A stretch of DNA of 64,000 nucleotides from an uncultured Arenicella sp. (GTDB lineage Bacteria; Pseudomonadota; Gammaproteobacteria; Arenicellales; Arenicellaceae): the NCBI GenBank assembly GCA_938048185.1, contig CALIVT010000006.1:1-64000 (forward strand). The letters are read 5' to 3'. The position numbers and the translations under genes are program-made. Under the pieces are notes generated by a model that saw only the letters and a program-made list of their open reading frames with translations, did not search any database and was not told the DNA's origin. Every line of letters starts with the position of its first letter. Position 1 is the first letter of the stretch. This document shows, piece after piece, positions 1 to 64,000 of the stretch.

Positions 1-55
1 TGCAATCGGTTAGTCTTGTTACCCGATTGTTGTGAGTAGAATTAATAGTTCTGGG

Positions 56-2800
56 TGATCTATTTTTAAGCGTTTTCTTTTTTCGCTCTTGTTTTTGCTT
101 GGCTTGTTGCTTGGCGTAGTATGGTGGCAGTTACCAACCATCTTGAACTGGAGCCTTACGCAATTTCTTGAGCAGCAAGGATTGGCTAATGTCACCGTAG
201 AAGTAAGCGATGTTGGTTTGTCGCAATCGCTCGTTAAGCGTCTTGATGTTACCTATGCGGAGCCGGATACGGAGTTGCAAATACAGCTTGGGCAAGTACG
301 GTTAGAGTACTCGCTGCCAGACTTGTTAACCGGTCGCGCAGAACGCCTATTCATAAAGTCGGTAGCATTAAAGCTTGATCATCGACCAAGCTCGCAAGTT
401 AGCGCAACGCCAAGGCTGCCAACTATAGAACAGTTGTTGGCGGCGTATCAGGCTATTGAACCCAGCGCCTTTCCGGTAAATGACGTGCAGTTGGCGGCTA
501 TATCACTCTCGCATAACCTCGCATCCGAATCAGCAAGCACTTTTGATGCTGTCGAGTTGCAAGCGAGTCTAAGCAAGACTGAAAATCGATTAGACGCTAA
601 ATTCAGATTGGGTGACCAACAGGAATTGCACTGGGCCAGTGACGTGAAAAGCGGCTGGAATGTTACGTTATTTGACCTGTCCGTGCCTGCGGGCGCGCCT
701 CAAGAAGCTGAACTGCCCCACGCTGTGTTTAGCGGGTTCCTAAATCAAGTTGATCAATCGTTGGTATTTAGTGCAGATGTAAAACCCAAACTGGCTAAGC
801 ACATGCCTCTTTTTGCTATGTTCGGCGAGACATCGATTGACGTCGATCAGCTAAACATTGCTGGAACTCTACAAGGCAACCCAGAAGCAACTGGCTTAGA
901 AATATTATCGACGATTCAGAGTAGCGCGTTGCAGTACCAAGGCGCAGACATTGAAACCCTAACCGGTCAGCTCGATTTTCAGATAACGCAAGCGCCGGTG
1001 GCGCGTGAACAGTCGAAGGCATCGACCACACTTGAAGTAAAGTTCGATAACACTGTGACGCTCACCAACGCAGAGTTTTCAGACTGGCAAGTTGATAAGC
1101 TCACGCTTGGAGCAAACGGAAATTTAGGTTTATCGGATGGTGTGACCGAGATGAGGTCTAGCGACGTGTTAGTGACTGCCGATAAGTTACAGCAAGCTGG
1201 CGAATTGACGCTGTCTAACACATCATTTTCGGGTAGCGCGTCGTTAACCGTGGGTGCCGAGCAATGGCAGCTTGGTCTTGCAGAGCCATGGCAATTGACG
1301 AGCCAGTATGCACGGTTGGACGACATCGAGCTGCCGCATGGTTTAAGCGTGCGTTCGTCTGGAGCAACCCGCGTGAAAGGGCGTTTTAATTCGAGCACTC
1401 AAGAAACTTCTCAGGCCGAGAGTGAAAACGTGCAAGCCAACCGCCATGGGGCAGAAGTAATATTATTGGAAAAATTGTTGCTCGAAGTAACCTTACCAAT
1501 CGTACAGGATATCAGCATACCAATAGGTCTGTATCAAACCGATGCTACTTTGCAAATTAGTCACGCTACGTTTCATCAAGACCAGATATCCTTGAAGGGA
1601 GACTTATTAGTACCGCAGTTAAGAATTGTAGATGGCTTGACTAAGCCCAGCTCAGAACAACCTTCGCAATCTCATGACGAACTGAACCATATCAAAGGTG
1701 AGACGAAGGAATTGGCCAATTGGCGGCTAGCTAATTTTAACCAGTCTTTTGAACTCAAAAACGACGTGTTCACCAGCCGTGGTAGTGTGGACAGTGTTGA
1801 CCGCGATTTGCACGTAAAAACCGTCACCAAGCACAATCTTGAGCAACAAAAAGGTAAGACAGATTTCGACTTTAAAACCGTCAAATTCAATGACCCTCAA
1901 CGTCTTAATCAACTAATTTCGCCCTTGGTGTTGCCGACCAAATTGGTTGCCGGTGAGGTCGAGTTATCGGGCCAAGCGCGCTGGGCACATCGGCGCGAGC
2001 AATGGCAAATGATGGTCGATATTGATACCCAGTTAGTTAGTCTAGGCGGGGCGCACAACGACACATATTTTTCGGGCATTAATGCGAAATCATCGCTGCA
2101 AGTCTATCCAAACGTACGTAGCATAAAGCCGCAGCGGCTCACCGTTGAGCACGTCGACGCGGGCGTGGAAAATACGGATGTGGTTGTTGAATTTACTTTA
2201 CGGCCGTCGCCGCTTGGCGATTTACCTATCGTAGATTTGGTGCGCGCGCAAAGTCAACTATTGAAAGGTAGCACGAGCTTAAAGCCGGGTGCGTACGACT
2301 TGAACCGTGCACAACACAGCTTACAAGTTGTTGTTGACAATATTGATCTTAGTGAGCTTGTGCGCGTGCAGCAGCTCGACGATATTAACGCAACAGGCTT
2401 GGTGACAGGGGCGCTTCCCATCGTCATAGACAATGGGAACATCAGTATTGATAACGGTCAGCTATACGCCATTGAGCCGGGTGGTACTCTGCGCTATCAA
2501 GCCGATGCGGATGCACTAAATGCCAATCAATACACTGAAACGGTGGTCTTGGCCCTGCGCAATTTCTATTACGACGTGCTCCGCGCGGATACGTATTACC
2601 AGCCAGACGGAACGTTGCTGTTAAAACTGCAATTGCAGGGTAATAATCCTGATTTTGAGCAGGGCCGACAGGTTAATCTAAATATCAACCTTGAACAAAA
2701 CGTATTAAAGTTATTTGAAAGTTTACGATTGGTCGAGGGGGTTAGTGATACGCTAGACAAGCGAGTTCAAGATTTCTATCAAAAAACAACATCGCAGTAA
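56..2800 (+). CDS. ydbH: YdbH-like AsmA-family intermembrane lipid transport protein
   Basis: This is a large AsmA-like repeat protein anchored in the inner membrane and spanning the periplasm. In E. coli, YdbH is one of three partly redundant bridges (with TamB and YhdP) that move phospholipid to the outer membrane. The N-terminus is one hydrophobic helix followed by about 850 residues of beta-rich sequence, as expected for a periplasmic groove. The best support is the order of the next two genes, which are clear YnbE and YdbL homologues. The first internal start is TTG at 89. I prefer GTG at 56 because it adds basic residues (Lys-Arg) before the membrane helix, but no clear ribosome site precedes either. 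Family call is secure; the start is not. Confidence 0.85.
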
Positions 2801-2839
2801 GTTAAGCAACGCGAGATAACATAGACAGGTACATGACGG

Positions 2840-3067
2840 ATGACTTCAAACATGGCAATTACAAGAACCCAGCTTAGCCGCTTGGGGCGATTTTTATTGG
2901 TCGGTGGCTACCTATTGCTGTTCAGCGCGTGTAGCCCGACCGTGCAGGTGGCGCCACCGTCCGAACCCATCACGATAAATTTGAATGTAAAAATTGAACA
3001 TGAAATAAAAATCAAAGTGGAGAAAGATTTAGAAGAGCTGTTTGGCGAGGACTCAGATTTGTTTTAA
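2840..3067 (+). CDS. ynbE: YnbE family outer-membrane lipoprotein
   Basis: A 75-residue lipoprotein. A basic N-terminus and hydrophobic stretch end in a lipobox (Leu-Phe-Ser-Ala-Cys); Ser at +2 fits outer-membrane sorting. The mature part carries the family hallmark EPITINLNVKIEHEIKIK and ends SDLF, as I recall for E. coli YnbE. In E. coli, YnbE is reported to form an outer-membrane oligomer that completes the YdbH bridge. It lies 39 bp after ydbH and 60 bp before ydbL, so the three are probably one operon. A second in-frame ATG at 2852 would also leave an intact signal peptide. Confidence 0.92.
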   Translation: MTSNMAITRTQLSRLGRFLLVGGYLLLFSACSPTVQVAPPSEPITINLNVKIEHEIKIKVEKDLEELFGEDSDLF

Positions 3068-3127
3068 TCGTTGATTGCCCTGAACCACTTTATTACTAAT
3101 TTCTATCTTATTATTGAGCACCAAACC

Positions 3128-3454
3128 ATGAAGAAAATTAACATCATTTTTATCGGCGTATTCGCCTCTCTATTTATCTCCAGCGCCGCACTCGCCTTAT
3201 CGCTAGGCGAAGCAAAACAAAAAGGCTTAGTGGGTGAGCAGCTCACTGGTTATCTAGGCGCTGTGACTACCACCGCGGAAACGACCGCTTTGATAAATGA
3301 CATTAATGCCAAGCGCAAGAATAAATATAAAGAGATTGCCAAACGTAACGGAACAAGTCTCGAGTCCGTTGAAAAATTGGCTGGTAAAACGGCATTGGAA
3401 AAAACGTCACCCGGACAATTCATTAACCTAGGCAGTGGTTGGCGCAAAAAATAG
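3128..3454 (+). CDS. ydbL: YdbL family periplasmic protein (DUF1318)
   Basis: A 108-residue exported protein, the same length as E. coli YdbL. It starts with a typical signal peptide (MKKINIIFIG, cleavage near Ala-Leu-Ala). The mature part follows the DUF1318 pattern: LGEAKQKGLVGE, then a Gly-Tyr-Leu segment, NDINAKRKNKY, and a C-terminal Pro-Gly-Gln-Phe/Trp motif. YdbL is thought to modulate YdbH-YnbE interaction. The open frame extends upstream to a TTG at 3071, but the ATG at 3128 is chosen because it begins the signal peptide directly. Confidence 0.92.
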   Translation: MKKINIIFIGVFASLFISSAALALSLGEAKQKGLVGEQLTGYLGAVTTTAETTALINDINAKRKNKYKEIAKRNGTSLESVEKLAGKTALEKTSPGQFINLGSGWRKK

Positions 3455-3549
3455 GGCACATTAGTTTAGTTAGACCCACGCTGATAATCAACGCCATAAG
3501 ACTCAGTTGCTGTCAGAGCGGACCCCAGAGCGAGAGACTAAACGCAGCC

Positions 3550-4437
3550 CTAGCTTCTTTTCCCTTGTAGGCCACCGGTATGTATAAATAGGATTTTATC
3601 GGTGAGTGAAAAATTGCCTTTTTCGATCATTTGAGTAAGTTTAAACATGGCTTTACCGGTATATACCGGGTCTAGCGGCACGTCATAGCTTGTTTCAAAG
3701 TCTTCGATAAACGTGAGCAAGTGAGGCGGTATTTTTCCGAAGCCTCCGAGATGACCCGAGCGGACCACAACATTCGCAGAGCCTGACTTTAGCCACCCTT
3801 TTACTCGCTTAATGGTGGCGCCGTCTTCAGCGACGGCCTGAATGCCAAATACCTCAACTGCGTCAGGCGCAGCTTTGTATAAGCCCGCCAATGTCGCACC
3901 GGTGCCGGTGGCACAAAGGGCATGGGTAAGGTGTTGGCAATCGGGTAATTCAAATATGCGCTTGTATGCCTTGCTCACCGAGTCAATTGCGGACGCGTTA
4001 CTGCCACCTTCTGGAATCATCAACGTTTTCTCGGTGAGTGTTGAAAATGGGGCGGTAGATATTTCACTGGCAAGGCGCGTCTCAGCGTGACCGAATAAGG
4101 TATCTTGGTATTCTCGATAAGCGTTACGAGATACGGGAATAAGTTGCATTCCCCATGTTTGGCAGTCGCGTAATGTTGGCGTTAAATGTTTGTGTAACTC
4201 ACCTCGAACGAGCCCGATACTGGCAAAATTTTCTTCCTTACACGCATAAGCCAGCGCATGTAAGTGATTCGAGTACGGCCCACCAAAACTAAGAATTGTC
4301 GAACACTGTAGAGACTTAGCTCGCGCAATATTGGGGGCGAGTTTATGCAACTTATTCCCAGACACGTTTACGCTATTCAGGTCATCTCGGAAAATTAAGA
4401 CCCTAATTCCGGAGATAGAGATTGACGTGAGTTTCAC
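3550..4437 (-). CDS. PLP-dependent ACC deaminase / D-cysteine desulfhydrase-like enzyme
   Basis: A fold-type II PLP enzyme of the 1-aminocyclopropane-1-carboxylate deaminase/D-cysteine desulfhydrase family, predicted cytoplasmic. The PLP lysine is probably Lys29 in SGNKLHK. The next conserved block SFGGPYSNH (about 49-57) binds substrate, and a Gly-rich GTGATLAG loop near residue 180 holds the cofactor phosphate. At 295 residues it is shorter than most relatives (about 330). The start is GTG with an AGG a few bases upstream. It converges on ydbL and is transcribed away from the CNNM gene. I cannot tell deaminase from desulfhydrase activity by reading alone. Confidence 0.8.
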   Translation of the reverse strand: MKLTSISISGIRVLIFRDDLNSVNVSGNKLHKLAPNIARAKSLQCSTILSFGGPYSNHLHALAYACKEENFASIGLVRGELHKHLTPTLRDCQTWGMQLIPVSRNAYREYQDTLFGHAETRLASEISTAPFSTLTEKTLMIPEGGSNASAIDSVSKAYKRIFELPDCQHLTHALCATGTGATLAGLYKAAPDAVEVFGIQAVAEDGATIKRVKGWLKSGSANVVVRSGHLGGFGKIPPHLLTFIEDFETSYDVPLDPVYTGKAMFKLTQMIEKGNFSLTDKILFIHTGGLQGKRS

Positions 4438-4491
4438 TGCCTGAGATTAATAACGCACTTTTTAGCAGTCAAGCTTTGCGCGACGTGTCGT

Positions 4492-5577
4492 TTAATCTGC
4501 TTGATTTTGTGGTTCAGGGTCAAGTACACCTAGCGCTTTAGCACGTTTCTCTCGGTGCTTTTGCGCGAGTAATCGCATATCAGTAGCGGTGTCTGTCTCG
4601 TCCATTATTTCCATGCCGAGTATGGTTTCGATAACGTCTTCCATTGTTACTATGCCGGCCATGCCGCCGAAATCATCTACCACAGCGGCCACGTGTTCTC
4701 GTCGTTCCATTAGTGTAGTGAACAGCTCGGTCACGGCCAACGTTTCGCCAACGGCGACGATGTCGCGTCGCAGTTCAACTAGTGAATCGTCGCCTCGGCC
4801 ATCAATTATGGCCTCAGCAACGTCGACCTTAATGATATAGCCGGTGACTAGGTCTTTGTTGTCTTGGCTAAACGTGGGAATTCTAGAAAACTGATTTTCC
4901 TTGCGTTGATGGTAATAATTATTGATCGATTGTTCTTGTGACGTAGCACTAACCACCGTGCGCGGCGTCATGATGTCGCGTACCTGAATAGTTTGGAACC
5001 GAATCATACTGCCGAGCATTTGTGATTCGTCGGCGTCGAAGACGCCATCTTGTGCGCCCATTTCCGCCATTGCGAGAAAGTCGTTACGTGTGAGAATGGG
5101 TTTGTCGGAGTCCTTCTTTATTGAACGTGTCACCAATTGTCCCATCCAGACTAAGGGCGCGAGCGCAATCATAAGAAAGCGCAGAGAGAATACGGTGAAT
5201 TTTGCCAGCCTTTGCCAATAGAGCGCGCCGATGGTTTTGGGTACGATTTCAGAGAGTATCAATACCGCTAGCGTCATGCCACCTGGCACCAATATGCGCG
5301 TGATTAACGGGCTGCTATCAGACCATATTTTCGCGGCCTGTTCTCCCACACCGATGGCTCCTACGGTGTGTGCGATCGTGTTTAAAGTCAGTATCGCGGA
5401 TAAGGGCCGGTCAATATTTTCCTTAAATTCCTGTAAATGACGGCCGGTGATTGTGCCCTTTTGATGCTGGATACGCGCATAGGTAGGCGTAATGCTAAGC
5501 AACACGGCCTCCCACAATGAACACATAAATGAAAAAAAGATGGCCAGTACGAAAAAACTAATGAGTAGGGTATACAT
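4492..5577 (-). CDS. CNNM/HlyC-CorC family membrane protein with CBS pair
   Basis: An integral membrane protein with an N-terminal DUF21/CNNM transmembrane domain (about residues 1-170, several hydrophobic helices) followed by a CBS-domain pair (about 195-315; motifs RDIMTPRT and the late DDFGGMAGIVTMEDVIE). The family includes Mg2+/Co2+ efflux-related proteins and human CNNM magnesium transporters. The CorC_HlyC domain that often follows the CBS pair is missing: only about 45 polar residues remain. The start is ATG at 5577. The gene is divergent from the DNA ligase gene, sharing a spacer of about 250 bp. Confidence 0.88.
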   Translation of the reverse strand: MYTLLISFFVLAIFFSFMCSLWEAVLLSITPTYARIQHQKGTITGRHLQEFKENIDRPLSAILTLNTIAHTVGAIGVGEQAAKIWSDSSPLITRILVPGGMTLAVLILSEIVPKTIGALYWQRLAKFTVFSLRFLMIALAPLVWMGQLVTRSIKKDSDKPILTRNDFLAMAEMGAQDGVFDADESQMLGSMIRFQTIQVRDIMTPRTVVSATSQEQSINNYYHQRKENQFSRIPTFSQDNKDLVTGYIIKVDVAEAIIDGRGDDSLVELRRDIVAVGETLAVTELFTTLMERREHVAAVVDDFGGMAGIVTMEDVIETILGMEIMDETDTATDMRLLAQKHREKRAKALGVLDPEPQNQAD

Positions 5578-5825
5578 GGAGGCTAATAAGAATGAATCGC
5601 CTAAATAGAGTATTCTAGTAGAAAGGATTTAACAACATGTTAGCGTTAAGTGATTATTGTTAACCCCGCAAATATTTCGATTGATCGGTCTTTATGAGAC
5701 CAGCTTGATTTGTTACCCTCTTGTAAGACGCAGGGAAAAAGCGTCAAAGTTAACGCGTTTTGGTTAAAACCGTTAACTTAAAACGAGCAACTACCAAATT
5801 ATTCATCAGCGCAAGGAGCAAACTT

Positions 5826-6683
5826 ATGATGAAACCGTTAATACTATTATTTTTATTATTCGCAGGCCCACCAAACGCAGTGGCAGAAGAGCAGCCGTTC
5901 TCATTCTTATTGGCGAGCACCTTTGATCCGCAAAAGCACAGTTTAGACGACTACTATATAAGTGAAAAACTAGACGGTGTTCGTGCGTATTGGGACGGCG
6001 ATTATTTACGTTCACGTGCTGGTAATAAGTTTGTTGCGCCGCAATGGTTTTTACAATCATTGCCTAGCACGCCTCTGGACGGTGAGCTTTGGGGTGGCCG
6101 ACAAACCTTTGATGAGATTTCTGGCATAGTGCGCCGACATGAACCCCATGCTGGATGGCATAGAGTGAAGTTTATGGTGTTTGAATTGCCGCAGGCTGAG
6201 GGTGATTTTTCGCAACGCTATCGAGCAATGCAGCAATTACACGTTCGACTGGGTAATAAATATTGGCAAATTGTTGAACAGCGCGCCGCACCGAAAACCT
6301 TAGTAAGTTTGCAGGCCTTGCTGATCGAGATCGATGCGAAGGGTGGTGAAGGCTTTATGCTCAAATCCAAAGCCGCTGCTTACCGTGGTGGCCGGTCTGA
6401 TGACCTGTTGAAAATTAAACTAAAAAACGATGCCGAAGCGAAGGTTGTCGCTCACCATAAAGGCAAGGGTCGTTTGGCGAACCTAATGGGCAGCATAACG
6501 GTGCAAATGCCGAACGGAATTCGGTTTAAAATTGGCTCGGGGTTCAGTGATGCTCAGCGAGAAAATCCGCCCGCGATTGGCGCGTTGGTAAGCTATAAAT
6601 ACACGGGTTTGACTAAAAATGGGAAACCCAGGTTTCCGGTTTTTTGGCGAGTTCGCCGGAGTGATGTGTTAATAACTCAATGA
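5826..6683 (+). CDS. ligE: Secreted ATP-dependent DNA ligase (LigE type)
   Basis: A minimal ATP-dependent DNA ligase of 285 residues. The adenylation motif KLDGVR places the nucleophile at Lys48; later motifs include FMVFEL, GEGFMLK and the LLKIKLK motif V lysines, then an OB-fold domain. There is no separate DNA-binding domain, as in bacterial LigE. The first 20 residues form a signal peptide ending Ala-Val-Ala, so the enzyme should act in the periplasm, where LigE has been linked to DNA uptake or extracellular DNA. A strong ribosome site (AAGGAG, 5813-5818) lies 7 nt before the ATG at 5826 and decides the start over an upstream in-frame codon. Confidence 0.9.
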   Translation: MMKPLILLFLLFAGPPNAVAEEQPFSFLLASTFDPQKHSLDDYYISEKLDGVRAYWDGDYLRSRAGNKFVAPQWFLQSLPSTPLDGELWGGRQTFDEISGIVRRHEPHAGWHRVKFMVFELPQAEGDFSQRYRAMQQLHVRLGNKYWQIVEQRAAPKTLVSLQALLIEIDAKGGEGFMLKSKAAAYRGGRSDDLLKIKLKNDAEAKVVAHHKGKGRLANLMGSITVQMPNGIRFKIGSGFSDAQRENPPAIGALVSYKYTGLTKNGKPRFPVFWRVRRSDVLITQ

Positions 6684-6961
6684 AATTAGGGTTAGCTTGA
6701 GATAATCAAGGTTTTCTATTTCGAGGTTGTAACAACGCGATGTGACCTGAGGTGTAGTCAACATAATGATGATAGGCTCGGGAGTTTCGCCTACATCTCC
6801 CGTCGATCACACATTGGGCAGCTCGTATTCGCTTAGACTCGTTTGAACCAAAACTACTATACTGAGTACCTTGGTTTATAATTCACGCTCTAGCGTAACG
6901 AATTGATATTCGGTTAATCAGTTGATTTTTTTAATTAAAAAAGGAAAAGGCAGGCACGGTC

Positions 6962-8467
6962 TTGGAAACTAATGTCGTAAAGCAATCTAAATTGGTGTCC
7001 GTCATAGGACTGTTTGCTGGGCCACTCATTGCGGGCTCGATATTATTACTTGGTCCACCTGCGTCGTTAGAAGTAGGCACTGACCGTTCAAGCGATGCTT
7101 GGGTGGCGCTGGCGCTGCTCGTTTTTATGGCAATTTGGTGGGTGACCGAAGCCGTGCCTATACCGGTGACGTCGCTACTGCCGCTTATCGTACTACCGTT
7201 GGCCGGCGTTAACACAATGGCGCAAGTAGCCGCGCCGTATATGCACCCGATTGTGATTCTATTGCTCGGTGGGTTTATCTTTGCCAAAGCGATAGAGCGC
7301 TGGGGCTTGCATGAGCGAATAGCGTTGAATGTAGTGACGCGTGTTGGGGGTAATCCAGCCGGCTTGGTCGGCGGGTTTATGGCCTCAGCGGCTTTGCTCT
7401 CTATGTGGATATCGAACTCAGCGACATCGATTATGATGATGCCAATCGCACTCTCGGTGGCCGCCGCGGTGGAAAATGGTGATAGCCGGCGCCACAAACA
7501 CTTCACCTACGCCTTACTGTTAGGGATTGCTTACGCTTGCTCTATTGGCGGTCTAGGAACCCCCATCGGCACACCGACTAACCTCATTGTGTTGAGTTAC
7601 TTAAACGAGCATAGCAATAGCGAAATCGGTTTCTCTCAATGGATGATGATCGGTGTCCCCACGATCTTAGTTCTATTGCCCCTTGCGTGGCTCACGTTAA
7701 CTCGGTGGGTTTTTTCAATGCCGACATTAGATGTGTCCGACGCTCGTGAAAATGTTTCGAATAGGTTGCATGCGTTGGGCGGCATGACGGTTCCTGAATG
7801 GCGAACCCTTTTGGTCTTTCTGGTCATCGCGTGTTTGTGGATATTCAGAAGACCACTTAATACTCTAGAAGTATCGTTTTCAGGAGAACCCTTTACACCG
7901 TTTTCGGGGCTTAATGACCCGATGACCGCAATAATCGCCGTGGTGCTGTGTTTTGTTATTCCGGCTGGTAGCAAAGAGCGCAAAGGCGAGAAAATTCTCA
8001 GCTGGCAGACCGCCGAGCAAATCCCGTGGGGCGTCTTACTTTTGTTTGGAGGCGGCATGTCTTTGGCTCAGGCTATCTCATCTACCGGGCTAAGTACGTT
8101 TATTGGTGAGAGTTTGTCTTTTATAACGTCGTATCCAACCTTGCTCGTGATTTTCCTGATTACGGTGGTTGTGTTGGCACTGACCGAAGTAACCAGCAAT
8201 ATTGCCACGGCGTCGGCGTTAATGCCGGTGTTTGGCGCCGTTGCAATTGAAACGGGTCTGCCACTGGAAGTCATGGCTGCGCCCGTTGCCTTGGCTGCGA
8301 GTTGCGCATTTATGTTGCCGATGGCGACCGGGCCAAATGCGGTCGCGTTCTCGACGGGAGAAGTCAGCCTGATGACGATGGCGAGGGCAGGTCTACGTAT
8401 TAACCTGATAGCAATTGTTGTGATAACTCTGATTGCCTATTTTGTCGCGCCTATGGTGTTGGCGTAG
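6962..8467 (+). CDS. DASS/SLC13-family carboxylate:Na+ symporter
   Basis: A polytopic inner-membrane transporter of 501 residues, of the divalent anion:sodium symporter family (di/tricarboxylate uptake). Typical features are the early WWVTEAVPIPVTSLLP segment and two inverted-repeat hairpins, whose SNT-type signatures read SNSATS (first half) and SNIATA (second half). The third position of each signature therefore differs from the canonical Thr. The start appears to be TTG, with purine-rich AGGAAAAGG about 11-20 nt upstream. The gene stands alone. Substrate cannot be read from sequence; succinate/malate-type acids are the usual cargo. Confidence 0.87.
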   Translation: METNVVKQSKLVSVIGLFAGPLIAGSILLLGPPASLEVGTDRSSDAWVALALLVFMAIWWVTEAVPIPVTSLLPLIVLPLAGVNTMAQVAAPYMHPIVILLLGGFIFAKAIERWGLHERIALNVVTRVGGNPAGLVGGFMASAALLSMWISNSATSIMMMPIALSVAAAVENGDSRRHKHFTYALLLGIAYACSIGGLGTPIGTPTNLIVLSYLNEHSNSEIGFSQWMMIGVPTILVLLPLAWLTLTRWVFSMPTLDVSDARENVSNRLHALGGMTVPEWRTLLVFLVIACLWIFRRPLNTLEVSFSGEPFTPFSGLNDPMTAIIAVVLCFVIPAGSKERKGEKILSWQTAEQIPWGVLLLFGGGMSLAQAISSTGLSTFIGESLSFITSYPTLLVIFLITVVVLALTEVTSNIATASALMPVFGAVAIETGLPLEVMAAPVALAASCAFMLPMATGPNAVAFSTGEVSLMTMARAGLRINLIAIVVITLIAYFVAPMVLA

Positions 8468-8627
8468 TCTAAGGTTAATTGCTCTGCTTGCTGCTTGGCT
8501 AACTCAAGCACATAACATCGATTTTCAGAAGTGGCTAGGTGTTGTTCTTAGTTTTAGGTTGGCGTTTTTTTTGATCAGGCTTTATCATTAATATCGTCCA
8601 TAATAGTTTCATATAACAGAGCGAGCG

Positions 8628-9458
8628 ATGAAGGAACTAGATCAGAAAGTAGCGGTGATCACGGGTGGCACCAGCGGTATTGGTTTAAGCATTGCTGAGG
8701 CGCTTGCAAAAGAGGGTGTAAGGCTTGTGCTTGCTGGCATGAATGGCGATAAAGCTCAGCAGGTTGCACACGATTTAGCGCAGCAAGGTATCGATGTGAT
8801 TGCAATGCAGTGTGATGTTAGCCAGCGTGACTCAGTGCGTGCCTTAGCGGATGCTGCTTATGAACGGTTTGGCCGAGTTGATATTCTTATTAATAACGCC
8901 GGCGTTGGCCAAGTTGGGTTGCTGCATGAAATTAGCGATGCTGACTGGGACTGGGTTGTCGACGTAAACCTAAAAGGTATATTCATTGTCAGTTCGGTTT
9001 TTATAAAACGTTTTCTTGAGCAAGAAGGTGAAAAATTGATTCTCAATACGGGTTCGGAACAGTGTTTTGGCATACCTGGTGTAGCCTTGGGTAGTATGTA
9101 CCCTTATGTTGCCTCTAAGCATGGCGTGCTTGGGTTGAGTGAAATGATGCGGCGGGACTACGCCCAGCACAACATTCATGTGAGTGTTCTTTGCCCTGGC
9201 CCCGTTGCGACCGATATATGGAATGCGGGCCGCTCAAGGCAATCCACTTATGGTGATGCATATCAAGGTAACCCAGTGATTGGCGAGGCTTTAAATCAGC
9301 TTGGAATGGCGCCTGAAAAAGTTGCACAGATGACACTTGAGGGCATCAAGAACGGCGATGACTATATAATAACGCATCGTAATATTCGCGAGCTTGTCGA
9401 TAAACGCTATACCGAAGTCAGCGCGGCTCTTGATATCACTGACAGCGGGACTAATTAG
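8628..9458 (+). CDS. SDR family NAD(P)-dependent oxidoreductase
   Basis: A classical short-chain dehydrogenase/reductase of 276 residues. The cofactor motif TGGTSGIG is at 12-19, NNAG near residue 90, and the catalytic YVASK (Tyr-x-x-x-Lys) near 160, preceded by a catalytic Ser in NTGSE. The substrate (alcohol or ketone) cannot be inferred from these motifs. A TetR regulator follows 16 bp downstream on the same strand, so the two are probably cotranscribed. The gene opens the catabolic island that contains a BVMO and CoA-thioester enzymes. Confidence 0.9.
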   Translation: MKELDQKVAVITGGTSGIGLSIAEALAKEGVRLVLAGMNGDKAQQVAHDLAQQGIDVIAMQCDVSQRDSVRALADAAYERFGRVDILINNAGVGQVGLLHEISDADWDWVVDVNLKGIFIVSSVFIKRFLEQEGEKLILNTGSEQCFGIPGVALGSMYPYVASKHGVLGLSEMMRRDYAQHNIHVSVLCPGPVATDIWNAGRSRQSTYGDAYQGNPVIGEALNQLGMAPEKVAQMTLEGIKNGDDYIITHRNIRELVDKRYTEVSAALDITDSGTN

Positions 9459-9474
9459 AATTTAGAGAGTAGAA

Positions 9475-10068
9475 ATGACGGTACGCGCAAAAAAACAAGG
9501 GCAACTAAACCGCACTCGGCAGCGCATTTTAGAGGCGACCCTGGCGTTGGTTTCAGAACACGGTTATCGTAGCCTTACGCTCGAGAAAATATCGCAATCA
9601 TGTGGTGTTTCACGTTCGACTATTTATCGACATTGGGACGCCGTGCCAGACATTGCGATGGACGCATTTCAAATGGTACTTGGGCCGCAAACTCAGTTGC
9701 CAGACACGGGCGATGTGCGTAAAGACCTATCGGTTTTATTCAGACGATTGGTCAAAGCGCTAACGGAATCAGAATGGGGTAATGTGTTGCCGGCTATTCT
9801 CGAAGCGTCACTGCAAGATCAGGCGTTTGCGGATTTGTTGTACGGTGCTATTAAAGCACGTCGGGCGCCTGTCAGGAATCTTTTACGGGCCGCAGTTAGG
9901 CGCGGAGAACTGCCCAAGAACACGAAGTTTGATTGGCTGCTTGATTCTATTACCGGTGCTATCTACCACCGGGTGTTTTTTACTAACAGCAAGCTAACCG
10001 AGCGCGGAATGATTGACCACTGGGTCAACGCCGCGGTGGACGCAGCGATAAAACGAGGTGAAAGCTAA
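9475..10068 (+). CDS. TetR/AcrR family transcriptional regulator
   Basis: A 197-residue TetR-type repressor. The N-terminal helix-turn-helix runs about residues 15-60 (RQRILEATLALVSEHGY, then SQSCGVSRSTIYRHW), and the C-terminal ligand-binding half is less conserved. It follows an SDR gene closely and converges on the BVMO gene with a 31-bp gap. By position it is the best candidate to control the neighbouring degradation genes, perhaps in response to a ketone or acyl-CoA. That link is inference; I did not find a convincing operator. Confidence 0.9.
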   Translation: MTVRAKKQGQLNRTRQRILEATLALVSEHGYRSLTLEKISQSCGVSRSTIYRHWDAVPDIAMDAFQMVLGPQTQLPDTGDVRKDLSVLFRRLVKALTESEWGNVLPAILEASLQDQAFADLLYGAIKARRAPVRNLLRAAVRRGELPKNTKFDWLLDSITGAIYHRVFFTNSKLTERGMIDHWVNAAVDAAIKRGES

Positions 10069-10099
10069 CGCGATAAATGGTTGGCGTTCGTTGATATCG

Positions 10100-12034
10100 T
10101 CAATCGATAGTATAGTTTTCTAAGTCGGGCGTTTGAATCATTTCGAAAAACTCGTGAATTCGCCACGGCATTATCACACCGGCACGGCCATGTTCATTGA
10201 CGTAGTAGCCACCACCGCCTTGTTCGTCTTCCCACAATAGCGTTTGCATGGCCTTATCAAGCCGTTGATTATAGTTTTCATACGCCTCGCCTTTAACCTC
10301 AATTGTTTGTTTACCTTGTTCCAAGGTGGCCACCAATAAGTTGCCGATGTATCTGCTCAACGACTCGACAACTGAATGAAAAGAACCGGCGCGTGCTTGC
10401 GCGTTTGGCCCGTAAATCATAAAAAAATTAGGGAAGCCTGGCATGGTCATGCCCTTAAACGCACGCGCGCCGTCTTTGTTCCAAAGCTGTTCGATAGACA
10501 GCCCGTCGCGGCCTTTGTATTCAACGGGCCACAAATATTGAGACACTTTAAAGCCAGCACCAAGTACAATTAAGTCTACCTCATGGGTAACGCCGTTAGC
10601 GTCAACAATCCCGGTGTCGGTGATTTCTTGAATGCCGTCAGCAACCAATTCGACGTTGTCTCGCATTAAGGTGTCATACCATTGATTATCAATAACCAAA
10701 CGGCGTGACATTGGTGAGTGCGTGGGAACCAATTTATCGATCATTGCTTCATCACCGCCCACTTTGTGACGAATGAACTGCGTGAGTGACTCGCGTAGCT
10801 GTTGGTTCTTTTCGTTGACTTTACCACCCTTAGCGATCCATTGCGGGTCTAGTTCATGCATGTCTTGCATTCGAAATTCGGATACCGAGTTCGCGTAATT
10901 AAACCAATTTTGGTATCCGGGCATATTGTCGAATAACCATCGCAACTCATTACTAACCTCAGCGTGATAACCCTCTATGGGCGTAACCCAGTTCGCCGTA
11001 CGTTGAAAAATTGTGAGCTTGCTTGTCGTTTTTGCTAAGGCCCTAGCGAGTTGCGTACCAGTGGAACCGGTGCCAATAACCGCAACGCGTTTGCCGCTGT
11101 AATCAAAGTCATGGTTCCATTGGGTGGTGTGAAACATTTCACCTTCAAAACGTTCAATTCCATTGATGTCTGGTAATAGGGCGGTGCCAAATAAGCCACA
11201 CGCACTTACCACCGCGTTGTAGTGTCGTGTCGAGCGTTCACCGTTATCTGTTTCCAGCTCGAGCGACCATGCGGAGGTGTCTTCATTCCAAGTCGCATCA
11301 ATGAGCTTTGTATCAAATCGTATGTTTGGCTTTATCTGATATTTCTCAGCGATATGCTCGGCGTACTCTCTAAGCGCGTCGCGTGGTGCAAAAAAATGCG
11401 TCCAAGGATAATTCTTCTCAAAACTATATTGATAGGAAAAACTTGGCACATCAACGCGTGCTTCTGGGTAGTCATTAACCTGCCAGGTGCCGCCTAATTT
11501 AGAGTGACGTTCGATTATATCGTAGTCAAAGCCTAAGCGGCCCAATTGTGCGGCCATGGCCAAACCGCTAAAGCCCGATCCGATAATCGCGACCCTAAAA
11601 TCTTTGGGCAGATGGTTCGGTTTTTGGGTTGTCGCAGTGCTCCAGTGTGCATCTCGCGGGAACGCCTCAAAACCAAGCTCTTCATAGCCATAATCGAGCT
11701 CAACCGAGTTCGGCTGCTGGCCTGAGAACAGCGTCATTAAGTGCTTAACCTCATGTTTGGTGGGGTCAGGTTTATGCGCTTTATTGTCGACCAAAAAATC
11801 AAACGCGCGCGCGCGAATATCTGCGTGTAAGTTTTTTGGCACAACGTAGGTACTCAATGCTCCGCCGCGCAATTCGTGCTCGGTGACTGGCATGTCCGAC
11901 AAAAAGGAGTCATGAGTTTGATGAAACAACGCGATTCGCAACACGTTAATACTCGCTTGCTCCAGTGCTCGTTTAACAAACGCAGGGTCGCTCGCGGCAG
12001 ATATCTTGGGCGTTGTTTTATTCTCTTTATTCAT
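10100..12034 (-). CDS. Baeyer-Villiger monooxygenase, HAPMO-like
   Basis: A flavin-dependent type I BVMO of 644 residues. It has two Rossmann motifs, GSGFSG (152-157, FAD) and GTGSTG (321-326, NADPH), with the BVMO fingerprint FxGxxxHxxxW between them (Phe296 to Trp306); the next residue is Asn rather than the usual Pro/Asp. About 145 residues precede the first Rossmann motif. This extension and the length match 4-hydroxyacetophenone monooxygenase (HAPMO, 640 aa) rather than cyclohexanone monooxygenase (about 540 aa). Such enzymes turn aryl ketones into esters using NADPH and O2. It is divergent from the dehydratase/ligase operon. The true substrate is unknown. Confidence 0.88.
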   Translation of the reverse strand: MNKENKTTPKISAASDPAFVKRALEQASINVLRIALFHQTHDSFLSDMPVTEHELRGGALSTYVVPKNLHADIRARAFDFLVDNKAHKPDPTKHEVKHLMTLFSGQQPNSVELDYGYEELGFEAFPRDAHWSTATTQKPNHLPKDFRVAIIGSGFSGLAMAAQLGRLGFDYDIIERHSKLGGTWQVNDYPEARVDVPSFSYQYSFEKNYPWTHFFAPRDALREYAEHIAEKYQIKPNIRFDTKLIDATWNEDTSAWSLELETDNGERSTRHYNAVVSACGLFGTALLPDINGIERFEGEMFHTTQWNHDFDYSGKRVAVIGTGSTGTQLARALAKTTSKLTIFQRTANWVTPIEGYHAEVSNELRWLFDNMPGYQNWFNYANSVSEFRMQDMHELDPQWIAKGGKVNEKNQQLRESLTQFIRHKVGGDEAMIDKLVPTHSPMSRRLVIDNQWYDTLMRDNVELVADGIQEITDTGIVDANGVTHEVDLIVLGAGFKVSQYLWPVEYKGRDGLSIEQLWNKDGARAFKGMTMPGFPNFFMIYGPNAQARAGSFHSVVESLSRYIGNLLVATLEQGKQTIEVKGEAYENYNQRLDKAMQTLLWEDEQGGGGYYVNEHGRAGVIMPWRIHEFFEMIQTPDLENYTID

Positions 12035-12146
12035 TACTTCTGCGAACCTTCAAGCGTGCTGCTACAATTTTTGAAAACTTGATTTGCGCCATATGATACG
12101 TCAATGTACTATTTAGCTCAAACGACAACTTAGTAAATTGCGCCTT

Positions 12147-13418
12147 ATGAGTAGTTCAAAATCTGATCCAAACTACGGAATTATTACCGACGAAGATATC
12201 GAACTTCAGCGCTTGTTGATCGGCGTGGATGAAGTCAATCGTGGTCGCGAGTTTCATTCACAAGTTTCCGATGATGCAATTCGAAACTACGCTTTAAGTA
12301 TTGGCGACGATAATCCTCTTTATTGTGATGCCTTGTATGGTCAAAAAACGAGTTGGAGCTCTCAAATTGCCCCACAAATTATGACTGCGATCATAAACAC
12401 TCCGTTGTTAGGTAAGCGCATTGATAAAGAGCTACGAAAGAAAACAGCGGGCGTGTTTAAAGGCTGTCAAACCTTTGTGTCTGGAGGTACGTGGCATTGG
12501 TATCGGCCGATAAAACCGGGTGATCGGCTCTATAGTTTTGAAGGTGAAGAGTCTATGGAGGTAAAAGACTCCGAGTTTGGGGGGCGCAGTGTTCATATTG
12601 TGCACCGTTACGTGAAATTTAATCAGCGAGCCGAAGTGGTTGGTGTCTACCGCATGTTGCGTATTCTCAGTGATCGCAAGGCTGCTCGCGAGAAAGGTAA
12701 ATATAAAGATATCGAATTGGGTAACTATAGCCCGGAAGAAATTGTCAAGTTTGATGAAGCCTATTTACAAGAGAAACCACGAGGCGCAACGCAACGATTG
12801 TGGTCCGAGGTAAATGAAGGTGACGAAGTCTCGCAAATATTGAAAGGGCCACTCACCATGACCGACATTATTTTATGTCACTGCGCGGGTTACGGCTTGA
12901 GCCCTTACCGAATGTTGGCGACGAGTCGTGTTGCTGCCAAAGACCGCGCGCGGATGCCGACGATGTATTTTCCAGATGCACGCGGCGCTATGGACACTGC
13001 GGCACGCGTGCATTGGGATTCTGAGGCCGCTAAACGTGTTGGCAACCCTGAGGCTTACGATTGGGGTCTGTTGCGAGAGTTTTGGTTGTATCACGCGGTC
13101 AGTGATTGGATGGGCGACGACGCCTTTGTCGTTAGCATGCAGGATGAAATTCGACGTTTTAATTATCTAGGGGATAGCCAAACGATTAGCGGGTCTGTAA
13201 TTAAAAAGTACCGAGATGCAGGTCTTAATTTGGTTGACCTAGAAATGAAAGCAATAAATCAACGTGGCGAAGAAACAGCCACCGCAACTGCCACGATTTC
13301 GTTACCGAATTCAGCCGGCGCCGCGGGCCAATTGCCCGAGGTGCCTGCTGAATTGCACGCAAAGGCTGCGCAATTCATGCAAGCACACCAAGCGCTTTGG
13401 AGTTCGTCCAATGGCTAG
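12147..13418 (+). CDS. MaoC-like double-hotdog acyl dehydratase
   Basis: A protein of about 423 residues with two hotdog-fold halves, resembling FAS1-like/MaoC dehydratases acting on acyl-CoA. The N-terminal half has IGDDNPLYCD, matching the hydratase-2 motif GDxNPxH except that Tyr replaces the catalytic His, common in this subfamily. The C-terminal half starts near GPLTMTDIILCHCAGYG. ATG at 12147 is preferred to an upstream TTG at 12138. Its stop overlaps the start of the acyl-CoA ligase by 8 nt, so translation is probably coupled. Expected role: adding or removing water across a CoA-linked double bond. Confidence 0.78.
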   Translation: MSSSKSDPNYGIITDEDIELQRLLIGVDEVNRGREFHSQVSDDAIRNYALSIGDDNPLYCDALYGQKTSWSSQIAPQIMTAIINTPLLGKRIDKELRKKTAGVFKGCQTFVSGGTWHWYRPIKPGDRLYSFEGEESMEVKDSEFGGRSVHIVHRYVKFNQRAEVVGVYRMLRILSDRKAAREKGKYKDIELGNYSPEEIVKFDEAYLQEKPRGATQRLWSEVNEGDEVSQILKGPLTMTDIILCHCAGYGLSPYRMLATSRVAAKDRARMPTMYFPDARGAMDTAARVHWDSEAAKRVGNPEAYDWGLLREFWLYHAVSDWMGDDAFVVSMQDEIRRFNYLGDSQTISGSVIKKYRDAGLNLVDLEMKAINQRGEETATATATISLPNSAGAAGQLPEVPAELHAKAAQFMQAHQALWSSSNG

Positions 13419-15273
13419 TCAATTACACGCCCGCGAGCTTAGTGCCGACGAGCTTTCTAAGATAGAGTTTCGGCGTATGTCATTCGTTGAACCTACTTGC
13501 GACGCGCTACCACAGCCTGATGGCACAATGCTACTGACTTGCCCGCGGCCGCTTTTGGAATTAGAACCAAGCATTCCGCATTTATTCAAAAAAGTGACGG
13601 CTCGTTTTCCCGGTCGCCGCTGGCTTGCTGAACGCGACTTGCTTGGGCCTGATTATTGGCGCGATATTTCTTATGCCGAGTTTGATGCGCAGTCAGATAG
13701 CTTGGCGCAATGGTTATTGAGTAATACGAATAGTGGCCAACGTGGCAGCGATGAGCGCTTGCTAATTATCTCTGAGAACTCCATAGACCATGCGCTAATC
13801 ATTATGGCGGCTATGAAAGCGGGTATTGCGTCGTCGTCGGTCAGCGCACCTTATGCCTTGTTAGACTCGAGTTTTGCCAAGTTAAATATGGTGGTGAATA
13901 AGTTGCAACCAACGCTGGTTTTCGCCCAGTGCGCAGAGCGTTATCGCGCTGCGCTCGAACATCTAAAGAACAGCAAGCCGACTGTTCAGCTGGTTGCCGA
14001 TAATGCGTGCGAAGGCCACGTTGCCTTGACGAGTATTTTAGACACCCCCGTGACAGCCGATGTGGCCGCCAGTATTGACCGACTTAATGGCGATACCGTC
14101 GCTAAGTATATGTTTACCTCCGGGTCTACCGGCGAACCGAAATGTGTGGTGCAAACTCATTCAATTCTCTGTGCACAGGTCGCGAGTATTTTGTCGGTTT
14201 CGGATATTCAAGCGCCCGATGAGCATCACCCAGTTTCCTTGCAGTGGATGCCTTGGAGCCATGTTTCGGCGGGCAATATTTCCTACCATGAGGCGATGTC
14301 ACACGGTGGCACCATTTATTTAGATGACGGCAAGCCTGTTCCCGGGTTGTTTGAGAAAACCATTAACAATCTTAGGTATATTGCGCCAACCTCGTTCGGC
14401 AGCGCCCCATTGGGCTTGAGTTGGCTGGCAAGCGCCTTAGAGGCTGATGAATCACTTCAGGTTCAGTTTTTTAGCAAACTCGAATCCATTGCGTATGGTG
14501 GGTCGGCACTGCCGCAGAGCGTTGCCTTGCGTATTCAGCGCCTAGCGGTGTCGCACACCGGTAAACGAATTCCAATTATCAGCATGTATGGGTCCACCGA
14601 AACGCTCGGCGTAACGGCGACCTATTGGCCGTCTGATGTGCCGGGTGTGATCGGTTTGCCGATGCCGGGCATGCAAATAAAACTAGCACCAGTCGCTAAT
14701 AAATTAGCGGTGCTTGCAAAAGGGCCGACGGTGTTAAAGGAATATCTGGACGACCCTAAGATTACCGCCGAGAGCTTTGATAACGAGGGCTACTTTAAGC
14801 TTGGCGACGCCGCGCGTTTCGCTGACCCCGATGATGTAATGCAGGGCTTGGTGTTCGATGGGCGTATTAGTGAAGACTTCAAGCTATTGTCTGGCACCTG
14901 GGTGTCGAGCGTTTCGGTTAAATCAAATTTATTGGGCTGTTTTGGTAAGACTGTACGCGACCTGGTGGTGTGTGGTGAGAACCAGAATAACGTCTGTGTG
15001 CTAGCGTGGCTAGACCCTGAAACCAAGCTGGATGCGGCTGCGCTACAGCAGCGATTAGACGCATACAACCAAGCGAACCCAGGGTCCTCTAAACGAGTGC
15101 ACGCGTTTGTTATTTTGACTACACCGGCGTCCATGGTCAAAGGCGAAATCAACGAGAAAGGTTATGTGAATAGTAAGCTGCTGGCACAGAATTATGCGCC
15201 GTTGTTGGCAAAATGCTATGCGCAAGACACGGCTCTTGGAGTGATATCGCAAACACAGCTAATTGACGCTTAG
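13411..15273 (+). CDS. Acyl-CoA synthetase, feruloyl-CoA synthase-like
   Basis: An AMP-forming acyl-CoA ligase of 620 residues from the ATG at 13411. The P-loop-like motif is MFTSGSTGEPK (about 232-242), the adenylate motif MYGSTET follows, and the C-terminal block near residue 483 reads DGRISEDFKLLSGTWVS. That block, plus a late GEINEKGYVN, is what I recall from feruloyl-CoA synthases, which activate hydroxycinnamic acids. The open frame continues upstream inside the preceding gene, but the ATG overlapping that gene's stop codon is the natural coupled start. An aromatic or related acid substrate is likely; ferulate itself is not proven. Confidence 0.82.
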   Translation: MASQLHARELSADELSKIEFRRMSFVEPTCDALPQPDGTMLLTCPRPLLELEPSIPHLFKKVTARFPGRRWLAERDLLGPDYWRDISYAEFDAQSDSLAQWLLSNTNSGQRGSDERLLIISENSIDHALIIMAAMKAGIASSSVSAPYALLDSSFAKLNMVVNKLQPTLVFAQCAERYRAALEHLKNSKPTVQLVADNACEGHVALTSILDTPVTADVAASIDRLNGDTVAKYMFTSGSTGEPKCVVQTHSILCAQVASILSVSDIQAPDEHHPVSLQWMPWSHVSAGNISYHEAMSHGGTIYLDDGKPVPGLFEKTINNLRYIAPTSFGSAPLGLSWLASALEADESLQVQFFSKLESIAYGGSALPQSVALRIQRLAVSHTGKRIPIISMYGSTETLGVTATYWPSDVPGVIGLPMPGMQIKLAPVANKLAVLAKGPTVLKEYLDDPKITAESFDNEGYFKLGDAARFADPDDVMQGLVFDGRISEDFKLLSGTWVSSVSVKSNLLGCFGKTVRDLVVCGENQNNVCVLAWLDPETKLDAAALQQRLDAYNQANPGSSKRVHAFVILTTPASMVKGEINEKGYVNSKLLAQNYAPLLAKCYAQDTALGVISQTQLIDA

Positions 15274-15306
15274 AATAGTATTAAAATTTATAAATGAGGC
15301 CTTTAG

Positions 15307-16065
15307 ATGTCTGAGAAATTAAACGCTGATCAGTCGCACGTATGCATTGTCACCGGCGCTAATTCTGGTATTGGTAAAGCCGTGGCGCAATTGTTGGCAA
15401 GCCGGGGCGCACAGACGGTTCTAGTCGACGTGGTTATCGATGATGCGACGATTACGTCGGCAGAATTGAGTGCCCCAGGGCAAGCATCAATGGCGATAGC
15501 GGTCGACGTCAGTAACGAGCAACAAGTTGTTGATATGATCGAGAAGGTTCGCGCTGAAATTGGAATACCATCTATGTTGTGTCATGCCGCGGCGATTCAA
15601 CAATTCGGTCGCACCGAAAATAGCGCGCTTGAAGACTGGCGCCGCTTGATCGATATTAACCTTACCGGCACTTACATTATTAATAAAGCTGTATTGCCGT
15701 CGTTGCTGGAAACCACCGGCAGTCTGGTAAATGTCGCATCGTTGGCCGGTAACATTGGCCTGCCCTATGTCGCGGCGTATTCGGCGTCCAAGGGCGGGGT
15801 GATCGCCTTAACCAAAGCCCTGGCAAAGGAATATTCCGACCGTGATTTACGAATTAATGCGATTGCGCCGGGCGCGGTTGATACTCCAATGTACGCCACT
15901 GCGCCGCCAGACGATATCAACCCCAAAGCGTTGGGTGTTATCCCACGCTCTGCGCGAGAAGCGTCGTCACCGCAAGACATAGCATCACTAATCGCGTATT
16001 TATTGTGCGATGCGCCGCTGGGCATGACAGGCTCGGTAGTGAGCATCGATGGCGCGAGTAGCTAA
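15307..16065 (+). CDS. SDR family oxidoreductase
   Basis: A classical SDR of 252 residues, third gene of the dehydratase-ligase-SDR operon (33-bp gap). It has TGANSGIG at 16-23, the catalytic Ser in NVASLAG and the YSASK Tyr-x-x-x-Lys motif near residue 158. The C-terminus ends in the GSVVSIDGASS pattern of FabG-like enzymes. It may oxidise a 3-hydroxyacyl-CoA or a cyclic alcohol produced by neighbouring enzymes; this is inferred from position only. Confidence 0.9.
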   Translation: MSEKLNADQSHVCIVTGANSGIGKAVAQLLASRGAQTVLVDVVIDDATITSAELSAPGQASMAIAVDVSNEQQVVDMIEKVRAEIGIPSMLCHAAAIQQFGRTENSALEDWRRLIDINLTGTYIINKAVLPSLLETTGSLVNVASLAGNIGLPYVAAYSASKGGVIALTKALAKEYSDRDLRINAIAPGAVDTPMYATAPPDDINPKALGVIPRSAREASSPQDIASLIAYLLCDAPLGMTGSVVSIDGASS

Positions 16066-16093
16066 GTAAATCGCAGCGGTAACTCGCTTTCGT

Positions 16094-17299
16094 TTACGTC
16101 GTATTTTTTTTCAGGTGCGTGAACACTTCTTCACTGTGTTCACCTAATTCAGGGCAATGCCCGGCTGGTTGGCTAGCGCATCGATCAAAGTCAATCGGTG
16201 CGGCGACGGTGCGCATATCGCCAATATGTTGGTTCGCTGGTAAGTCGACGAAGGCCTTTATTTCGCGCGCTTGCTCGCTTTCTATTACTTCTTCTAAGGT
16301 ATTGACCGGCGACCACCAGATATCGTGCTCATCAAAAATAGCCGCCCATTCATCGCGCGTTTTACTGGCAAAGGTCGTGTCTAACTCGGCGATTAAGGCC
16401 GCCCGGCTTTTGTGTCGATCAATGGTCCTCTTAAAGCGTTCGTCTTCGAGCAAATCAGCGCGTTCAATCGCGTGGCACAGCGCTGGCCAATGACGGCCGG
16501 CTTCAACGCACAGTAACCAGAAGTAACGTTCGTCCGCAGTCTTATAATTATTAACCAAGGGACTTTCCGAATCGGCGCGGCGTTGTGGTCGGCGCGGACG
16601 ATCAAATTCCATGCGCAAGGCATAGTCCGAGGTCGCTGCATAGATCCCAAGTTTTAAGAGCGATGTTTCAACAATACAGCCGGTTCCGGTGCGTGTTCGG
16701 TTAAACAATGCGGTGCTGATTCCTGACACCAATGCCATCGACGTCATATGATCGCCAAACGCCGGTGGTAATATTGGCGGGTATCCGGTTTCGGCCGAGA
16801 ATTGTTTAGCAAGCCCGGAATACGCCCAAAACGCGCCGCTGTCATAGCCGGGCCTGTTGATTTCAGGGCCGCTGCTGCCATAACCCGTTACCTGCGCAAT
16901 AATCAATTGAGGGAATTTTTCACGCAAGGTTTCAGGCGAGATGTCCAGGCGCGCTAGTGCATTGGGTCTAATATTAGTCACGAAAACGTCGGCGTCGCGC
17001 AGCAAATCCTCAAGCGCGGACATTCCAGCCTGTTCGCCAAGCTCCAACACCACGGACCGCTTACCACGATTGTCGGCAATAAACGCGGGTGAACGCATGT
17101 TCTCAATGCCCAGTATAGACGCCATTGCGCTGCGCGCTGGGTCGCCTTTGGGTGGTTCAACTTTTACGACATCGGCGCCCCAGTCAGCCAACATTGCCGC
17201 CGCTGCCGGGCCTGCAATCCATAAGCCGAGGTCCACGACTTTAACATTGGCAAGTGGTTTGTTTGGCGGGAAACCCGCATCATTTTCAGGTGGCTGCAT
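16094..17299 (-). CDS. CaiB/BaiF family III CoA-transferase
   Basis: A 401-residue class III CoA-transferase, which moves CoA between carboxylic acids. The N-terminal block VVDLGLWIAGPAAAAMLADWGADVVKVEPP and DNRGKRSVVLEL are family signatures. The likely catalytic Asp lies in PPAFGDHMTS (about residue 175). It converges on the SDR gene and is divergent from the enoyl-CoA hydratase gene. Together with the ligase it gives this island two ways to make CoA thioesters. Substrate unknown; the carnitine/bile acid names attached to the family should not be transferred. Confidence 0.9.
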   Translation of the reverse strand: MQPPENDAGFPPNKPLANVKVVDLGLWIAGPAAAAMLADWGADVVKVEPPKGDPARSAMASILGIENMRSPAFIADNRGKRSVVLELGEQAGMSALEDLLRDADVFVTNIRPNALARLDISPETLREKFPQLIIAQVTGYGSSGPEINRPGYDSGAFWAYSGLAKQFSAETGYPPILPPAFGDHMTSMALVSGISTALFNRTRTGTGCIVETSLLKLGIYAATSDYALRMEFDRPRRPQRRADSESPLVNNYKTADERYFWLLCVEAGRHWPALCHAIERADLLEDERFKRTIDRHKSRAALIAELDTTFASKTRDEWAAIFDEHDIWWSPVNTLEEVIESEQAREIKAFVDLPANQHIGDMRTVAAPIDFDRCASQPAGHCPELGEHSEEVFTHLKKNTT

Positions 17300-17404
17300 A
17301 GACTCTACGTCAATTTAAGAAAATAGTTAGCTGGCTAGTATAAAGAAAATCACTAGTATACGGTACACTAAAGGACTGTTTAATAATTGAAGTAGTGATC
17401 GAAC

Positions 17405-18199
17405 ATGCGTGAAACTGAATTTTGCATACTCGAGATAGACGGTCCTATCTTATGGATGACGATCAATCGACCAACGTCGAGAAATTCTGTGCACCCACCC
17501 GCCAGCCACGAATTCGCGCAGGTGTTTCGTGATTTTGAATCTAATCCAGAACTACGAGTGGCCATCATTACTGGTCAAGGCGACGATGCGTTCTGTGCTG
17601 GCAACGACGTTAAATTTTCCGCTAAAGCGACGTTGGAGGAAATGCGATTGCCCAAAGAAGGCTTTGGTGGAATTAGTGCATTCTATGATCGAACCAAACC
17701 AATTATCTCGGCAGTGAATGGGTTTGCCTATGGCGGCGGCTTTGAGATCGCATTAGCGACCGACATTATCATTGCCAGCGATACGGCTCGTTTCGCTTTA
17801 CCAGAACCCAAAATTGGCTTGGCCGCTTTGGGCGGCGGAATACACAGATTGTCGCGACAAATTCCATATAAAAAGGCGGTCGAGATGATACTTACAGGTC
17901 GCAATGTCGGTGCTCGTGAAGGCGAGAAATTAGGTTTTGTAAATACCGTAACCACGCCCGACGCCTTATTAGAAACTGCGAAAGAAACTGCGCTCGTGAT
18001 TGCGGCAAATGCGCCCACGTCCATCGCGATAAGCATGCAAGGCCTAAGCGAAGGCGGCAAATGCGCTGATTTGGCCGAGACTCGAAAAATTGACCATAAG
18101 CTCGCGATGGAAATTGTACAGTCGTTGGACTTTAGAGAGGGTGTGTCCGCTTTTTCAGAAAAGAGAAAGCCAAATTGGCCGGGCTATAAAAAGCCCTAG
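17405..18199 (+). CDS. Enoyl-CoA hydratase/isomerase (crotonase) family
   Basis: A 264-residue crotonase-fold enzyme. Oxyanion-hole segments are AFCAGND (about 62-68) and AYGGGFE. Both catalytic glutamates of true hydratases are present: Glu114 in GGGFE and Glu134 in LPEPKIGL, with the same 20-residue spacing as Glu144/Glu164 of rat enoyl-CoA hydratase. A hydratase or retro-aldol hydratase-lyase reaction on an acyl-CoA is therefore plausible. It is divergent from the CoA-transferase and is followed at once by a strong terminator. Confidence 0.88.
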   Translation: MRETEFCILEIDGPILWMTINRPTSRNSVHPPASHEFAQVFRDFESNPELRVAIITGQGDDAFCAGNDVKFSAKATLEEMRLPKEGFGGISAFYDRTKPIISAVNGFAYGGGFEIALATDIIIASDTARFALPEPKIGLAALGGGIHRLSRQIPYKKAVEMILTGRNVGAREGEKLGFVNTVTTPDALLETAKETALVIAANAPTSIAISMQGLSEGGKCADLAETRKIDHKLAMEIVQSLDFREGVSAFSEKRKPNWPGYKKP

Positions 18200-18237
18200 G
18201 CGTTTCGCTGCTTTTCGCAGCGCAACGCCTAGTTTTT
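18196..18237 (+). terminator. Rho-independent terminator after the enoyl-CoA hydratase gene
   Basis: The stem pairs CTAGGCGTT plus CGCTGC with GCAGCG plus AACGCCTAG (one bulged base on each side), closed by a short TTTTC loop and followed by TTTTT at 18233-18237. It overlaps the last codon of the hydratase gene. On the other strand the hairpin is followed by GGGCTTTTT, so it may also stop transcripts from the convergent alcohol dehydrogenase gene. Confidence 0.92.
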
Positions 18238-18266
18238 AGCGGATTGAACTGGCGCTGGCGTGACTA

Positions 18267-19412
18267 TTAGGCGACAGCGGTAGCAAGAATTTCGCGAATT
18301 TCATCAACAGTAATCGCGCCTTTCTCACCTAATTTAGTCATACCATTTTGCTCAAGCTGGTCAACGATATTGTCAATGGCCACGGATTTTTCAGACTCGT
18401 GCTCGGTGAGCTGAGTGGGAACGCCTAAACTTTGGTAAAAAGCTTCAATATGCTCAATGGTCTGCTCGGCAAGACTATCACCGTCGGGCAAGCCGAAAAC
18501 ATTGCGCCCCATTTGTTCTAGCTTTGCCTTTTTACTCGCGAGTTGGTTACGCAATAGTGATGGTTGGATAATCGCTAAAGAGCGCGCATGGTCAACGCCG
18601 TAAAGCGCGGTAAGTTCATGCCCGATCATATGCGTGCCCCAATCTTGTGGAACGCCGGAACCGATTAGCCCGTTTAACGCTTGGTTTGCACACCACATCA
18701 GGTTGGCGCGCCAAAGATCGTCCTGATTGTCAAAATTCTCACCTAAGTGCTTCAGGCTCTTAAGTAAGGCTTCGGCATAACCTTCTTGTACCAGGGCGCC
18801 GGTCGGGAAGGTGATATATTGTTCGCATACATGCACCCAGGCATCAACAATGCCGTTGGCTAATTGGCGCGTGGGCAGGGTTTTGACCACATCGGGGTCC
18901 ATTACTGCGAACACGGGTTGCACGTGTGGGCTACTAAAAACCCGTTTTTTTTGTGTGGCTTTTTTAGTCACGACCGCACTTGAATTAGATTCCGAGCCGG
19001 TTGCCGGCAGGGTGAGCACCGCCGCCACTGGTAGCGCCTTAGCTACCCGGTATTTCCCTTCCAAGATGTCCCAGCCTTCGCCGTCATAACAGCTTGCCGC
19101 AGCGACGTACTTCGCGCTGTCGATTACCGAGCCACCGCCAACCGCGAGAATGTAATTGACGCTATTGTCCTTCGCGACCTTTACGGCTTTATCTAAGGTT
19201 TCAACGGTCGGGTTCGCTTCGACACCTGAAAACTCAAGCCAGTCAAAGCCTGACAGCGCCTCAGTGACTTGATCATAGACGCCATTTTTCTTAATTGAAC
19301 CAAAACCGTAAAGTAGAAGCACTTTACGGTCTCCAGGAATCTGTTTTTTGATGCTGTCAACTTGGCCTTGCCCAAATCGAATTTGTGTTGTGTTTTTAAA
19401 GGAAAATTTCAT
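18267..19412 (-). CDS. yqhD: YqhD-like NADPH-dependent iron-containing alcohol dehydrogenase
   Basis: A 381-residue group III alcohol dehydrogenase, close in pattern to E. coli YqhD, which reduces many aldehydes with NADPH and protects against them. Matching blocks are RFGQGQ near the start, GGGSVIDSAK for cofactor binding, LTLPATGSESN, HVQPVFAVMDP, and the metal site with Asp in DAWVHVCEQY and His residues in HMIGHELTALYGVDHARS. It converges on the hydratase gene across the bidirectional terminator. It may remove aldehydes produced by the neighbouring pathway or act as general defence. Confidence 0.92.
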   Translation of the reverse strand: MKFSFKNTTQIRFGQGQVDSIKKQIPGDRKVLLLYGFGSIKKNGVYDQVTEALSGFDWLEFSGVEANPTVETLDKAVKVAKDNSVNYILAVGGGSVIDSAKYVAAASCYDGEGWDILEGKYRVAKALPVAAVLTLPATGSESNSSAVVTKKATQKKRVFSSPHVQPVFAVMDPDVVKTLPTRQLANGIVDAWVHVCEQYITFPTGALVQEGYAEALLKSLKHLGENFDNQDDLWRANLMWCANQALNGLIGSGVPQDWGTHMIGHELTALYGVDHARSLAIIQPSLLRNQLASKKAKLEQMGRNVFGLPDGDSLAEQTIEHIEAFYQSLGVPTQLTEHESEKSVAIDNIVDQLEQNGMTKLGEKGAITVDEIREILATAVA

Positions 19413-19640
19413 TCTTAATACTTGTCTCCGAATCTCTATTCTTCACTTATGAAGGCCGTGTTAGGATAATAAAACTCGATGCTATAACGCCACACCTTAT
19501 CGCTACCTTTTGTTGTACACTAAATACTCGTAATAGTCTTTAACGGTTCTATGGTTATTACAAATAGCGAACAAAGCCTAACGAGTGATCTGGTAACAGC
19601 AAGCTGTGTTCTTTCTCGGTATTCGGTTTGACAAATTAGT

Positions 19641-20075
19641 ATGAGCAATAACTATTTAAGATTGGCAGGGTCTCTTAGCCTTTTTGCGTCAGCGATGCAC
19701 CTAGTCATCATTTTCGGGGGACCGACATGGTATCGTTTTTTTGGCGCCGGGGAGTCTATGGCAATCATGGCCGCGCAAGGCTCGTTGCAACCGATACTGA
19801 TAACGTTATTCGTCGCTGCAGTGTTGGCGCTATGGGGGGCTTATGCCTGGTCTGCGGCTGGTATCTTTCCCAAGTTACCGTTGCTAAAACTGAGTCTTAT
19901 ATTGATCACTTTAGTGTATCTACTGCGAGGTGTTCTGGGCTTGATTGCGCCAATCGTATCGAACCATCCGCAAATCACACAGAACAGCAATAGCTTCTGG
20001 GTGTGGAGCTCAATTATATGTTTGGTGTTTGGTATGGTCCACCTTAAGGGCGTTGTGGATAAATGGTTTGCTTGA
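19641..20075 (+). CDS. Small four-helix membrane protein, unknown function
   Basis: A 144-residue hydrophobic protein with four predicted transmembrane helices (about 8-28, 45-70, 78-102 and 118-138) and short loops. The pattern GPTWYRFFGAGE after helix 1 resembles small uncharacterised proteobacterial membrane proteins, but I do not recognise a named function. No catalytic motif is visible. It begins a run of five small same-strand genes ending near 21972. Confidence 0.7.
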   Translation: MSNNYLRLAGSLSLFASAMHLVIIFGGPTWYRFFGAGESMAIMAAQGSLQPILITLFVAAVLALWGAYAWSAAGIFPKLPLLKLSLILITLVYLLRGVLGLIAPIVSNHPQITQNSNSFWVWSSIICLVFGMVHLKGVVDKWFA

Positions 20076-20168
20076 CAATAAGCTGCGGATGATCTGCCAG
20101 CGCTTTAACCGACTTGCCGAGGTTTCGTTGTATAGTCTGGTCGAGCAAAATTTTATAGCAAACTCTCA

Positions 20169-20645
20169 ATGAAAAAGGTCGCCATCTTCGTTGATGTTCA
20201 AAATATTTATTACACAGTCAAGCAAGTCTATGGGTGTAACTTTGATTACAACGCGTTTTGGCTACATGCCACCACTGATAGAGAGGTGGTTAGCGCGGTC
20301 GCCTACGCAATAGATCGAGCGGATCAAAAACAACGTGAGTTTCAAAATATATTAAGAGCGATTGGCTTTGAGGTTAAACTCAAGCCGTTTATAAAGCGTG
20401 CCGATGGCTCAGCAAAAGGCGACTGGGATGTTGGCATAACAATCGATGCATTGGAATTTACCGAGGATGCCGATGACGTCGTGTTGCTATCTGGAGACGG
20501 CGACTTTGATCTGCTGGTGAATAAACTTAGAGTTGATCGTGGTAAGCGAGTGGAGGTTTACGGAGTTCAAGAACTGACGGCAAAATCACTCATCAACGCA
20601 GCGACTGAATTTATTCCGATTGAAAATGATCTGCTACTGACGTAA
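20169..20645 (+). CDS. NYN domain protein (LabA-like, PIN-fold nuclease family)
   Basis: A 158-residue protein with a NYN domain, a PIN-like fold with acidic metal-binding residues expected to cleave RNA. The conserved acidic blocks are FVDVQNIYY (Asp8), KGDWDVGITID (about 86-96) and LLSGDGDFDLLV (about 105-116). It resembles the LabA/DUF88 group. RNA cleavage is a family inference. Its stop codon is followed directly by a 12-bp sequence repeated after the GNAT gene downstream. Confidence 0.87.
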   Translation: MKKVAIFVDVQNIYYTVKQVYGCNFDYNAFWLHATTDREVVSAVAYAIDRADQKQREFQNILRAIGFEVKLKPFIKRADGSAKGDWDVGITIDALEFTEDADDVVLLSGDGDFDLLVNKLRVDRGKRVEVYGVQELTAKSLINAATEFIPIENDLLLT

Positions 20646-20655
20646 CGACTAATAT
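20644..20655 (+). repeat. 12-bp direct repeat, copy 1
   Basis: AACGACTAATAT overlaps the stop of the NYN gene. An identical copy lies at 21541-21552, after the GNAT gene. The two copies bracket the fosA and GNAT genes and could mark a small inserted or recombining segment. The flanking bases differ, so the repeat is exactly 12 bp. Confidence 0.5.
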
Positions 20656-20679
20656 GCTAACTAGGTCTAGGAATCTCAT

Positions 20680-21075
20680 TTGTTAACTGGGTTAAATCAC
20701 ATAACGCTCGCGGTGCTTGATCTCGAGCGCTCTCTCGACTTTTATTCAAGACTCGGGTTTTCGGCTCACGTGAAATGGGATTCGGGAGCTTATCTTTCAT
20801 TGGGTGAGCTTTGGTTATGCTTGAGTGTAGGGCCCGTAGACGAAAAACGGGATTATACGCATCTCGCATTTAGTATTGATGAGGCTCAATTTGCTTGCAT
20901 AAGCGACTTGGTTTTAGAATTAGGGACAGTCGAATGGAAGAAAAACTCAAGTGACGGGAAGTCAGTCTATATGCTTGATCCGAACGGTCACAAATTGGAA
21001 GTCCATACAGGCGACTTAACAAGTCGCCTTCTATCGTTAAAAGACAAACCCTATAAAGGTTTAGTCTGGTTATGA
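20680..21075 (+). CDS. fosA: FosA-type fosfomycin glutathione transferase
   Basis: A 131-residue vicinal-oxygen-chelate protein matching chromosomal FosA, which adds glutathione to fosfomycin using Mn2+ and K+. Metal ligands appear as His7, His61 and Glu107 (His7/His64/Glu110 in Pseudomonas FosA, allowing a 3-residue shift). Phosphonate-binding residues also map: Thr9, Lys87, Ser91, Ser95, Tyr97 and Arg116. The C-terminal PYKGLVW block is typical. The start is TTG with AGGA about 9 nt upstream. With every expected active-site residue present, real FosA activity is likely, though chromosomal copies may have other natural roles. Confidence 0.88.
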   Translation: MLTGLNHITLAVLDLERSLDFYSRLGFSAHVKWDSGAYLSLGELWLCLSVGPVDEKRDYTHLAFSIDEAQFACISDLVLELGTVEWKKNSSDGKSVYMLDPNGHKLEVHTGDLTSRLLSLKDKPYKGLVWL

Positions 21076-21088
21076 GTTGGTTAATTTA

Positions 21089-21523
21089 ATGGAAATTCGT
21101 CGCTACCAACCAGAATACTTAACGGGCGTGATTCGCGTTTGGGAACATGCGAGCCGAGTTGGGCATCCGTTTCTAACGGATGATTTTCTGCAATCTGAAC
21201 GCAACAACATTCCTGCTGTCTATTTACCAAATGGAGAAACTTGGGTTGCCTTAGCCGAGGAGAGCGTGATCGGTTTTACTATTTTACACGGCAATGAAGT
21301 GGGTGCGTTATTTGTGGCGCCTGACTATCACGGCCAAGGCGTCGGTTACGCATTAATGAACCTCGCTCATGAAATGCATCAGCGCTTAAGCGTTGACGTA
21401 TTTAAGGCAAATAAGATCGGAACCAATTTCTATTTACGATATGGTTTTCAGTTAGTGCGAGAGTACTTTCACGAGGAATCAGGAATGACGATGTTACATT
21501 TAGAGTACGAAGGCGACGTCTAA
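21089..21523 (+). CDS. GNAT family N-acetyltransferase (YiaC/YjaB-like)
   Basis: A 144-residue GNAT acetyltransferase. The acetyl-CoA binding motif is VAPDYHGQGVGYALM (about 83-97, Q/RxxGxG/A type), and the NKIGTNFYLRYGF segment near the C-terminus is the usual motif B. The N-terminal pattern VWEHASRVGHPFL resembles E. coli YiaC and YjaB, lysine acetyltransferases. ATG at 21089 is chosen; a TTG at 21077 would overlap the end of fosA. The substrate is unknown. Confidence 0.85.
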   Translation: MEIRRYQPEYLTGVIRVWEHASRVGHPFLTDDFLQSERNNIPAVYLPNGETWVALAEESVIGFTILHGNEVGALFVAPDYHGQGVGYALMNLAHEMHQRLSVDVFKANKIGTNFYLRYGFQLVREYFHEESGMTMLHLEYEGDV

Positions 21524-21540
21524 TACGCTTTCTAAAACGG

Positions 21541-21552
21541 AACGACTAATAT
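21541..21552 (+). repeat. 12-bp direct repeat, copy 2
   Basis: The second copy of AACGACTAATAT, between the GNAT gene and the GFA-domain gene. See the copy at 20644-20655; together they flank about 0.9 kb. Confidence 0.5.
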
Positions 21553-21564
21553 TGGGGAAATGTT

Positions 21565-21972
21565 ATGGGAAATCAATTAAACGGGCGTTGCCTTTGTGGG
21601 GAGGTGAGCTACCGTGTCGAAGAACGCTTTCACGCCTTCTATTTATGTCATTGTGCTCAGTGTCAAAAAGTCACGGGTTCAGGGTTTGCCGCAAATATAT
21701 TGACGTCGCCAGATAATATTAATTGGCTTTCTGGCTCCGATAAGATCACGAACTATGAAGACTCGTTGCGATCGTTTTCGAAAGCGTTTTGTCAAATTTG
21801 TGGGTCTGGTGTACCGCACATAAACAAAAGTGGTACGAATCTTGTCGTACCCGCGGGCTCTCTAGTCGATCAGCCCTTAAAGTCACCCACCGCGAATTTG
21901 TTCCACCCCGAGAGCCCAAGATGGCTTAAGCACGGGCTCTTAGCAAAGAGCTTTGATGGCTACCCCGAATGA
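21565..21972 (+). CDS. GFA/CENP-V domain zinc protein
   Basis: A 135-residue protein of the glutathione-dependent formaldehyde-activating (GFA) fold. Zinc cysteines are visible in GRCLCGEV (8-15), CHCAQC (about 28-33) and FCQICG (about 75-80). Family members bind structural and catalytic zinc and some act on glutathione adducts, but most are uncharacterised. A good ribosome site (GGGGAAATG) overlaps the approach to the start. Last gene of the small same-strand run. Confidence 0.88.
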   Translation: MGNQLNGRCLCGEVSYRVEERFHAFYLCHCAQCQKVTGSGFAANILTSPDNINWLSGSDKITNYEDSLRSFSKAFCQICGSGVPHINKSGTNLVVPAGSLVDQPLKSPTANLFHPESPRWLKHGLLAKSFDGYPE

Positions 21973-22030
21973 GAGTGCTTTTCACTGGCGAAGGTCGAAC
22001 GACACACTGTCAACGCTATGCTATTAGTCC

Positions 22031-23050
22031 CTAGGCATTATCCGTGTTTGGCAGTAACGAGTCAGACATGCTTTGAATATGGCTAGCAACGTCGCTTTCT
22101 TGATCGCTGAAAAATGCAACGTGGAACATGGCGTCTCCTTCCTGAACCAATGGAATGTTCTGCTTGCCGATAATAATCCCGCTTCGACGGGCAACAACGG
22201 TCTTGAATACCTTGCCAAAGGGGTCGCCAATCTCTGCTAGAGGTTCGTCTTTCTCGACCCGGTCACCCAAGTCTTTCAAGTTTGTTACGATGCCGCTGGC
22301 GCTGGCTCTGACCCAGGAACTGGCATTGGCAATAAATGGTTGCGATTCCAGTTTTGCTCCTCCGCGCTTAGTCATGCCTAAGTGTGATAACACCTGTAGA
22401 ATTCCCCGCAGCCCCGCCCTGATAGAAAGCTCGTCAAAACGCAACGCTTCACCGGCTTCATACAACAATATCTTGGTTTTAGATTCGGCCGCCGTGTGTC
22501 GCAACGAACCGTCTCTTAATTTGGCGTTCACCAGTACTGGTACTCCGAACGCTTGCGCCAGCTCTTTAGTTTCAGCGTCGTCTAGGTTCGCCCTGATCTG
22601 AGGTAAATTGGAGCGATGAATTGCGCCTGTATGTAAGTCGATACCGTACTGGCAATGATCGACAATTTCGCTCAAGAATTTATGCGCGACCCGGCTAGCA
22701 AGCGAGCCTTTTGCTGAGCCGGGAAACGACCTATTTAAGTCCCGCCTGTCGGGCATATAACGGCTTTGGTTTAGCACCCCATAGACATTCACAATCGGCA
22801 CCAATATTAGGGTGCCCGCTGTGAGCTTAAACGATTTTTGTTGAATTAAACGGCGAACTATTTCGATGCCGTTTAATTCGTTGCCATGAACAGCGGCGGC
22901 AACAAAAATAGTCGGGCCATCCTTTTTAGCGCGAGTCACATGAATCGGCATGCTGATGTCGGTGTCCGTGTAGAGGCGCGCCATTGGCATGTCGATCTGT
23001 TGCGTGCTCCCCGGCACAATCTTTTGGCCGCCAATAACTAAATTTTTCAT
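22031..23050 (-). CDS. Succinylglutamate desuccinylase/aspartoacylase family metallohydrolase
   Basis: A 339-residue M14-like zinc amidohydrolase. The zinc site is visible as HGNE (His55, Glu58) and a later His in GIDLHTG (about 140). DRRDLNRSFPG is the conserved substrate-arginine block and LYEAGE holds the likely catalytic Glu. A C-terminal lipoyl-like beta domain follows (ASASGIVTNLKDLGDRV). Members remove acyl groups from N-acyl amino acids. It lies 40 bp downstream of tamB on the same strand, but no functional link is evident. Confidence 0.88.
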   Translation of the reverse strand: MKNLVIGGQKIVPGSTQQIDMPMARLYTDTDISMPIHVTRAKKDGPTIFVAAAVHGNELNGIEIVRRLIQQKSFKLTAGTLILVPIVNVYGVLNQSRYMPDRRDLNRSFPGSAKGSLASRVAHKFLSEIVDHCQYGIDLHTGAIHRSNLPQIRANLDDAETKELAQAFGVPVLVNAKLRDGSLRHTAAESKTKILLYEAGEALRFDELSIRAGLRGILQVLSHLGMTKRGGAKLESQPFIANASSWVRASASGIVTNLKDLGDRVEKDEPLAEIGDPFGKVFKTVVARRSGIIIGKQNIPLVQEGDAMFHVAFFSDQESDVASHIQSMSDSLLPNTDNA

Positions 23051-23090
23051 CGTTTAACCCTGCCCGAATGTTGATGCTGAAGCACGTGCT

Positions 23091-26000
23091 TTAACGCTCT
23101 ATTTGATAACGTATATCGGCACCACTGTCTACACCAACATCACCTTGAATTGACCAGGCTTGATTGATTTTGTAACGCAATACTAAAGACTGGGCCGCAT
23201 CTAACAAGCCATAGCCGTACCCTATATAAAATTTGCTCGAGAGCTGCTTACCTGCAACCAAGCTTGGCGAATTGCCAGTAAGTTGCAACTCAAGGTTGCT
23301 TAGTCCTAAGCTTTCTTGAATGTTTTCGGTTAAGGCATCGACTCGACTCTTGCGAGTACCGTCACCGCGCAGCGAGTTAGCGATCTTGAGTAAGGTAAGG
23401 CCGTCTTGAGAGCCTAATTCGTCAATGCGTTTATCAAATACCAATACGGATAACACGTCTTGGTCAGACATCGATGGCGTTGAGTAGAGCTGTAGAATGG
23501 GCGCGCTCGCGCGGCCTGTTACGCTGACTCCCGCAGTGGTCGAATCGACGGTTTTTTGCGCACGCAATAGTAAGTTTGGATCGTCAACTGCGCCACCATT
23601 GAAAACCAACTGCCCCTTATCTATTTTCAGCTTTTGATTGTATGCAGCATAGCGGCCCTCTTTGACATCGATTTGGCCATTAGCTCGCATGATCCCGCCA
23701 GGCTCCTGCAGCAGCTCAAGCCCGCCTACCAAAAATGCGTCTAGCCCTTGCGCGCGGATTTTTGTTTGCGCACCTAAATCAAGTGTCAGATTGATTTTTT
23801 GCTCGACGCTTTTTTTAAGCTGCTCCTCGCCTAATAGCACTACGTCTTCGGACGCGAGAACAGCGTTTTCTGGTAATTGAAAGTCGAGGTCGGCCTGCAC
23901 CAAAGCCACATTGCCGCTTAGCTCTATTAGATCATTGGTAATTATAATTTGAGTGTCTACATTGCCATCCACGTAAACTTCAGGCGTCTTCATTAATTCT
24001 ACGTTTTTGCCTTTCAACGAGAGCGAAAAGCGCGGTTGATTGAGTTGACTAAAATTGAGGTCGCCACCAACCTCTAAGTTACCCTGGCCAGATTTGAGGC
24101 TGCCTTCTATTTCAATATTTTGTTTGCCGACTGATGTCGCGTTTAGCTGTATCTCGCTTAAGCGTAAACCGAGATCTGGAATCTCAATCTGTGCGTCTTG
24201 CAAGCGGGTTCGCATGCCCACGGTTGGTGTGTTGATGGTGCCATCTAAACTAATGTCGGCATCCAGCGAGCCCTTTAGTTTGTTTAGGGGCAGCGCAATA
24301 GCTTGAAAGGTCGAGAGGTCGTTAAGTTGCGCAATAATTCTGCCGTCGAGTTTCGAGTGCGTGAAGTCTGGTGACCCAAGTGCTGCCGCCACTGCGAGTT
24401 CTGCTGAAACTCGATCGTCGTTTTCAAGCGTTATTAACACCTTGCTGTTCAGTGTTTGTCGCTGGCTAAGCGTAATTTCAGTGGTAAGGATTGCTAACGA
24501 CTGTTGATTATCACCACCTTTGTTCACATCTAGTGTTGAATTGTTTGCCGTGAATTGCGCACGTATTTCAGCCGTTGAAGTAGCCGCTTCTTTGTTATAT
24601 TCAAATTCACCGGCCAGCTTGCCAGCAAGGCTGATATCGTAAAGTGCCAATAGCGGGTTGAGATTGTGCAACTCCACGTCACTGATTTTCCCGTTCGCCG
24701 CCAGCCCGTTGCTATCAGAGTTTAGCGCAATACACACTTCTTGGTTTTGGTTGCCCACGCAAGTCCGCTCGGTCGTGAACCTAGCGCCCTCGCTTCTAAT
24801 TTCAACGGCTTGCGCTAGGCGCCACGCATCGTAGCTTGGGTCACCTAAACTCAATTGAGTCAAGTTGCCACGCCAGCCAGTGTTGGTCATACCACCGCTC
24901 GCGCTTAAGGCAAACGACGATTGCCCAAACAGCATGGCAGTTACACCCAGAGTATGATTTTTACCCGTACCGTCTACGGTGGCGCGGAAGTCTCGAGCGA
25001 GTTCAAAGGTATCTTTCGACAGTCGGCCCAGCGTGGCGTTTACATTGACTGCTTCAAGTGTTTCACCCAATACGCCGTCGGCTGCTAGATTCAGCTTCTC
25101 TAGGGATATATCACCGTAATCAATGCGTCGGGCCTGAGCGGTGGCCTTTACGCGAGGGGCGCGCGCGGCACCTGAAATGCGGCCTTGACTGACTAGGTCG
25201 CCGGCAGCATTTGGTAGTAATTCACTTAGCTCAGGCGACGATAAATCCCAGTCTAGTGCTACTTGCTCACCCAGCTTACCCACTAAGCTAACTCGGGAGG
25301 CGCCGGCACTCAGTGCCAATGTTTCTATATTGGCTGTTTGCTCGACGACTTGAATATTGATCTTAGCCGCTACTGGTTTTTCATAGGAAATGCCCGAGGC
25401 GCTTGCGGTAATGTTAAAGTTTTCAGGCACACCCAGTAGCTTGAAATTGCCGCGGGTGTTAACGTGCTTGCTGGTTTGGTTTAGTGGCCAGCCGAGGTCT
25501 TGCCAGTGACCACTAAGATCAGCCTTGGCGTTCGCGTCGTTGCTGCCGTTGATAAACTGGCTTAGGCCACTAATTGCGCCGCTAATATTTAGCTGGCCGC
25601 TGGTTACGGTTTGTTGGTTTTTAGCTGGCGGTGCAGTCACCGGTTTGGCCGAAGGCCGTCTCTGTTCTGATATCTCGAGTTGTTTAACGTTCAGGGTGTC
25701 ATCCCGATACTTAATGTCGGTGGCGAGACTCCAGGCCGGCAATGCAGGGGTGTTTCCGCTAATTGAGCCAGAAACTTCGGCCACTAACCCTGTAAGCCCA
25801 GCACCGGGCGCGACGCTGCCCGACAGTTTGAATTCCCCTTGGTCGATATCCAGCCCGTAGTTGTTAGTCGCCGGAATCTGATTTTCAGAAATTTTAAGAG
25901 TGCCGCCCCATGAAATCTCTTCACCTAATAGGTCTTTAAGCGCAAGTGTTAGCTCACATGCGCAGGGGTTTTCTGCGCGCTGAACGAGCGCCATCGAGCG

Positions 26001-26714
26001 CCAGTTTCCATCGATTGAACCTTGTACGTTAATCGCTTGGTCAGCGACCAGCCATTGAACGACATTATTGAGTTTTACTGTGCCGTTGGGCTTGGCTGAC
26101 AAATCAATAATGCCGTCGAGTTGCACGCTGTTGCTAGCATCGGCGTCGGTAGTCGCCGGATTAGGCGAGTCTGAATTGGCAAGCTCTAAGCTAAAGTCTT
26201 GTATCTGTAAAATATTGTTAGACACCGTTAACTGGGTAGAGACTTGCTTGAGTCCAACCACCTCAGCGCCATCACTGCTCACCAATAATTGATTAATAAG
26301 TGCGTTTTTCAGCGAGATATCAATCGGCAGCTCGATTCCTTGCCAAGGCATATAAGGCAGGTTTTCTTGGTTTTTTTGCGGTGGTGAGAGCTCGATTTTT
26401 ACGTTCTCGAGTGTCAGGCTATCGATACTGACGAGTTTTGAAAGTAAGTCGGGTATTGTCCACTTGAGCTTACCCGACTTAATCTTAATGAGCGCGCCAT
26501 CGAGGGTGACGCTCAAGTTTGAAAAAGACAAATCGCTTATCGTGCCGTCGATTTGTTCAACTGCAATCAGCTCGGGCGCTCTGTTCAACGCGAAGCGTAA
26601 ACCCGATTCTGTTTTTAATAGCCAAGTTGCAATACCAACAATCACTGCAACACAGATCAGCAGCAACACTCCGAGACCTCTGAGCACCTTCATACGTGTT
26701 TTCACGTCGCTCAT
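23091..26714 (-). CDS. tamB: Translocation and assembly module subunit TamB
   Basis: A 1207-residue inner-membrane-anchored AsmA-like protein. One hydrophobic helix (about 9-29) is followed by long beta-repeat sequence, and the conserved TamB C-terminal domain includes QPGG-type turns and KIDKGQLVFNGGAVDDPNL, ending in an outer-membrane-like beta segment. With TamA it forms an envelope-spanning complex implicated in outer-membrane protein insertion and, with YdbH and YhdP, phospholipid transport. Its ATG overlaps the tamA stop (ATGA), so translation is coupled. Length is near E. coli TamB (1259 aa). Confidence 0.93.
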   Translation of the reverse strand: MSDVKTRMKVLRGLGVLLLICVAVIVGIATWLLKTESGLRFALNRAPELIAVEQIDGTISDLSFSNLSVTLDGALIKIKSGKLKWTIPDLLSKLVSIDSLTLENVKIELSPPQKNQENLPYMPWQGIELPIDISLKNALINQLLVSSDGAEVVGLKQVSTQLTVSNNILQIQDFSLELANSDSPNPATTDADASNSVQLDGIIDLSAKPNGTVKLNNVVQWLVADQAINVQGSIDGNWRSMALVQRAENPCACELTLALKDLLGEEISWGGTLKISENQIPATNNYGLDIDQGEFKLSGSVAPGAGLTGLVAEVSGSISGNTPALPAWSLATDIKYRDDTLNVKQLEISEQRRPSAKPVTAPPAKNQQTVTSGQLNISGAISGLSQFINGSNDANAKADLSGHWQDLGWPLNQTSKHVNTRGNFKLLGVPENFNITASASGISYEKPVAAKINIQVVEQTANIETLALSAGASRVSLVGKLGEQVALDWDLSSPELSELLPNAAGDLVSQGRISGAARAPRVKATAQARRIDYGDISLEKLNLAADGVLGETLEAVNVNATLGRLSKDTFELARDFRATVDGTGKNHTLGVTAMLFGQSSFALSASGGMTNTGWRGNLTQLSLGDPSYDAWRLAQAVEIRSEGARFTTERTCVGNQNQEVCIALNSDSNGLAANGKISDVELHNLNPLLALYDISLAGKLAGEFEYNKEAATSTAEIRAQFTANNSTLDVNKGGDNQQSLAILTTEITLSQRQTLNSKVLITLENDDRVSAELAVAAALGSPDFTHSKLDGRIIAQLNDLSTFQAIALPLNKLKGSLDADISLDGTINTPTVGMRTRLQDAQIEIPDLGLRLSEIQLNATSVGKQNIEIEGSLKSGQGNLEVGGDLNFSQLNQPRFSLSLKGKNVELMKTPEVYVDGNVDTQIIITNDLIELSGNVALVQADLDFQLPENAVLASEDVVLLGEEQLKKSVEQKINLTLDLGAQTKIRAQGLDAFLVGGLELLQEPGGIMRANGQIDVKEGRYAAYNQKLKIDKGQLVFNGGAVDDPNLLLRAQKTVDSTTAGVSVTGRASAPILQLYSTPSMSDQDVLSVLVFDKRIDELGSQDGLTLLKIANSLRGDGTRKSRVDALTENIQESLGLSNLELQLTGNSPSLVAGKQLSSKFYIGYGYGLLDAAQSLVLRYKINQAWSIQGDVGVDSGADIRYQIER

Positions 26715-28480
26715 AAATCTGTGCCGAAACTAAAGTGCAATCGGAACGGCTGGCCGTCGAGGTCAAGTGCAGATGCGGCGTCGAGACGGAGGGCGCCGAA
26801 CGGTAAGCGCCAACGCAGCCCTAAACCTGCCCCGGTTTTGTAATCGGCATTGCTGTCAAAGGCATCGCCGACATCCACGAAGGCCGCCAGCGCAAACCCG
26901 TTTCTAATTGGGTGTTCATATTCCACGCTGCCGACAGCGAGGTTCTTAGCCACCGTGGTCTCACTGTTACGGGTGACCCCGATACTTTCGAATGCGTAGC
27001 CTCGTATGCTGTCGTCGCCGCCCGCTAAAAAGCCAAGTGACTCGGGTAGCTCCAGAGATTCGTCAATTAAACTGCCCGCGAGCTGACCTCGAATTTTCAA
27101 GCGACCTGGCCCAAATGGCCGTAATAGTTTGGCTTTGAGAATAGCTTGTGCTAGGTCGATGTCTGACCCGAAAGATTCGCTTGTAGCACGAAAGGTCGCC
27201 GAGGCGCTCCAACCTTGGGTCGGGAAATACAAATCATTGCTTTTGGTGCGTTCCCACGAAAAGCGTGGCATTAGAAGATCGATATTGCGCTCGATTTCGG
27301 ATAAGTCGTTCTCACGGCGAACGAATTTTTCACGGCTCGCAACTAAACCCATGCGCAACTGTGATTTTCGCCATTCAAAAGCCCATTCGGTACCGATTTG
27401 GGCTGCTTGGAAGCGTCGCGTGTCGCCAAATTCTTCTTCTAAGGAAGAGAAAAAATTTAAGCTGTCTTTGGCAGAGCGTGCCAACGGTATTCGATAGTTG
27501 ACGATGGCCGTACGTTCAATTTCAGAACCACCAACGCGTGCGTTAACGTGGTGGCCTTGTCGATTGATCCGTCGGTTTTCGTAGCCGATGCTGCCACGTA
27601 TACCCGTGTCAGTGCCTGCGCCGACCGCTAGACTATAGGCTTTACGTTTGCTCGGGGTAAGCGTTACTAGAATCGGTATCTTAGCGTTCGCTTGATTACG
27701 CTCACCGCCGCGAACATCCACCGATGAGAAGTAAGGCGTGGTGAGTAAGCTACGTTGCGTTTCCGACAATGCCTCGGCGGTATAGAATTCGCCGCGTTTG
27801 ACTTTAAGTAAAGAGTCGAGAATATCGCCTTCGATTCCTTGTTTGTTTTTTTGGTCGCTAATGGATTCTACGTCCCAATTTACCAATACCTCACTGATCG
27901 TATAGCGTTTGCCACTGTCAAAATTTAAGGCGATGGTTGCGGAGGTTCTGTCCTCGTTAATCACAATCTCGCTGGTGAGGTATTGCGCGTCAAAGTAGCC
28001 GAGGCGTATCGCCGTTGCTAATAGTGTTTTCTTGTGAGCTGTATATGTCGCTTGGTTGAGTGGCATGCCGGCTTTTAGTGGAAACCCGTTTTGCCATTGC
28101 GCGAACTCTGTTTGAGCTTGAGCTTCGGGGTTAAGTTGCAGTGCAATCGAGGCAATGCGAACCGGCTGATTGAGCGTGACTAGGTAGCGGTAACCGTCTG
28201 CTCGCGTAGCCTCATCAAGACGAACTTCTGCGCGGTAGTAGCCGAACGGTTCCAACGCCTTTTTCACCTCTGATTCAACCCGCGACTCTAGGCGTCGTCG
28301 CTCGCCATCAAGTAATGGGGCGGCCTTTTTATCGCGCATGCGCTTCACTAAACGCACGTGTCGCTCGACGTTTAAGAGTAATTCACCGTTCACGCCCACG
28401 AAGCGAACCTCGGCTGCGCGCACGAGGTTTGCACTGCTTAACAGAGCAGCAAAAATAAGCAGAGTTAGGGAGAATTTCAT
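26711..28480 (-). CDS. tamA: Autotransporter assembly complex outer-membrane protein TamA
   Basis: An Omp85/BamA-family outer-membrane protein of about 589 residues. A signal peptide (MKFSLTLLIF, ending near Val-Arg-Ala) is followed by three POTRA-like repeats (to about residue 270) and a 16-strand barrel. The barrel carries the conserved LGFLAGGDDSIRGYAFESIG block (VRGF/Y motif equivalent: IRGY) and ends in a strand with terminal hydrophobics. An upstream in-frame ATG at 28501 would add seven residues before the signal peptide; the ATG at 28480 is preferred. First gene of tamA-tamB. Confidence 0.93.
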   Translation of the reverse strand: MKFSLTLLIFAALLSSANLVRAAEVRFVGVNGELLLNVERHVRLVKRMRDKKAAPLLDGERRRLESRVESEVKKALEPFGYYRAEVRLDEATRADGYRYLVTLNQPVRIASIALQLNPEAQAQTEFAQWQNGFPLKAGMPLNQATYTAHKKTLLATAIRLGYFDAQYLTSEIVINEDRTSATIALNFDSGKRYTISEVLVNWDVESISDQKNKQGIEGDILDSLLKVKRGEFYTAEALSETQRSLLTTPYFSSVDVRGGERNQANAKIPILVTLTPSKRKAYSLAVGAGTDTGIRGSIGYENRRINRQGHHVNARVGGSEIERTAIVNYRIPLARSAKDSLNFFSSLEEEFGDTRRFQAAQIGTEWAFEWRKSQLRMGLVASREKFVRRENDLSEIERNIDLLMPRFSWERTKSNDLYFPTQGWSASATFRATSESFGSDIDLAQAILKAKLLRPFGPGRLKIRGQLAGSLIDESLELPESLGFLAGGDDSIRGYAFESIGVTRNSETTVAKNLAVGSVEYEHPIRNGFALAAFVDVGDAFDSNADYKTGAGLGLRWRLPFGALRLDAASALDLDGQPFRLHFSFGTDL

Positions 28481-28609
28481 CGAGCCGTCATTATCGCCCA
28501 TTTTGGGTTCTGGTGTGCTCGCGTATTAAAAATAGGTTAAATTAATGCGCATTCAATGTTGTAAGGTAAGTGTGTCAGGCGCCTTAAGCCTCGCTAGCCG
28601 ACGAGACTT

Positions 28610-28645
28610 TAGCCTACGGAGTATCTTACTAGCCTGCGGAGTGTC
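28610..28645. repeat. Short imperfect tandem repeat downstream of the GH13 gene
   Basis: TAGCCTACGGAGTATC (28610-28625) and TAGCCTGCGGAGTGTC (28630-28645) are two copies with a 20-bp period and two differences. They lie in the spacer between divergent tamA and the 3' end of the phosphorylase gene. No hairpin plus T-tract is obvious. Confidence 0.6.
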
Positions 28646-28662
28646 GGCGCAGAATAAACCGG

Positions 28663-30408
28663 CTATTTATTTGATAACCAAACAAATTCATATGGGGCCA
28701 ATTCGATCACGTCATCGGCGGATGAATACGGTGACTTACTAATTAAGTCGTGCCACACGTCCAAACTGATTAGGTTCACTGAGCTAATGGGTATGGAAAC
28801 CGTTTGGTCAGTAATATTATGTATACAAAATATGCTTTGAGTGCGGTTGATGCTTTGACGCCAAAATGCGAAAACCTCGTCGCCCAAGTGCAAGGTAAAC
28901 TGTACGGCGTTAGGGTGAAAGGCCGCTTGGTTTGCGCGAATTTCCAATAGTTTTTTTAGTCGCGATAATGCCAAAGCATGATGCGACCTGGGGTCCGAGA
29001 GCGTGTCTTCTAATTCCGTCAGTGCCCATTTATGGCGATTGATGCTGCGGTTATGATTGGTTAGATTCACCCGATCATAATCGTTTTGTGTGGCCAGCAT
29101 GCTATGGATATAAATGCCGGGTACGCCCTCTAACGCGAGCATGACTGCGTGGGCGCAAATAAAGCGTTGCATTTGCCATTTATCCAGGCCTTTGATGGTT
29201 CCTTGTAATGCATCATACAGCGCGATGTTTATTTCATACGCTTCGTTCTTGCCGGCATCGGCCGCGCGCCACGATACACGGCCACCAAAACCTTGCATGG
29301 TATTAACCAAATCGTCGGTGTCTTGTTGGCTTAGTAAGCCTTTGCTTGGTCGCAAGCCAATACCGTCATGACTGGCGATAAAGTTAAAATAAAAGGTGCC
29401 GGGTTGCGCTGGAGGCATGCTCATCTGCCAGCGTTTCAAGTGTTCACTGGTGCCCGCGACCATGGCGTGCAACAGTAAGGGCGGCAGTGAAAAGTTGTAC
29501 ACCGCGTGAGCTTCATTAGCGTTGCCGAAGTACGACAGATTTTCGTGATTCGGCACATTGGTCTCGGTAATGACAATGGCGTTATCTGTGTGGGCCTCGA
29601 TTAGAGTACGAAGCAAGCGCACAAATTCATGGGTTTGTGGCAAGTGTAGACAATCGGTGCCCAGCTCTTTCCATAAAAAAGCCACCGCGTCTAAGCGGAA
29701 TATGCGCACGCCCTGCTCAAGATAGCGGCGCACAATTTTCACCATCTCTAAGAACACATTCGGATTGCTGAAGTTTAAATCGACTTGATCATGGCTGAAC
29801 GTGCACCAAACATGTTTTGGCCCGTCTAAGGTCTGTGTTTCTCGCAGCAGCGATGATGTGCGCGGACGCACGACCTGAGTAAGGTTGTCTTCTGGCGAGG
29901 CTTCAAAGAAATAATCTTTGCCGGGGTCTTTACGTTGTCGAAAGTTCTCGAACCAAAGACTGCGCTGCGAGCAATGGTTGATCACTAAGTCAGCCATTAA
30001 ATCGTAGTCGTTGCCAATCGCCTCGATGTCTGACCAGTCGCCTAGGCTTTCGTTCACCTGACTGTAATTGATTACCGAGAAACCATCGTCCGAGCTGTAT
30101 GGAAAGAAGGGCAGTATGTGCAACCCGCTAATCACGCCCTTAAGGTGCGTATCGGCAAACCGCTTTAGTGTTTTGAGTGGTGCTTCACCGTCGATGAGTA
30201 CGCTGTCACCATACGTAATTACCCATGCGTCGGCTTGCGACCATTTGTTGCGATACAGCTCTGAGGTGGGTGCCTCGTCTACTAAGCCCATCGCGGCGAC
30301 CGAGTCCCGCGCAATTTGCTGGTAGTCGAGTTCAGGGTAAATGCGCGAAAGGTGGTCAGTAACTGCGCTAAGCAGCGGGGTTGACTGGCTATCAAGCGAA
30401 TGGTTCAT
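28663..30408 (-). CDS. GH13_18 sugar phosphorylase, probable glucosylglycerate phosphorylase
   Basis: A 581-residue alpha-amylase-fold enzyme of the sucrose-phosphorylase subfamily GH13_18. Catalytic residues can be placed: nucleophile Asp240 ([12 protein letters not shown]), acid/base Glu282 ([10 protein letters not shown]) and transition-state Asp348 (SHDGIGL). GH13_18 enzymes split sucrose, sucrose 6'-phosphate or glucosylglycerate with phosphate, giving glucose 1-phosphate. Because the three genes upstream are a glucosyl-3-phosphoglycerate synthase, its phosphatase and a glycerate kinase, glucosylglycerate is the best predicted substrate. It is the last gene of the operon, 25 bp after the synthase. 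Confidence 0.85.
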
Positions 30409-30433
30409 CTATTAAGGCTCTAGTCTACGGCTC

Positions 30434-31654
30434 TTACGAATAGTCGTGCATATCGGCATCAACCGCGGCCATAAGGTCGTCTTGAATCGATGGCAACGCG
30501 CTTATGACTCTGTTCCAACTTGGAATAAACGGTGTTTCCATAGGGTTCTCGAGAAAATCGGTTCCTGCGGCGAGTACGTTTTCAGCGAACATTTCAATCG
30601 CCGCTTCTTCACGATGAATATCCAATTGCAAACCGTTCATCTGCGCGTCGTTGTAATACGTTTCAACGAAATCTAACGCAATACGGAAGTACGTGGCCTT
30701 AATCGCGCGGAAAGTCTCGGCATTAAACACCACACCGTTTGTGGCGAGCTTTCGGAACAAGGCTTTGCAAATATCAATCGACATTTTCGAGAGGCCCTTA
30801 GCTGAGTCCTCCGGCGACAGGTCTTGGTGCTTGTGATCGTATACGTCGGCGATGTCTGCCTGGCATATTCGATTGTTGGCATAGTTGCGGTTCAACTCAG
30901 ACAGCACGCCAATTTCTAAGCCCCAGTCACTGGGAATTCGTAAGTCATTGATTACGTCGGTTTGAAACGAAAACTCGCCCGCTAGCGGGTAACGAAAACT
31001 GTCGATATAATCAAGGTAGTCATTTTGTCCATAGACCTTTTTTAGCGCTCTTACCAACGGCGTAACGAGTAAGCGTGTGACGCGGCCATGCATCTTGCCG
31101 TCGGCTACGCGGGCATAGAAACCTTTGCAGAACTTATAGTTAAAATTGGGGTTGGCGACCGGGTAAATAAGGCGCGCTAGCAAACTGCGGTCATACGTGA
31201 CAATGTCACAATCGTGCAATGCGACCGCTTGCGCTTGTCCCGACGCGAGCACGTAGCCAAAACAAAACCAAACGTTGCGGCCTTTACCGAGTTCGCGCGG
31301 CGACAAATTCTTTTCTTTGAGTTTTTGGTCAATGGCTTGCAGTCGAGGCCCTTCGTTCCACAATAATTTAAGCTTATTACCCAAGGGCTTAAAAAACTGC
31401 AGCGCTTGTCGGTATTGCTCTTCGCTTGCGCGGTCAAGACCAATGACTATTTGTTCTAAATAATTGACCTTGCTGAGCTCTGAAACAATGTTAGGTAAGG
31501 CGTCGCCCTCAAGTTCTGAATAAAGTGACGGCAACACCAAGGCCATTGCGCGCTTTTTCTTAAACTTGTTAAGTTCGGCTTCTAAATCTTCGACGGTTCG
31601 CTGATGTAAGTTATGCAGCGTAGTGATGATTCCATTTTGATAAAAGTCAGCCAT
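30434..31654 (-). CDS. gpgS: Glucosyl-3-phosphoglycerate synthase-like glycosyltransferase
   Basis: A 406-residue GT-A glycosyltransferase, resembling the GT81 glucosyl-3-phosphoglycerate synthases that join glucose from a nucleotide sugar to 3-phosphoglycerate. The metal/nucleotide DxD motif is Asp148-Cys-Asp150 (LHDCDI), after LGKGRNVWFCFGYVLASG. Later conserved blocks are YPLAGEFSF and WGLEIGVL. It sits 3 bp after the phosphatase gene and 25 bp before the phosphorylase gene. The product would be dephosphorylated to glucosylglycerate, a compatible solute used under salt stress or nitrogen limitation. Confidence 0.85.
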   Translation of the reverse strand: MADFYQNGIITTLHNLHQRTVEDLEAELNKFKKKRAMALVLPSLYSELEGDALPNIVSELSKVNYLEQIVIGLDRASEEQYRQALQFFKPLGNKLKLLWNEGPRLQAIDQKLKEKNLSPRELGKGRNVWFCFGYVLASGQAQAVALHDCDIVTYDRSLLARLIYPVANPNFNYKFCKGFYARVADGKMHGRVTRLLVTPLVRALKKVYGQNDYLDYIDSFRYPLAGEFSFQTDVINDLRIPSDWGLEIGVLSELNRNYANNRICQADIADVYDHKHQDLSPEDSAKGLSKMSIDICKALFRKLATNGVVFNAETFRAIKATYFRIALDFVETYYNDAQMNGLQLDIHREEAAIEMFAENVLAAGTDFLENPMETPFIPSWNRVISALPSIQDDLMAAVDADMHDYS

Positions 31655-31657
31655 TTA

Positions 31658-32545
31658 TTATTCAGATCTATGATTCGTTTGGGTTTGCGCCAAAATTGAA
31701 AGAATGGCTTCAGACCAACCGACTGGGCCAAAACCTTGGGTGTAATAAATTTCGTTCGAAGTTGAAACGGCAGGGAACTGCGCCACCGGCGAACGCACAC
31801 ACACCGGGTGGTCTGCTGCGTTGAGCATAGCGACGTCGTTGTGGCTATCGCCTAAACATATCAAGTTCGGAGGGTAATTGCCAACCGGCATTGCTGTGAG
31901 TGTCTTGGCCCCAAACCGCTTTAACCATGCCAGTGGCACGGCTTTATCGGTGTTGCCTTGGAGGTGGTAAAAGCGGCCGCCTTGCAATACGCTCAGGCCT
32001 TTTGATTCAGCCGCGGAGGTAAATTGTGTGAGCGCCTCAGCGCTATCATGCCACACAAAAGGTTCTGAAAATTCTTTGCGTGACGCGAGCGCTGCTGCTT
32101 TAAGCGTAAGCCCTGTTTTTTCAGCAATTTGGTTCACACTCCAATCGTTAAAACCCTCAAATTTCCAGTCATGGTTTGTACGAACTCCGTCGATAAAGTC
32201 GATGATGGTGCCGCGTGATGTGCCGAACACCAGTTGCCTCGCGCCGTTGCCTCGCGGTTCAAGTTTGGCCGACGCCTGATCACAGGGTGAGCGCCAGCTG
32301 TTATCAGCGGCAATCAGCGCGCTGCCATTCTCCACAATTAATGGCGTATCTAGACCAATCTCAGCTTGCAATGCGATTACTTCAGCATAGGTTTTGCTGG
32401 TGTTGATAATTACCGGTATACCAAGCGCAGCGCAGCGCGTAAGCCCGGCGCGCGCTGCGTCAAACGAATAGCTGTGATGGTCGAGCAAGGTACCGTCTAA
32501 GTCGGTCGAAACAATCGTATTCGCCAGGTCGCCGAACGATGTCAT
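31658..32545 (-). CDS. HAD-IIB phosphatase, glucosyl/mannosyl-3-phosphoglycerate phosphatase type
   Basis: A 295-residue HAD phosphatase of the MPGP group. The nucleophile is Asp15 with Asp17 in STDLDGTLLD; motif II is INTSKT, and the C-terminal motif GDSHNDVAML binds Mg2+. The conserved IVENGSALI block after motif II is typical of mannosyl-3-phosphoglycerate phosphatases and YedP. Next to a glucosyl-3-phosphoglycerate synthase it should remove the phosphate to give glucosylglycerate. The start codon overlaps the kinase stop by 4 nt, and the synthase follows after 3 bp. Confidence 0.87.
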   Translation of the reverse strand: MTSFGDLANTIVSTDLDGTLLDHHSYSFDAARAGLTRCAALGIPVIINTSKTYAEVIALQAEIGLDTPLIVENGSALIAADNSWRSPCDQASAKLEPRGNGARQLVFGTSRGTIIDFIDGVRTNHDWKFEGFNDWSVNQIAEKTGLTLKAAALASRKEFSEPFVWHDSAEALTQFTSAAESKGLSVLQGGRFYHLQGNTDKAVPLAWLKRFGAKTLTAMPVGNYPPNLICLGDSHNDVAMLNAADHPVCVRSPVAQFPAVSTSNEIYYTQGFGPVGWSEAILSILAQTQTNHRSE

Positions 32546-33456
32546 AGTTCAATACCGCTGATGTGGGTGAAGCTGTGGTTTTGGTTTAGGTACAGCACCA
32601 CATCTGCGCGCTCTTCGAGTATGGTCAGCGCGTGTTCGGTCAAGCGTTGGTAGTGTGAAATGAATCGGCTAATTTCATCGGGGTTCATGGTTGCCGCAGT
32701 ACTTTGCCCAGCCGCCTCAAGCGCGTCTATCAGCTTTTGCTCTTGCAACTGTCGCCACTGATAAACGCAGTCAAAACTTGGGGCCTGTAAGCTCACTAAC
32801 ATATCGAGCTGATCGAATATTTTTAGATACTCAGTTGCCAACGCATTGTTCACGAATTTACGCCAGCGCTGATCCGCGTCTTCGCGTCGTTCTAAATCAT
32901 TCACCGGCTCAGCTAAACACGCTTGGTCTTGCGCAGGCACGCCTACACACCAGCCTTCAAGAATCACGATATCGAACGGGCCTATATGGGTTGGCCAATC
33001 GGCTTTTACCGCTCGGTCATCAACTGCTTTGCTAAAACTTGGTACTGAGAACAGTTCACCTTTGCGCGCCTCGTTAAACAGTTTCTCTATCAAATCAATA
33101 TCATGCGTACCCGGCACGCCACGCGTTAAAAGCAGCGGATGAATTGACTCGGACAAGTCTCGCCGTTCAGTCAGCGTTAGGTAGAAATCATCAATTGAGG
33201 CGACTAATACCTTTAGCTGAAATTCTGATTCTAGTATCGTTTTTACAAAGGCCGCACAAGTACTTTTACCACTGCCTTGCGAGCCCTGTATGCCAATCAC
33301 GCGGCAACGACCCGCTAAGCTATTGCGCTGAATTTGCCGGCAAAGCGGCCAATAGTAATCGGTAACCGTATCAAGAAAATGACCGGGTAAGCGATGAGTT
33401 TGAATATCAGCTTCAATCAACGACAAAGAACGTTCTGACAGCAATGGATGGGACAT
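32542..33456 (-). CDS. P-loop glycerate kinase (D-glycerate 3-kinase-like)
   Basis: A 304-residue P-loop kinase with Walker A GSQGSGKST at 58-66, a SIDDFYLT block (about 93-100) and LEGWCVG in the Walker B/substrate region. This layout matches plant-type D-glycerate 3-kinases and related uridine/pantothenate-kinase-like enzymes. First gene of the operon; its product could rephosphorylate the glycerate released by the phosphorylase to 3-phosphoglycerate, the acceptor used by the synthase. This closes a metabolic loop and strongly supports the glycerate assignment. Confidence 0.82.
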   Translation of the reverse strand: MSHPLLSERSLSLIEADIQTHRLPGHFLDTVTDYYWPLCRQIQRNSLAGRCRVIGIQGSQGSGKSTCAAFVKTILESEFQLKVLVASIDDFYLTLTERRDLSESIHPLLLTRGVPGTHDIDLIEKLFNEARKGELFSVPSFSKAVDDRAVKADWPTHIGPFDIVILEGWCVGVPAQDQACLAEPVNDLERREDADQRWRKFVNNALATEYLKIFDQLDMLVSLQAPSFDCVYQWRQLQEQKLIDALEAAGQSTAATMNPDEISRFISHYQRLTEHALTILEERADVVLYLNQNHSFTHISGIEL

Positions 33457-33788
33457 ACGGCAGTGAGAATGTGGAAAATTGGCAGTTATCAGTAGCCTTA
33501 TAGAGTACGCGACTCGGGGGTTCTTCGAAAGGATGGAACACTCGGCTTTTTCAATATCGCTAAAGGCGAGCGAAATTTTCTTCTATAGCAACGCCCTTAG
33601 TCGCACGATTGTCTCCAAGGAATTTATCAAGTATCGAACGCATATCAAATCGTTGTTATATGGTTTACTCGTTGCTTTTTACACTGCTTACGGATTTCAA
33701 AAAATAAGATGTTTATGTGGTTGTTCGGTGCTCGTTGATTTAATTAGAGCGGGCACTGCTAAATGTTAGTGGTGGAGTCGAACTTTCT
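33457..33788. other. AT-rich spacer upstream of the glucosylglycerate operon
   Basis: About 330 bp between the kinase start and the 3' end of the serine hydrolase gene. It must carry the operon's promoter, but I see no convincing -35/-10 pair. A 96-codon plus-strand frame (33479-33769) shows no recognisable family and is probably chance. No tRNA or hairpin terminator was found. Confidence 0.4.
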
Positions 33789-35168
33789 CTAATCTTTGGG
33801 TAGGCCTCCCTCACGTTCAGCGCGCTTAATGTTTTCCCCGCCGTTGACGTAGGTAACTCTATCCATCGCAATAATATTGCCGCTGCGATCTCGTTTGAAA
33901 ATCAAATGCGTGAACTCTCCGGGGTAAAAAAATACATCTTTATCACGAGGGACTATTTTCCATGGCCTGCCACCGGTTGTTTGTGTGTATAAATGGCCGC
34001 CCTTGATCATGACACTGCGTGTTACTCGTTCGTTTACGCGGTAAACGCCTTGATATTCGATAAGCCTGTCAATGTCCATGTCAATTGCAACATTCTTCGG
34101 ATAATCCACACTTGCAGCATTAAACGCTATATGGGTACTGATAACATCGGGTGACTTGTCGGCGCTATTTGAAAGTATCACTGCATAGACTCTCTGCTTT
34201 GGAAGCCAGATAGCATTGGTTCTAAACCCGTTTATCCAACCACCGTGGACGATTTGCGATTCGCCAAAGCGCTTACTAACCGCTAAACCGAAGCCGTAGC
34301 CCGCATGCTCACCATTGTTCAGCACAAAATCATTAGTCATCTTTTTGAGTGATGATTTTGAAAGCAACTTTCCACCAAATAGAGACTTCGACCAAGTGGC
34401 CATGTCATCAACGGTGGACAGCAAGGCACCGGCAGCATGAGCATGTGTCATGCTTATGTAGTCGGCATTGCTGTAATTGCCCTTTTCACCTTGATAGCCA
34501 TTGGCGCGATTCAATATGATTTGTGACCCATCATAAAAACTGTTCGCCATGCCTAGCTTATCGAAAATCGCTGTTTGTATAAATTCTGCGTACGATTGTC
34601 CGGTCACTTTCTCAATGATGGCGCCAAGCAGAATATAACCGGAATTTGAATAGCTGTATTGTTCACCGGGTGCGAAATTTATTGGGCAATCTTCAAAAGT
34701 TTCAATCAACTCTTGCGTAGTGACATCTATGACTGCGGCAGTGGCGTCATAGTCTGGGGTGTATTGGCAATCGAATATTCCTGAGGTATGTGAAAGTAGA
34801 TTTGCAATCTTGATTGCATGGCCTTGCGTAGGGAAATCAGGCAAGTATGTATTGATATTGTCATTGACATGAAGTTTGCCTTGCTCCTCAAGCAATAGGA
34901 TTCCCGCAGCCGTAAACTGCTTGCCGATTGAGCCAAGACGAAACACATTCTCAGGCGTTAACGTGACCTTAAGCTCCATATCAGCCATGCCTGAGGCGCC
35001 ACGGAACAAAATTTTATTGTCCTTGGTAACAATCACTGCGGCTCCCGGCTCATTTGCTGGGTAAGCTTGTTCTAACCATTGTTGATACTCGGCCGAAGCA
35101 AATGCAAAGCTCGTAAAAAAGATACTGATCACTATAGTGCTAATCACACCTAGTTGGGTTTGCTTCAT
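33789..35168 (-). CDS. Secreted beta-lactamase-like serine hydrolase (class C/PBP4* family)
   Basis: A 459-residue serine hydrolase of the beta-lactamase/AmpC-like (S12) fold, with a signal peptide of about 26 residues ending Phe-Ala-Ser-Ala. Catalytic motifs are Ser80-x-x-Lys83 (GSIGKQF), YSN in QYSYSNSGY (about 150) and HGG in VHGGWINGF (about 300). A C-terminal beta domain of about 100 residues follows. Such proteins include D-aminopeptidases, esterases and penicillin-binding relatives; true beta-lactamase activity should not be assumed. Confidence 0.88.
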   Translation of the reverse strand: MKQTQLGVISTIVISIFFTSFAFASAEYQQWLEQAYPANEPGAAVIVTKDNKILFRGASGMADMELKVTLTPENVFRLGSIGKQFTAAGILLLEEQGKLHVNDNINTYLPDFPTQGHAIKIANLLSHTSGIFDCQYTPDYDATAAVIDVTTQELIETFEDCPINFAPGEQYSYSNSGYILLGAIIEKVTGQSYAEFIQTAIFDKLGMANSFYDGSQIILNRANGYQGEKGNYSNADYISMTHAHAAGALLSTVDDMATWSKSLFGGKLLSKSSLKKMTNDFVLNNGEHAGYGFGLAVSKRFGESQIVHGGWINGFRTNAIWLPKQRVYAVILSNSADKSPDVISTHIAFNAASVDYPKNVAIDMDIDRLIEYQGVYRVNERVTRSVMIKGGHLYTQTTGGRPWKIVPRDKDVFFYPGEFTHLIFKRDRSGNIIAMDRVTYVNGGENIKRAEREGGLPKD

Positions 35169-35659
35169 TTTTTCACCGTGTAGGCAGTTGCTGTTGTCAA
35201 TAATTTGTCAAACGATGATTCTACACCAATCGTAATCTAGAGGTTTTAGGACATACATGCGAACGACTAAGCGCATCCTGGCGACAAACTAGAATTGTAA
35301 GACCATCTCTGCAATACTAAATTCAGCCATTAACGTGACCGGTAATGTTGAAGAATCGATATGGACTTAGAGAAGGTAGAACTAAAAGGAAGCATTGTTT
35401 GGAACCAATTAGGCTGGATCATTTTGACGGATTAATCCCAGCGGTATTATTTGGACAGACAAAATTGAGCAAGTTGGCTCGATTGAACGATAAGAATGCA
35501 TCCCTCAAAAACATCGATAATCCACCACTTTGAGATTGCTAAGGTTTAGTGGTATTTCGATCTAACATTGATGTGTTATCGTCAAATAAAAATATTTCGC
35601 AATAAGGTTTATGTGACTATATGGAAACCTAAACCAAACCGTTAGTAGGAAATTTTAGA
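35169..35659. other. Long AT-rich intergenic region
   Basis: About 490 bp between divergent genes for the serine hydrolase and the esterase. It should hold both promoters. A 62-codon frame at 35345-35533 has no signature I recognise and may be a decayed gene fragment. No repeat, terminator or RNA gene was seen. Confidence 0.4.
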
Positions 35660-36724
35660 ATGAAATCGTATTTGCTTGCCTTAACCTTTCTCTTTCCTCT
35701 ATTTGCTGGCGCTGAGCCGGTTAAATATGCTGACAGTTCAACTATTAAGTCGAGTGCTTTTGGCGAAAGCCGAGAGATTATGGTGTCTTTACCTCCGTCG
35801 TATGCAAAGAGCTCTAGTACGCGATATCCTGTAATTTATACCGTGCGTGGACAATTGGATTTGCTTGCAGTTGTTGCGGCAATCAACATGCTTGATTCAG
35901 AGGCGCCAGAATTTATTGTGGTTGGAATCACTGGCTCTGGTGCTGAATTTATTCCTGATGAAAAATTTGGTGAGACTAAATTTTCCAGGTTACTGCATAG
36001 TGACGTTGTGCCACATATTGAGAAAAATTATCGAACGGCTCCCTATAGCATATTGGTCGGTCACTCCGCTGCGGGTAAATTTGTGACCAACGATTGGTTA
36101 AGCCGTGGCGACGACTTCTCAAGCTATTACGCGATCAGCCCCGAGCTTAATGACGGTGTGATTAACGCACGCGTAAAGTCTATGAGCGAAAAAAGCGTAT
36201 CTTTAAAAAACTCCTTACTCATATCAATGGGGAACGAAAGCGAGCGCATGCAATCAATGTTCGATGAGTTAAAAGCGCGCAAGGCATTAAGCAAAAACAC
36301 CAGGTTCGTTCAGTTTAAAGATCAAACGCATATGAGTGGCAGAGTTCATACGGTAATTGCGGGTCTGCGAGACTCTTTCAAAAATTGGCGACCCTCATCT
36401 AAAGTAGCGTCCGGTAGTTTAGAAGGCTTGCAAGCGCACTACTCGGCCTTGAGCGAACGCTATGGCTACGAAGTGCTCATACCGCTAGAGACAATGAAGC
36501 GTGAGAGCGCTTTTCATAGTGCCTCGAAGATTGAAGAGCGATGGCACGTCGCTTCTGACATCGTAAAATATGCCTTAGCTAAAACGCCGAACGACGTCGA
36601 TGAGTTCATTAGCATTGCCGATGAACTGTCGGACTATGGCGCGATCGAAGGAAGCCAACGTTTGATTTCCTTTGTGTGTGAACAAGCGCCTGGACACAGT
36701 CGATGTGCCAACATCGCTAAATGA
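35660..36724 (+). CDS. Secreted alpha/beta hydrolase (esterase D / IroE-like)
   Basis: A 354-residue exported hydrolase with a signal peptide ending Ala-Gly-Ala. The nucleophile elbow is GHSAAG (Ser near 135). The N-terminal pattern (SREIMVSLPPSY, then RYPVIYTVRGQ) matches the esterase-D/enterochelin-esterase group, which hydrolyses esters or siderophore esters. A C-terminal stretch of about 110 residues is helical and unassigned. The stop overlaps the ATG of the GNAT gene (ATGA), so the pair is coupled. No siderophore genes are nearby, so a general esterase is equally likely. Confidence 0.8.
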   Translation: MKSYLLALTFLFPLFAGAEPVKYADSSTIKSSAFGESREIMVSLPPSYAKSSSTRYPVIYTVRGQLDLLAVVAAINMLDSEAPEFIVVGITGSGAEFIPDEKFGETKFSRLLHSDVVPHIEKNYRTAPYSILVGHSAAGKFVTNDWLSRGDDFSSYYAISPELNDGVINARVKSMSEKSVSLKNSLLISMGNESERMQSMFDELKARKALSKNTRFVQFKDQTHMSGRVHTVIAGLRDSFKNWRPSSKVASGSLEGLQAHYSALSERYGYEVLIPLETMKRESAFHSASKIEERWHVASDIVKYALAKTPNDVDEFISIADELSDYGAIEGSQRLISFVCEQAPGHSRCANIAK

Positions 36725-37254
36725 CGCCCTTGTCGCTGTCGCTGCTTATGGAGACCAGAGTTCTAGATAAAAAAGTTGATCTGCATGCGTTCAAAGCATT
36801 ACGAATTGAGGCTGTACTAGACACACCTGAAGCGTTTGGCGAATCCAGCAGTGAGGTAACGCTTAGGGGTGACGAGTCTTTTATTTACAACTTGTCGGAT
36901 CACAATAGAGGGGATTTCGTTGTTGGCACCTTTGATCACAATAATTTGATAGGCGTTGCCGGTTTCTATCGAGAGGCATTTGAGAAATTCAGGCACAAGG
37001 GTAATATTTGGGGCGTCTATGTAACCCCAACTTATCGAGGACAAGGCTTAGGTAAACCGATGCTGGGCAAGGTTATTGAAACGGTGAGGGCTCGAACAAA
37101 CGTCAAACAACTTCGATTAACCGTTGTTACTAAAAATGTTGCTGCGGTACAGTTATACCAGTCACTCGGCTTTAAGATTTTTGGAACCGAGTTGCAGTCG
37201 CTGAACCTAGATGACGTATTTTACGATGAGCATTATATGCAACTGCAGCTTTAA
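36721..37254 (+). CDS. GNAT family N-acetyltransferase
   Basis: A 177-residue GNAT protein. The acetyl-CoA motif is VYVTPTYRGQGLGKPML (about 99-115) and the later NVAAVQLYQSLGFKIFG is the standard C-terminal motif. The N-terminal segment ALRIEAVLDTPEAFGES is common in GNATs acting on small molecules or protein N-termini. The ATG at 36721 overlaps the esterase stop; an internal ATG at 36748 is also possible. Substrate unknown. Confidence 0.87.
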   Translation: MTPLSLSLLMETRVLDKKVDLHAFKALRIEAVLDTPEAFGESSSEVTLRGDESFIYNLSDHNRGDFVVGTFDHNNLIGVAGFYREAFEKFRHKGNIWGVYVTPTYRGQGLGKPMLGKVIETVRARTNVKQLRLTVVTKNVAAVQLYQSLGFKIFGTELQSLNLDDVFYDEHYMQLQL

Positions 37255-37318
37255 TCGTAACGAAAGCGGTTTTGTTGACTATACTCGATAGGCCAACTTA
37301 AGTAGATGTAGAATCACT

Positions 37319-38641
37319 ATGCCTGTAACGCAAGAACAATTAGACGCCTATTGGATGCCGTTCACATCGAACCGGGATTTTAAGAAAGACCCACGCATTA
37401 TCGAAAGCGCGAATGGGCATTATTATTATGACCAGAATGGACAGAAAATCTACGATCTATTTTCTGGCTTGTGGACAACGGGTGTTGGCCATTGCCACCC
37501 TAAAATTGTTGAAGCGGTTCAATCTCAAGTAGCTAAGTTAGATTACTCGATGTCGTTTCAAGTGAGCAACGAAAAATCTCTCGAGCTAGCTCACCGCGTA
37601 ACCGGCTTGGCTCCCGATGGGTTCACTCAATGCTTTTTTACCAACTCGGGTTCAGAGTCAGTAGACACCGCGTTAAAAATAGCGCTGGGTTATCACCGAG
37701 CAAAAGGCGACGCGTCTCGAACAAGATTAATTGGCCGCGAGCGGGGTTATCATGGCGTTAACTTTGGTGGCATGTCGGTGGGTGGAATCATTGCTAATCG
37801 CAAGGCGTTTAGCGCAAATTTGATACCGGGTGTAGATCATATTCGTACTACATTCAATCTGCAAAAAAATGCATTCTCGCGCGGGATGCCGAAATGGGGC
37901 GCACACTTAGCAGATGACCTTGAGGGTGTGGCCGCATTGCATGATGGTAGTAATATAGCGGCGTTAATCGTGGAGCCAGTGGCCGGTTCGACTGGGGTTA
38001 TTCCACCACCACCGGGCTATTTGCAGAGGCTAAGAGAAATTTGCGATCGACATGGAATATTATTGATCTTTGACGAAGTAATCACCGCATTTGGTCGCAT
38101 AGGGTCCAGTTTTGCGGCTGAACGTTTTGATGTAAAGCCCGACATCATCACTACCGCAAAAGGGTTAACCAATGGCGTTATCCCTATGGGCGCTGTACTG
38201 GTACAGCAGCACATTTATGATGCGTTTATGCAAGGTCCAGAATCGATGGTTGAGCTTTTTCATGGCTATACCTATTCAGGGCATCCGGTTGCAGCGGCTG
38301 CAGGCTTGGCAACTCTGGATGTGTACAAGGAAGAAAATATTTTTGAGCAAGCGCTGGCGCTTGAAAAAAGTTTTGAGGACTTACTGCACACTTTCAAAGG
38401 CCATGACAAGGTAATCGATGTGAGAAACTTTGGCTTGATGGGCGCTATCGAATTGGCACCTCGAACCGATGCGCCGGGCGCGCGAGGGCTAGAAACTCAC
38501 AAGAGGGCGTTCGTTGAGGAAAACATCGTTATTCGAAATGGCATGGACATTCTTCAGTTCTCTCCGTTTTTGAATTCGAATATTGATGATCTGGCGAAGG
38601 CGTTTGACGGCGTTCGACGGGTACTTGATTCGATTAAATAG
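37319..38641 (+). CDS. Class III omega-amino acid:pyruvate aminotransferase
   Basis: A 440-residue PLP aminotransferase of class III. The PLP lysine lies in TTAKGLTNGVIPMGAV (Lys near 281); the conserved FDEVITAFGRIG is about 245-256. The N-terminal YWMPFTSNRDFKKDPR and DGQKIYDLFSGLW patterns match beta-alanine/omega-amino acid:pyruvate transaminases. A BCCT transporter gene follows 236 bp later on the same strand. Likely role: using beta-alanine, taurine-like or similar omega-amino compounds as nitrogen source, with alanine as product. Confidence 0.88.
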   Translation: MPVTQEQLDAYWMPFTSNRDFKKDPRIIESANGHYYYDQNGQKIYDLFSGLWTTGVGHCHPKIVEAVQSQVAKLDYSMSFQVSNEKSLELAHRVTGLAPDGFTQCFFTNSGSESVDTALKIALGYHRAKGDASRTRLIGRERGYHGVNFGGMSVGGIIANRKAFSANLIPGVDHIRTTFNLQKNAFSRGMPKWGAHLADDLEGVAALHDGSNIAALIVEPVAGSTGVIPPPPGYLQRLREICDRHGILLIFDEVITAFGRIGSSFAAERFDVKPDIITTAKGLTNGVIPMGAVLVQQHIYDAFMQGPESMVELFHGYTYSGHPVAAAAGLATLDVYKEENIFEQALALEKSFEDLLHTFKGHDKVIDVRNFGLMGAIELAPRTDAPGARGLETHKRAFVEENIVIRNGMDILQFSPFLNSNIDDLAKAFDGVRRVLDSIK

Positions 38642-38877
38642 GCATTCACGGTGTGAATGTAGACACACAGACTTGCTGTGCGTAAACAAGATTTTAAAAA
38701 AACGAGCAAACCATGCGCAAACCGGTCTTAGTCATAGTCAAGCAACGTCAACGTGGCTGTTTTCGATTAAAGAAAGAACCTTGATGGTTTTTACTTGCCC
38801 GTTCAGAGATACTGCTCTTTGACAACGCTTCTGCACTCTCAGGCACCGTTTGTAATATAAAAATAACAGGAAAAACA

Positions 38878-40500
38878 ATGTCAATTAAACCGCCGCTACT
38901 CGAACTGCCAATTAAAACCGCTGACGATGGGTTTTATAATGGTTTCTCACGAGCCGTCACGCTGTCGGCTAAATTTTTAGTGGGCAGCCTAATTGTTTGG
39001 GCATTGGTTTTGCCCGATCAAGCTGGCGCGATTCTCAATGCGATGCAGTCGTTTATCCTAAGCAAGTTTGCGGCTTGGTACATCTGGTTATTGGCGGCAT
39101 TTGTCGTAACCTCGTTGTCTCTAGCCATTTGGCCGGCCGCGGGTAAACTTAAATTAGGCAAGCCAGACGATGAGCCCGAGTTCTCTCGTTTCTCTTGGTA
39201 CTCCATGATGTTCAGTGCGGGTATCGGTGTTGGCATGTTGACTTGGTCGATTGCAGAACCGGTAACTCATTTTGGTAATAGCCCCGAGGTTATCCAAGGG
39301 CTAGCAACCGCGGGCGGGGCCGATAATCTGCGTAATGCTTATAAATGGTCATTTCTAAACTGGGGCATTAGCACCTGGGCGTGCTATGTGGTGGTTGGCT
39401 TATCCATGGCGTATTTTTCCTATCGCCGGGGGCTGCCTTTAACCGTGCGTTCGTCATTAACCCCGTTGTTTGGCAAGGCGATGTCGGGCGGGCTAGGTCA
39501 CGTTGTGGATATTGTTGCGGTAGTAGCAACCATTCTCGGAGCAGCGCAAGCCTTGGGTTATGGTGTTGAACAGTTTGTCGCCGGCATGCATCGTATTGGT
39601 TTGGGTGACTGGCTTCTAAACAGCGCAGGCAAGGCGTCATCAATAGCAATTATTTTGGCTATCAGTCTAATTACCGCTGCGACGATTGCTTCGGCTTTTT
39701 CAGGGGTTGGTAAAGGCATTAAATGGCTCTCGAACATTAATTTGTCGCTGAGTATTTTCCTGCTTTCGTTCTTCCTTGTCTTTGGTTCAACCTGGTTTGG
39801 ACTAAAATATTTGGGTTTAGGCTTGTTTGATTACATCACTCAACTGCCCTCTTTGATGTTCAATGTATGGTCGAATGATGGCACCGCGGTTAGCCAAGAA
39901 TTATCGACTTGGCAAAGTGATTGGACCGTTTTTTACTTTGCATGGTGTGTCGCATTTGCGCCGTTTGTCGGAATGTTTTTAGCACGTATTTCTAAAGGGC
40001 GCACAATTCGCGAATTTGTACTCGGTGCTTTGATTATTCCATCGCTAATGAGTTTCGTTTGGTTTACTTGGGCTGGCGGAACTGCGATTGATCTAGAGCT
40101 TTCTGGCATTGCTGGTGGCGTAATTAGTGAGGCCAACAAGGGTGACAAAATTTTCGCTATGGTTGGGGTGTTGCTGTCGCCAAACCTGGCATTAATAATG
40201 TCTGTTTTGATTGTTGTCTTATTAATGACGTATCTCGTTACCACGGCTGATTCCGCGGTTTTGGTGATTAACACCATTAGTGCCGGTGGTGAAGAAGGTG
40301 AAAAGTCTCGTTCGCATATTGTGGTCTGGGGTCTTGCCTTAGGAGGTATGGTGGCGGCTTTGATGTTAGCGGGTGGCCTCGAGGCGATCAAAACTTCAAT
40401 GGTTGTTGGCGCGCTACCGTTTTCGGTCGTTATGGTACTAATGGGCGTTTCGGTGGTAAAAGCAATCTATCGAGATGGCATGCGTGGTGTTGTAAAGTAA
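38878..40500 (+). CDS. BCCT family betaine/carnitine/choline-type transporter
   Basis: A 540-residue transporter with 12 predicted membrane helices. The family signature APFVGMFLARISKGRTIREF is at about 360-380, and the early MMFSAGIGVGMLTWSIAEP segment forms part of the substrate path. BCCT carriers import quaternary ammonium or related zwitterions by Na+ or H+ symport, or exchange. N- and C-terminal extensions are short, so osmosensing like BetP is not suggested. Pairing with an omega-aminotransferase points to a catabolic substrate rather than pure osmoprotection. Confidence 0.9.
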   Translation: MSIKPPLLELPIKTADDGFYNGFSRAVTLSAKFLVGSLIVWALVLPDQAGAILNAMQSFILSKFAAWYIWLLAAFVVTSLSLAIWPAAGKLKLGKPDDEPEFSRFSWYSMMFSAGIGVGMLTWSIAEPVTHFGNSPEVIQGLATAGGADNLRNAYKWSFLNWGISTWACYVVVGLSMAYFSYRRGLPLTVRSSLTPLFGKAMSGGLGHVVDIVAVVATILGAAQALGYGVEQFVAGMHRIGLGDWLLNSAGKASSIAIILAISLITAATIASAFSGVGKGIKWLSNINLSLSIFLLSFFLVFGSTWFGLKYLGLGLFDYITQLPSLMFNVWSNDGTAVSQELSTWQSDWTVFYFAWCVAFAPFVGMFLARISKGRTIREFVLGALIIPSLMSFVWFTWAGGTAIDLELSGIAGGVISEANKGDKIFAMVGVLLSPNLALIMSVLIVVLLMTYLVTTADSAVLVINTISAGGEEGEKSRSHIVVWGLALGGMVAALMLAGGLEAIKTSMVVGALPFSVVMVLMGVSVVKAIYRDGMRGVVK

Positions 40501-40872
40501 GCATTACCAGCCGCATTGTTTTAGTTATTGAGTGATCGAATCTTGTGAAATTAGGCTCTCGTATTTTCAGATTGGTGAACGTCTTGCTCGATAAACGAGT
40601 TAAATATAGCACTCAATAACTGTGTCAATACTGCTTTACTTACGAGCTTAATCCTGTATGGTACAAATCAGCATTAAGATTCAGCACATTTAGATCCTTC
40701 GTTACTCGTATTTTTCCTGCCAGTTGTTGTACTCCTCTAGTTTTAGTCGTGTGCCATTTCTGGAAGTTTTTACCGCTTCAAAGTTTGTAAATATCAGCTT
40801 CAATTTTTCCGCTATTCGTGTCATTTACGACACTAAATATTTAACAAACAATTTATTACATAGGTAACAAAC
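40501..40872 (+). other. Leader region of the cold-shock gene
   Basis: About 370 bp with no gene. It holds a 12-bp inverted repeat (40523/40621), a weak candidate promoter TTTACT-16-TATGGT (40635-40662), and then a T-rich stretch that would make a 5' leader of about 200 nt, as is common for cspA-type mRNAs. A small hairpin GTGTC/GACAC lies at 40818-40833, shortly before the start codon. Confidence 0.5.
40523..40621. repeat. 12-bp inverted repeat with 75-nt loop
   Basis: AGTTATTGAGTG (40523-40534) is a perfect reverse complement of CACTCAATAACT (40610-40621). The loop holds a smaller CTCG/CGAG hairpin. No T-tract follows, so this is not a simple terminator. It lies 23 bp after the BCCT stop codon. 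Confidence 0.6.
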
Positions 40873-41082
40873 ATGTCAGAAAAAACAATTGGAACAGTAA
40901 AGTGGTTTAACGAAACTAAAGGTTTTGGCTTTATCGAACAAGAATCAGGCCCCGACGTTTTCGCTCATTACAGCGCAATTTTAGACTCAGGTTTTAAGAC
41001 ATTAGCTGAAGGTCAAAAGGTTGAATTCAACCTAACTCAAGGCGAAAAAGGCCCACAAGCTGAGGCGATTGTTTGCATCTAA
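40873..41082 (+). CDS. CspA-family cold-shock protein
   Basis: A 69-residue single cold-shock domain. RNP1 is KGFGFIE (16-22) and RNP2 reads VFAHYSAI, with Ala and Tyr where VFVHFSAI is usual. These proteins bind single-stranded RNA/DNA and melt secondary structure. A GG-containing ribosome site (TAGGTAAC) precedes the ATG. The gene has its own terminator and probably a long leader; without expression data it may be cold-induced or constitutive. Confidence 0.95.
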
Positions 41083-41147
41083 ATTTAGACGTAAACAATT
41101 AGCGAATTTCAGAGCGGCGATAAACCGCCCTGACGCTTAGATTTTAA

Positions 41148-41182
41148 AACCAACCACTACCAAAGTAGTGGTTGGTTTTTTT
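41148..41182 (+). terminator. Rho-independent terminator of the cold-shock gene
   Basis: A perfect 13-bp stem pairs AACCAACCACTAC (41148-41160) with GTAGTGGTTGGTT (41165-41177). The loop is CAAA and the T-run extends to 41182. It abuts the convergent antiporter stop codon. Confidence 0.95.
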
Positions 41183-42989
41183 ATGTTCGCTCTTTGTGTG
41201 ACTCTTCTTTGGGTTCGGCTAAGTAGAAAAACTTATCGCCAAACGCGATTCGAGTCGAGTGGTCGGTAGTGTGAAACTCGACATCGCCATTTGATTTTAA
41301 TGTCATTAATATTTGGGCTGCCGCGTTGCCTTCGCGCCACTTCTTGAAATCGTATTCTTTGCTGAGCTCGGTTGCCTTTACTTTCCAGCCGTCTCTGATT
41401 CTCTTTTTTAGTTGCGTGTATGAAGATGTTTCGTCAAATAGAAAACGGCCACTATTGTGCTTGCTCGCAATGTGCTTATGGAAGCGGTCACTGGATTGGT
41501 TTGGTGGTAATAGAAACACATTGCGCGCGCCGAATTCATCCCGAAAGCTATTTGATTGGGTGACGTTGTATTCGTAGTGGTTCGCTAGGCCAACCATGTA
41601 GCCGTAAGGCGAAAGATTCAAATGCATGCCTGCGTGATCTGAACTTGGGTTGCCGTAATACGTCTTCAAACCAAGGTTTCGTGCCCGGCTCAGCTGTTCC
41701 CAACTGGTGTCACAAATAAGCGTTTCTACGCCGGCCTTGTCCAGGGCTTCAGCAAATGCGAGCGCAAACGAGTTAGCGCCCACAATCACCAGACCATAGG
41801 TTTTAGGCATGGCAACACCGAGCGCTCGCGCGATTGATCGGCCAGTTAGGCTTTGCAGCACGACGGTACCGATTATAATAATAAACGCCAATGGCACTAG
41901 TTTTTCGGCGCCGTCAACGCCCAGCTCTTCGAGTCTTAACGCAAATACCGCCGATACCGCAGCGGCAACAATGCCGCGTGGGCCTATCCATGATATTAAC
42001 GCTTTTTCTTTTAACGAAAAATCAGAGCCCCTAAAGCTGAGCGCTACTTTCAACGGGCGCGCGATAAATTGCATGACAATAAGTAATGATATGGCGCTCC
42101 AACCGATGGCTTCAAATCCAGCAAACTCGAGCCGCGCGGCGAGTACGATAAAAAGCGCGGAGACAAACACAACTGTTAAGTCTTCTTTAAATTCTAAGAT
42201 TGAATCTATATGAACGTCTTTCATGTTCGCCAGCAGCATGCCCATGACCGTTACCGCCAGCAGCCCGGATTCGTGCATTAACGTGTCGGAGGCGGCAAAC
42301 ACAAAACAAACAACCGCGAGCGCGGCGAAGTTGTGTAATTTTTCAGGTACAAGATGATGTCTTAACAACAGTCCAAACAAATAGCCAGCGACCAAGCCTA
42401 TCAATAGGCCGACAAAAATAGTGCCGCCGAATACAGTAAAAATCTCACTAAATTCCGCAACCTCGCGCTGCACTGCGATCCACTCGTACACAAGTACTGC
42501 GATCAACGCGCCGATCGGGTCGATGACGATGCCTTCCCAGCGCAATACATCAGCGATTTTGGGAATTGGGCGAATTGTTTTCAGCATTGGCATTATTACC
42601 GTAGGCCCGGTGACCACCATCAATGCGCCGAACAAGGCTGATAAAGACCAGCTCAATCCAATTATATAATGCGTGGCAATCGCCATTACCATGCCGTTTA
42701 TCAAAACTCCAACACTCACCATGCGTTGTACGGGTTTGCCTATCGTCTTTAGCTCGCTGCGTTTGAGCGTTAAGGCACCCTCAAATAGAATGACTGCCAC
42801 CGACAGCGAGATAAACGGAAACAGCATGTCGCCAAATAGCTCATTAGGGTCAAGTAAGCCGAGCGTTGGGCCGAGCAATATACCTGACAACAATAGAAAT
42901 AGAATGGCTGGCAGTTTCACTTTCTGTGAAAACCATTGGCATAAAAAACCGATGAAGCCGATTAGTCCAAGTGTAAATAAGGTGCTCAT
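41181..42989 (-). CDS. CPA1-type cation:proton antiporter with RCK-like domain
   Basis: A 602-residue membrane antiporter. About 390 residues form a Na+/H+ exchanger domain of 11-13 helices, including GILLGPTLG, LFEGALTLK, IVIDPIGALIAVL with the functional Asp, and SWIGPRGIVAAAVS. A cytoplasmic region follows with a TrkA-N/RCK-like Rossmann start (GLVIVGANSFALAFAEAL) and a second regulatory part. The family exchanges Na+ or K+ for H+, giving pH and salt homeostasis. It converges with the cold-shock gene and is divergent from mscS. Confidence 0.88.
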   Translation of the reverse strand: MSTLFTLGLIGFIGFLCQWFSQKVKLPAILFLLLSGILLGPTLGLLDPNELFGDMLFPFISLSVAVILFEGALTLKRSELKTIGKPVQRMVSVGVLINGMVMAIATHYIIGLSWSLSALFGALMVVTGPTVIMPMLKTIRPIPKIADVLRWEGIVIDPIGALIAVLVYEWIAVQREVAEFSEIFTVFGGTIFVGLLIGLVAGYLFGLLLRHHLVPEKLHNFAALAVVCFVFAASDTLMHESGLLAVTVMGMLLANMKDVHIDSILEFKEDLTVVFVSALFIVLAARLEFAGFEAIGWSAISLLIVMQFIARPLKVALSFRGSDFSLKEKALISWIGPRGIVAAAVSAVFALRLEELGVDGAEKLVPLAFIIIIGTVVLQSLTGRSIARALGVAMPKTYGLVIVGANSFALAFAEALDKAGVETLICDTSWEQLSRARNLGLKTYYGNPSSDHAGMHLNLSPYGYMVGLANHYEYNVTQSNSFRDEFGARNVFLLPPNQSSDRFHKHIASKHNSGRFLFDETSSYTQLKKRIRDGWKVKATELSKEYDFKKWREGNAAAQILMTLKSNGDVEFHTTDHSTRIAFGDKFFYLAEPKEESHKERT

Positions 42990-43208
42990 TGTCAGTGTTA
43001 TCTCTGTCTAGTTTGTCAGTTGAGGAGTTGATCAGAATCGAGTCTGCCATAATGCGTTCAGGAGTGTGCGAAAACTTCAGCAGATTGTTTGGCCCGCGAC
43101 GATTAGATGCCGACAAAGCGTTGCTAAAAGGCATCCTGCTCGAGCATAATTGCGGCCACTCACGCATTATCAATGCCCTAATAGCTTAATTTCAGCCCAT
43201 AATATCCC

Positions 43209-44060
43209 ATGGAAAAAACGGTTACCGATTCAATTAGCGCCACTCAGAACTATATTGAGCTGGCGATGCAGTATGGCGCGACCTACGCGATCAAAATAGT
43301 CTTCGCAATTCTTATTTACGTAATCGGAAAACGGGTGGCCCGAAGTATTACCAACGTTGCCGTTAAAGCAATGCATCAAAAGGGCGTAGATAGCGAGCTG
43401 ACTGGTTTTCTAAATAGCCTTATTTATTGGGCGCTCTTGGCCGTTATTGTTGTAGCGGCGCTTGGTCAAGTTGGAGTGCAAACGGCTTCGTTTATCGCCA
43501 TGTTAGGTGCGGCAGGTTTGGCAGTAGGCCTGGCGTTACAAGGCTCGTTGTCTAATTTCGCTGCCGGTATATTAATTCTATTGCTGAGGCCGTTTAACGT
43601 TGACGATTGGGTTGAGATGGCCGGCACGTCCGGTAAGGTGAAGGGTATTCGAGTATTCACCACCGAGCTTTTAACGGGCGATAATAAGTCTGTGATCATT
43701 CCTAATTCGCGCGTGCTTGCGAGCAATATCATCAATTTTTCTTCCACCGGCGAGCGCCGAATTGATTTGGTATTTGGCGTTAGCTATGAGGCCGATATCG
43801 ATCAGGTGCGAGCGGTTATCAAACAGGTGATAGAAGCAGATCAGCGAGTCCTAAAAGATAAGGAAACGCGCATTACCGTCGCCGAGTTGGCCGATAGCAG
43901 CGTGAACTTTAATGTGCGCCCTTGGGTATTAACGGATGACTACTGGCTGGTTCATGCTGACCTTATTGAGAATATTAAGAAAGCGTTTGATGCTAACGGC
44001 ATTAGCATTCCGTTTCCGAAAATGGACGTTCATGTTGCGCATGCAGTTGAGATTGACTAA
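43209..44060 (+). CDS. mscS: Small-conductance mechanosensitive channel MscS
   Basis: A 283-residue MscS-type channel, nearly the length of E. coli MscS (286). Three N-terminal helices are followed by the Gly/Ala-rich pore helix (AMLGAAGLAVGLALQGSLSNFAAG, about 97-120), then the conserved RPFNVDDWVEMAG segment and cytoplasmic cage. It opens on osmotic downshift to release solutes, which fits a genome that makes glucosylglycerate. Divergent from the antiporter gene. Confidence 0.95.
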   Translation: MEKTVTDSISATQNYIELAMQYGATYAIKIVFAILIYVIGKRVARSITNVAVKAMHQKGVDSELTGFLNSLIYWALLAVIVVAALGQVGVQTASFIAMLGAAGLAVGLALQGSLSNFAAGILILLLRPFNVDDWVEMAGTSGKVKGIRVFTTELLTGDNKSVIIPNSRVLASNIINFSSTGERRIDLVFGVSYEADIDQVRAVIKQVIEADQRVLKDKETRITVAELADSSVNFNVRPWVLTDDYWLVHADLIENIKKAFDANGISIPFPKMDVHVAHAVEID

Positions 44061-44149
44061 AGCTTAGTGTGCTGTATCGGCCAGTCACTCTAATGTTCTA
44101 AAGGTCTGCTAAACTCAACCTTCTGAAAATCTAGCCCCGCAACTCGTTC

Positions 44150-45502
44150 ATGGCGTCTTCCTCTCGGGACCTCACTCAAGGCTCAATCAATCGAGCGCTC
44201 TACTCGCTCGCCGGGCCGATGATGTTTGGCATTATCGCGGTAATCTCAGTGTCGATCATCGATACTTACTTTGTTGGTAAGTTGGGGACTACCGAATTAA
44301 CTGCTTTGTCTTTCACCTTTCCCGTGACTATGGCGGTAACCAGCATTGCTATTGGTTTGGGCGCTGGTGCAGCATCTGTTGTCTCGCGCGCGGTCGGCGC
44401 GGGTAATGCCGAGGATGCGAAGCGTCTTACTACCGATAGCCTGGTATTGGCGATGATAATCGTAAGTGCCTTATCAATTTCTGGCTTCTTAAGTGTGCGT
44501 TACGTGTTTGCACTGATGGGTGCCGAAGGCGAGGTGTTGGATATGATTGTGCGGTACATGCGAATTTGGTACGTCGCGATGCCGTTTTTGGTTATTCCAA
44601 TGGTGGCAAATGCCGCGTTAAGAGCGATTGGTGACGCGTTTTGGCCAAGCCTAATCATGATTGGCTCCGCGTTTATCAACATGGCGTTAACGCCACTACT
44701 TATTTTTGGCTGGGGGCCTATTCCCGGCTTTAATATCGAGGGCGCAGCCTACGGGACGTTTGCGGCTCAGATATTCACCACCATTTTTGCAATCTGGTTG
44801 ATTGCGGTGCGTGAACACATGATCGCTTGGGTTAAGCCACCGTTGCAGGAACTAGTGCACTCTTGGCAGCGTGTCTTGACAGTCGGTATTCCCGCCGCCT
44901 TGGGCAACGCCGTCAATCCGGTTGGCGTGGCTATCATTACGTCGATACTGGCCGGCTTTGGTGATCCAACCGTGGCGGCCTTTGGCGTTGCAAGTCGTAT
45001 TGAGGCGTTCGCCGCAATACCGATGCTGGCCTTGTCCTCGGCTATAGGTCCTATCTCAGGTCAGAGCTGGGGCAAGGGCAACGTGCAACGAGTCATCCAT
45101 GCGCTCAAGCAAAGTTACCTCGCTTGCTTTATCTGGTCTCTACTGCTCGCCGTAGTTTTAGCCGTGTTTGCTGGGCCGCTAGTCGCCATGTTCGCGCCCG
45201 ACCCGAGTGTTGCTGCGGAAGCGAAACGGTATTTGATGATTGTTCCGATCACGCTATGGGGTTATGGCTGTGTGATTGTCGCGGCCGGTTGTTATAACTC
45301 GCTTGGAAAATCGGTGTCTGGTTTGGGGTTCTACCTGGTGCGCACGGCGCTGCTGTATGTGCCGCTGTCTATCGCCGCGTCGATGTTGGCTGGTTCCGAG
45401 GCGGTCTATATTGCCATCAGTATTTCAAACGCGCTCGCGGGTTTGATGTGTACCTTTCTCTCGCTGCGCTGGTTAAAGCATCAGAAATTAGTGATTTCAT
45501 AG
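44150..45502 (+). CDS. MATE family efflux transporter
   Basis: A 450-residue multidrug and toxin extrusion carrier with 12 helices in two halves (first SIIDTYFVGKLGTTELTALSF; second GIPAALGNAVNPVGVAIITSI). MATE proteins expel cationic drugs or metabolites using Na+ or H+. It belongs to the NorM/DinF-like superfamily; the substrate cannot be read. A DUF2177 gene follows after 44 bp. Confidence 0.92.
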   Translation: MASSSRDLTQGSINRALYSLAGPMMFGIIAVISVSIIDTYFVGKLGTTELTALSFTFPVTMAVTSIAIGLGAGAASVVSRAVGAGNAEDAKRLTTDSLVLAMIIVSALSISGFLSVRYVFALMGAEGEVLDMIVRYMRIWYVAMPFLVIPMVANAALRAIGDAFWPSLIMIGSAFINMALTPLLIFGWGPIPGFNIEGAAYGTFAAQIFTTIFAIWLIAVREHMIAWVKPPLQELVHSWQRVLTVGIPAALGNAVNPVGVAIITSILAGFGDPTVAAFGVASRIEAFAAIPMLALSSAIGPISGQSWGKGNVQRVIHALKQSYLACFIWSLLLAVVLAVFAGPLVAMFAPDPSVAAEAKRYLMIVPITLWGYGCVIVAAGCYNSLGKSVSGLGFYLVRTALLYVPLSIAASMLAGSEAVYIAISISNALAGLMCTFLSLRWLKHQKLVIS

Positions 45503-45546
45503 CGTCTCAGCACATTGCTATCACGCGTGCGGTGTAGCCTTTATCT

Positions 45547-45930
45547 ATGAACGCGGTAAAAGCTTATGTTGGATTTCTTGTCACCTTCTTGGTGGTCGAT
45601 GCGGTGTGGATCAATGCCGTGGTAAAACCGCTTTACCAGCGCCAAGTAGGGCACTTATTAAGTGACTCGCCAAATATGGTCGCCGCTGTGGTGTTCTATT
45701 TAGCTTATGCCGCTGGGGTAGTTATTTTGGCAATCAAGCCCGCGCAAAACAAGCTCCATGCCCTGGCACTCGGTGGTGTTTTAGGCTTGTTCGCTTACGG
45801 GACATTTACCGTGACTAACTACGCGCTGCTCGACGGCTGGACTATTACTATCTTGCTTAGTGATTTAGCCTGGGGCGCTTTTATTACAGGTGTATCAGCG
45901 TGTGTCGGGTATATTGCGGCGACCCGCTAA
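45547..45930 (+). CDS. DUF2177 family small membrane protein
   Basis: A 127-residue protein with four predicted helices, matching DUF2177: the N-terminal FLVVDAVWINAVVKPLYQRQVGHLL and a central GLFAYGTFTVTNYALLDGW are family hallmarks. Function is unknown. It follows the MATE gene closely and ends 2 bp from the convergent phosphate transporter stop. Confidence 0.88.
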   Translation: MNAVKAYVGFLVTFLVVDAVWINAVVKPLYQRQVGHLLSDSPNMVAAVVFYLAYAAGVVILAIKPAQNKLHALALGGVLGLFAYGTFTVTNYALLDGWTITILLSDLAWGAFITGVSACVGYIAATR

Positions 45931-45932
45931 CA

Positions 45933-47210
45933 CTAGCTAAATATAGCTTTTAATATATAGAAGAAAATAATTGCGAAACCGGCGCCAGCCGGCAGAGTTA
46001 CCAACCAAGACATAAAAATATTGCCGATCACCGATAGGTTTAAGGCGCTGATACCGCGCGCCAAGCCAACGCCTAGAACCGCGCCGACCAAGGTATGAGT
46101 CGTTGAGATCGGTAAGCCCCAAGTCGACGCAAATACTACGGTACACGCTGCGCCAAGTTCAGCCGCGAAACCGCTGCTGGGCGTTAGCTCCGTAATTTTC
46201 TTGCCGATTGTGGCCATCACTTTAAAGCCGTAGGTCGCCAGACCGACGACGATACCGACGCCTCCAAGGATCAGTATCCAAGCCGGCAAAAGTGACTTAC
46301 TCGCAATTTCACCACCCGACCCAACCACACTTGCGATTGCGGCTAACGGGCCAACTGCGTTCGCAACATCGTTTGAACCGTGTGCGAAGGCCATGGCTGC
46401 TGCCGTGAAAATCATTAATATAGCGAACACCTTTTCAACACTGGCTAAGCGGTTGGCGCTATTGACGTTTTCGGTAACACGGTTCAACAATAATCCGCCA
46501 AACACGGCGACTAATAAACCTATTACAAATGCAAGTGGCATCGCGTTCAGAAACTTGCTGTCAAAGCCAAAGTCGAAATCGAGCCCAGTATTTTTTAGGC
46601 CCTTTAATATGGTCACCATAGCGATCATGAAACCGACCAGAAACATATAGACCGGCACGTAGCGCTTGGCATTTTGAAATGGATGGGGTGTGTCGAGGAT
46701 GAGTTTCTTAACGCTGACGACTAAGGCAAAAGACATTGTGCCTGCGAGTAATGGAGAAACGACCCAGCTGGCGACAATAGTGCCAACTTTACTCCAGTTG
46801 ACCGCATCTACTGAGATGCCGACGGCGGCAAAACCAACCAGTGCACCGATAATTGAGTGAGTAGTAGACACTGGCCAGCCCCTCATGCTGGCGATCAATA
46901 ACCAGCAGCCGGCTGCGAGCAATGAGGCAATCATGCCAAACACCAGCAGGTCGGGTTGGTCGTTTATTAGCGTCGGATCTAGAATGCCTTTACGAATGGT
47001 GGAGGTGACCTCACCACCGGCCAAATACGCGCCCGCAAACTCAAAGATTATCGCGATCATAATCGCTTGCTTGATCGTAAGAGCGCCAGAGCCAACCGAG
47101 GTGCCCATTGCGTTGGCGACGTCGTTAGCGCCAATACCCCACGCCATAAAAAAGGCGCAAATGCATCCGATAATAAGGAGTATGTGCCCGTACTGCGTGA
47201 TTATATCCAT
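45933..47210 (-). CDS. pitA: PiT family inorganic phosphate transporter
   Basis: A 425-residue low-affinity phosphate:cation symporter. The duplicated PiT signatures are GANDVANAMGTSVG (early) and GSNDVANAVGPLAAI (second half), both with adjacent conserved segments (WPVSTTHSIIGA and LPISTTHTLVGAVLG). The frame opens at a TTG at 47246, but the ATG at 47210 is better: it has GGGGA a few bases upstream and starts just before the first helix. No PhoU-like pit accessory gene precedes it. Confidence 0.92.
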   Translation of the reverse strand: MDIITQYGHILLIIGCICAFFMAWGIGANDVANAMGTSVGSGALTIKQAIMIAIIFEFAGAYLAGGEVTSTIRKGILDPTLINDQPDLLVFGMIASLLAAGCWLLIASMRGWPVSTTHSIIGALVGFAAVGISVDAVNWSKVGTIVASWVVSPLLAGTMSFALVVSVKKLILDTPHPFQNAKRYVPVYMFLVGFMIAMVTILKGLKNTGLDFDFGFDSKFLNAMPLAFVIGLLVAVFGGLLLNRVTENVNSANRLASVEKVFAILMIFTAAAMAFAHGSNDVANAVGPLAAIASVVGSGGEIASKSLLPAWILILGGVGIVVGLATYGFKVMATIGKKITELTPSSGFAAELGAACTVVFASTWGLPISTTHTLVGAVLGVGLARGISALNLSVIGNIFMSWLVTLPAGAGFAIIFFYILKAIFS

Positions 47211-47307
47211 TGTTCCCCAATGTGCGCGTTGCTTAAACGACGGCAAAAAAGTATGTGTTCTATTTTATGAATTTCGAAAAAGTGATGTTAATCGAATCGG
47301 CCGCAAA

Positions 47308-47922
47308 TTAGTCATTTAAATAAAAGTCTACTATCCCAGTTTCAATGGAATATTCAGCACCAATTATTTTTATTTCTCCACGTTCGGCAAGGCTCCGCAA
47401 GATGCGCGAACGCATTTGTAGGCCAGTTACCGATTGTTCGATGTTCGCGCGCATCGCTTGATGAATTAACTCGTTTTTATCGCTGTACTGTTGTCGCTTG
47501 ACGATTGGGTGAACCGCAGGAGTCACTCGGTCGACAATCGAGGCAACATTCGGAGACAGGTCTGCGGAGCCGCTGATCAGCGAATCAACGGTGGCGTTGA
47601 TCGCACCACAGTGAGAGTGACCCAATACTACGACCAGTTGAGTTCCAAAATGCTGACAGGCGAATTCGACGCTGCCAATTTGTGACGGCGCGACTATGTT
47701 GCCCGCGACCCGAATTACAAATAGGTCGCCTAAGCCTAAGTGAAATACTAGTTCGGCAGGTACGCGCGAATCGGAACAACCCAATATCACCGCAAACGGC
47801 TTTTGCCCGTCGGCGACGCTTTGGCGACGGGTGGTGATGGTGAGTTCGGCACCATCTTCGGTGGCCTCGACATAGCGTTTATTGCCGTCGATTAGCTTCT
47901 TCAGAGCTAGGTCAGCATTCAT
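47308..47922 (-). CDS. Beta-class carbonic anhydrase
   Basis: A 204-residue beta carbonic anhydrase, interconverting CO2 and bicarbonate. Zinc ligands are Cys49 (CSDSR, with Asp51-Arg53 as the catalytic dyad), His102 and Cys105 (GHSHCGA). There is no signal peptide, so it is cytoplasmic. It lies 4 bp after the TAXI binding-protein gene on the same strand, so the two are very likely cotranscribed, an unusual pairing. Confidence 0.94.
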   Translation of the reverse strand: MNADLALKKLIDGNKRYVEATEDGAELTITTRRQSVADGQKPFAVILGCSDSRVPAELVFHLGLGDLFVIRVAGNIVAPSQIGSVEFACQHFGTQLVVVLGHSHCGAINATVDSLISGSADLSPNVASIVDRVTPAVHPIVKRQQYSDKNELIHQAMRANIEQSVTGLQMRSRILRSLAERGEIKIIGAEYSIETGIVDFYLND

Positions 47923-47926
47923 AGTA

Positions 47927-48973
47927 TTATTTTTTTGGGAGCAATCTAGCTTCTTTGTAATAGCGCACAGCGCCGGGGTGCAGTGGAATTGAGATGCCCG
48001 CGTGAGCTAACTCTTTTTTATCTAAATCAGCCAGCGACGGATGCAGCGACTTGAAGTCATGGAAGTTCTCTACCACCTCTTTTACGACATGGTAAATCGC
48101 TTTTGGTGAGGTTTGCTCAGAGGCCACAAAAGTTGCTCCAAGGCCGAACGACGCAACGTCGGCTTCGCTGTCTAGGTGCATGCCCTTGAGTATTCTTCCG
48201 CGCCGGTAGTACGGTTTTGAATCGATAACCTTGCCGACTTCTTCACCTTCAATTGGAACAATTTTGAGTTCGCAGTCGGCCGGTAAGTCGCTAAGGTAAT
48301 CATTTAGACTACTGGCTAACAGGCTTGCGGCTTCGATTTTACTTTCACACAATTGCGTTATTTGCTTAATGTCACTCATCGGCCGAACTTCTTTAAAGTT
48401 CTTTGTGGTCCATTCTTTGGCCGACAATAAATCATTGATGATTCTATGCTGTAGCGACCGAGTGTAGCCGAAGCTAACGCGTCGATCAGCCAGGTCGTTG
48501 AAATTACGAATATCGCTATCGCGCCGAGTTATGATTGCTAGCGGGTCTGCCTCTAAGGCAAATACGGCCCGTAAGTCCGAATTCGGGCCTAGTTTCTCGA
48601 ACGCGCTGGTGCCGTTATAGGCATGATGTTGCCAATCAGATTGTGCAAACACCAAATCGAAGTTGCCCTTGCTAAGCTCTTTCAAGTTATAGATTGAACC
48701 ACCGGTACTTTCTAAGGAGCAATGAATTTTGTGCAATTCCTTATGTCGGTTCAATAATCGACAAATAACGCCACCGATTGGGAAGTAAACGCCTTGTACG
48801 CTGCCCGTGCCCATGAGTAAGTGCGACATATTGTCTCGCTGAGCGTTTCTATTTTGCGCGGCGTCTACGCCATCTTGTTCAGCGGCATTCGGCGACTGAG
48901 TGGTTGGGATGTCACAGCCGAACAGCAACGCTAAGAGTAAAAATGCAGCAAGGTTTCTAGCGGTTTTTAACAT
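47927..48973 (-). CDS. TAXI-family TRAP solute-binding lipoprotein, orphan
   Basis: A 348-residue TAXI-type periplasmic binding protein. The conserved N-terminal block MGTGSVQGVYFPIGG (about 54-68) and SLESTGGSIYNL match TAXI receptors of TRAP transporters. Instead of a cleavable signal peptide it has a lipobox (LLFGC, Cys20) with Asp at +2, which in E. coli keeps lipoproteins in the inner membrane. No TRAP membrane subunit (DctM/Q-type) is nearby. It may feed a distant transporter or act as a sensor. Cotranscribed with carbonic anhydrase. Confidence 0.88.
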   Translation of the reverse strand: MLKTARNLAAFLLLALLFGCDIPTTQSPNAAEQDGVDAAQNRNAQRDNMSHLLMGTGSVQGVYFPIGGVICRLLNRHKELHKIHCSLESTGGSIYNLKELSKGNFDLVFAQSDWQHHAYNGTSAFEKLGPNSDLRAVFALEADPLAIITRRDSDIRNFNDLADRRVSFGYTRSLQHRIINDLLSAKEWTTKNFKEVRPMSDIKQITQLCESKIEAASLLASSLNDYLSDLPADCELKIVPIEGEEVGKVIDSKPYYRRGRILKGMHLDSEADVASFGLGATFVASEQTSPKAIYHVVKEVVENFHDFKSLHPSLADLDKKELAHAGISIPLHPGAVRYYKEARLLPKK

Positions 48974-49234
48974 TGTTGGCTAGCGGCTCTTAACATTTTG
49001 GCGTGGGTGAGCGGTGGTAAATTTTGGATGCCCTACTATAAACAAATTAGACAGCTAACTCTAGGCCGCGCCGGTTTGATAAGTCGCGAATCGTCGCGTT
49101 ATGTCAGCGCGCACGTCATTGGCCTCGAATTCGGCATCCGAATTAGGCTCGTTAAGCCCTGCCCACTTCTTTTATCGGCGTGTGGCCTGAGTCTGATGTA
49201 GACGCTGCTGTTCGTGCTGACGTATTATCGGTCA

Positions 49235-50266
49235 ATGAAAACATCCTCTAAAGAGCTGGTCGACGCGTTCGCAAGGTTAATACTCACCACCAAGGGTGAA
49301 CATCGGTATTTTGACCACGTAGCGTCACCCGACAGCGCCAAGGCTTCAAGCTTAGTCTTTTTGCAAAAAGCCACTGACTTGCCGATGCAAGCGGCAGTCA
49401 TTGTAACCACGCCGCAAGTTGCTCAAGAAATTGAAGGCGCAAGCTGCTTTGTCGCGTGTGTGCAGGAAGTACGACTCGCGCAAGCGTTGATCAAGCAGCG
49501 TTTTGATGATTATTTAAGCGCTGATAGTGAATGGGACGAACGCCATCCAACTGCCGTTATTCATGCATCCGCGCGCCTTGGTGAGAATTGTCGCATTGGC
49601 CCTGGCGCAGTGGTTGGTGCTAATTGCGTATTAGGCAATAACGTAACCGTACGCGCGGGTGCTGTGGTTGAGCATAATGTGAGCATAGGTGATGATTCAA
49701 TCATTAGCCCGCTAGCAAATATTGGCTATGGTTCTTCGCTTGGCAAACGAGTCATTGTCCAAGCAGGTGCCGTGATCGCGAGTGAGGGTTTCGGTTTTGC
49801 GCCAGATAGTGATAAGCATTACCATCGTATTCCGCATACGGGTTCAGTGGTGATAGGAGACGATGTTTTTATTGGGGCTAATAGTTGCATTGATCGGGGT
49901 ACTTATGGTGTCACAACGTTAGAGCGAGGCGTGAAAATTGACAATCAAGTGCATCTAGCGCACAACGTAGAGATTGGAGAAGACACGTTGCTCGCGGCAC
50001 AAACTGTCATTGCTGGGTCAACCAAGCTCGGCAAGCGGGTTATTGCGTCTGGGCAAGCCGGCATCCTTGATCATATAAACGTGACTGACGATGTTATTTT
50101 GGTACAACGCTGCGGCGTAACGCAGGATATTGAGCGATCGGGAATGTGGGCCGGCACCCCTGCTAAGCCATTCAAGGAGTACGTGCGAGACCTTACTGTC
50201 TGCAAACGAGTCGCTAAGTTAGAGCAGCAAATTAAAGACCTAAAAAAACTGATTGATGAACGTTAA
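49235..50266 (+). CDS. lpxD: LpxD-like UDP-3-O-acylglucosamine N-acyltransferase
   Basis: A protein of about 343 residues with the LpxD layout: a short N-terminal uridine-binding domain, then left-handed beta-helix hexapeptide repeats, and a C-terminal helix. The conserved GFGFAPD and the catalytic His in HLAHNVEIGEDTLLA are present. LpxD adds a hydroxy-acyl chain in lipid A synthesis. It is outside the usual bamA-skp-lpxD-fabZ-lpxA context, so it may be a second copy. It overlaps a DUF374 acyltransferase gene by 11 nt. ATG at 49235 is preferred over an upstream GTG at 49214. Confidence 0.85.
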   Translation: MKTSSKELVDAFARLILTTKGEHRYFDHVASPDSAKASSLVFLQKATDLPMQAAVIVTTPQVAQEIEGASCFVACVQEVRLAQALIKQRFDDYLSADSEWDERHPTAVIHASARLGENCRIGPGAVVGANCVLGNNVTVRAGAVVEHNVSIGDDSIISPLANIGYGSSLGKRVIVQAGAVIASEGFGFAPDSDKHYHRIPHTGSVVIGDDVFIGANSCIDRGTYGVTTLERGVKIDNQVHLAHNVEIGEDTLLAAQTVIAGSTKLGKRVIASGQAGILDHINVTDDVILVQRCGVTQDIERSGMWAGTPAKPFKEYVRDLTVCKRVAKLEQQIKDLKKLIDER

Positions 50267-50951
50267 TGCATCTGAACCGGGCTCGTCGACGAGTGTCTCA
50301 CTAAAATTCATCGTCATTCCCTTTCTAATAAAGTCGGTCATCACGCTGATTACAATGACGTGCCGTGTGCGATGGCACGACAAAGACGTGATGGAAAACT
50401 TGATTACGTCTGACACACCTTGGATCTTGAGCATGTGGCACAATTGTTCGACCTTTGCGCCATGGGCAATGCGCAATCGCAATCTCACGTGCATGGTGAG
50501 TGCTAGCCGAGACGGTGAATACGTGGCTCGGCTCGGCGCGCTCTTTGGCAATAAAACCGTGCGCGGTTCTAGCTCTAAAGGGTCATCCTCTGCCACTCGC
50601 GCAGTACTCAAGCTCTTGCGCCAAGGTGACGCCGTGGCGCTGACACCAGATGGCCCGCGCGGACCGAAATACTCGGTTCAAAGCGGCGTTTTATGGCTAG
50701 CATCCGCTGGTAAGGCACCGATTGTGCCCTTCCATATTGAAGCCAGTCGCCAATGGGTGTTGAAAAGTTGGGATAACCACAGGTTTCCGAAACCTTTTTC
50801 AACTATTCACATAGGCATTGGTAAGCCTGTGCTGATTGACCGGGTCATGTTCAAAGAGCGCCCCGAGCAAGCTGCTGATGCGGTTCAGCAGGCCATGATG
50901 AACAATGTAAACCGCTTAAAAGAGTTCGCGAACCGAACCAGACACTCGTAG
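50256..50951 (+). CDS. DUF374 lysophospholipid acyltransferase-like protein
   Basis: A 231-residue protein of the DUF374 group within the LPLAT/LpxL superfamily. The catalytic-type His is in MWHNCSTF (about 50-57), and the diagnostic block LTPDGPRGPKYSVQSGV (about 128-144) is clear. Members transfer acyl chains onto lipid A or related lipids. The start (ATG 50256) lies inside the end of the LpxD-like gene, so the two are probably translated together and may make one modified lipid. Confidence 0.86.
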   Translation: MNVNASEPGSSTSVSLKFIVIPFLIKSVITLITMTCRVRWHDKDVMENLITSDTPWILSMWHNCSTFAPWAMRNRNLTCMVSASRDGEYVARLGALFGNKTVRGSSSKGSSSATRAVLKLLRQGDAVALTPDGPRGPKYSVQSGVLWLASAGKAPIVPFHIEASRQWVLKSWDNHRFPKPFSTIHIGIGKPVLIDRVMFKERPEQAADAVQQAMMNNVNRLKEFANRTRHS

Positions 50952-50969
50952 AGAAACACTAGAAAAAGT

Positions 50970-51446
50970 ATGAAGTTACTGTTTATATGCACCCACAACC
51001 GTTGTCGCAGCATTTTAGCTGAGGCAATCACCAACCACATTGGGGCCAACAAAATTAGCGCAGCCAGCGCCGGTAGCTCGCCGCAAGGCGCCGTGCACCC
51101 GCTGTCATTAAAATATTTACAAGAGCACGATATCTCAACTGACGGTTTAAAAAGTCAATCTTGGGACGAGTTTGAGGGCTTTGAGCCCGACGCTATTTTG
51201 ACTCTTTGTGACAGTGCCGCCCAAGAGGCTTGCCCTGTATGGTTTGACACCGCGGTGCAAGTTCACTGGGGCTTGGAAGACCCGTCAAAAGATGGCGGCG
51301 GCACAGCGCAGCAGCGCGATTCATTTAATGCAACGATCGGTGTTTTGCAACGACGCGTTAAGCGTTTGCTGCAAGCAGACTTACAAAATTTATCTGGCGT
51401 GCAGTTACGTCAAGAATTGGTCGATATTGCCGCCCAAGTGCATTAA
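50970..51446 (+). CDS. ArsC-type arsenate reductase / low-molecular-weight phosphatase-fold protein
   Basis: A 158-residue protein with the phosphate loop CTHNRCRS (Cys7-x5-Arg13), the hallmark of low-molecular-weight tyrosine phosphatases and thioredoxin-linked ArsC. Later segments LTLCDSAAQEACPVW and WGLEDPSKDGG are typical of arsenate reductases, including the redox Cys near 80-88. It probably reduces arsenate to arsenite, but no arsenite pump or ArsR regulator is next to it. It follows the DUF374 gene by 18 bp. Confidence 0.86.
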   Translation: MKLLFICTHNRCRSILAEAITNHIGANKISAASAGSSPQGAVHPLSLKYLQEHDISTDGLKSQSWDEFEGFEPDAILTLCDSAAQEACPVWFDTAVQVHWGLEDPSKDGGGTAQQRDSFNATIGVLQRRVKRLLQADLQNLSGVQLRQELVDIAAQVH

Positions 51447-51454
51447 ACACGTTA

Positions 51455-52171
51455 TTAGCTTTTTATCGTCTGGATAAAGGCTTCCGCTTCCGCGATTGAT
51501 GCCTCCATTTCTACAATAAGCGCAGACACGTCTTGTTCGATAATCGAGCTTTCTTGTTGCAAAGCGCTAATCGCCTGAGTATTTAAGTTGTGCTTCACAA
51601 ACAGAACTTGGTCTTTAAAGGCACCTAATACGGGTTTGGTCTTGGCCTCAGCTTTGCGCATTGCGGCGATCAGTTTCTCGGCCTTGACGCGAGTTTCATC
51701 GAATTGAGCTTCGGCTCGCTGTTTAATCGCAGCGTCATGATATTGAGCCAGCTCGTCGCGCCACTCACTAAGCAAGTTATTGCTGGCTCTCACTACGCGA
51801 TCGACGCGCTTGGTGATGTTGTTTGCCGCCTCTTCACTGCGCTCGTAGGCCGCGTTGAGAGTATTAAACTTCTTCTCAAGATCGCCTCCGTCAAAGTTAA
51901 CCACTTCCTTGAATTTCTCTAGGGCTGACTTAAACTCTTCGGCGGTTTCTTGCTGCGCGTCACTGGCGGCTTCCACGCGACTGATCAATATGTCCCGCGG
52001 CTCTTGATAGAAGGTATCAATGCTCGGTATGCCCCAATCAGCGCCAACGCCGTTTGGGCTCAATAGCTGGTAGCCAGATACAAGTACGCCCAGTAAGACC
52101 AACCATTTTTTGTTTTTAGCAAACATCTTGCCGTTTAGCAGAAAAGGTAAAAATTTAACGATTGGGTTCAT
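51455..52171 (-). CDS. DUF2959 family protein, membrane-anchored paralogue
   Basis: A protein of about 238 residues with one N-terminal hydrophobic segment (about 20-40) and a long helical, coiled-coil-rich domain matching DUF2959 (ILISRVEAASDAQQETAEEFKSAL; later FVKHNLNTQAISAL). Function is unknown. It is divergent from a second DUF2959 gene with a 117-bp shared promoter region; the two proteins align along most of their length. The start may be ATG 52171 or an internal ATG at 52126. Confidence 0.82.
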   Translation of the reverse strand: MNPIVKFLPFLLNGKMFAKNKKWLVLLGVLVSGYQLLSPNGVGADWGIPSIDTFYQEPRDILISRVEAASDAQQETAEEFKSALEKFKEVVNFDGGDLEKKFNTLNAAYERSEEAANNITKRVDRVVRASNNLLSEWRDELAQYHDAAIKQRAEAQFDETRVKAEKLIAAMRKAEAKTKPVLGAFKDQVLFVKHNLNTQAISALQQESSIIEQDVSALIVEMEASIAEAEAFIQTIKS

Positions 52172-52288
52172 TGCGTAATAGTGGTGTGCGAGTTCTCAAA
52201 CTAAAAATTTAGCATGGTTTTACATCTGTCATCGGTGTGTTTTTGCTAATATGCGTTAAATCTCTTCAATCATCACTCTTAAACGCGC

Positions 52289-52936
52289 ATGAAAATTATC
52301 TCAATCGTCTTATTGGCTATTACTCTGAGTGCCTGTGGCACCGTACAAAAAGCAAAATACTCGGCGCTTGAGAAAGCCGGAATACATAAGCGCGATATTC
52401 TGGTTGACCGTATTGAGGCAACCTCTGAGACGCAGCAAGAGACTAAAGAGCAGTTTCAGTCGGCTTATGAAGAGTTGGCGGGCCTTATTAAGGTAGACGA
52501 TCAAGGGCTTGAAAAGAAGTATAAGAAAATGGCGAAAGCGGTGGTTAATAGTGAAGAAAAAGCCAAAGAACTCAACAACCGAATTAAGTCCGTAGATGAA
52601 GTGGCTAAGGCCCTGTTTGCGGAATGGAAAGCCGAACTCAGTGAATATCAAAGCGATTCATTACGCCGAGTCAGCCAGCAAAATCTGGACAACACCCAAC
52701 AACGCTATTCGGCAATCTATAAGAAAATGCAAATTTCACAACAACGTGTTGAGCCGGTGTTGCGAGTTCTGCAAGACAACACACTTTACTTAAAACACAA
52801 CTTAAATGCGCGCGCAGTAAGCAGCATCTCCAACGAAGTGCTGGTTGTCGAAGATAAAGTTGCGCAGCTGATTCAGCAAATGGAAACCTCGATAAACGAG
52901 TCGAACAGCTTTATTCAATCAATGCGCAACAAGTAG
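52289..52936 (+). CDS. DUF2959 family lipoprotein
   Basis: A 215-residue predicted lipoprotein. The lipobox is LSAC (Cys16) with Gly at +2, fitting outer-membrane sorting. The mature part is a helical DUF2959 domain (RDILVDRIEATSETQQETKEQF; later YLKHNLNARAVSS) homologous to the divergently transcribed neighbour. Function unknown. The different predicted anchors of the two paralogues suggest they could contact each other across the periplasm; that is inference. Confidence 0.85.
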   Translation: MKIISIVLLAITLSACGTVQKAKYSALEKAGIHKRDILVDRIEATSETQQETKEQFQSAYEELAGLIKVDDQGLEKKYKKMAKAVVNSEEKAKELNNRIKSVDEVAKALFAEWKAELSEYQSDSLRRVSQQNLDNTQQRYSAIYKKMQISQQRVEPVLRVLQDNTLYLKHNLNARAVSSISNEVLVVEDKVAQLIQQMETSINESNSFIQSMRNK

Positions 52937-53009
52937 CGTATCCCTTGGCCCTTAATCGTTATGATCGAGGGTGCCCATTATTGTGATCTCGAACCTAGGC
53001 TTCTAACGC

Positions 53010-54317
53010 TCACGTCTCATTGCGTTGCTCGGCCGCAGCCCAGTCTTTAACAATTGTTTTGGACACGATTAGAAAGCTTAAGATAGAGAAAATAAACGCG
53101 GCACATACCGAGGTTAACGCAAGACGAATCGCCATTAGGTCAGTGTTTGTTTCTTTATAAACGTCGATTAGATAGCCGGCCACAGAGGGCCCACCACCCA
53201 GGGCGATCATGTTCAAGATAAAGAAAAATAGGGCGGTCGACATTGCGCGCATATTTATCGGTGCTAAGGTCTGGGCGATGGCGAAACTTGGGCCGAGGTA
53301 GGCGCCAAGAAAAAACAACATGAACGTGCCGCATACTAGATGGGTAGTAATGGATGGTGCCCAATAGCTCGCGACTGCGAACGGGGTAGCGCACAGAATT
53401 GCGATTGCGGGTAATAAGCCATAGGCGCGCAACGTTCGTTTGCCCCATAGATCGGCTAAGCGTGCGCCCATAAAGGTGCCGCCGGCGTAGGCTACGCCGT
53501 GAATAATGCCAAGAATAATAACAACTTGGCGGAAATCAACATTCGGATCAAATGCGGCAATGTATTTGGTTTGAAACGCACTTAGTGCATACGACACGAA
53601 CGAACCCATCGCGATGCCAATGCACATGAACCACCACGTGGGAATCGTTAGCAAGGTTTTAAGCGACTCACGGAACGGCGCTTTTTCCACGACGTCCGCG
53701 TTGCTTTGCTCCATCGCACCGCGAACGGGCTCTGGCAACACCATTTTTAGGACCACGGCTAAGCCAATGCCGAGCAGGCCGAGAATAATAAAGATGCGCC
53801 GCCAATCGACTTCGTCGTTTGCTTGGCCCATTAACATTGCGGTAATCAAATAAGCCGCCATAATGCCAAACGGAATTCCCATGGAGTACACGCCTAATGC
53901 CCCTGCGCGTTCATGTTTGGCGTACATATCAGAAATGATCGAATGCGATGGCGGGCTGCCGCCGGCTTCACCAATACCAACGCCAGCACGCGCTAACGCG
54001 ATCTGGGTGAAGTTAGTGGCCAGGCCGGTGAGTGCGGTAAAGCCACTCCACATAGCCAGTGAAATGGAGAGGATGTTAACGCGATTATAGCGATCCGCTA
54101 GCCACGCGATGGGAATTGCAACCAAGGTGTAAAAGGTTGCAAACGCCAAGCCGATTAGCAATCCGAGCTGCGTATTACTTATGCCAAGGTCGGCTTGAAT
54201 GTACGGCGCGAGAATACCCACAATTTGGCGGTCGACGAAATTAAAACCATAAACTAAGGTTAAAAGCACTAAGGCAAAGCTGCGCCTGCTTTTACTAATC
54301 GATTTGCTTACCGCCAT
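53010..54317 (-). CDS. Spinster-like MFS transporter
   Basis: A 435-residue major facilitator with 12 predicted helices. The motif-A region is WLADRYNRVN (loop 2-3), and the conserved RAGVGIGEAGGSPPSHSIISD block is typical of spinster-type MFS proteins. These move lipids, sphingoid or hydrophobic compounds in animals; bacterial substrates are mostly unknown. It stands alone, convergent with the DUF2959 lipoprotein gene. Confidence 0.88.
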   Translation of the reverse strand: MAVSKSISKSRRSFALVLLTLVYGFNFVDRQIVGILAPYIQADLGISNTQLGLLIGLAFATFYTLVAIPIAWLADRYNRVNILSISLAMWSGFTALTGLATNFTQIALARAGVGIGEAGGSPPSHSIISDMYAKHERAGALGVYSMGIPFGIMAAYLITAMLMGQANDEVDWRRIFIILGLLGIGLAVVLKMVLPEPVRGAMEQSNADVVEKAPFRESLKTLLTIPTWWFMCIGIAMGSFVSYALSAFQTKYIAAFDPNVDFRQVVIILGIIHGVAYAGGTFMGARLADLWGKRTLRAYGLLPAIAILCATPFAVASYWAPSITTHLVCGTFMLFFLGAYLGPSFAIAQTLAPINMRAMSTALFFFILNMIALGGGPSVAGYLIDVYKETNTDLMAIRLALTSVCAAFIFSILSFLIVSKTIVKDWAAAEQRNET

Positions 54318-54424
54318 AGTGTCTCCTCTGTTTTATAATTTTCGCTGCAATTATTTTTTGCAACCGTTTGACTAGAGTATAGGGTGACTGAGCCGCTACG
54401 TGAAATTAATTTATTGCCGCTTGT

Positions 54425-55309
54425 TTAGCTCGCTTTTGCGTCGAAACGTTCGATGTACTGGCAACGTTGGCACAGCTTCTCCACGAGTTTTTGCTTGCGA
54501 AAACCTTTGATCATATCTTGTGCGCGGCGAGCGCCTAAAATATCGAGAATCGGAGTGTCTTGCACATTACCGAGGGTGATCGCGGCTTCTTTATCAAGGC
54601 AACACGGCACCACTGACCCGTCGACTAAGACCCCAAAATGCGAGGACAGCCCGTAACATCGGCCTTCGGTGCCCAGTACCGGCAAGTCGAGGCTCGGCCA
54701 TATAAATTCTGTGTCGAAATGTAAGTAGAGCCGGTCTTTGATGTGAATGCTTTTGCGTTTGCGAACATCGATTGGGTCTGGCAGTGAGAAATCAAAGCGC
54801 TCACACACTCGCTGCAACATCTGCGTATTCGGAGTTTGACTGCCTAAGGGGTCGTTTAAATTCCACAAGCGGAAGTTTATATATAGATCGGGACGTTCGA
54901 CTAAGGCGCGCTCAGTAAAGCCAAATATGCGCTCAAGGTAATGGCTGGCGTCTTTATCAGGAAAATTATCGAAAAAGCTGTGTAAGGAAAAATTGACCTG
55001 ATAGAACCGCGGGTGGAGCATCAAATCGTACTTTTCTGGCCGCATTAGTACACCATTGGTAACCAGAAATATATTCGCTTGATGGTCGTCACAGATATCA
55101 ATCATTTCTGCCAGTTGCGGATGCACTAGCGGATCACCCATTAGATGAAAGCAAATAAGTTCGGTCAAAGGCGCGACCTGTTTAACGGTGTCGCGAAACA
55201 CGTCTAGACTCATCATTTTATTGTCGCGAATGACCGCAGGGCAAAAGCTGCATTGCAGGTTGCAGATATTGCTGATCTCGATATGTACCTTATGAAACCG
55301 CTTTTTCAT
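54425..55309 (-). CDS. Radical SAM/SPASM domain protein, unknown substrate
   Basis: A 294-residue radical SAM enzyme. The 4Fe-4S/SAM motif is Cys16-x3-Cys20-x2-Cys23 (CNLQCSFC). The C-terminal region (about 215-290) holds a SPASM-like cysteine set in RCYGLS, VVPCCLD and LCQRCQY, suggesting extra Fe-S clusters. GDPLVHPQL is the usual GGEP-like SAM contact. The substrate is unknown. It follows the SPOR gene by 9 bp on the same strand, downstream of argS; no RiPP precursor is adjacent. Confidence 0.85.
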   Translation of the reverse strand: MKKRFHKVHIEISNICNLQCSFCPAVIRDNKMMSLDVFRDTVKQVAPLTELICFHLMGDPLVHPQLAEMIDICDDHQANIFLVTNGVLMRPEKYDLMLHPRFYQVNFSLHSFFDNFPDKDASHYLERIFGFTERALVERPDLYINFRLWNLNDPLGSQTPNTQMLQRVCERFDFSLPDPIDVRKRKSIHIKDRLYLHFDTEFIWPSLDLPVLGTEGRCYGLSSHFGVLVDGSVVPCCLDKEAAITLGNVQDTPILDILGARRAQDMIKGFRKQKLVEKLCQRCQYIERFDAKAS

Positions 55310-55318
55310 AAGAAACGC

Positions 55319-55903
55319 CTACTTTTTTACGGTAAAAACAAAAGGCCGAACGCCGAGTCGCTGTAGCTTGTTCTTAGCGGTTTTGGCTTTGCGTTTATCG
55401 CGGTAGGGCCCCAAGCGCACTCGATAAAACGTGCCGTTGTTCTCGGTGGTGCGGGCCTGGGTGACTGAACTGTGGCCTTTAAGGGCAAGCCGTGCGCGCA
55501 GCTTTTCGGCATCAGCGTGTTTTCGAAACGACGCCGCTTGTAAATAGTAGTCGAAGTTGTCCTTAGGTCTAAGCGGCTCTGCGTCGGGCAGGTCATCGGG
55601 CATAATTTGCTCGATGTCTGGCAGAATCGTGTAAAAGTCGAATTCCTTTTCGGTGCTCTTGGTGTTAATTAGCTCTTCGATGGCTTTATCTTCGGCGTCT
55701 GATTCGGTTTGATTGTTGTCCATTAAAGCTTTTAAGCCCGCGCCAAAACCACCGTCGCTGTCACGCGCGCCACTGAATAACATACCCAAAATAATGCCGG
55801 ATACTAGAATTACCAGCATCAAGCCCCACGGCAAATTCGGTGCTTTACGAGCCTTTTTCTTTTGTTCCTTAGGCTTGGGCTTAATTCGGCGAGCTTGCGG
55901 CAT
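55319..55903 (-). CDS. SPOR domain inner-membrane protein (FtsN-like)
   Basis: About 194 residues from the ATG at 55903. A basic Lys/Pro-rich cytoplasmic start (RRIKPKPKEQKKKARK), a single helix (PWGLMLVILVSGIILGMLF), a low-complexity acidic periplasmic linker and a C-terminal SPOR domain (DNFDYYLQAASFRKHADAEKLRARL; RVRLGPYRDKRKAKTAK). SPOR domains bind denuded septal peptidoglycan. The frame reaches back to 55960 inside argS, but the start just after the argS stop is preferred. SPOR genes after argS are typical of Gammaproteobacteria. Confidence 0.9.
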   Translation of the reverse strand: MPQARRIKPKPKEQKKKARKAPNLPWGLMLVILVSGIILGMLFSGARDSDGGFGAGLKALMDNNQTESDAEDKAIEELINTKSTEKEFDFYTILPDIEQIMPDDLPDAEPLRPKDNFDYYLQAASFRKHADAEKLRARLALKGHSSVTQARTTENNGTFYRVRLGPYRDKRKAKTAKNKLQRLGVRPFVFTVKK

Positions 55904-55922
55904 GTTTAACGACGTCTCTAAA

Positions 55923-57665
55923 CTACATTGAGTTTGGCGCGCCAACGCCAATGATGCCAAGACCGTTTTTCAACACTTGACGGCATGCGTGACTTAGCGC
56001 CAGCATCGCATTACGTTGTGCTGTTTCAGCCTCGAGAAATTTTACCGTGTTGTAGTAAGAATGAAATGCGGTCGCAAGATCACGTAAGTAGTAGGTGATT
56101 TGATGTGGTTCATAGTTATTAGCGGCTGTTTGCACTATTTCAGGGAAGCGTTGCAGAAGCGTCAATAGCGTTGATTCGTGGTCTGAGTCTAGTTCGGCGA
56201 AGTTGGCATTAGCAATATCGCTGGTGTCTATTTCGCGCTCGGCGGCGGTATCGAAAATTCGGCAAATACGAGCGTGCGCGTACTGCACATAGTACATAGG
56301 GTTATCATTGCTTTGCGACTTAGCTAAGTCTAGGTCAAAGTCCATATGCTGTTCTGATTTTCGCTGCGCGTAGAAAAAGCGTGCCGCATCGGAACCCACT
56401 TCGTCGCGCAATTCACGCAGAGTGACAAATTCACCGCTGCGGGTAGACATGCCAACTTTCTCGCCACCGCGATACAGCACGGCAAATTGCACCAACAGCA
56501 CTTTAAGCTTGTCGGAATCTAAGCCAAGTGCTTGCAACGAGGCTTTAACGCGTGGGATATAGCCGTGGTGGTCTGAGCCCCACACATTAATCGCCAAATC
56601 GAAACCACGTTCGAGTTTGTCCATGTGATAGGCAATGTCAGAGGCGAAATAGGTTGGCTGACCATTATCCCTGACTACTACTCGGTCTTTCTCATCACCG
56701 TAGTCCGTGGTCTTGAACCACAGAGCGCCGTCTTTATCATAAACATCGCCCGACGCCTTAAGTTTTTCGATGGCGCGCTGAATTTTTCCGCTGTCGAACA
56801 ACGAACGTTCAGAAAACCATGTGTCATAGTCAACGCCGAACTCGCTTAGGTCTTGGCGAATGTCGTCGAGAATCGAATTTAGCGCTAGCGCGAAGAAAAC
56901 ATCGAAACCCTCGGTTCCGAGTTGGTTCTTTGCGAGCGAGATAATTGCGTCGAGCGCCTCTTCTAACTCGAGGCCTGCGCAGGCTTGTTCTAGCTGCTCT
57001 GAGGGCACTAGATAAGTGGCGCCGTGTTGTTGTTGTAACTGTTGGCCCATCCCGACGACGTAATCACCTTTATAGCAATTATCTGGCAACTCGATTGCGA
57101 CATCGTTTGCCTGTAAGTAGCGGATCCAGACACTTACCGCGAGGATATCCATTTGGCGCCCGGCGTCATTAACGTAGTACTCTCGTTCTACCGTATTGCC
57201 GGCGGCGGTTAATATGCGCGCTAGCGCATCGCCGTAGGCCGCGCCTCGGCCGTGACCAACGTGTAAGGGTCCGGTTGGGTTGGCTGAAACAAATTCAACC
57301 ATGATTTTTTGTTTAGAATTGGGCTCACCAAGACCATAAACATCGCCTTGCGCAAACACCGTACTTAATACGGAATAGCGTGCGTCTTGGGCTAAAAATA
57401 AATTGATGAAGCCAGGCCCCGCGATATCGACCTTGGTGATTAGTGAGTCTTGCGGTAGCGCCGCCACAATCAACTCGGCAAGTTCGCGTGGGTTGCGGCG
57501 CGCCGGTTTGGCTAAGGTCATAGCAACGTTCGTCGCGAAGTCGCCGTGGTCTTTTTGGCGAGTGCGTTCGAACTGCACGTTAACCTCGTGCTCGACTGGA
57601 ACTACCTTATCGGTTTTGAGTTGGGCAATGGCCTGTTCGAACAGGCTGAGCAGCTGGTCTTTCAA
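55923..57665 (-). CDS. argS: Arginyl-tRNA synthetase
   Basis: A 580-residue class I synthetase, the normal length for ArgRS. It has the N-terminal tRNA-binding Add1 domain, the HIGH-like motif HVGHGRGAA (about 128-136), a catalytic core with RFFYAQRKSEQHMDFDLDLA, and an anticodon-binding helical C-terminus ending in the GIIGV block. The KMSKS position reads VGMSTRSG. It charges tRNA-Arg in the cytoplasm. Followed by the SPOR gene 20 bp downstream. Confidence 0.96.
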   Translation of the reverse strand: MKDQLLSLFEQAIAQLKTDKVVPVEHEVNVQFERTRQKDHGDFATNVAMTLAKPARRNPRELAELIVAALPQDSLITKVDIAGPGFINLFLAQDARYSVLSTVFAQGDVYGLGEPNSKQKIMVEFVSANPTGPLHVGHGRGAAYGDALARILTAAGNTVEREYYVNDAGRQMDILAVSVWIRYLQANDVAIELPDNCYKGDYVVGMGQQLQQQHGATYLVPSEQLEQACAGLELEEALDAIISLAKNQLGTEGFDVFFALALNSILDDIRQDLSEFGVDYDTWFSERSLFDSGKIQRAIEKLKASGDVYDKDGALWFKTTDYGDEKDRVVVRDNGQPTYFASDIAYHMDKLERGFDLAINVWGSDHHGYIPRVKASLQALGLDSDKLKVLLVQFAVLYRGGEKVGMSTRSGEFVTLRELRDEVGSDAARFFYAQRKSEQHMDFDLDLAKSQSNDNPMYYVQYAHARICRIFDTAAEREIDTSDIANANFAELDSDHESTLLTLLQRFPEIVQTAANNYEPHQITYYLRDLATAFHSYYNTVKFLEAETAQRNAMLALSHACRQVLKNGLGIIGVGAPNSM

Positions 57666-57820
57666 TTTGTTTTCCGGTTGGCTAGTAAAAAGCCGTTAAG
57701 TAGGTAAGTCGTGAATCGCGTGCAAGCGTGCGTCGATTATAGGAGGACGCATTCATTTCGGGCGAATTTTAACGCGTTATGGGGCTAGAAAATAGGTGTT
57801 GATCGTTAATACCGCAACGT

Positions 57821-58768
57821 TTACGCAGTGCGTTTATGTTGCCACCAAAACACCAAGCCTTGCGCGTTTAACTTCGCGTCTAGCCGCAGCCAATGGCGTG
57901 CGGTTGCGTCGTCAATTCCGTCAACCTCGTTTAAGCATCGTCGCACTAAATACTGAGTAAGTTCGTCTGTCAGGGTGCTTTCAAAGTGGTCGCCTTGATC
58001 GGCTGCTTGTTGCGTCAACATCACAAAATCGTCAATTTGCTCGTGTAAACCTGCGATGTTCTTTGCATTTGGGGTTACGGCGCTGTAGTGGGTTAAATAC
58101 AGTGTCTCGGGCGAATAGGCCATAACCTTATCAATCGACGCGTGCAGTGCCTGAGGGTTAAATTGAACGGGTGTGGTCGTCGGTGCTAAAAACGAGTGTT
58201 TGGAATTGCGCAACGCCCGATAACCAACGCCGAGGGTGTCGCCCGTGAATACGCTGTTGGTGGTTGAGTCAACAATACAATGGTGGTGGCTAGCATGGCC
58301 GGGCGTGTCGATAAAGGTAAGGGGCCTTCCAGCAAAGTCGATGGTATCGCCATCACCTGGTTCGAGCATTCGGTCTGAATCGATCGGTGTTATCTCGCCG
58401 TACAATCGAGTGAACTCTTGTTCGCCGTAAACCGCACTTGCGCCAGCGATCAGCTTGCTGGGGTCTACCATGTGTCTGGCACCTTTGGGGTGCACGACAA
58501 AGCGGGCGTTTTTGCACAACTGCATTAATGCGCTGGCACCCCCTGCGTGGTCAAGGTGTATATGGGTAACGATAATCAGGTCGACATGGTCGTAGCTCAA
58601 GCCAAGCTCGAGCAGCGTGGCCGACACTTGTGGGACTGAGTATTGGGTGCCGGTGTCAACTATCGCGATCCGGTCGTTTGAACGAATTAAATGAATTGAG
58701 GCCAGCTCAGGCTCATAGTAAAGCGCGTCAACCGTGTAGATGTCGCTATTTGGCAGGGTTTGCAGCAT
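57821..58768 (-). CDS. MBL-fold metallohydrolase
   Basis: A 315-residue metallo-beta-lactamase-fold hydrolase. The metal motif HIHLDHAGG (HxHxDH) is near residue 65, a second His in DTPGHASHHH follows, then Asp in FTGDTLG and a final His in LTHYS. The pattern resembles glyoxalase-II-like and thioester or phosphodiester hydrolases. It is divergent from the first bufferin precursor gene (126 bp apart); I see no firm functional link. Confidence 0.88.
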   Translation of the reverse strand: MLQTLPNSDIYTVDALYYEPELASIHLIRSNDRIAIVDTGTQYSVPQVSATLLELGLSYDHVDLIIVTHIHLDHAGGASALMQLCKNARFVVHPKGARHMVDPSKLIAGASAVYGEQEFTRLYGEITPIDSDRMLEPGDGDTIDFAGRPLTFIDTPGHASHHHCIVDSTTNSVFTGDTLGVGYRALRNSKHSFLAPTTTPVQFNPQALHASIDKVMAYSPETLYLTHYSAVTPNAKNIAGLHEQIDDFVMLTQQAADQGDHFESTLTDELTQYLVRRCLNEVDGIDDATARHWLRLDAKLNAQGLVFWWQHKRTA

Positions 58769-58802
58769 TTTTTCTCACTGACCTTGAGGTTAATTAACAA
58801 TT

Positions 58803-58823
58803 TGTGTGTAAATATAGTTGTAA
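58803..58823. promoter_or_regulatory. Element shared with the bufA1 operator region
   Basis: TGTGTGTAAATATAGTTGTAA lies about 70 bp before the first precursor gene. It resembles TGTGTTGTAAATATTATTTG plus CAA in the dyad before the second precursor (59360-59388), sharing the 9-mer TGTAAATAT and a closing TTG-x-AA. Two genes of the same pathway thus carry a related upstream sequence. Confidence 0.45.
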
Positions 58824-58894
58824 GCTATTAGTCTAAAGTTAGTTCTTATTGAGTGTAACATTTGAAACATCCCTGTACTGAAGGTAAAGAAACC

Positions 58895-59296
58895 ATGAAA
58901 AACGAAAAACTGATAAATAAATCTCAAAAATCTATTGGCGCTGCATTGGCAACGTCTGTACTTGCTACCGCGCTGATGACTGCTTCGTCGGTTGCGTCGG
59001 CTGCTTCAACAGAACGTTGTGGTGATGTCGTTAAAGGTGGAAAAAACACATGTGCGGTGACTTCTCTTGGTATTTCTTGCCAGGGTAACGCGAGCGAAGA
59101 CAACATGCCAGGTGCTTGGATTAAAGTACCAAAAGGCACGTGTGGAAACATTGTTAGCATTTGCGCTGGCACTGCCGAAGCGCCCGAAGGCACTAAAGAG
59201 AAAAGGTTGGCGAAAGCGTGCGCCAAAATCGCTGATCAAACCGACGAGACGGTTGTTGGTGGTCGCTTGGTTGATAAGTACGGCGAATCTATCTAG
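58895..59296 (+). CDS. Divergent DUF2282-like (bufferin-type) precursor peptide
   Basis: A 133-residue exported Cys-rich protein with a signal peptide to about residue 37. The core has Cys42, Cys53, Cys62 and Cys83; spacing 11-9-21 compares with 11-7-21 in the canonical precursor next door, with shared blocks [16 protein letters not shown]. Two extra cysteines (Cys90, Cys109) and a longer C-terminal tail are not in the neighbour. It is probably a duplicated bufferin-type precursor processed by the same MNIO enzyme. The start follows GAAGGTAAAG; its own terminator lies downstream. Confidence 0.75.
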
Positions 59297-59314
59297 ACAA
59301 TTTATTGTATAAAG

Positions 59315-59358
59315 GCTCGGATTTTTGGGGTTGGTTCTCCGGTAGTCCGAGCTTTTTT
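59315..59358 (+). terminator. Terminator between the two precursor genes
   Basis: The stem GCTCGGA (59315-59321) pairs with TCCGAGC (59346-59352), extended by weaker pairs, and six T residues follow. It should end most transcripts from the first precursor gene, separating it from the bufA1-bufBC unit. Confidence 0.9.
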
Positions 59359-59359
59359 G

Positions 59360-59388
59360 ATGTGTTGTAAATATTATTTGCAACACAT
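59360..59388. promoter_or_regulatory. 29-bp dyad, candidate operator of the bufferin operon
   Basis: Arms ATGTGTTGTAAAT and ATTTGCAACACAT are reverse complements except for one position, separated by ATT. The right arm contains TTGCAA (59378-59383), a possible -35 box with CTATAA about 20 bp downstream, so a bound repressor would cover the promoter. It does not match Fur, Zur, CueR or CsoR boxes as I know them. The regulator is unknown. Confidence 0.7.
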
Positions 59389-59432
59389 TACCCCTGTTAA
59401 ACTCTATAACTACTAAATAAAGGACTCGTCAA

Positions 59433-59726
59433 ATGAAGCCAATTAAAACATCTGCCGCCGCAACCGCTATTTTAGCCGTCGCTTTAATGTCTAACTCAGC
59501 CATGTCTCATGCGGGTAAAGAGGGCTATGAAAAATGCCAAGGTGTCGCTAAAGCAGGTATGAATGACTGCGGTGCTAATGGCCACAGTTGTGCCGGCAAA
59601 GCCGAAGTTGATGGTGATAAAAACGAATGGGTTTATTTGCCTGAAGGAACCTGCGAAAAAATCGTTGGTGGTGTTGTAAAAGCGCCAAAAGAGAAAATGG
59701 AAAAAGAGATGAAGGCTGAGTCATAA
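59433..59726 (+). CDS. bufA1: Bufferin-type precursor peptide (DUF2282, BufA1-like)
   Basis: A 97-residue DUF2282 protein with a signal peptide to about residue 27. The four-Cys core is Cys35, Cys46, Cys53 and Cys74 with the family blocks EKCQGVAKAGMNDC, HSCAGKA and WVYLPEGTCEKI. In described bufferins, the two middle cysteines are converted by an MNIO enzyme to thiooxazole-type groups and the product binds copper in the periplasm. A ribosome site (AAAGGA) lies 8-13 nt before the ATG. The fused modifying enzyme follows after 25 bp. Confidence 0.88.
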   Translation: MKPIKTSAAATAILAVALMSNSAMSHAGKEGYEKCQGVAKAGMNDCGANGHSCAGKAEVDGDKNEWVYLPEGTCEKIVGGVVKAPKEKMEKEMKAES

Positions 59727-59751
59727 GCTCAAGCCTACTTTTTGTAACCGC

Positions 59752-61365
59752 ATGATGAAATCGGGCCTTGGAATTCGGCCAGAATTATTTGGCCCGATTG
59801 AACGCATCACCCCCGAGTTAGGCTTTTTCGAAGCCCACTCCGAAAATTATTTTGGTGAGTCAATCGCGCGCGCGAAGTTGTTGGCGCTGCGTGAAGACTA
59901 TCCAATAAGCTTGCACGGTGTTGGGTTATCACTCGGACGCGCTGATAATTTAAATCAGCAGCACCTTGCTGATCTTAAGAAATTGGTCGATGAAGTCGAC
60001 CCCATGATTGTCTCTGAGCACTTAGCTTGGAGCGCCTATTCGCACACCCACCTTCCTGATTTATTGCCCTTGCCGTTAACTGGCCAGGCGCTGGATATTA
60101 TTTGCCAGCACGTTGATGAAATGCAGACCATGTTAGGGCGGCAGGTGCTGATAGAGAACCCCTCGAACTATCTGTTGTTCGAACAATTACAAATCCCTGA
60201 ACCTGAATTTTTAAACGCTCTCGCGCAGCGCACAGGCTGTGGTTTACTTTTGGATGTAAATAACGTCCACGTCAGCGCGATGAATATAAATCGTGATGGT
60301 CGCGCCTACATTGACGCTATTAATACGAGTGCAATCGGCCAATACCACTTAGCCGGTTATACCGAGGTTGATCGTGAGCACAATGGCGTTAGCGAACGCG
60401 TGCTGATTGATACGCATAACCAAACCGTATACGAGCCCGTATGGCAATTATTTGAACACACTTTGGGTCGCCATGGTGCACGCCCAACCTTATTTGAATG
60501 GGATTCTGATTTTCCCGAACTTGAGGTGTTAGTAGCCGAATGTGAGAAGGCTGATGAGCTCCTTGAGCGCTTTCCTGACGCGGTTAAGAAAGGCGATTCG
60601 TCGATTGCAAGCACAGTCGATTGGCCTCAGGCTTTGGAAATCTCACAAGAGCAATTTTTGGACAGCGTGATCTCGCTCTCATCGCAGCTGGACACTGCGC
60701 GCGCTGAACATAAGCACCGCGTTTGGATTTATCAGAACAATATATTTGGCGCGGTACAAGACTATATGTCTGAAGTTTACCCTGCCAGCAAAGGCGTCGT
60801 TGGCGAAGATTTTTTTAAGCAAATGGTGCACGTATTTTTGCAAAAAAGTGCCCCCGAGCACGGCAATATACATCTGTATGGTGATCGTTTTGTGCACTTA
60901 TGCGAGACCCTTGAAGGCCTTGATGGTTTGCCATATTTGGCTGATTTGATGACCTATGAGTGGGCCTTGCACTCGTCTTATTTCGCCAAGGCATCGGACG
61001 TGCTCGACCCCGCTAGCTTTCCGCAAGAAGACCTATTAAGTGCTGATGTTGGTTTTAACGACAGCGTTCACTTGGTGTCGTCCGAGTTTCCTGTGTTTGA
61101 AATTCAGCGGCAATCGGTGCCCACATACCAAGGCGAAGTGGCAATTGATTTGGGGCAGAGCCAAGACAATATTTTGGTTTTCAAACGAAACCACCTGGTC
61201 GTAAACGAAGTGGTTGGGGCTTCGCAAATGGAATTTTTAAAGGAAATAGGAAAAAAAGGAAACTTATTGCAAGCAATTGAGCAGGTGCAAGGGTCTATAT
61301 CAGCAGACACATTATCTGCAACTCTGTCGTTGGTATTTGAGGCACGGCTTCTAAAGTTGGTTTAA
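59752..61365 (+). CDS. bufBC: Fused MNIO (DUF692) oxidase and DUF2063 partner, BufB-BufC
   Basis: A 537-residue fusion. Residues 1-280 are a DUF692 TIM barrel of the multinuclear non-heme iron oxidase (MNIO) family, with candidate metal ligands His55, Glu89/His90, Glu135, Asp169, His173, His199, Asp220, His222, Glu249 and Asp251 (blocks SEHLAW, ENPSNYL, LLDVNNVHV, LFEWDSD). Residues about 290-537 are a DUF2063 (BufC/MbnC-like) domain with RVWIYQNNIFGAV and YGDRF, then PYLADLMTYEW. In known bufferin and methanobactin loci these are two proteins that form a complex; here they are one chain. It should oxidise core cysteines of the upstream precursors. Confidence 0.9.
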   Translation: MMKSGLGIRPELFGPIERITPELGFFEAHSENYFGESIARAKLLALREDYPISLHGVGLSLGRADNLNQQHLADLKKLVDEVDPMIVSEHLAWSAYSHTHLPDLLPLPLTGQALDIICQHVDEMQTMLGRQVLIENPSNYLLFEQLQIPEPEFLNALAQRTGCGLLLDVNNVHVSAMNINRDGRAYIDAINTSAIGQYHLAGYTEVDREHNGVSERVLIDTHNQTVYEPVWQLFEHTLGRHGARPTLFEWDSDFPELEVLVAECEKADELLERFPDAVKKGDSSIASTVDWPQALEISQEQFLDSVISLSSQLDTARAEHKHRVWIYQNNIFGAVQDYMSEVYPASKGVVGEDFFKQMVHVFLQKSAPEHGNIHLYGDRFVHLCETLEGLDGLPYLADLMTYEWALHSSYFAKASDVLDPASFPQEDLLSADVGFNDSVHLVSSEFPVFEIQRQSVPTYQGEVAIDLGQSQDNILVFKRNHLVVNEVVGASQMEFLKEIGKKGNLLQAIEQVQGSISADTLSATLSLVFEARLLKLV

Positions 61366-61462
61366 CGCCTCGAGTTTAAAGCGTTTGGAGTTTACGTTTG
61401 CAAAGCGTATTAAAAACGGGTTTAGTGTTGGCTCTACCAACAACATTTATAAAGTGAATAGT

Positions 61463-61891
61463 ATGAAAAAATTGTATTTAGCATTTGGGTCGTTTTGCGA
61501 CGCGATTGTATCGCCACTGGCAAATTTGGCCGCACGAATTTACGTGGGTCTTATCTTCTGGAAATCAGGAGTGCTCAAGTTCGAAGATATGGAGTCGACT
61601 ATCGAGATGTTCGACCCCGCTGAAGACGGCGAGTTTGTGTTGCCTTTTTTGCCTCCTGAGCCCGCAGCATATCTTGCGACTTATGGAGAGCTAGTTCTGC
61701 CTATCATGTTGTTTTTAGGCCTATTCACTAGAGTTGGCGCTCTGGGCTTATTGATCATGACCGCCGTAATCCAAATTTTTGTGTTGCCCGATCACCAGCA
61801 TTATCTATGGATGATTATTCTAGCAATGCTACTCGGCCAAGGTGGGGGCAAACTCTCCATCGATTATTGGCTATTCAAAGACACCAAGTAG
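61463..61891 (+). CDS. bufD1: DoxX family membrane protein (BufD-like)
   Basis: A 142-residue DoxX protein with four predicted helices, starting at the ATG at 61463 (an upstream TTG at 61385 would add a poorly hydrophobic extension). Blocks LAARIYVGLIFWKSGVLKFED and GLFTRVGALGLLIMTAVIQ are family hallmarks. DoxX genes close several bufferin operons; the role may be electron transfer or export-linked but is unproven. A strong terminator follows. Confidence 0.88.
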   Translation: MKKLYLAFGSFCDAIVSPLANLAARIYVGLIFWKSGVLKFEDMESTIEMFDPAEDGEFVLPFLPPEPAAYLATYGELVLPIMLFLGLFTRVGALGLLIMTAVIQIFVLPDHQHYLWMIILAMLLGQGGGKLSIDYWLFKDTK

Positions 61892-61947
61892 TTGGTTGTG
61901 TAGCAGTAAACCCCTTTCCCCATCATCCCCCAAGGCTTACTGCATTC

Positions 61948-61980
61948 GCCGCTGGTTCCAAAAGAACCAGCGGCTTTTTT
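61948..61980 (+). terminator. Terminator of the bufferin operon
   Basis: A perfect 11-bp stem, GCCGCTGGTTC (61948-61958) with GAACCAGCGGC (61964-61974), loop CAAAA, then six T residues. It ends the bufA1-bufBC-doxX unit. Confidence 0.96.
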
Positions 61981-62149
61981 ATGCACAGGGCCTCGGTACC
62001 CCCTTGAGGGGTGTGTACGGTATGACGCGGGCGCACGACTGCACGGAAGCAGGAGGTAGAGCAATGCATGGAGCAATTGCCAAGGAGCGCGCCCCAAAAT
62101 CTAATGCGCCAACCCCAAGCGAAAAACAAAAACTGTTATTCTGCGAGAC

Positions 62150-63022
62150 ATGAGCAAGACACAAAGCATTATCGGCCGCTATGCGCCTAGCCCCACTGGG
62201 GACCTGCATCTGGGCAACCTGCGAACCGCGATGTTAGCCTGGTTAAAGGCGAGGCTAGATGGCGGAAAATTTCTGTTGCGCATGGAAGACCTTGACCAAC
62301 CTAGAGTTGTGACAGGCAGCGCAGATCAAATATTGCGTGACTTAGAGTGGCTAGGTCTGGATTGGGATGGAGAAGTTTTGTATCAGTCTAAACGCGCTCA
62401 AGCTTACGAGGAGGCTCTAGCGTTATTAGATTCTGCCGCCTTGGTCTACCCATGTTTCTGCTCTCGCAAGGATATTCAAACCGCTATTAGCGCACCACAT
62501 TCCAAGGCCGCGGTTTATCCTGGCATCTGTCGGGATTTAGGTTCTGAGTCGCGCCAACGAAAACGAGTGCTCAAGCAACCGGCATTCAGAGTTAGAGTCA
62601 GCGATTCACTGGAACATGATGTGGGTGATTTTGTGATTAAGCGCGCTGATGGCCTATTTGCATATCAACTGGCGGTCGTGGTCGATGATTTATATCAAGA
62701 CGTGACTCAGGTTGTGCGCGGCGCTGACTTGTATGACAGCCTCACTCGGCAACAGTACTTAGCGCATACGTTAGCGCCCGCAAGGCCGCCAATCGAATAC
62801 TTTCATGCGCCGTTAATGCTAGGTGAAGATGGCGTTCGCTTAGCCAAACGCGACGGGGCAGACTCGATAAAGTGCTGGCGCGAAAGTGGCAAAACAGCAG
62901 AGCAGTTGCTCGCTTTTTTATACAACAGCTTAGGTTTAGAGAGCGTTGGTGAGCAAATTTCGTTGGTGGATTTAAGTCAGCGGCTTGAAAGCCAGGCATG
63001 GCAAGGAATCTTGTTTGCGTGA
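62150..63022 (+). CDS. gluQ: Glutamyl-Q tRNA(Asp) synthetase
   Basis: A 290-residue GluRS-like protein lacking the anticodon-binding domain, as in GluQRS. HIGH-type motif APSPTGDLHLGNL (about 12-24), zinc-site residues CFCS...YPGIC (two Cys, Tyr and Cys), and the KMSKS-equivalent VRLAKRDGA. It attaches glutamate to the queuosine base of tRNA-Asp. In E. coli it follows dksA; here it follows the bufferin locus with its own upstream region of about 170 bp after the terminator. Confidence 0.94.
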   Translation: MSKTQSIIGRYAPSPTGDLHLGNLRTAMLAWLKARLDGGKFLLRMEDLDQPRVVTGSADQILRDLEWLGLDWDGEVLYQSKRAQAYEEALALLDSAALVYPCFCSRKDIQTAISAPHSKAAVYPGICRDLGSESRQRKRVLKQPAFRVRVSDSLEHDVGDFVIKRADGLFAYQLAVVVDDLYQDVTQVVRGADLYDSLTRQQYLAHTLAPARPPIEYFHAPLMLGEDGVRLAKRDGADSIKCWRESGKTAEQLLAFLYNSLGLESVGEQISLVDLSQRLESQAWQGILFA

Positions 63023-63088
63023 TTGCAAAGATTAATTTGTGTCGCTGAAACCAGACATAAAAAGACCTGCAATGTGCGGGGTTATAGC

Positions 63089-63117
63089 TTGACAGCGTTT
63101 TGGTCAACGCGTAATGT
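63089..63117 (+). promoter_or_regulatory. Strong sigma-70-like promoter
   Basis: TTGACA (63089-63094), a 17-bp spacer and TAATGT (63112-63117). The -35 is perfect and the -10 matches at four of six positions. Transcription would start near 63124, with no gene of recognisable coding pattern before the terminator at 63399-63438. Confidence 0.75.
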
Positions 63118-63123
63118 TGTAAG

Positions 63124-63438
63124 CGTGAGATCGCTTTAAAGCGCTAAGCAAGGGGAGAGAGCTGGATTTAGCCAGTTAGCAGTTTACGGAGCAGTGGGGG
63201 GAAGTGTGTTTTTATTGTAAGTAACCACAAACTAGTGCGCTCGATCGCGTTAAGTTTGATGGACTTCGCACGAGTCACCCCACCACGCAGTTAATACTGT
63301 TGACCGCCGAGTCGCTCAAATTGAATTGCTCAAGAAAATAACTCCAACCCGTGTTTTCTTGAGTCTATTGGGGGGGTAGATTACCCTCTATTTTGTAAGC
63401 CTGCCAGAGACCCCAACCCCTCTGGCAGGCTTTTTTTT
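63124..63438 (+). ncRNA. Candidate structured non-coding RNA, about 315 nt
   Basis: The stretch runs from a strong promoter to a strong terminator with no convincing ORF. It contains a perfect palindrome CGCTTTAAAGCG (about 63133-63144), CTGG/CCAG near 63162-63175, and a perfect 10-bp stem CTCAAGAAAA (63329-63338) with TTTTCTTGAG (63354-63363). The first half has several GGA triplets, as in Csr/Rsm sponge RNAs, but their contexts are not convincing. It does not match 6S, tmRNA, SRP or RNase P RNA as I know them. It could also be an untranslated leader or gluQ 3' region. Confidence 0.5.
63399..63438 (+). terminator. Strong rho-independent terminator
   Basis: Stem GCCTGCCAGA (63399-63408) with TCTGGCAGGC (63421-63430), a 12-nt C-rich loop and eight T residues. 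It ends the candidate RNA and any read-through from gluQ. Confidence 0.95.
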
Positions 63439-63609
63439 GTTAAAAAACGTCTGTTTATATTGCTTGCGTAGTATTGGCAGGTTTTATGACTTGGGTTTTA
63501 GGTCTAATTGAGTGTATCTAATTGAGTGTAAAAGGGTGCCCCTTTATTCCATAAGACAGAATAGGCGGTCACAAGCCTAGAAATAAAGGTAGTGGCGAGG
63601 ATGCGGTTG

Positions 63610-63999
63610 CTAGTCTTTTCCATCCAAAAAATCAGCCCTGCTGCGCAAACGCTTACGTTCGCGAATTGCAGCAAACGGGTCTTCATTGTCATCCTTGGCA
63701 CTAATGTTAGCTTCTTTCGCTTTTTCCTTTAGAGTTTGTTTAGTTGGTCGCAAGCCTCGCAAGAAATGAAATAAAAAATAGGCGCCGACACCGAACGCGT
63801 ACGCAATCCATTTATAAATAAAGCTCAGTCCATTGCCTGCTGAGTCTTCTTGCAGTTGGCTGTGCGTTAGGTAGTCTTCATGCACGTTACCAACCAGTAA
63901 AATAAACGCGATTAACAGCAGTGTCGAGATGATAAGCGCTTTGTATTGCTTCCAAATTAGCGCGACAAAGGCGACTCTAAATACTTGTTTGAAGACCAT
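63610..63999 (-). CDS. Small two-helix membrane protein, unknown function
   Basis: A 129-residue protein beginning with the ATG at 63997-63999, one base from the window edge, so an upstream start cannot be excluded. Two predicted helices (about 20-37 and 64-82) are followed by a charged, Lys/Arg/Asp-rich cytoplasmic tail (DPFAAIRERKRLRSRADFLDGKD). I do not recognise a characterised family; similar short proteins occur in marine Gammaproteobacteria. Confidence 0.72.
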   Translation of the reverse strand: MVFKQVFRVAFVALIWKQYKALIISTLLLIAFILLVGNVHEDYLTHSQLQEDSAGNGLSFIYKWIAYAFGVGAYFLFHFLRGLRPTKQTLKEKAKEANISAKDDNEDPFAAIRERKRLRSRADFLDGKD

Positions 64000-64000
64000 T

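Follow-up and report, generated by a model that had tools for sequence, protein, structure and literature searches.

The window, that is, the whole 64,000-nucleotide stretch of DNA that was analysed, belongs to an uncultured species of Arenicella and carries on its forward strand a gene cassette with the following features (the + sign denotes the forward strand; domains are listed by position within the fused gene).

58895..59296, +: precursor 1, a bufferin-type DUF2282 protein of 133 aa with 6 Cys and a conserved C-terminal tail (PF10048, E 1e-11)
59311..59356, +: hairpin with a T-run between the two precursors, a possible partial terminator (folding energy)
59433..59726, +: precursor 2, a DUF2282 (Buf1-type) bufferin precursor of 97 aa with 4 Cys (PF10048, E 1.5e-22)
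59752..61365, +: single-chain MNIO-DUF2063-RRE maturase (BufB-BufC fusion) of 537 aa (frame, profile matches, conservation)
59761..60564, +: MNIO (BufB) domain, residues 4-271, a TIM-barrel with nine mapped iron-ligand positions (PF05114 and MNIO_BufB)
60565..60633, +: linker, residues 272-294, poorly conserved and with low pLDDT (model and genus alignment)
60646..60897, +: DUF2063 domain, residues 299-382 (PF09836, the sole DUF2063 match in the assembly)
61030..61362, +: RRE-like domain, residues about 427-537 (fold match of the C-half model)
61463..61891, +: DoxX/HvfX-like membrane protein, likely the last gene of the cassette (PF07681, E 7.3e-20)
61948..61974, +: terminator-like hairpin (11 pairs) with a T-run after DoxX, likely the end of the cassette (simple terminator scan)

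In the host assembly (3.12 Mb in 42 contigs, 98.2% complete), the searches identified one PF05114 and one PF09836 domain, both within the fused gene, and two PF10048 (DUF2282) genes, both directly upstream of it; no second MNIO or DUF2063 domain was found. Precursor 2 ends 25 nt before the fused gene and scores 23 bits against the NCBIfam BufA2 model, under the cut-off of 60, and the DoxX-like protein scores 68 bits against HvfX, under the cut-off of 80. Precursor 1 has no NCBIfam match; its signal peptide, judged by eye, is Sec-like, so that a DUF2282 precursor (by PF10048) with a Sec signal lies beside the MNIO gene, as in a bufferin cluster. Precursor 1, the fused gene and doxX occur together in all 11 related loci detected in GTDB genomes, and precursor 2 is located immediately upstream of the fused gene in 7 of these (the exceptions being L041, L043, L044 and L046). 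In some Arenicella genomes (G001, G009 and G012), a further DUF2282 match lies on a different contig. A gene for a metallo-beta-lactamase-fold hydrolase (57821-58768, reverse strand) lies divergently upstream of the cassette, and does so in 11 of 11 related loci.

The region between the two precursors (59297-59370, 74 nt) folds at -30.5 kcal/mol (z -7.2), and hairpins associated with a T-run follow precursor 1 in 9 of the 11 related loci, with energies that, measured against mononucleotide shuffles, lean low because the best window was chosen; in the other two, L044 and L045, there is no run of four T within 110 nt after precursor 1. The simple terminator scan, which reported 11 terminator-like sites compared to a shuffle mean of 3.9, lists the hairpin after DoxX but omits the one at 59311-59356. 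Sigma-70-like promoter sites numbered 3, fewer than the shuffle mean of 4.6.

The sequence-only reading had placed an MNIO oxidase and its DUF2063 partner in one 537-residue frame free of stops, and both profiles indeed match a single chain. Open-frame reading of 59752-61365 (forward strand) gives 537 uninterrupted codons, with candidate ATG starts at 59752 and 59755, and the frame continues open in the upstream direction, reaching a total of 550 codons. In hmmscan, PF05114 matches residues 4-271 of this protein (E 2.3e-92, 309.4 bits against a cut-off of 25) and PF09836 matches residues 299-382 of the same chain (E 5.2e-15, 55.9 bits against a cut-off of 27.2). The N-terminal half scores as an NCBIfam MNIO_BufB equivalog above the cut-off (330.3 bits against 310), and HvfC matches residues 317-460 under its cut-off (45.4 bits against 142). 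The linker anticipated at about residues 280-300 is present but sits slightly earlier, at about 272-294.

The metal site was also taken to be intact in that reading, which the alignments bear out. The iron ligands of VcMbnB are His55, His91, Glu135, Asp165, Asn168, His194, Asp209 and Glu238, with His211 named as a ligand of the third iron, and those of TglH are likewise listed (PMC8888699, PMC10880893, both as far as their available text goes). In a HMMER alignment to 7dz9, inspected by eye, the VcMbnB/TglH ligands map to H55, H90, E135, D168, N171, H199 and D220 of the fused protein, and H222 is the counterpart of VcMbnB His211; E249 was placed via the 3bww alignment because the 7dz9 alignment ends before Glu238. 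All nine positions are invariant in a 12-row alignment of fused proteins, and likewise in an alignment of 9 rows with a second fused lineage among them.

The full-length model of the single chain has a pLDDT of 81.1 and a pTM of 0.73, and residues 277-288 are its sole segment with pLDDT below 50. Two halves unable to meet had been named as a possible refutation in the sequence-only reading; neither this model, disordered in the linker alone, nor the artificial HvfB-HvfC fusion, which is active even though it lacks a linker (PMC13419390), shows such a case. The fold of the N-terminal half matches TglH, MbnB and 3bww with Z of 23.8-25.7. A separate model of residues 290-537 (pLDDT 84.9, pTM 0.81) matches the DUF2063-RRE protein 3dee with Z 14.9 over 190 residues and TglI with Z 13.4-13.8 over 228-229 residues, values near 14 being, according to the note of the fold tool, not far above the chance reach of mostly helical models; nevertheless, the three 3dee and TglI chains stand well above the remaining fold matches (next Z 7.3), and the same three chains are the top three in Foldseek. 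The match to MbnC is weaker (Z 6.5-6.8). The RREs of SuiB, TbiB1 and TruD align to the last ~110 residues alone (about 427-537; Z 6-7), and this RRE-like C-terminal domain is a feature that was absent from the sequence-only reading. By sequence the case for the RRE is weaker, the NCBIfam HvfC match staying under its cut-off. A sequence search of the C-terminal half against the PDB gave no match up to E 10, whereas the fold search did. Given that the C-terminal half bears both the DUF2063 and the RRE-like domain, the whole known partner is present, and the fused gene encodes a complete MNIO oxidase and a complete BufC-type partner in one chain.

Conservation was assessed in 100 genomes including that of the window, namely 18 of the genus Arenicella, 3 others of the family and 79 of the order. 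A full-length fused frame without stops is present in 17 of the 18 Arenicella genomes and in none of the 3 other family genomes or the 79 genomes of the order; where both halves are matched in genomes of the family or order, the two matches lie apart from each other. In GTDB genomes, a scan yielded 11 fused loci, 11 of 11 near full length and without stops, in organisms that overlap with the 18-genome set. The remaining Arenicella genome (G014, 99% complete) has neither the fused enzyme nor a match to precursor 1, an apparent loss which implies that the system is dispensable. Across the 17 fused sequences, the mean fraction of the majority residue is 0.74 in the MNIO domain, 0.18 in the linker, 0.63 in DUF2063 and 0.58 in the RRE part, and the linker varies in length from 23 to 37 aa. 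The two closest pairs show purifying selection on both halves of the protein: the three domains have dN/dS values of about 0.05-0.11 (dS 0.66-1.9), and the linker has a value of about 0.23 in one pair and an undefined dS in the other. Six more distant pairs, mostly saturated at synonymous sites, were left out of this reading. Precursor 1 is near full length in 16 of the 18 genus genomes (that of the window included, the others matching at 65-86%) and in 16 of the 17 fused genomes, the fused genome G005 having a weaker, partial match. Among the 100 genomes searched, it is near full length only in this genus; elsewhere there are weak matches, which span the DUF2282 region together with some of the signal peptide. 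Precursor 1 is possibly an undescribed bufferin subtype.

Wider sampling indicates that such fusions are not common among the matches listed, in answer to the question of whether MNIO and DUF2063 often co-occur in single proteins. At least 222 of 369 gammaproteobacterial genomes have an MNIO match among the matches listed, and at least 6 of the 369 contain a fusion without a stop, four of these belonging to the genus Arenicella and the other two being G190 and G315; in an overlapping sample of 398 Pseudomonadota genomes, at least 145 have an MNIO match and, among the matches listed, only the genome of the window has the fusion. Both match lists end before the weakest matches, so distant fusions may have escaped them. 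The fusion in the window is not unique. The G190 fusion (L073:3220-4926, reverse strand, 568 aa, PF05114 and PF09836) comes from another gammaproteobacterial genus and is the only one among the 6 genomes of that genus; near it lie a small Buf2-like ORF with six Cys and, by eye, a gene for an ECF-type sigma factor. The G315 fusion (L072:2630-4393, forward strand, PF05114 and PF09836) is the only one among the 2 genomes of its genus, and the G315 genome also holds a separate MNIO/DUF2063 pair (L080). Within Arenicella, G005 has, in addition to its fused gene, another MNIO-DUF2063 pair, which is unfused, of a distant type and encoded by overlapping genes (L054:2221-3838).

Of five long frames inspected, that of G190 is a true fusion and those of G356, G311, G439 and G408 proved to be separate genes. 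Matches that were joined but interrupted by internal stops (for example in G735, G784, G542, G238, G172, G408, G418, G115 and G288) were left out of the fusion count, and in other long frames (for example of G476, G545, G796, G702, G739, G747 and G419) the matches end near model position 290, so that no C-terminal half is seen in the frame. No relative was found in viral contigs. On plasmids, all 30 matches listed in one set (with 320 further records) are in two pieces, 28 of them over two annotated genes and the rest without annotation; the same holds for all 20 matches listed in another set (335 further records), where 13 lie over two annotated genes and the rest are without annotation.

A tree was built from 62 of 69 MNIO-bearing frames, the dropped ones being duplicate loci and frames scoring below 150 or shorter than 200 residues; L037-L047, which come from the same genus, had been left out beforehand. 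The sequences of the genus Arenicella form one clade (100/100) and the two other fused sequences fall elsewhere, so that the fused label needs at least 3 changes on the tree. A single clade of all 19 fused rows is rejected (p-AU 2.6e-50), and so is a single fused clade without L072, which is a long branch (p-AU 7e-12). Because counts of changes are blind to fusion versus fission, three gains are the simplest reading rather than a proof: most simply, the genes fused once in the ancestor of the genus Arenicella and, independently, two or more times in other Gammaproteobacteria. In six unfused loci (L055-L058, L074 and L077), the MNIO frame is in the same phase as the DUF2063 frame and just one stop codon lies between them, which suggests an easy route to fusion.

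According to the available text of a 2026 preprint (PMC13419390), HvfB needs HvfC and is inactive without it, mixing of the two proteins gives no activity, and a direct genetic HvfBC fusion, B then C, reaches the mixed-valent diiron state and forms product markedly above the level of the co-expressed pair; the same source states that for some MNIO enzymes and their partners the association is weak or the single proteins are insoluble, an artificial fusion having been built to obtain the active iron state, and that thiooxazole formation is a four-electron oxidation. Thiooxazole chemistry is known from bufferins and their relatives, and thiooxazoles absorb near 305 nm (PMC13097082, available text). 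Given that the HvfBC fusion is active and that the window protein has the same order, the fused half can be expected to provide a permanent hold on both the precursor and the active iron state. The fused gene is very probably a natural single-chain bufferin maturase composed of a BufB-type MNIO, a flexible linker and a complete BufC-type partner, and the chain most likely acts as a self-sufficient maturase for the two upstream DUF2282 precursors. Points that speak against this reading are the scores of the HvfC, BufA2 and HvfX models under their cut-offs, the missing NCBIfam match for precursor 1, the 4 of 11 related loci in which precursor 2 does not lie immediately upstream, and the apparent loss of the system in G014.

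We infer the activity, product and copper role of the fused system along the following lines. The RRE/DUF2063 half would bind the precursor and pack on the barrel in the manner of a separate BufC on its BufB, and the packed half would hold the iron cluster in the active mixed-valent state. The barrel would then convert core cysteines of the precursors to 5-thiooxazoles in the cytoplasm, a modification with a mass shift of about -4 Da per Cys, after which the mature peptides would be exported by Sec and buffer copper. Under this scheme, fusion would swap a possibly weak association of two proteins for a permanent 1:1 pair, and a partial terminator between the precursors would yield precursor 1 in excess of the enzyme.

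Three other explanations of the observations have to be weighed against a natural single-chain maturase. The fragmentation of the host genome into 42 contigs and the origin of most related records from metagenome bins could make one suspect that an assembly or sequencing error joined two frames; however, the uninterrupted frame recurs, at 52-67% identity, in 16 of the other 17 Arenicella genomes, as well as near full length in 11 of 11 GTDB loci, and codon-level constraint runs on both sides of the linker, so that an error would need to have recurred independently. An artefact, which the sequence-only reading had named as a possible refutation, can therefore be dismissed for practical purposes. 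It is also conceivable that the gene is fused but the C-terminal half is additionally made from an internal start, or that the linker is cleaved, the enzyme still being a heterodimer. The variable, predicted disordered linker would tolerate cleavage, and every one of the 17 sequences has in-frame start codons within the linker or shortly past it: 3 have ATG, and 7 have TTG at a single conserved Leu position shortly past the linker, where TTG may recur as a Leu codon. Against this, none of the 17 sequences has a string of the AGGA/GGAG/GAGG type 5-16 nt before any linker-region start; the search covered strings of this type, so weak starts are possible, and it gave no sign of a separately made C-terminal half. 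We consider a persisting heterodimer quite improbable.

Somewhat less improbable, but still unlikely, is a changed task of the fused chain, that is, another chemistry or a substrate other than Buf1-type bufferins. This explanation would fit the presence of precursor 1, a longer DUF2282 protein that is specific to the genus, has six Cys and accompanies nearly all fused genes (16 of 17 genomes); yet the N-terminal half scores as a BufB equivalog above the cut-off, none of the mapped iron ligands has been lost, and precursor 2, which is of the ordinary Buf1 type, ends 25 nt upstream. The same precursor 1 leads to a tentative extension of the single-chain maturase reading, which we regard as a possibility with the odds somewhat against it: a genus-specific redesign of the bufferin system, in which the fused chain co-evolved with the six-Cys precursor 1 and one self-sufficient enzyme matures two different copper-buffering proteins that are produced at different levels. 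If such a redesign took place, the separate fusions elsewhere would mark selection against a weak two-protein association.

The 17 sequences of the genus, together with the two other fused lineages, are ready-made constructs for structure determination, spectroscopy and work on the linker, and a natural single chain makes it possible to ask whether the partner serves as a tether alone or tunes the iron cluster as well. Fused clusters may be missed when genomes are mined for MNIO genes with an adjacent partner gene.

The claim that no fusion of this kind has been described holds for natural fusions in the literature examined and has to be qualified with regard to engineered ones, given that HvfBC is in print. 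In the mostly open-access text covered, supplements aside, no natural MNIO-DUF2063 fusion was found, and InterPro may list the architecture; in their available text, the MNIO landscape paper PMC12452194 names no such fusion and PMC13097082, PMC12538549, PMC12710340 and PMC12141560 mention no natural one. The available literature on Arenicella and copper contained nothing on this system. With respect to BufB and BufC (PMC12452194, available text), the window cassette has the two proteins in the same order, DUF2282 precursors and DoxX, and differs in that BufB and BufC are encoded by separate genes, not as one chain. The PME-type 1 partner (BufC) is a separate protein of 250-260 residues, whereas the C-terminal half in the window is fused and comprises about 245 residues. 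The fused gene has the tested defining features of BufB and, separateness apart, those of BufC.

MNIO domains in larger natural chains have precedents. According to the available text of PMC13419390, MovX (with a fused RRE) and ChrH are named as exceptions; in MovX, as in the window protein, an MNIO is naturally joined to a peptide-recognition domain, but by its description this is a C-terminal RRE only, in contrast to the full DUF2063 and RRE partner in the window. The MNIO and nitroreductase fusions reported in PMC12452194 (available text), where precursor fusions are also named, likewise place an MNIO within a larger natural chain, but the second domain is another enzyme and not a partner domain. 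The MbnBC and TglHI holoenzymes (7DZ9, 7FC0, 7TCR and 8HI7), which differ from each other in assembly (PMC10880893, available text), have iron ligands in common with the window protein, the fold of MbnB/TglH being shared with its N-terminal half (Z about 24-26) and that of TglI with its C-terminal half (Z 13-14); unlike the window protein, they consist of two chains and have other substrates and products. In the engineered HvfBC (PMC13419390, available text), the C-terminus of the MNIO is joined to the N-terminus of a DUF2063-RRE partner, as in the window protein; that construct is artificial, has no linker and belongs to an oxazolin system, whereas the window protein is natural, has a linker of 23-37 aa in its genus and is encoded in a bufferin-type cluster.
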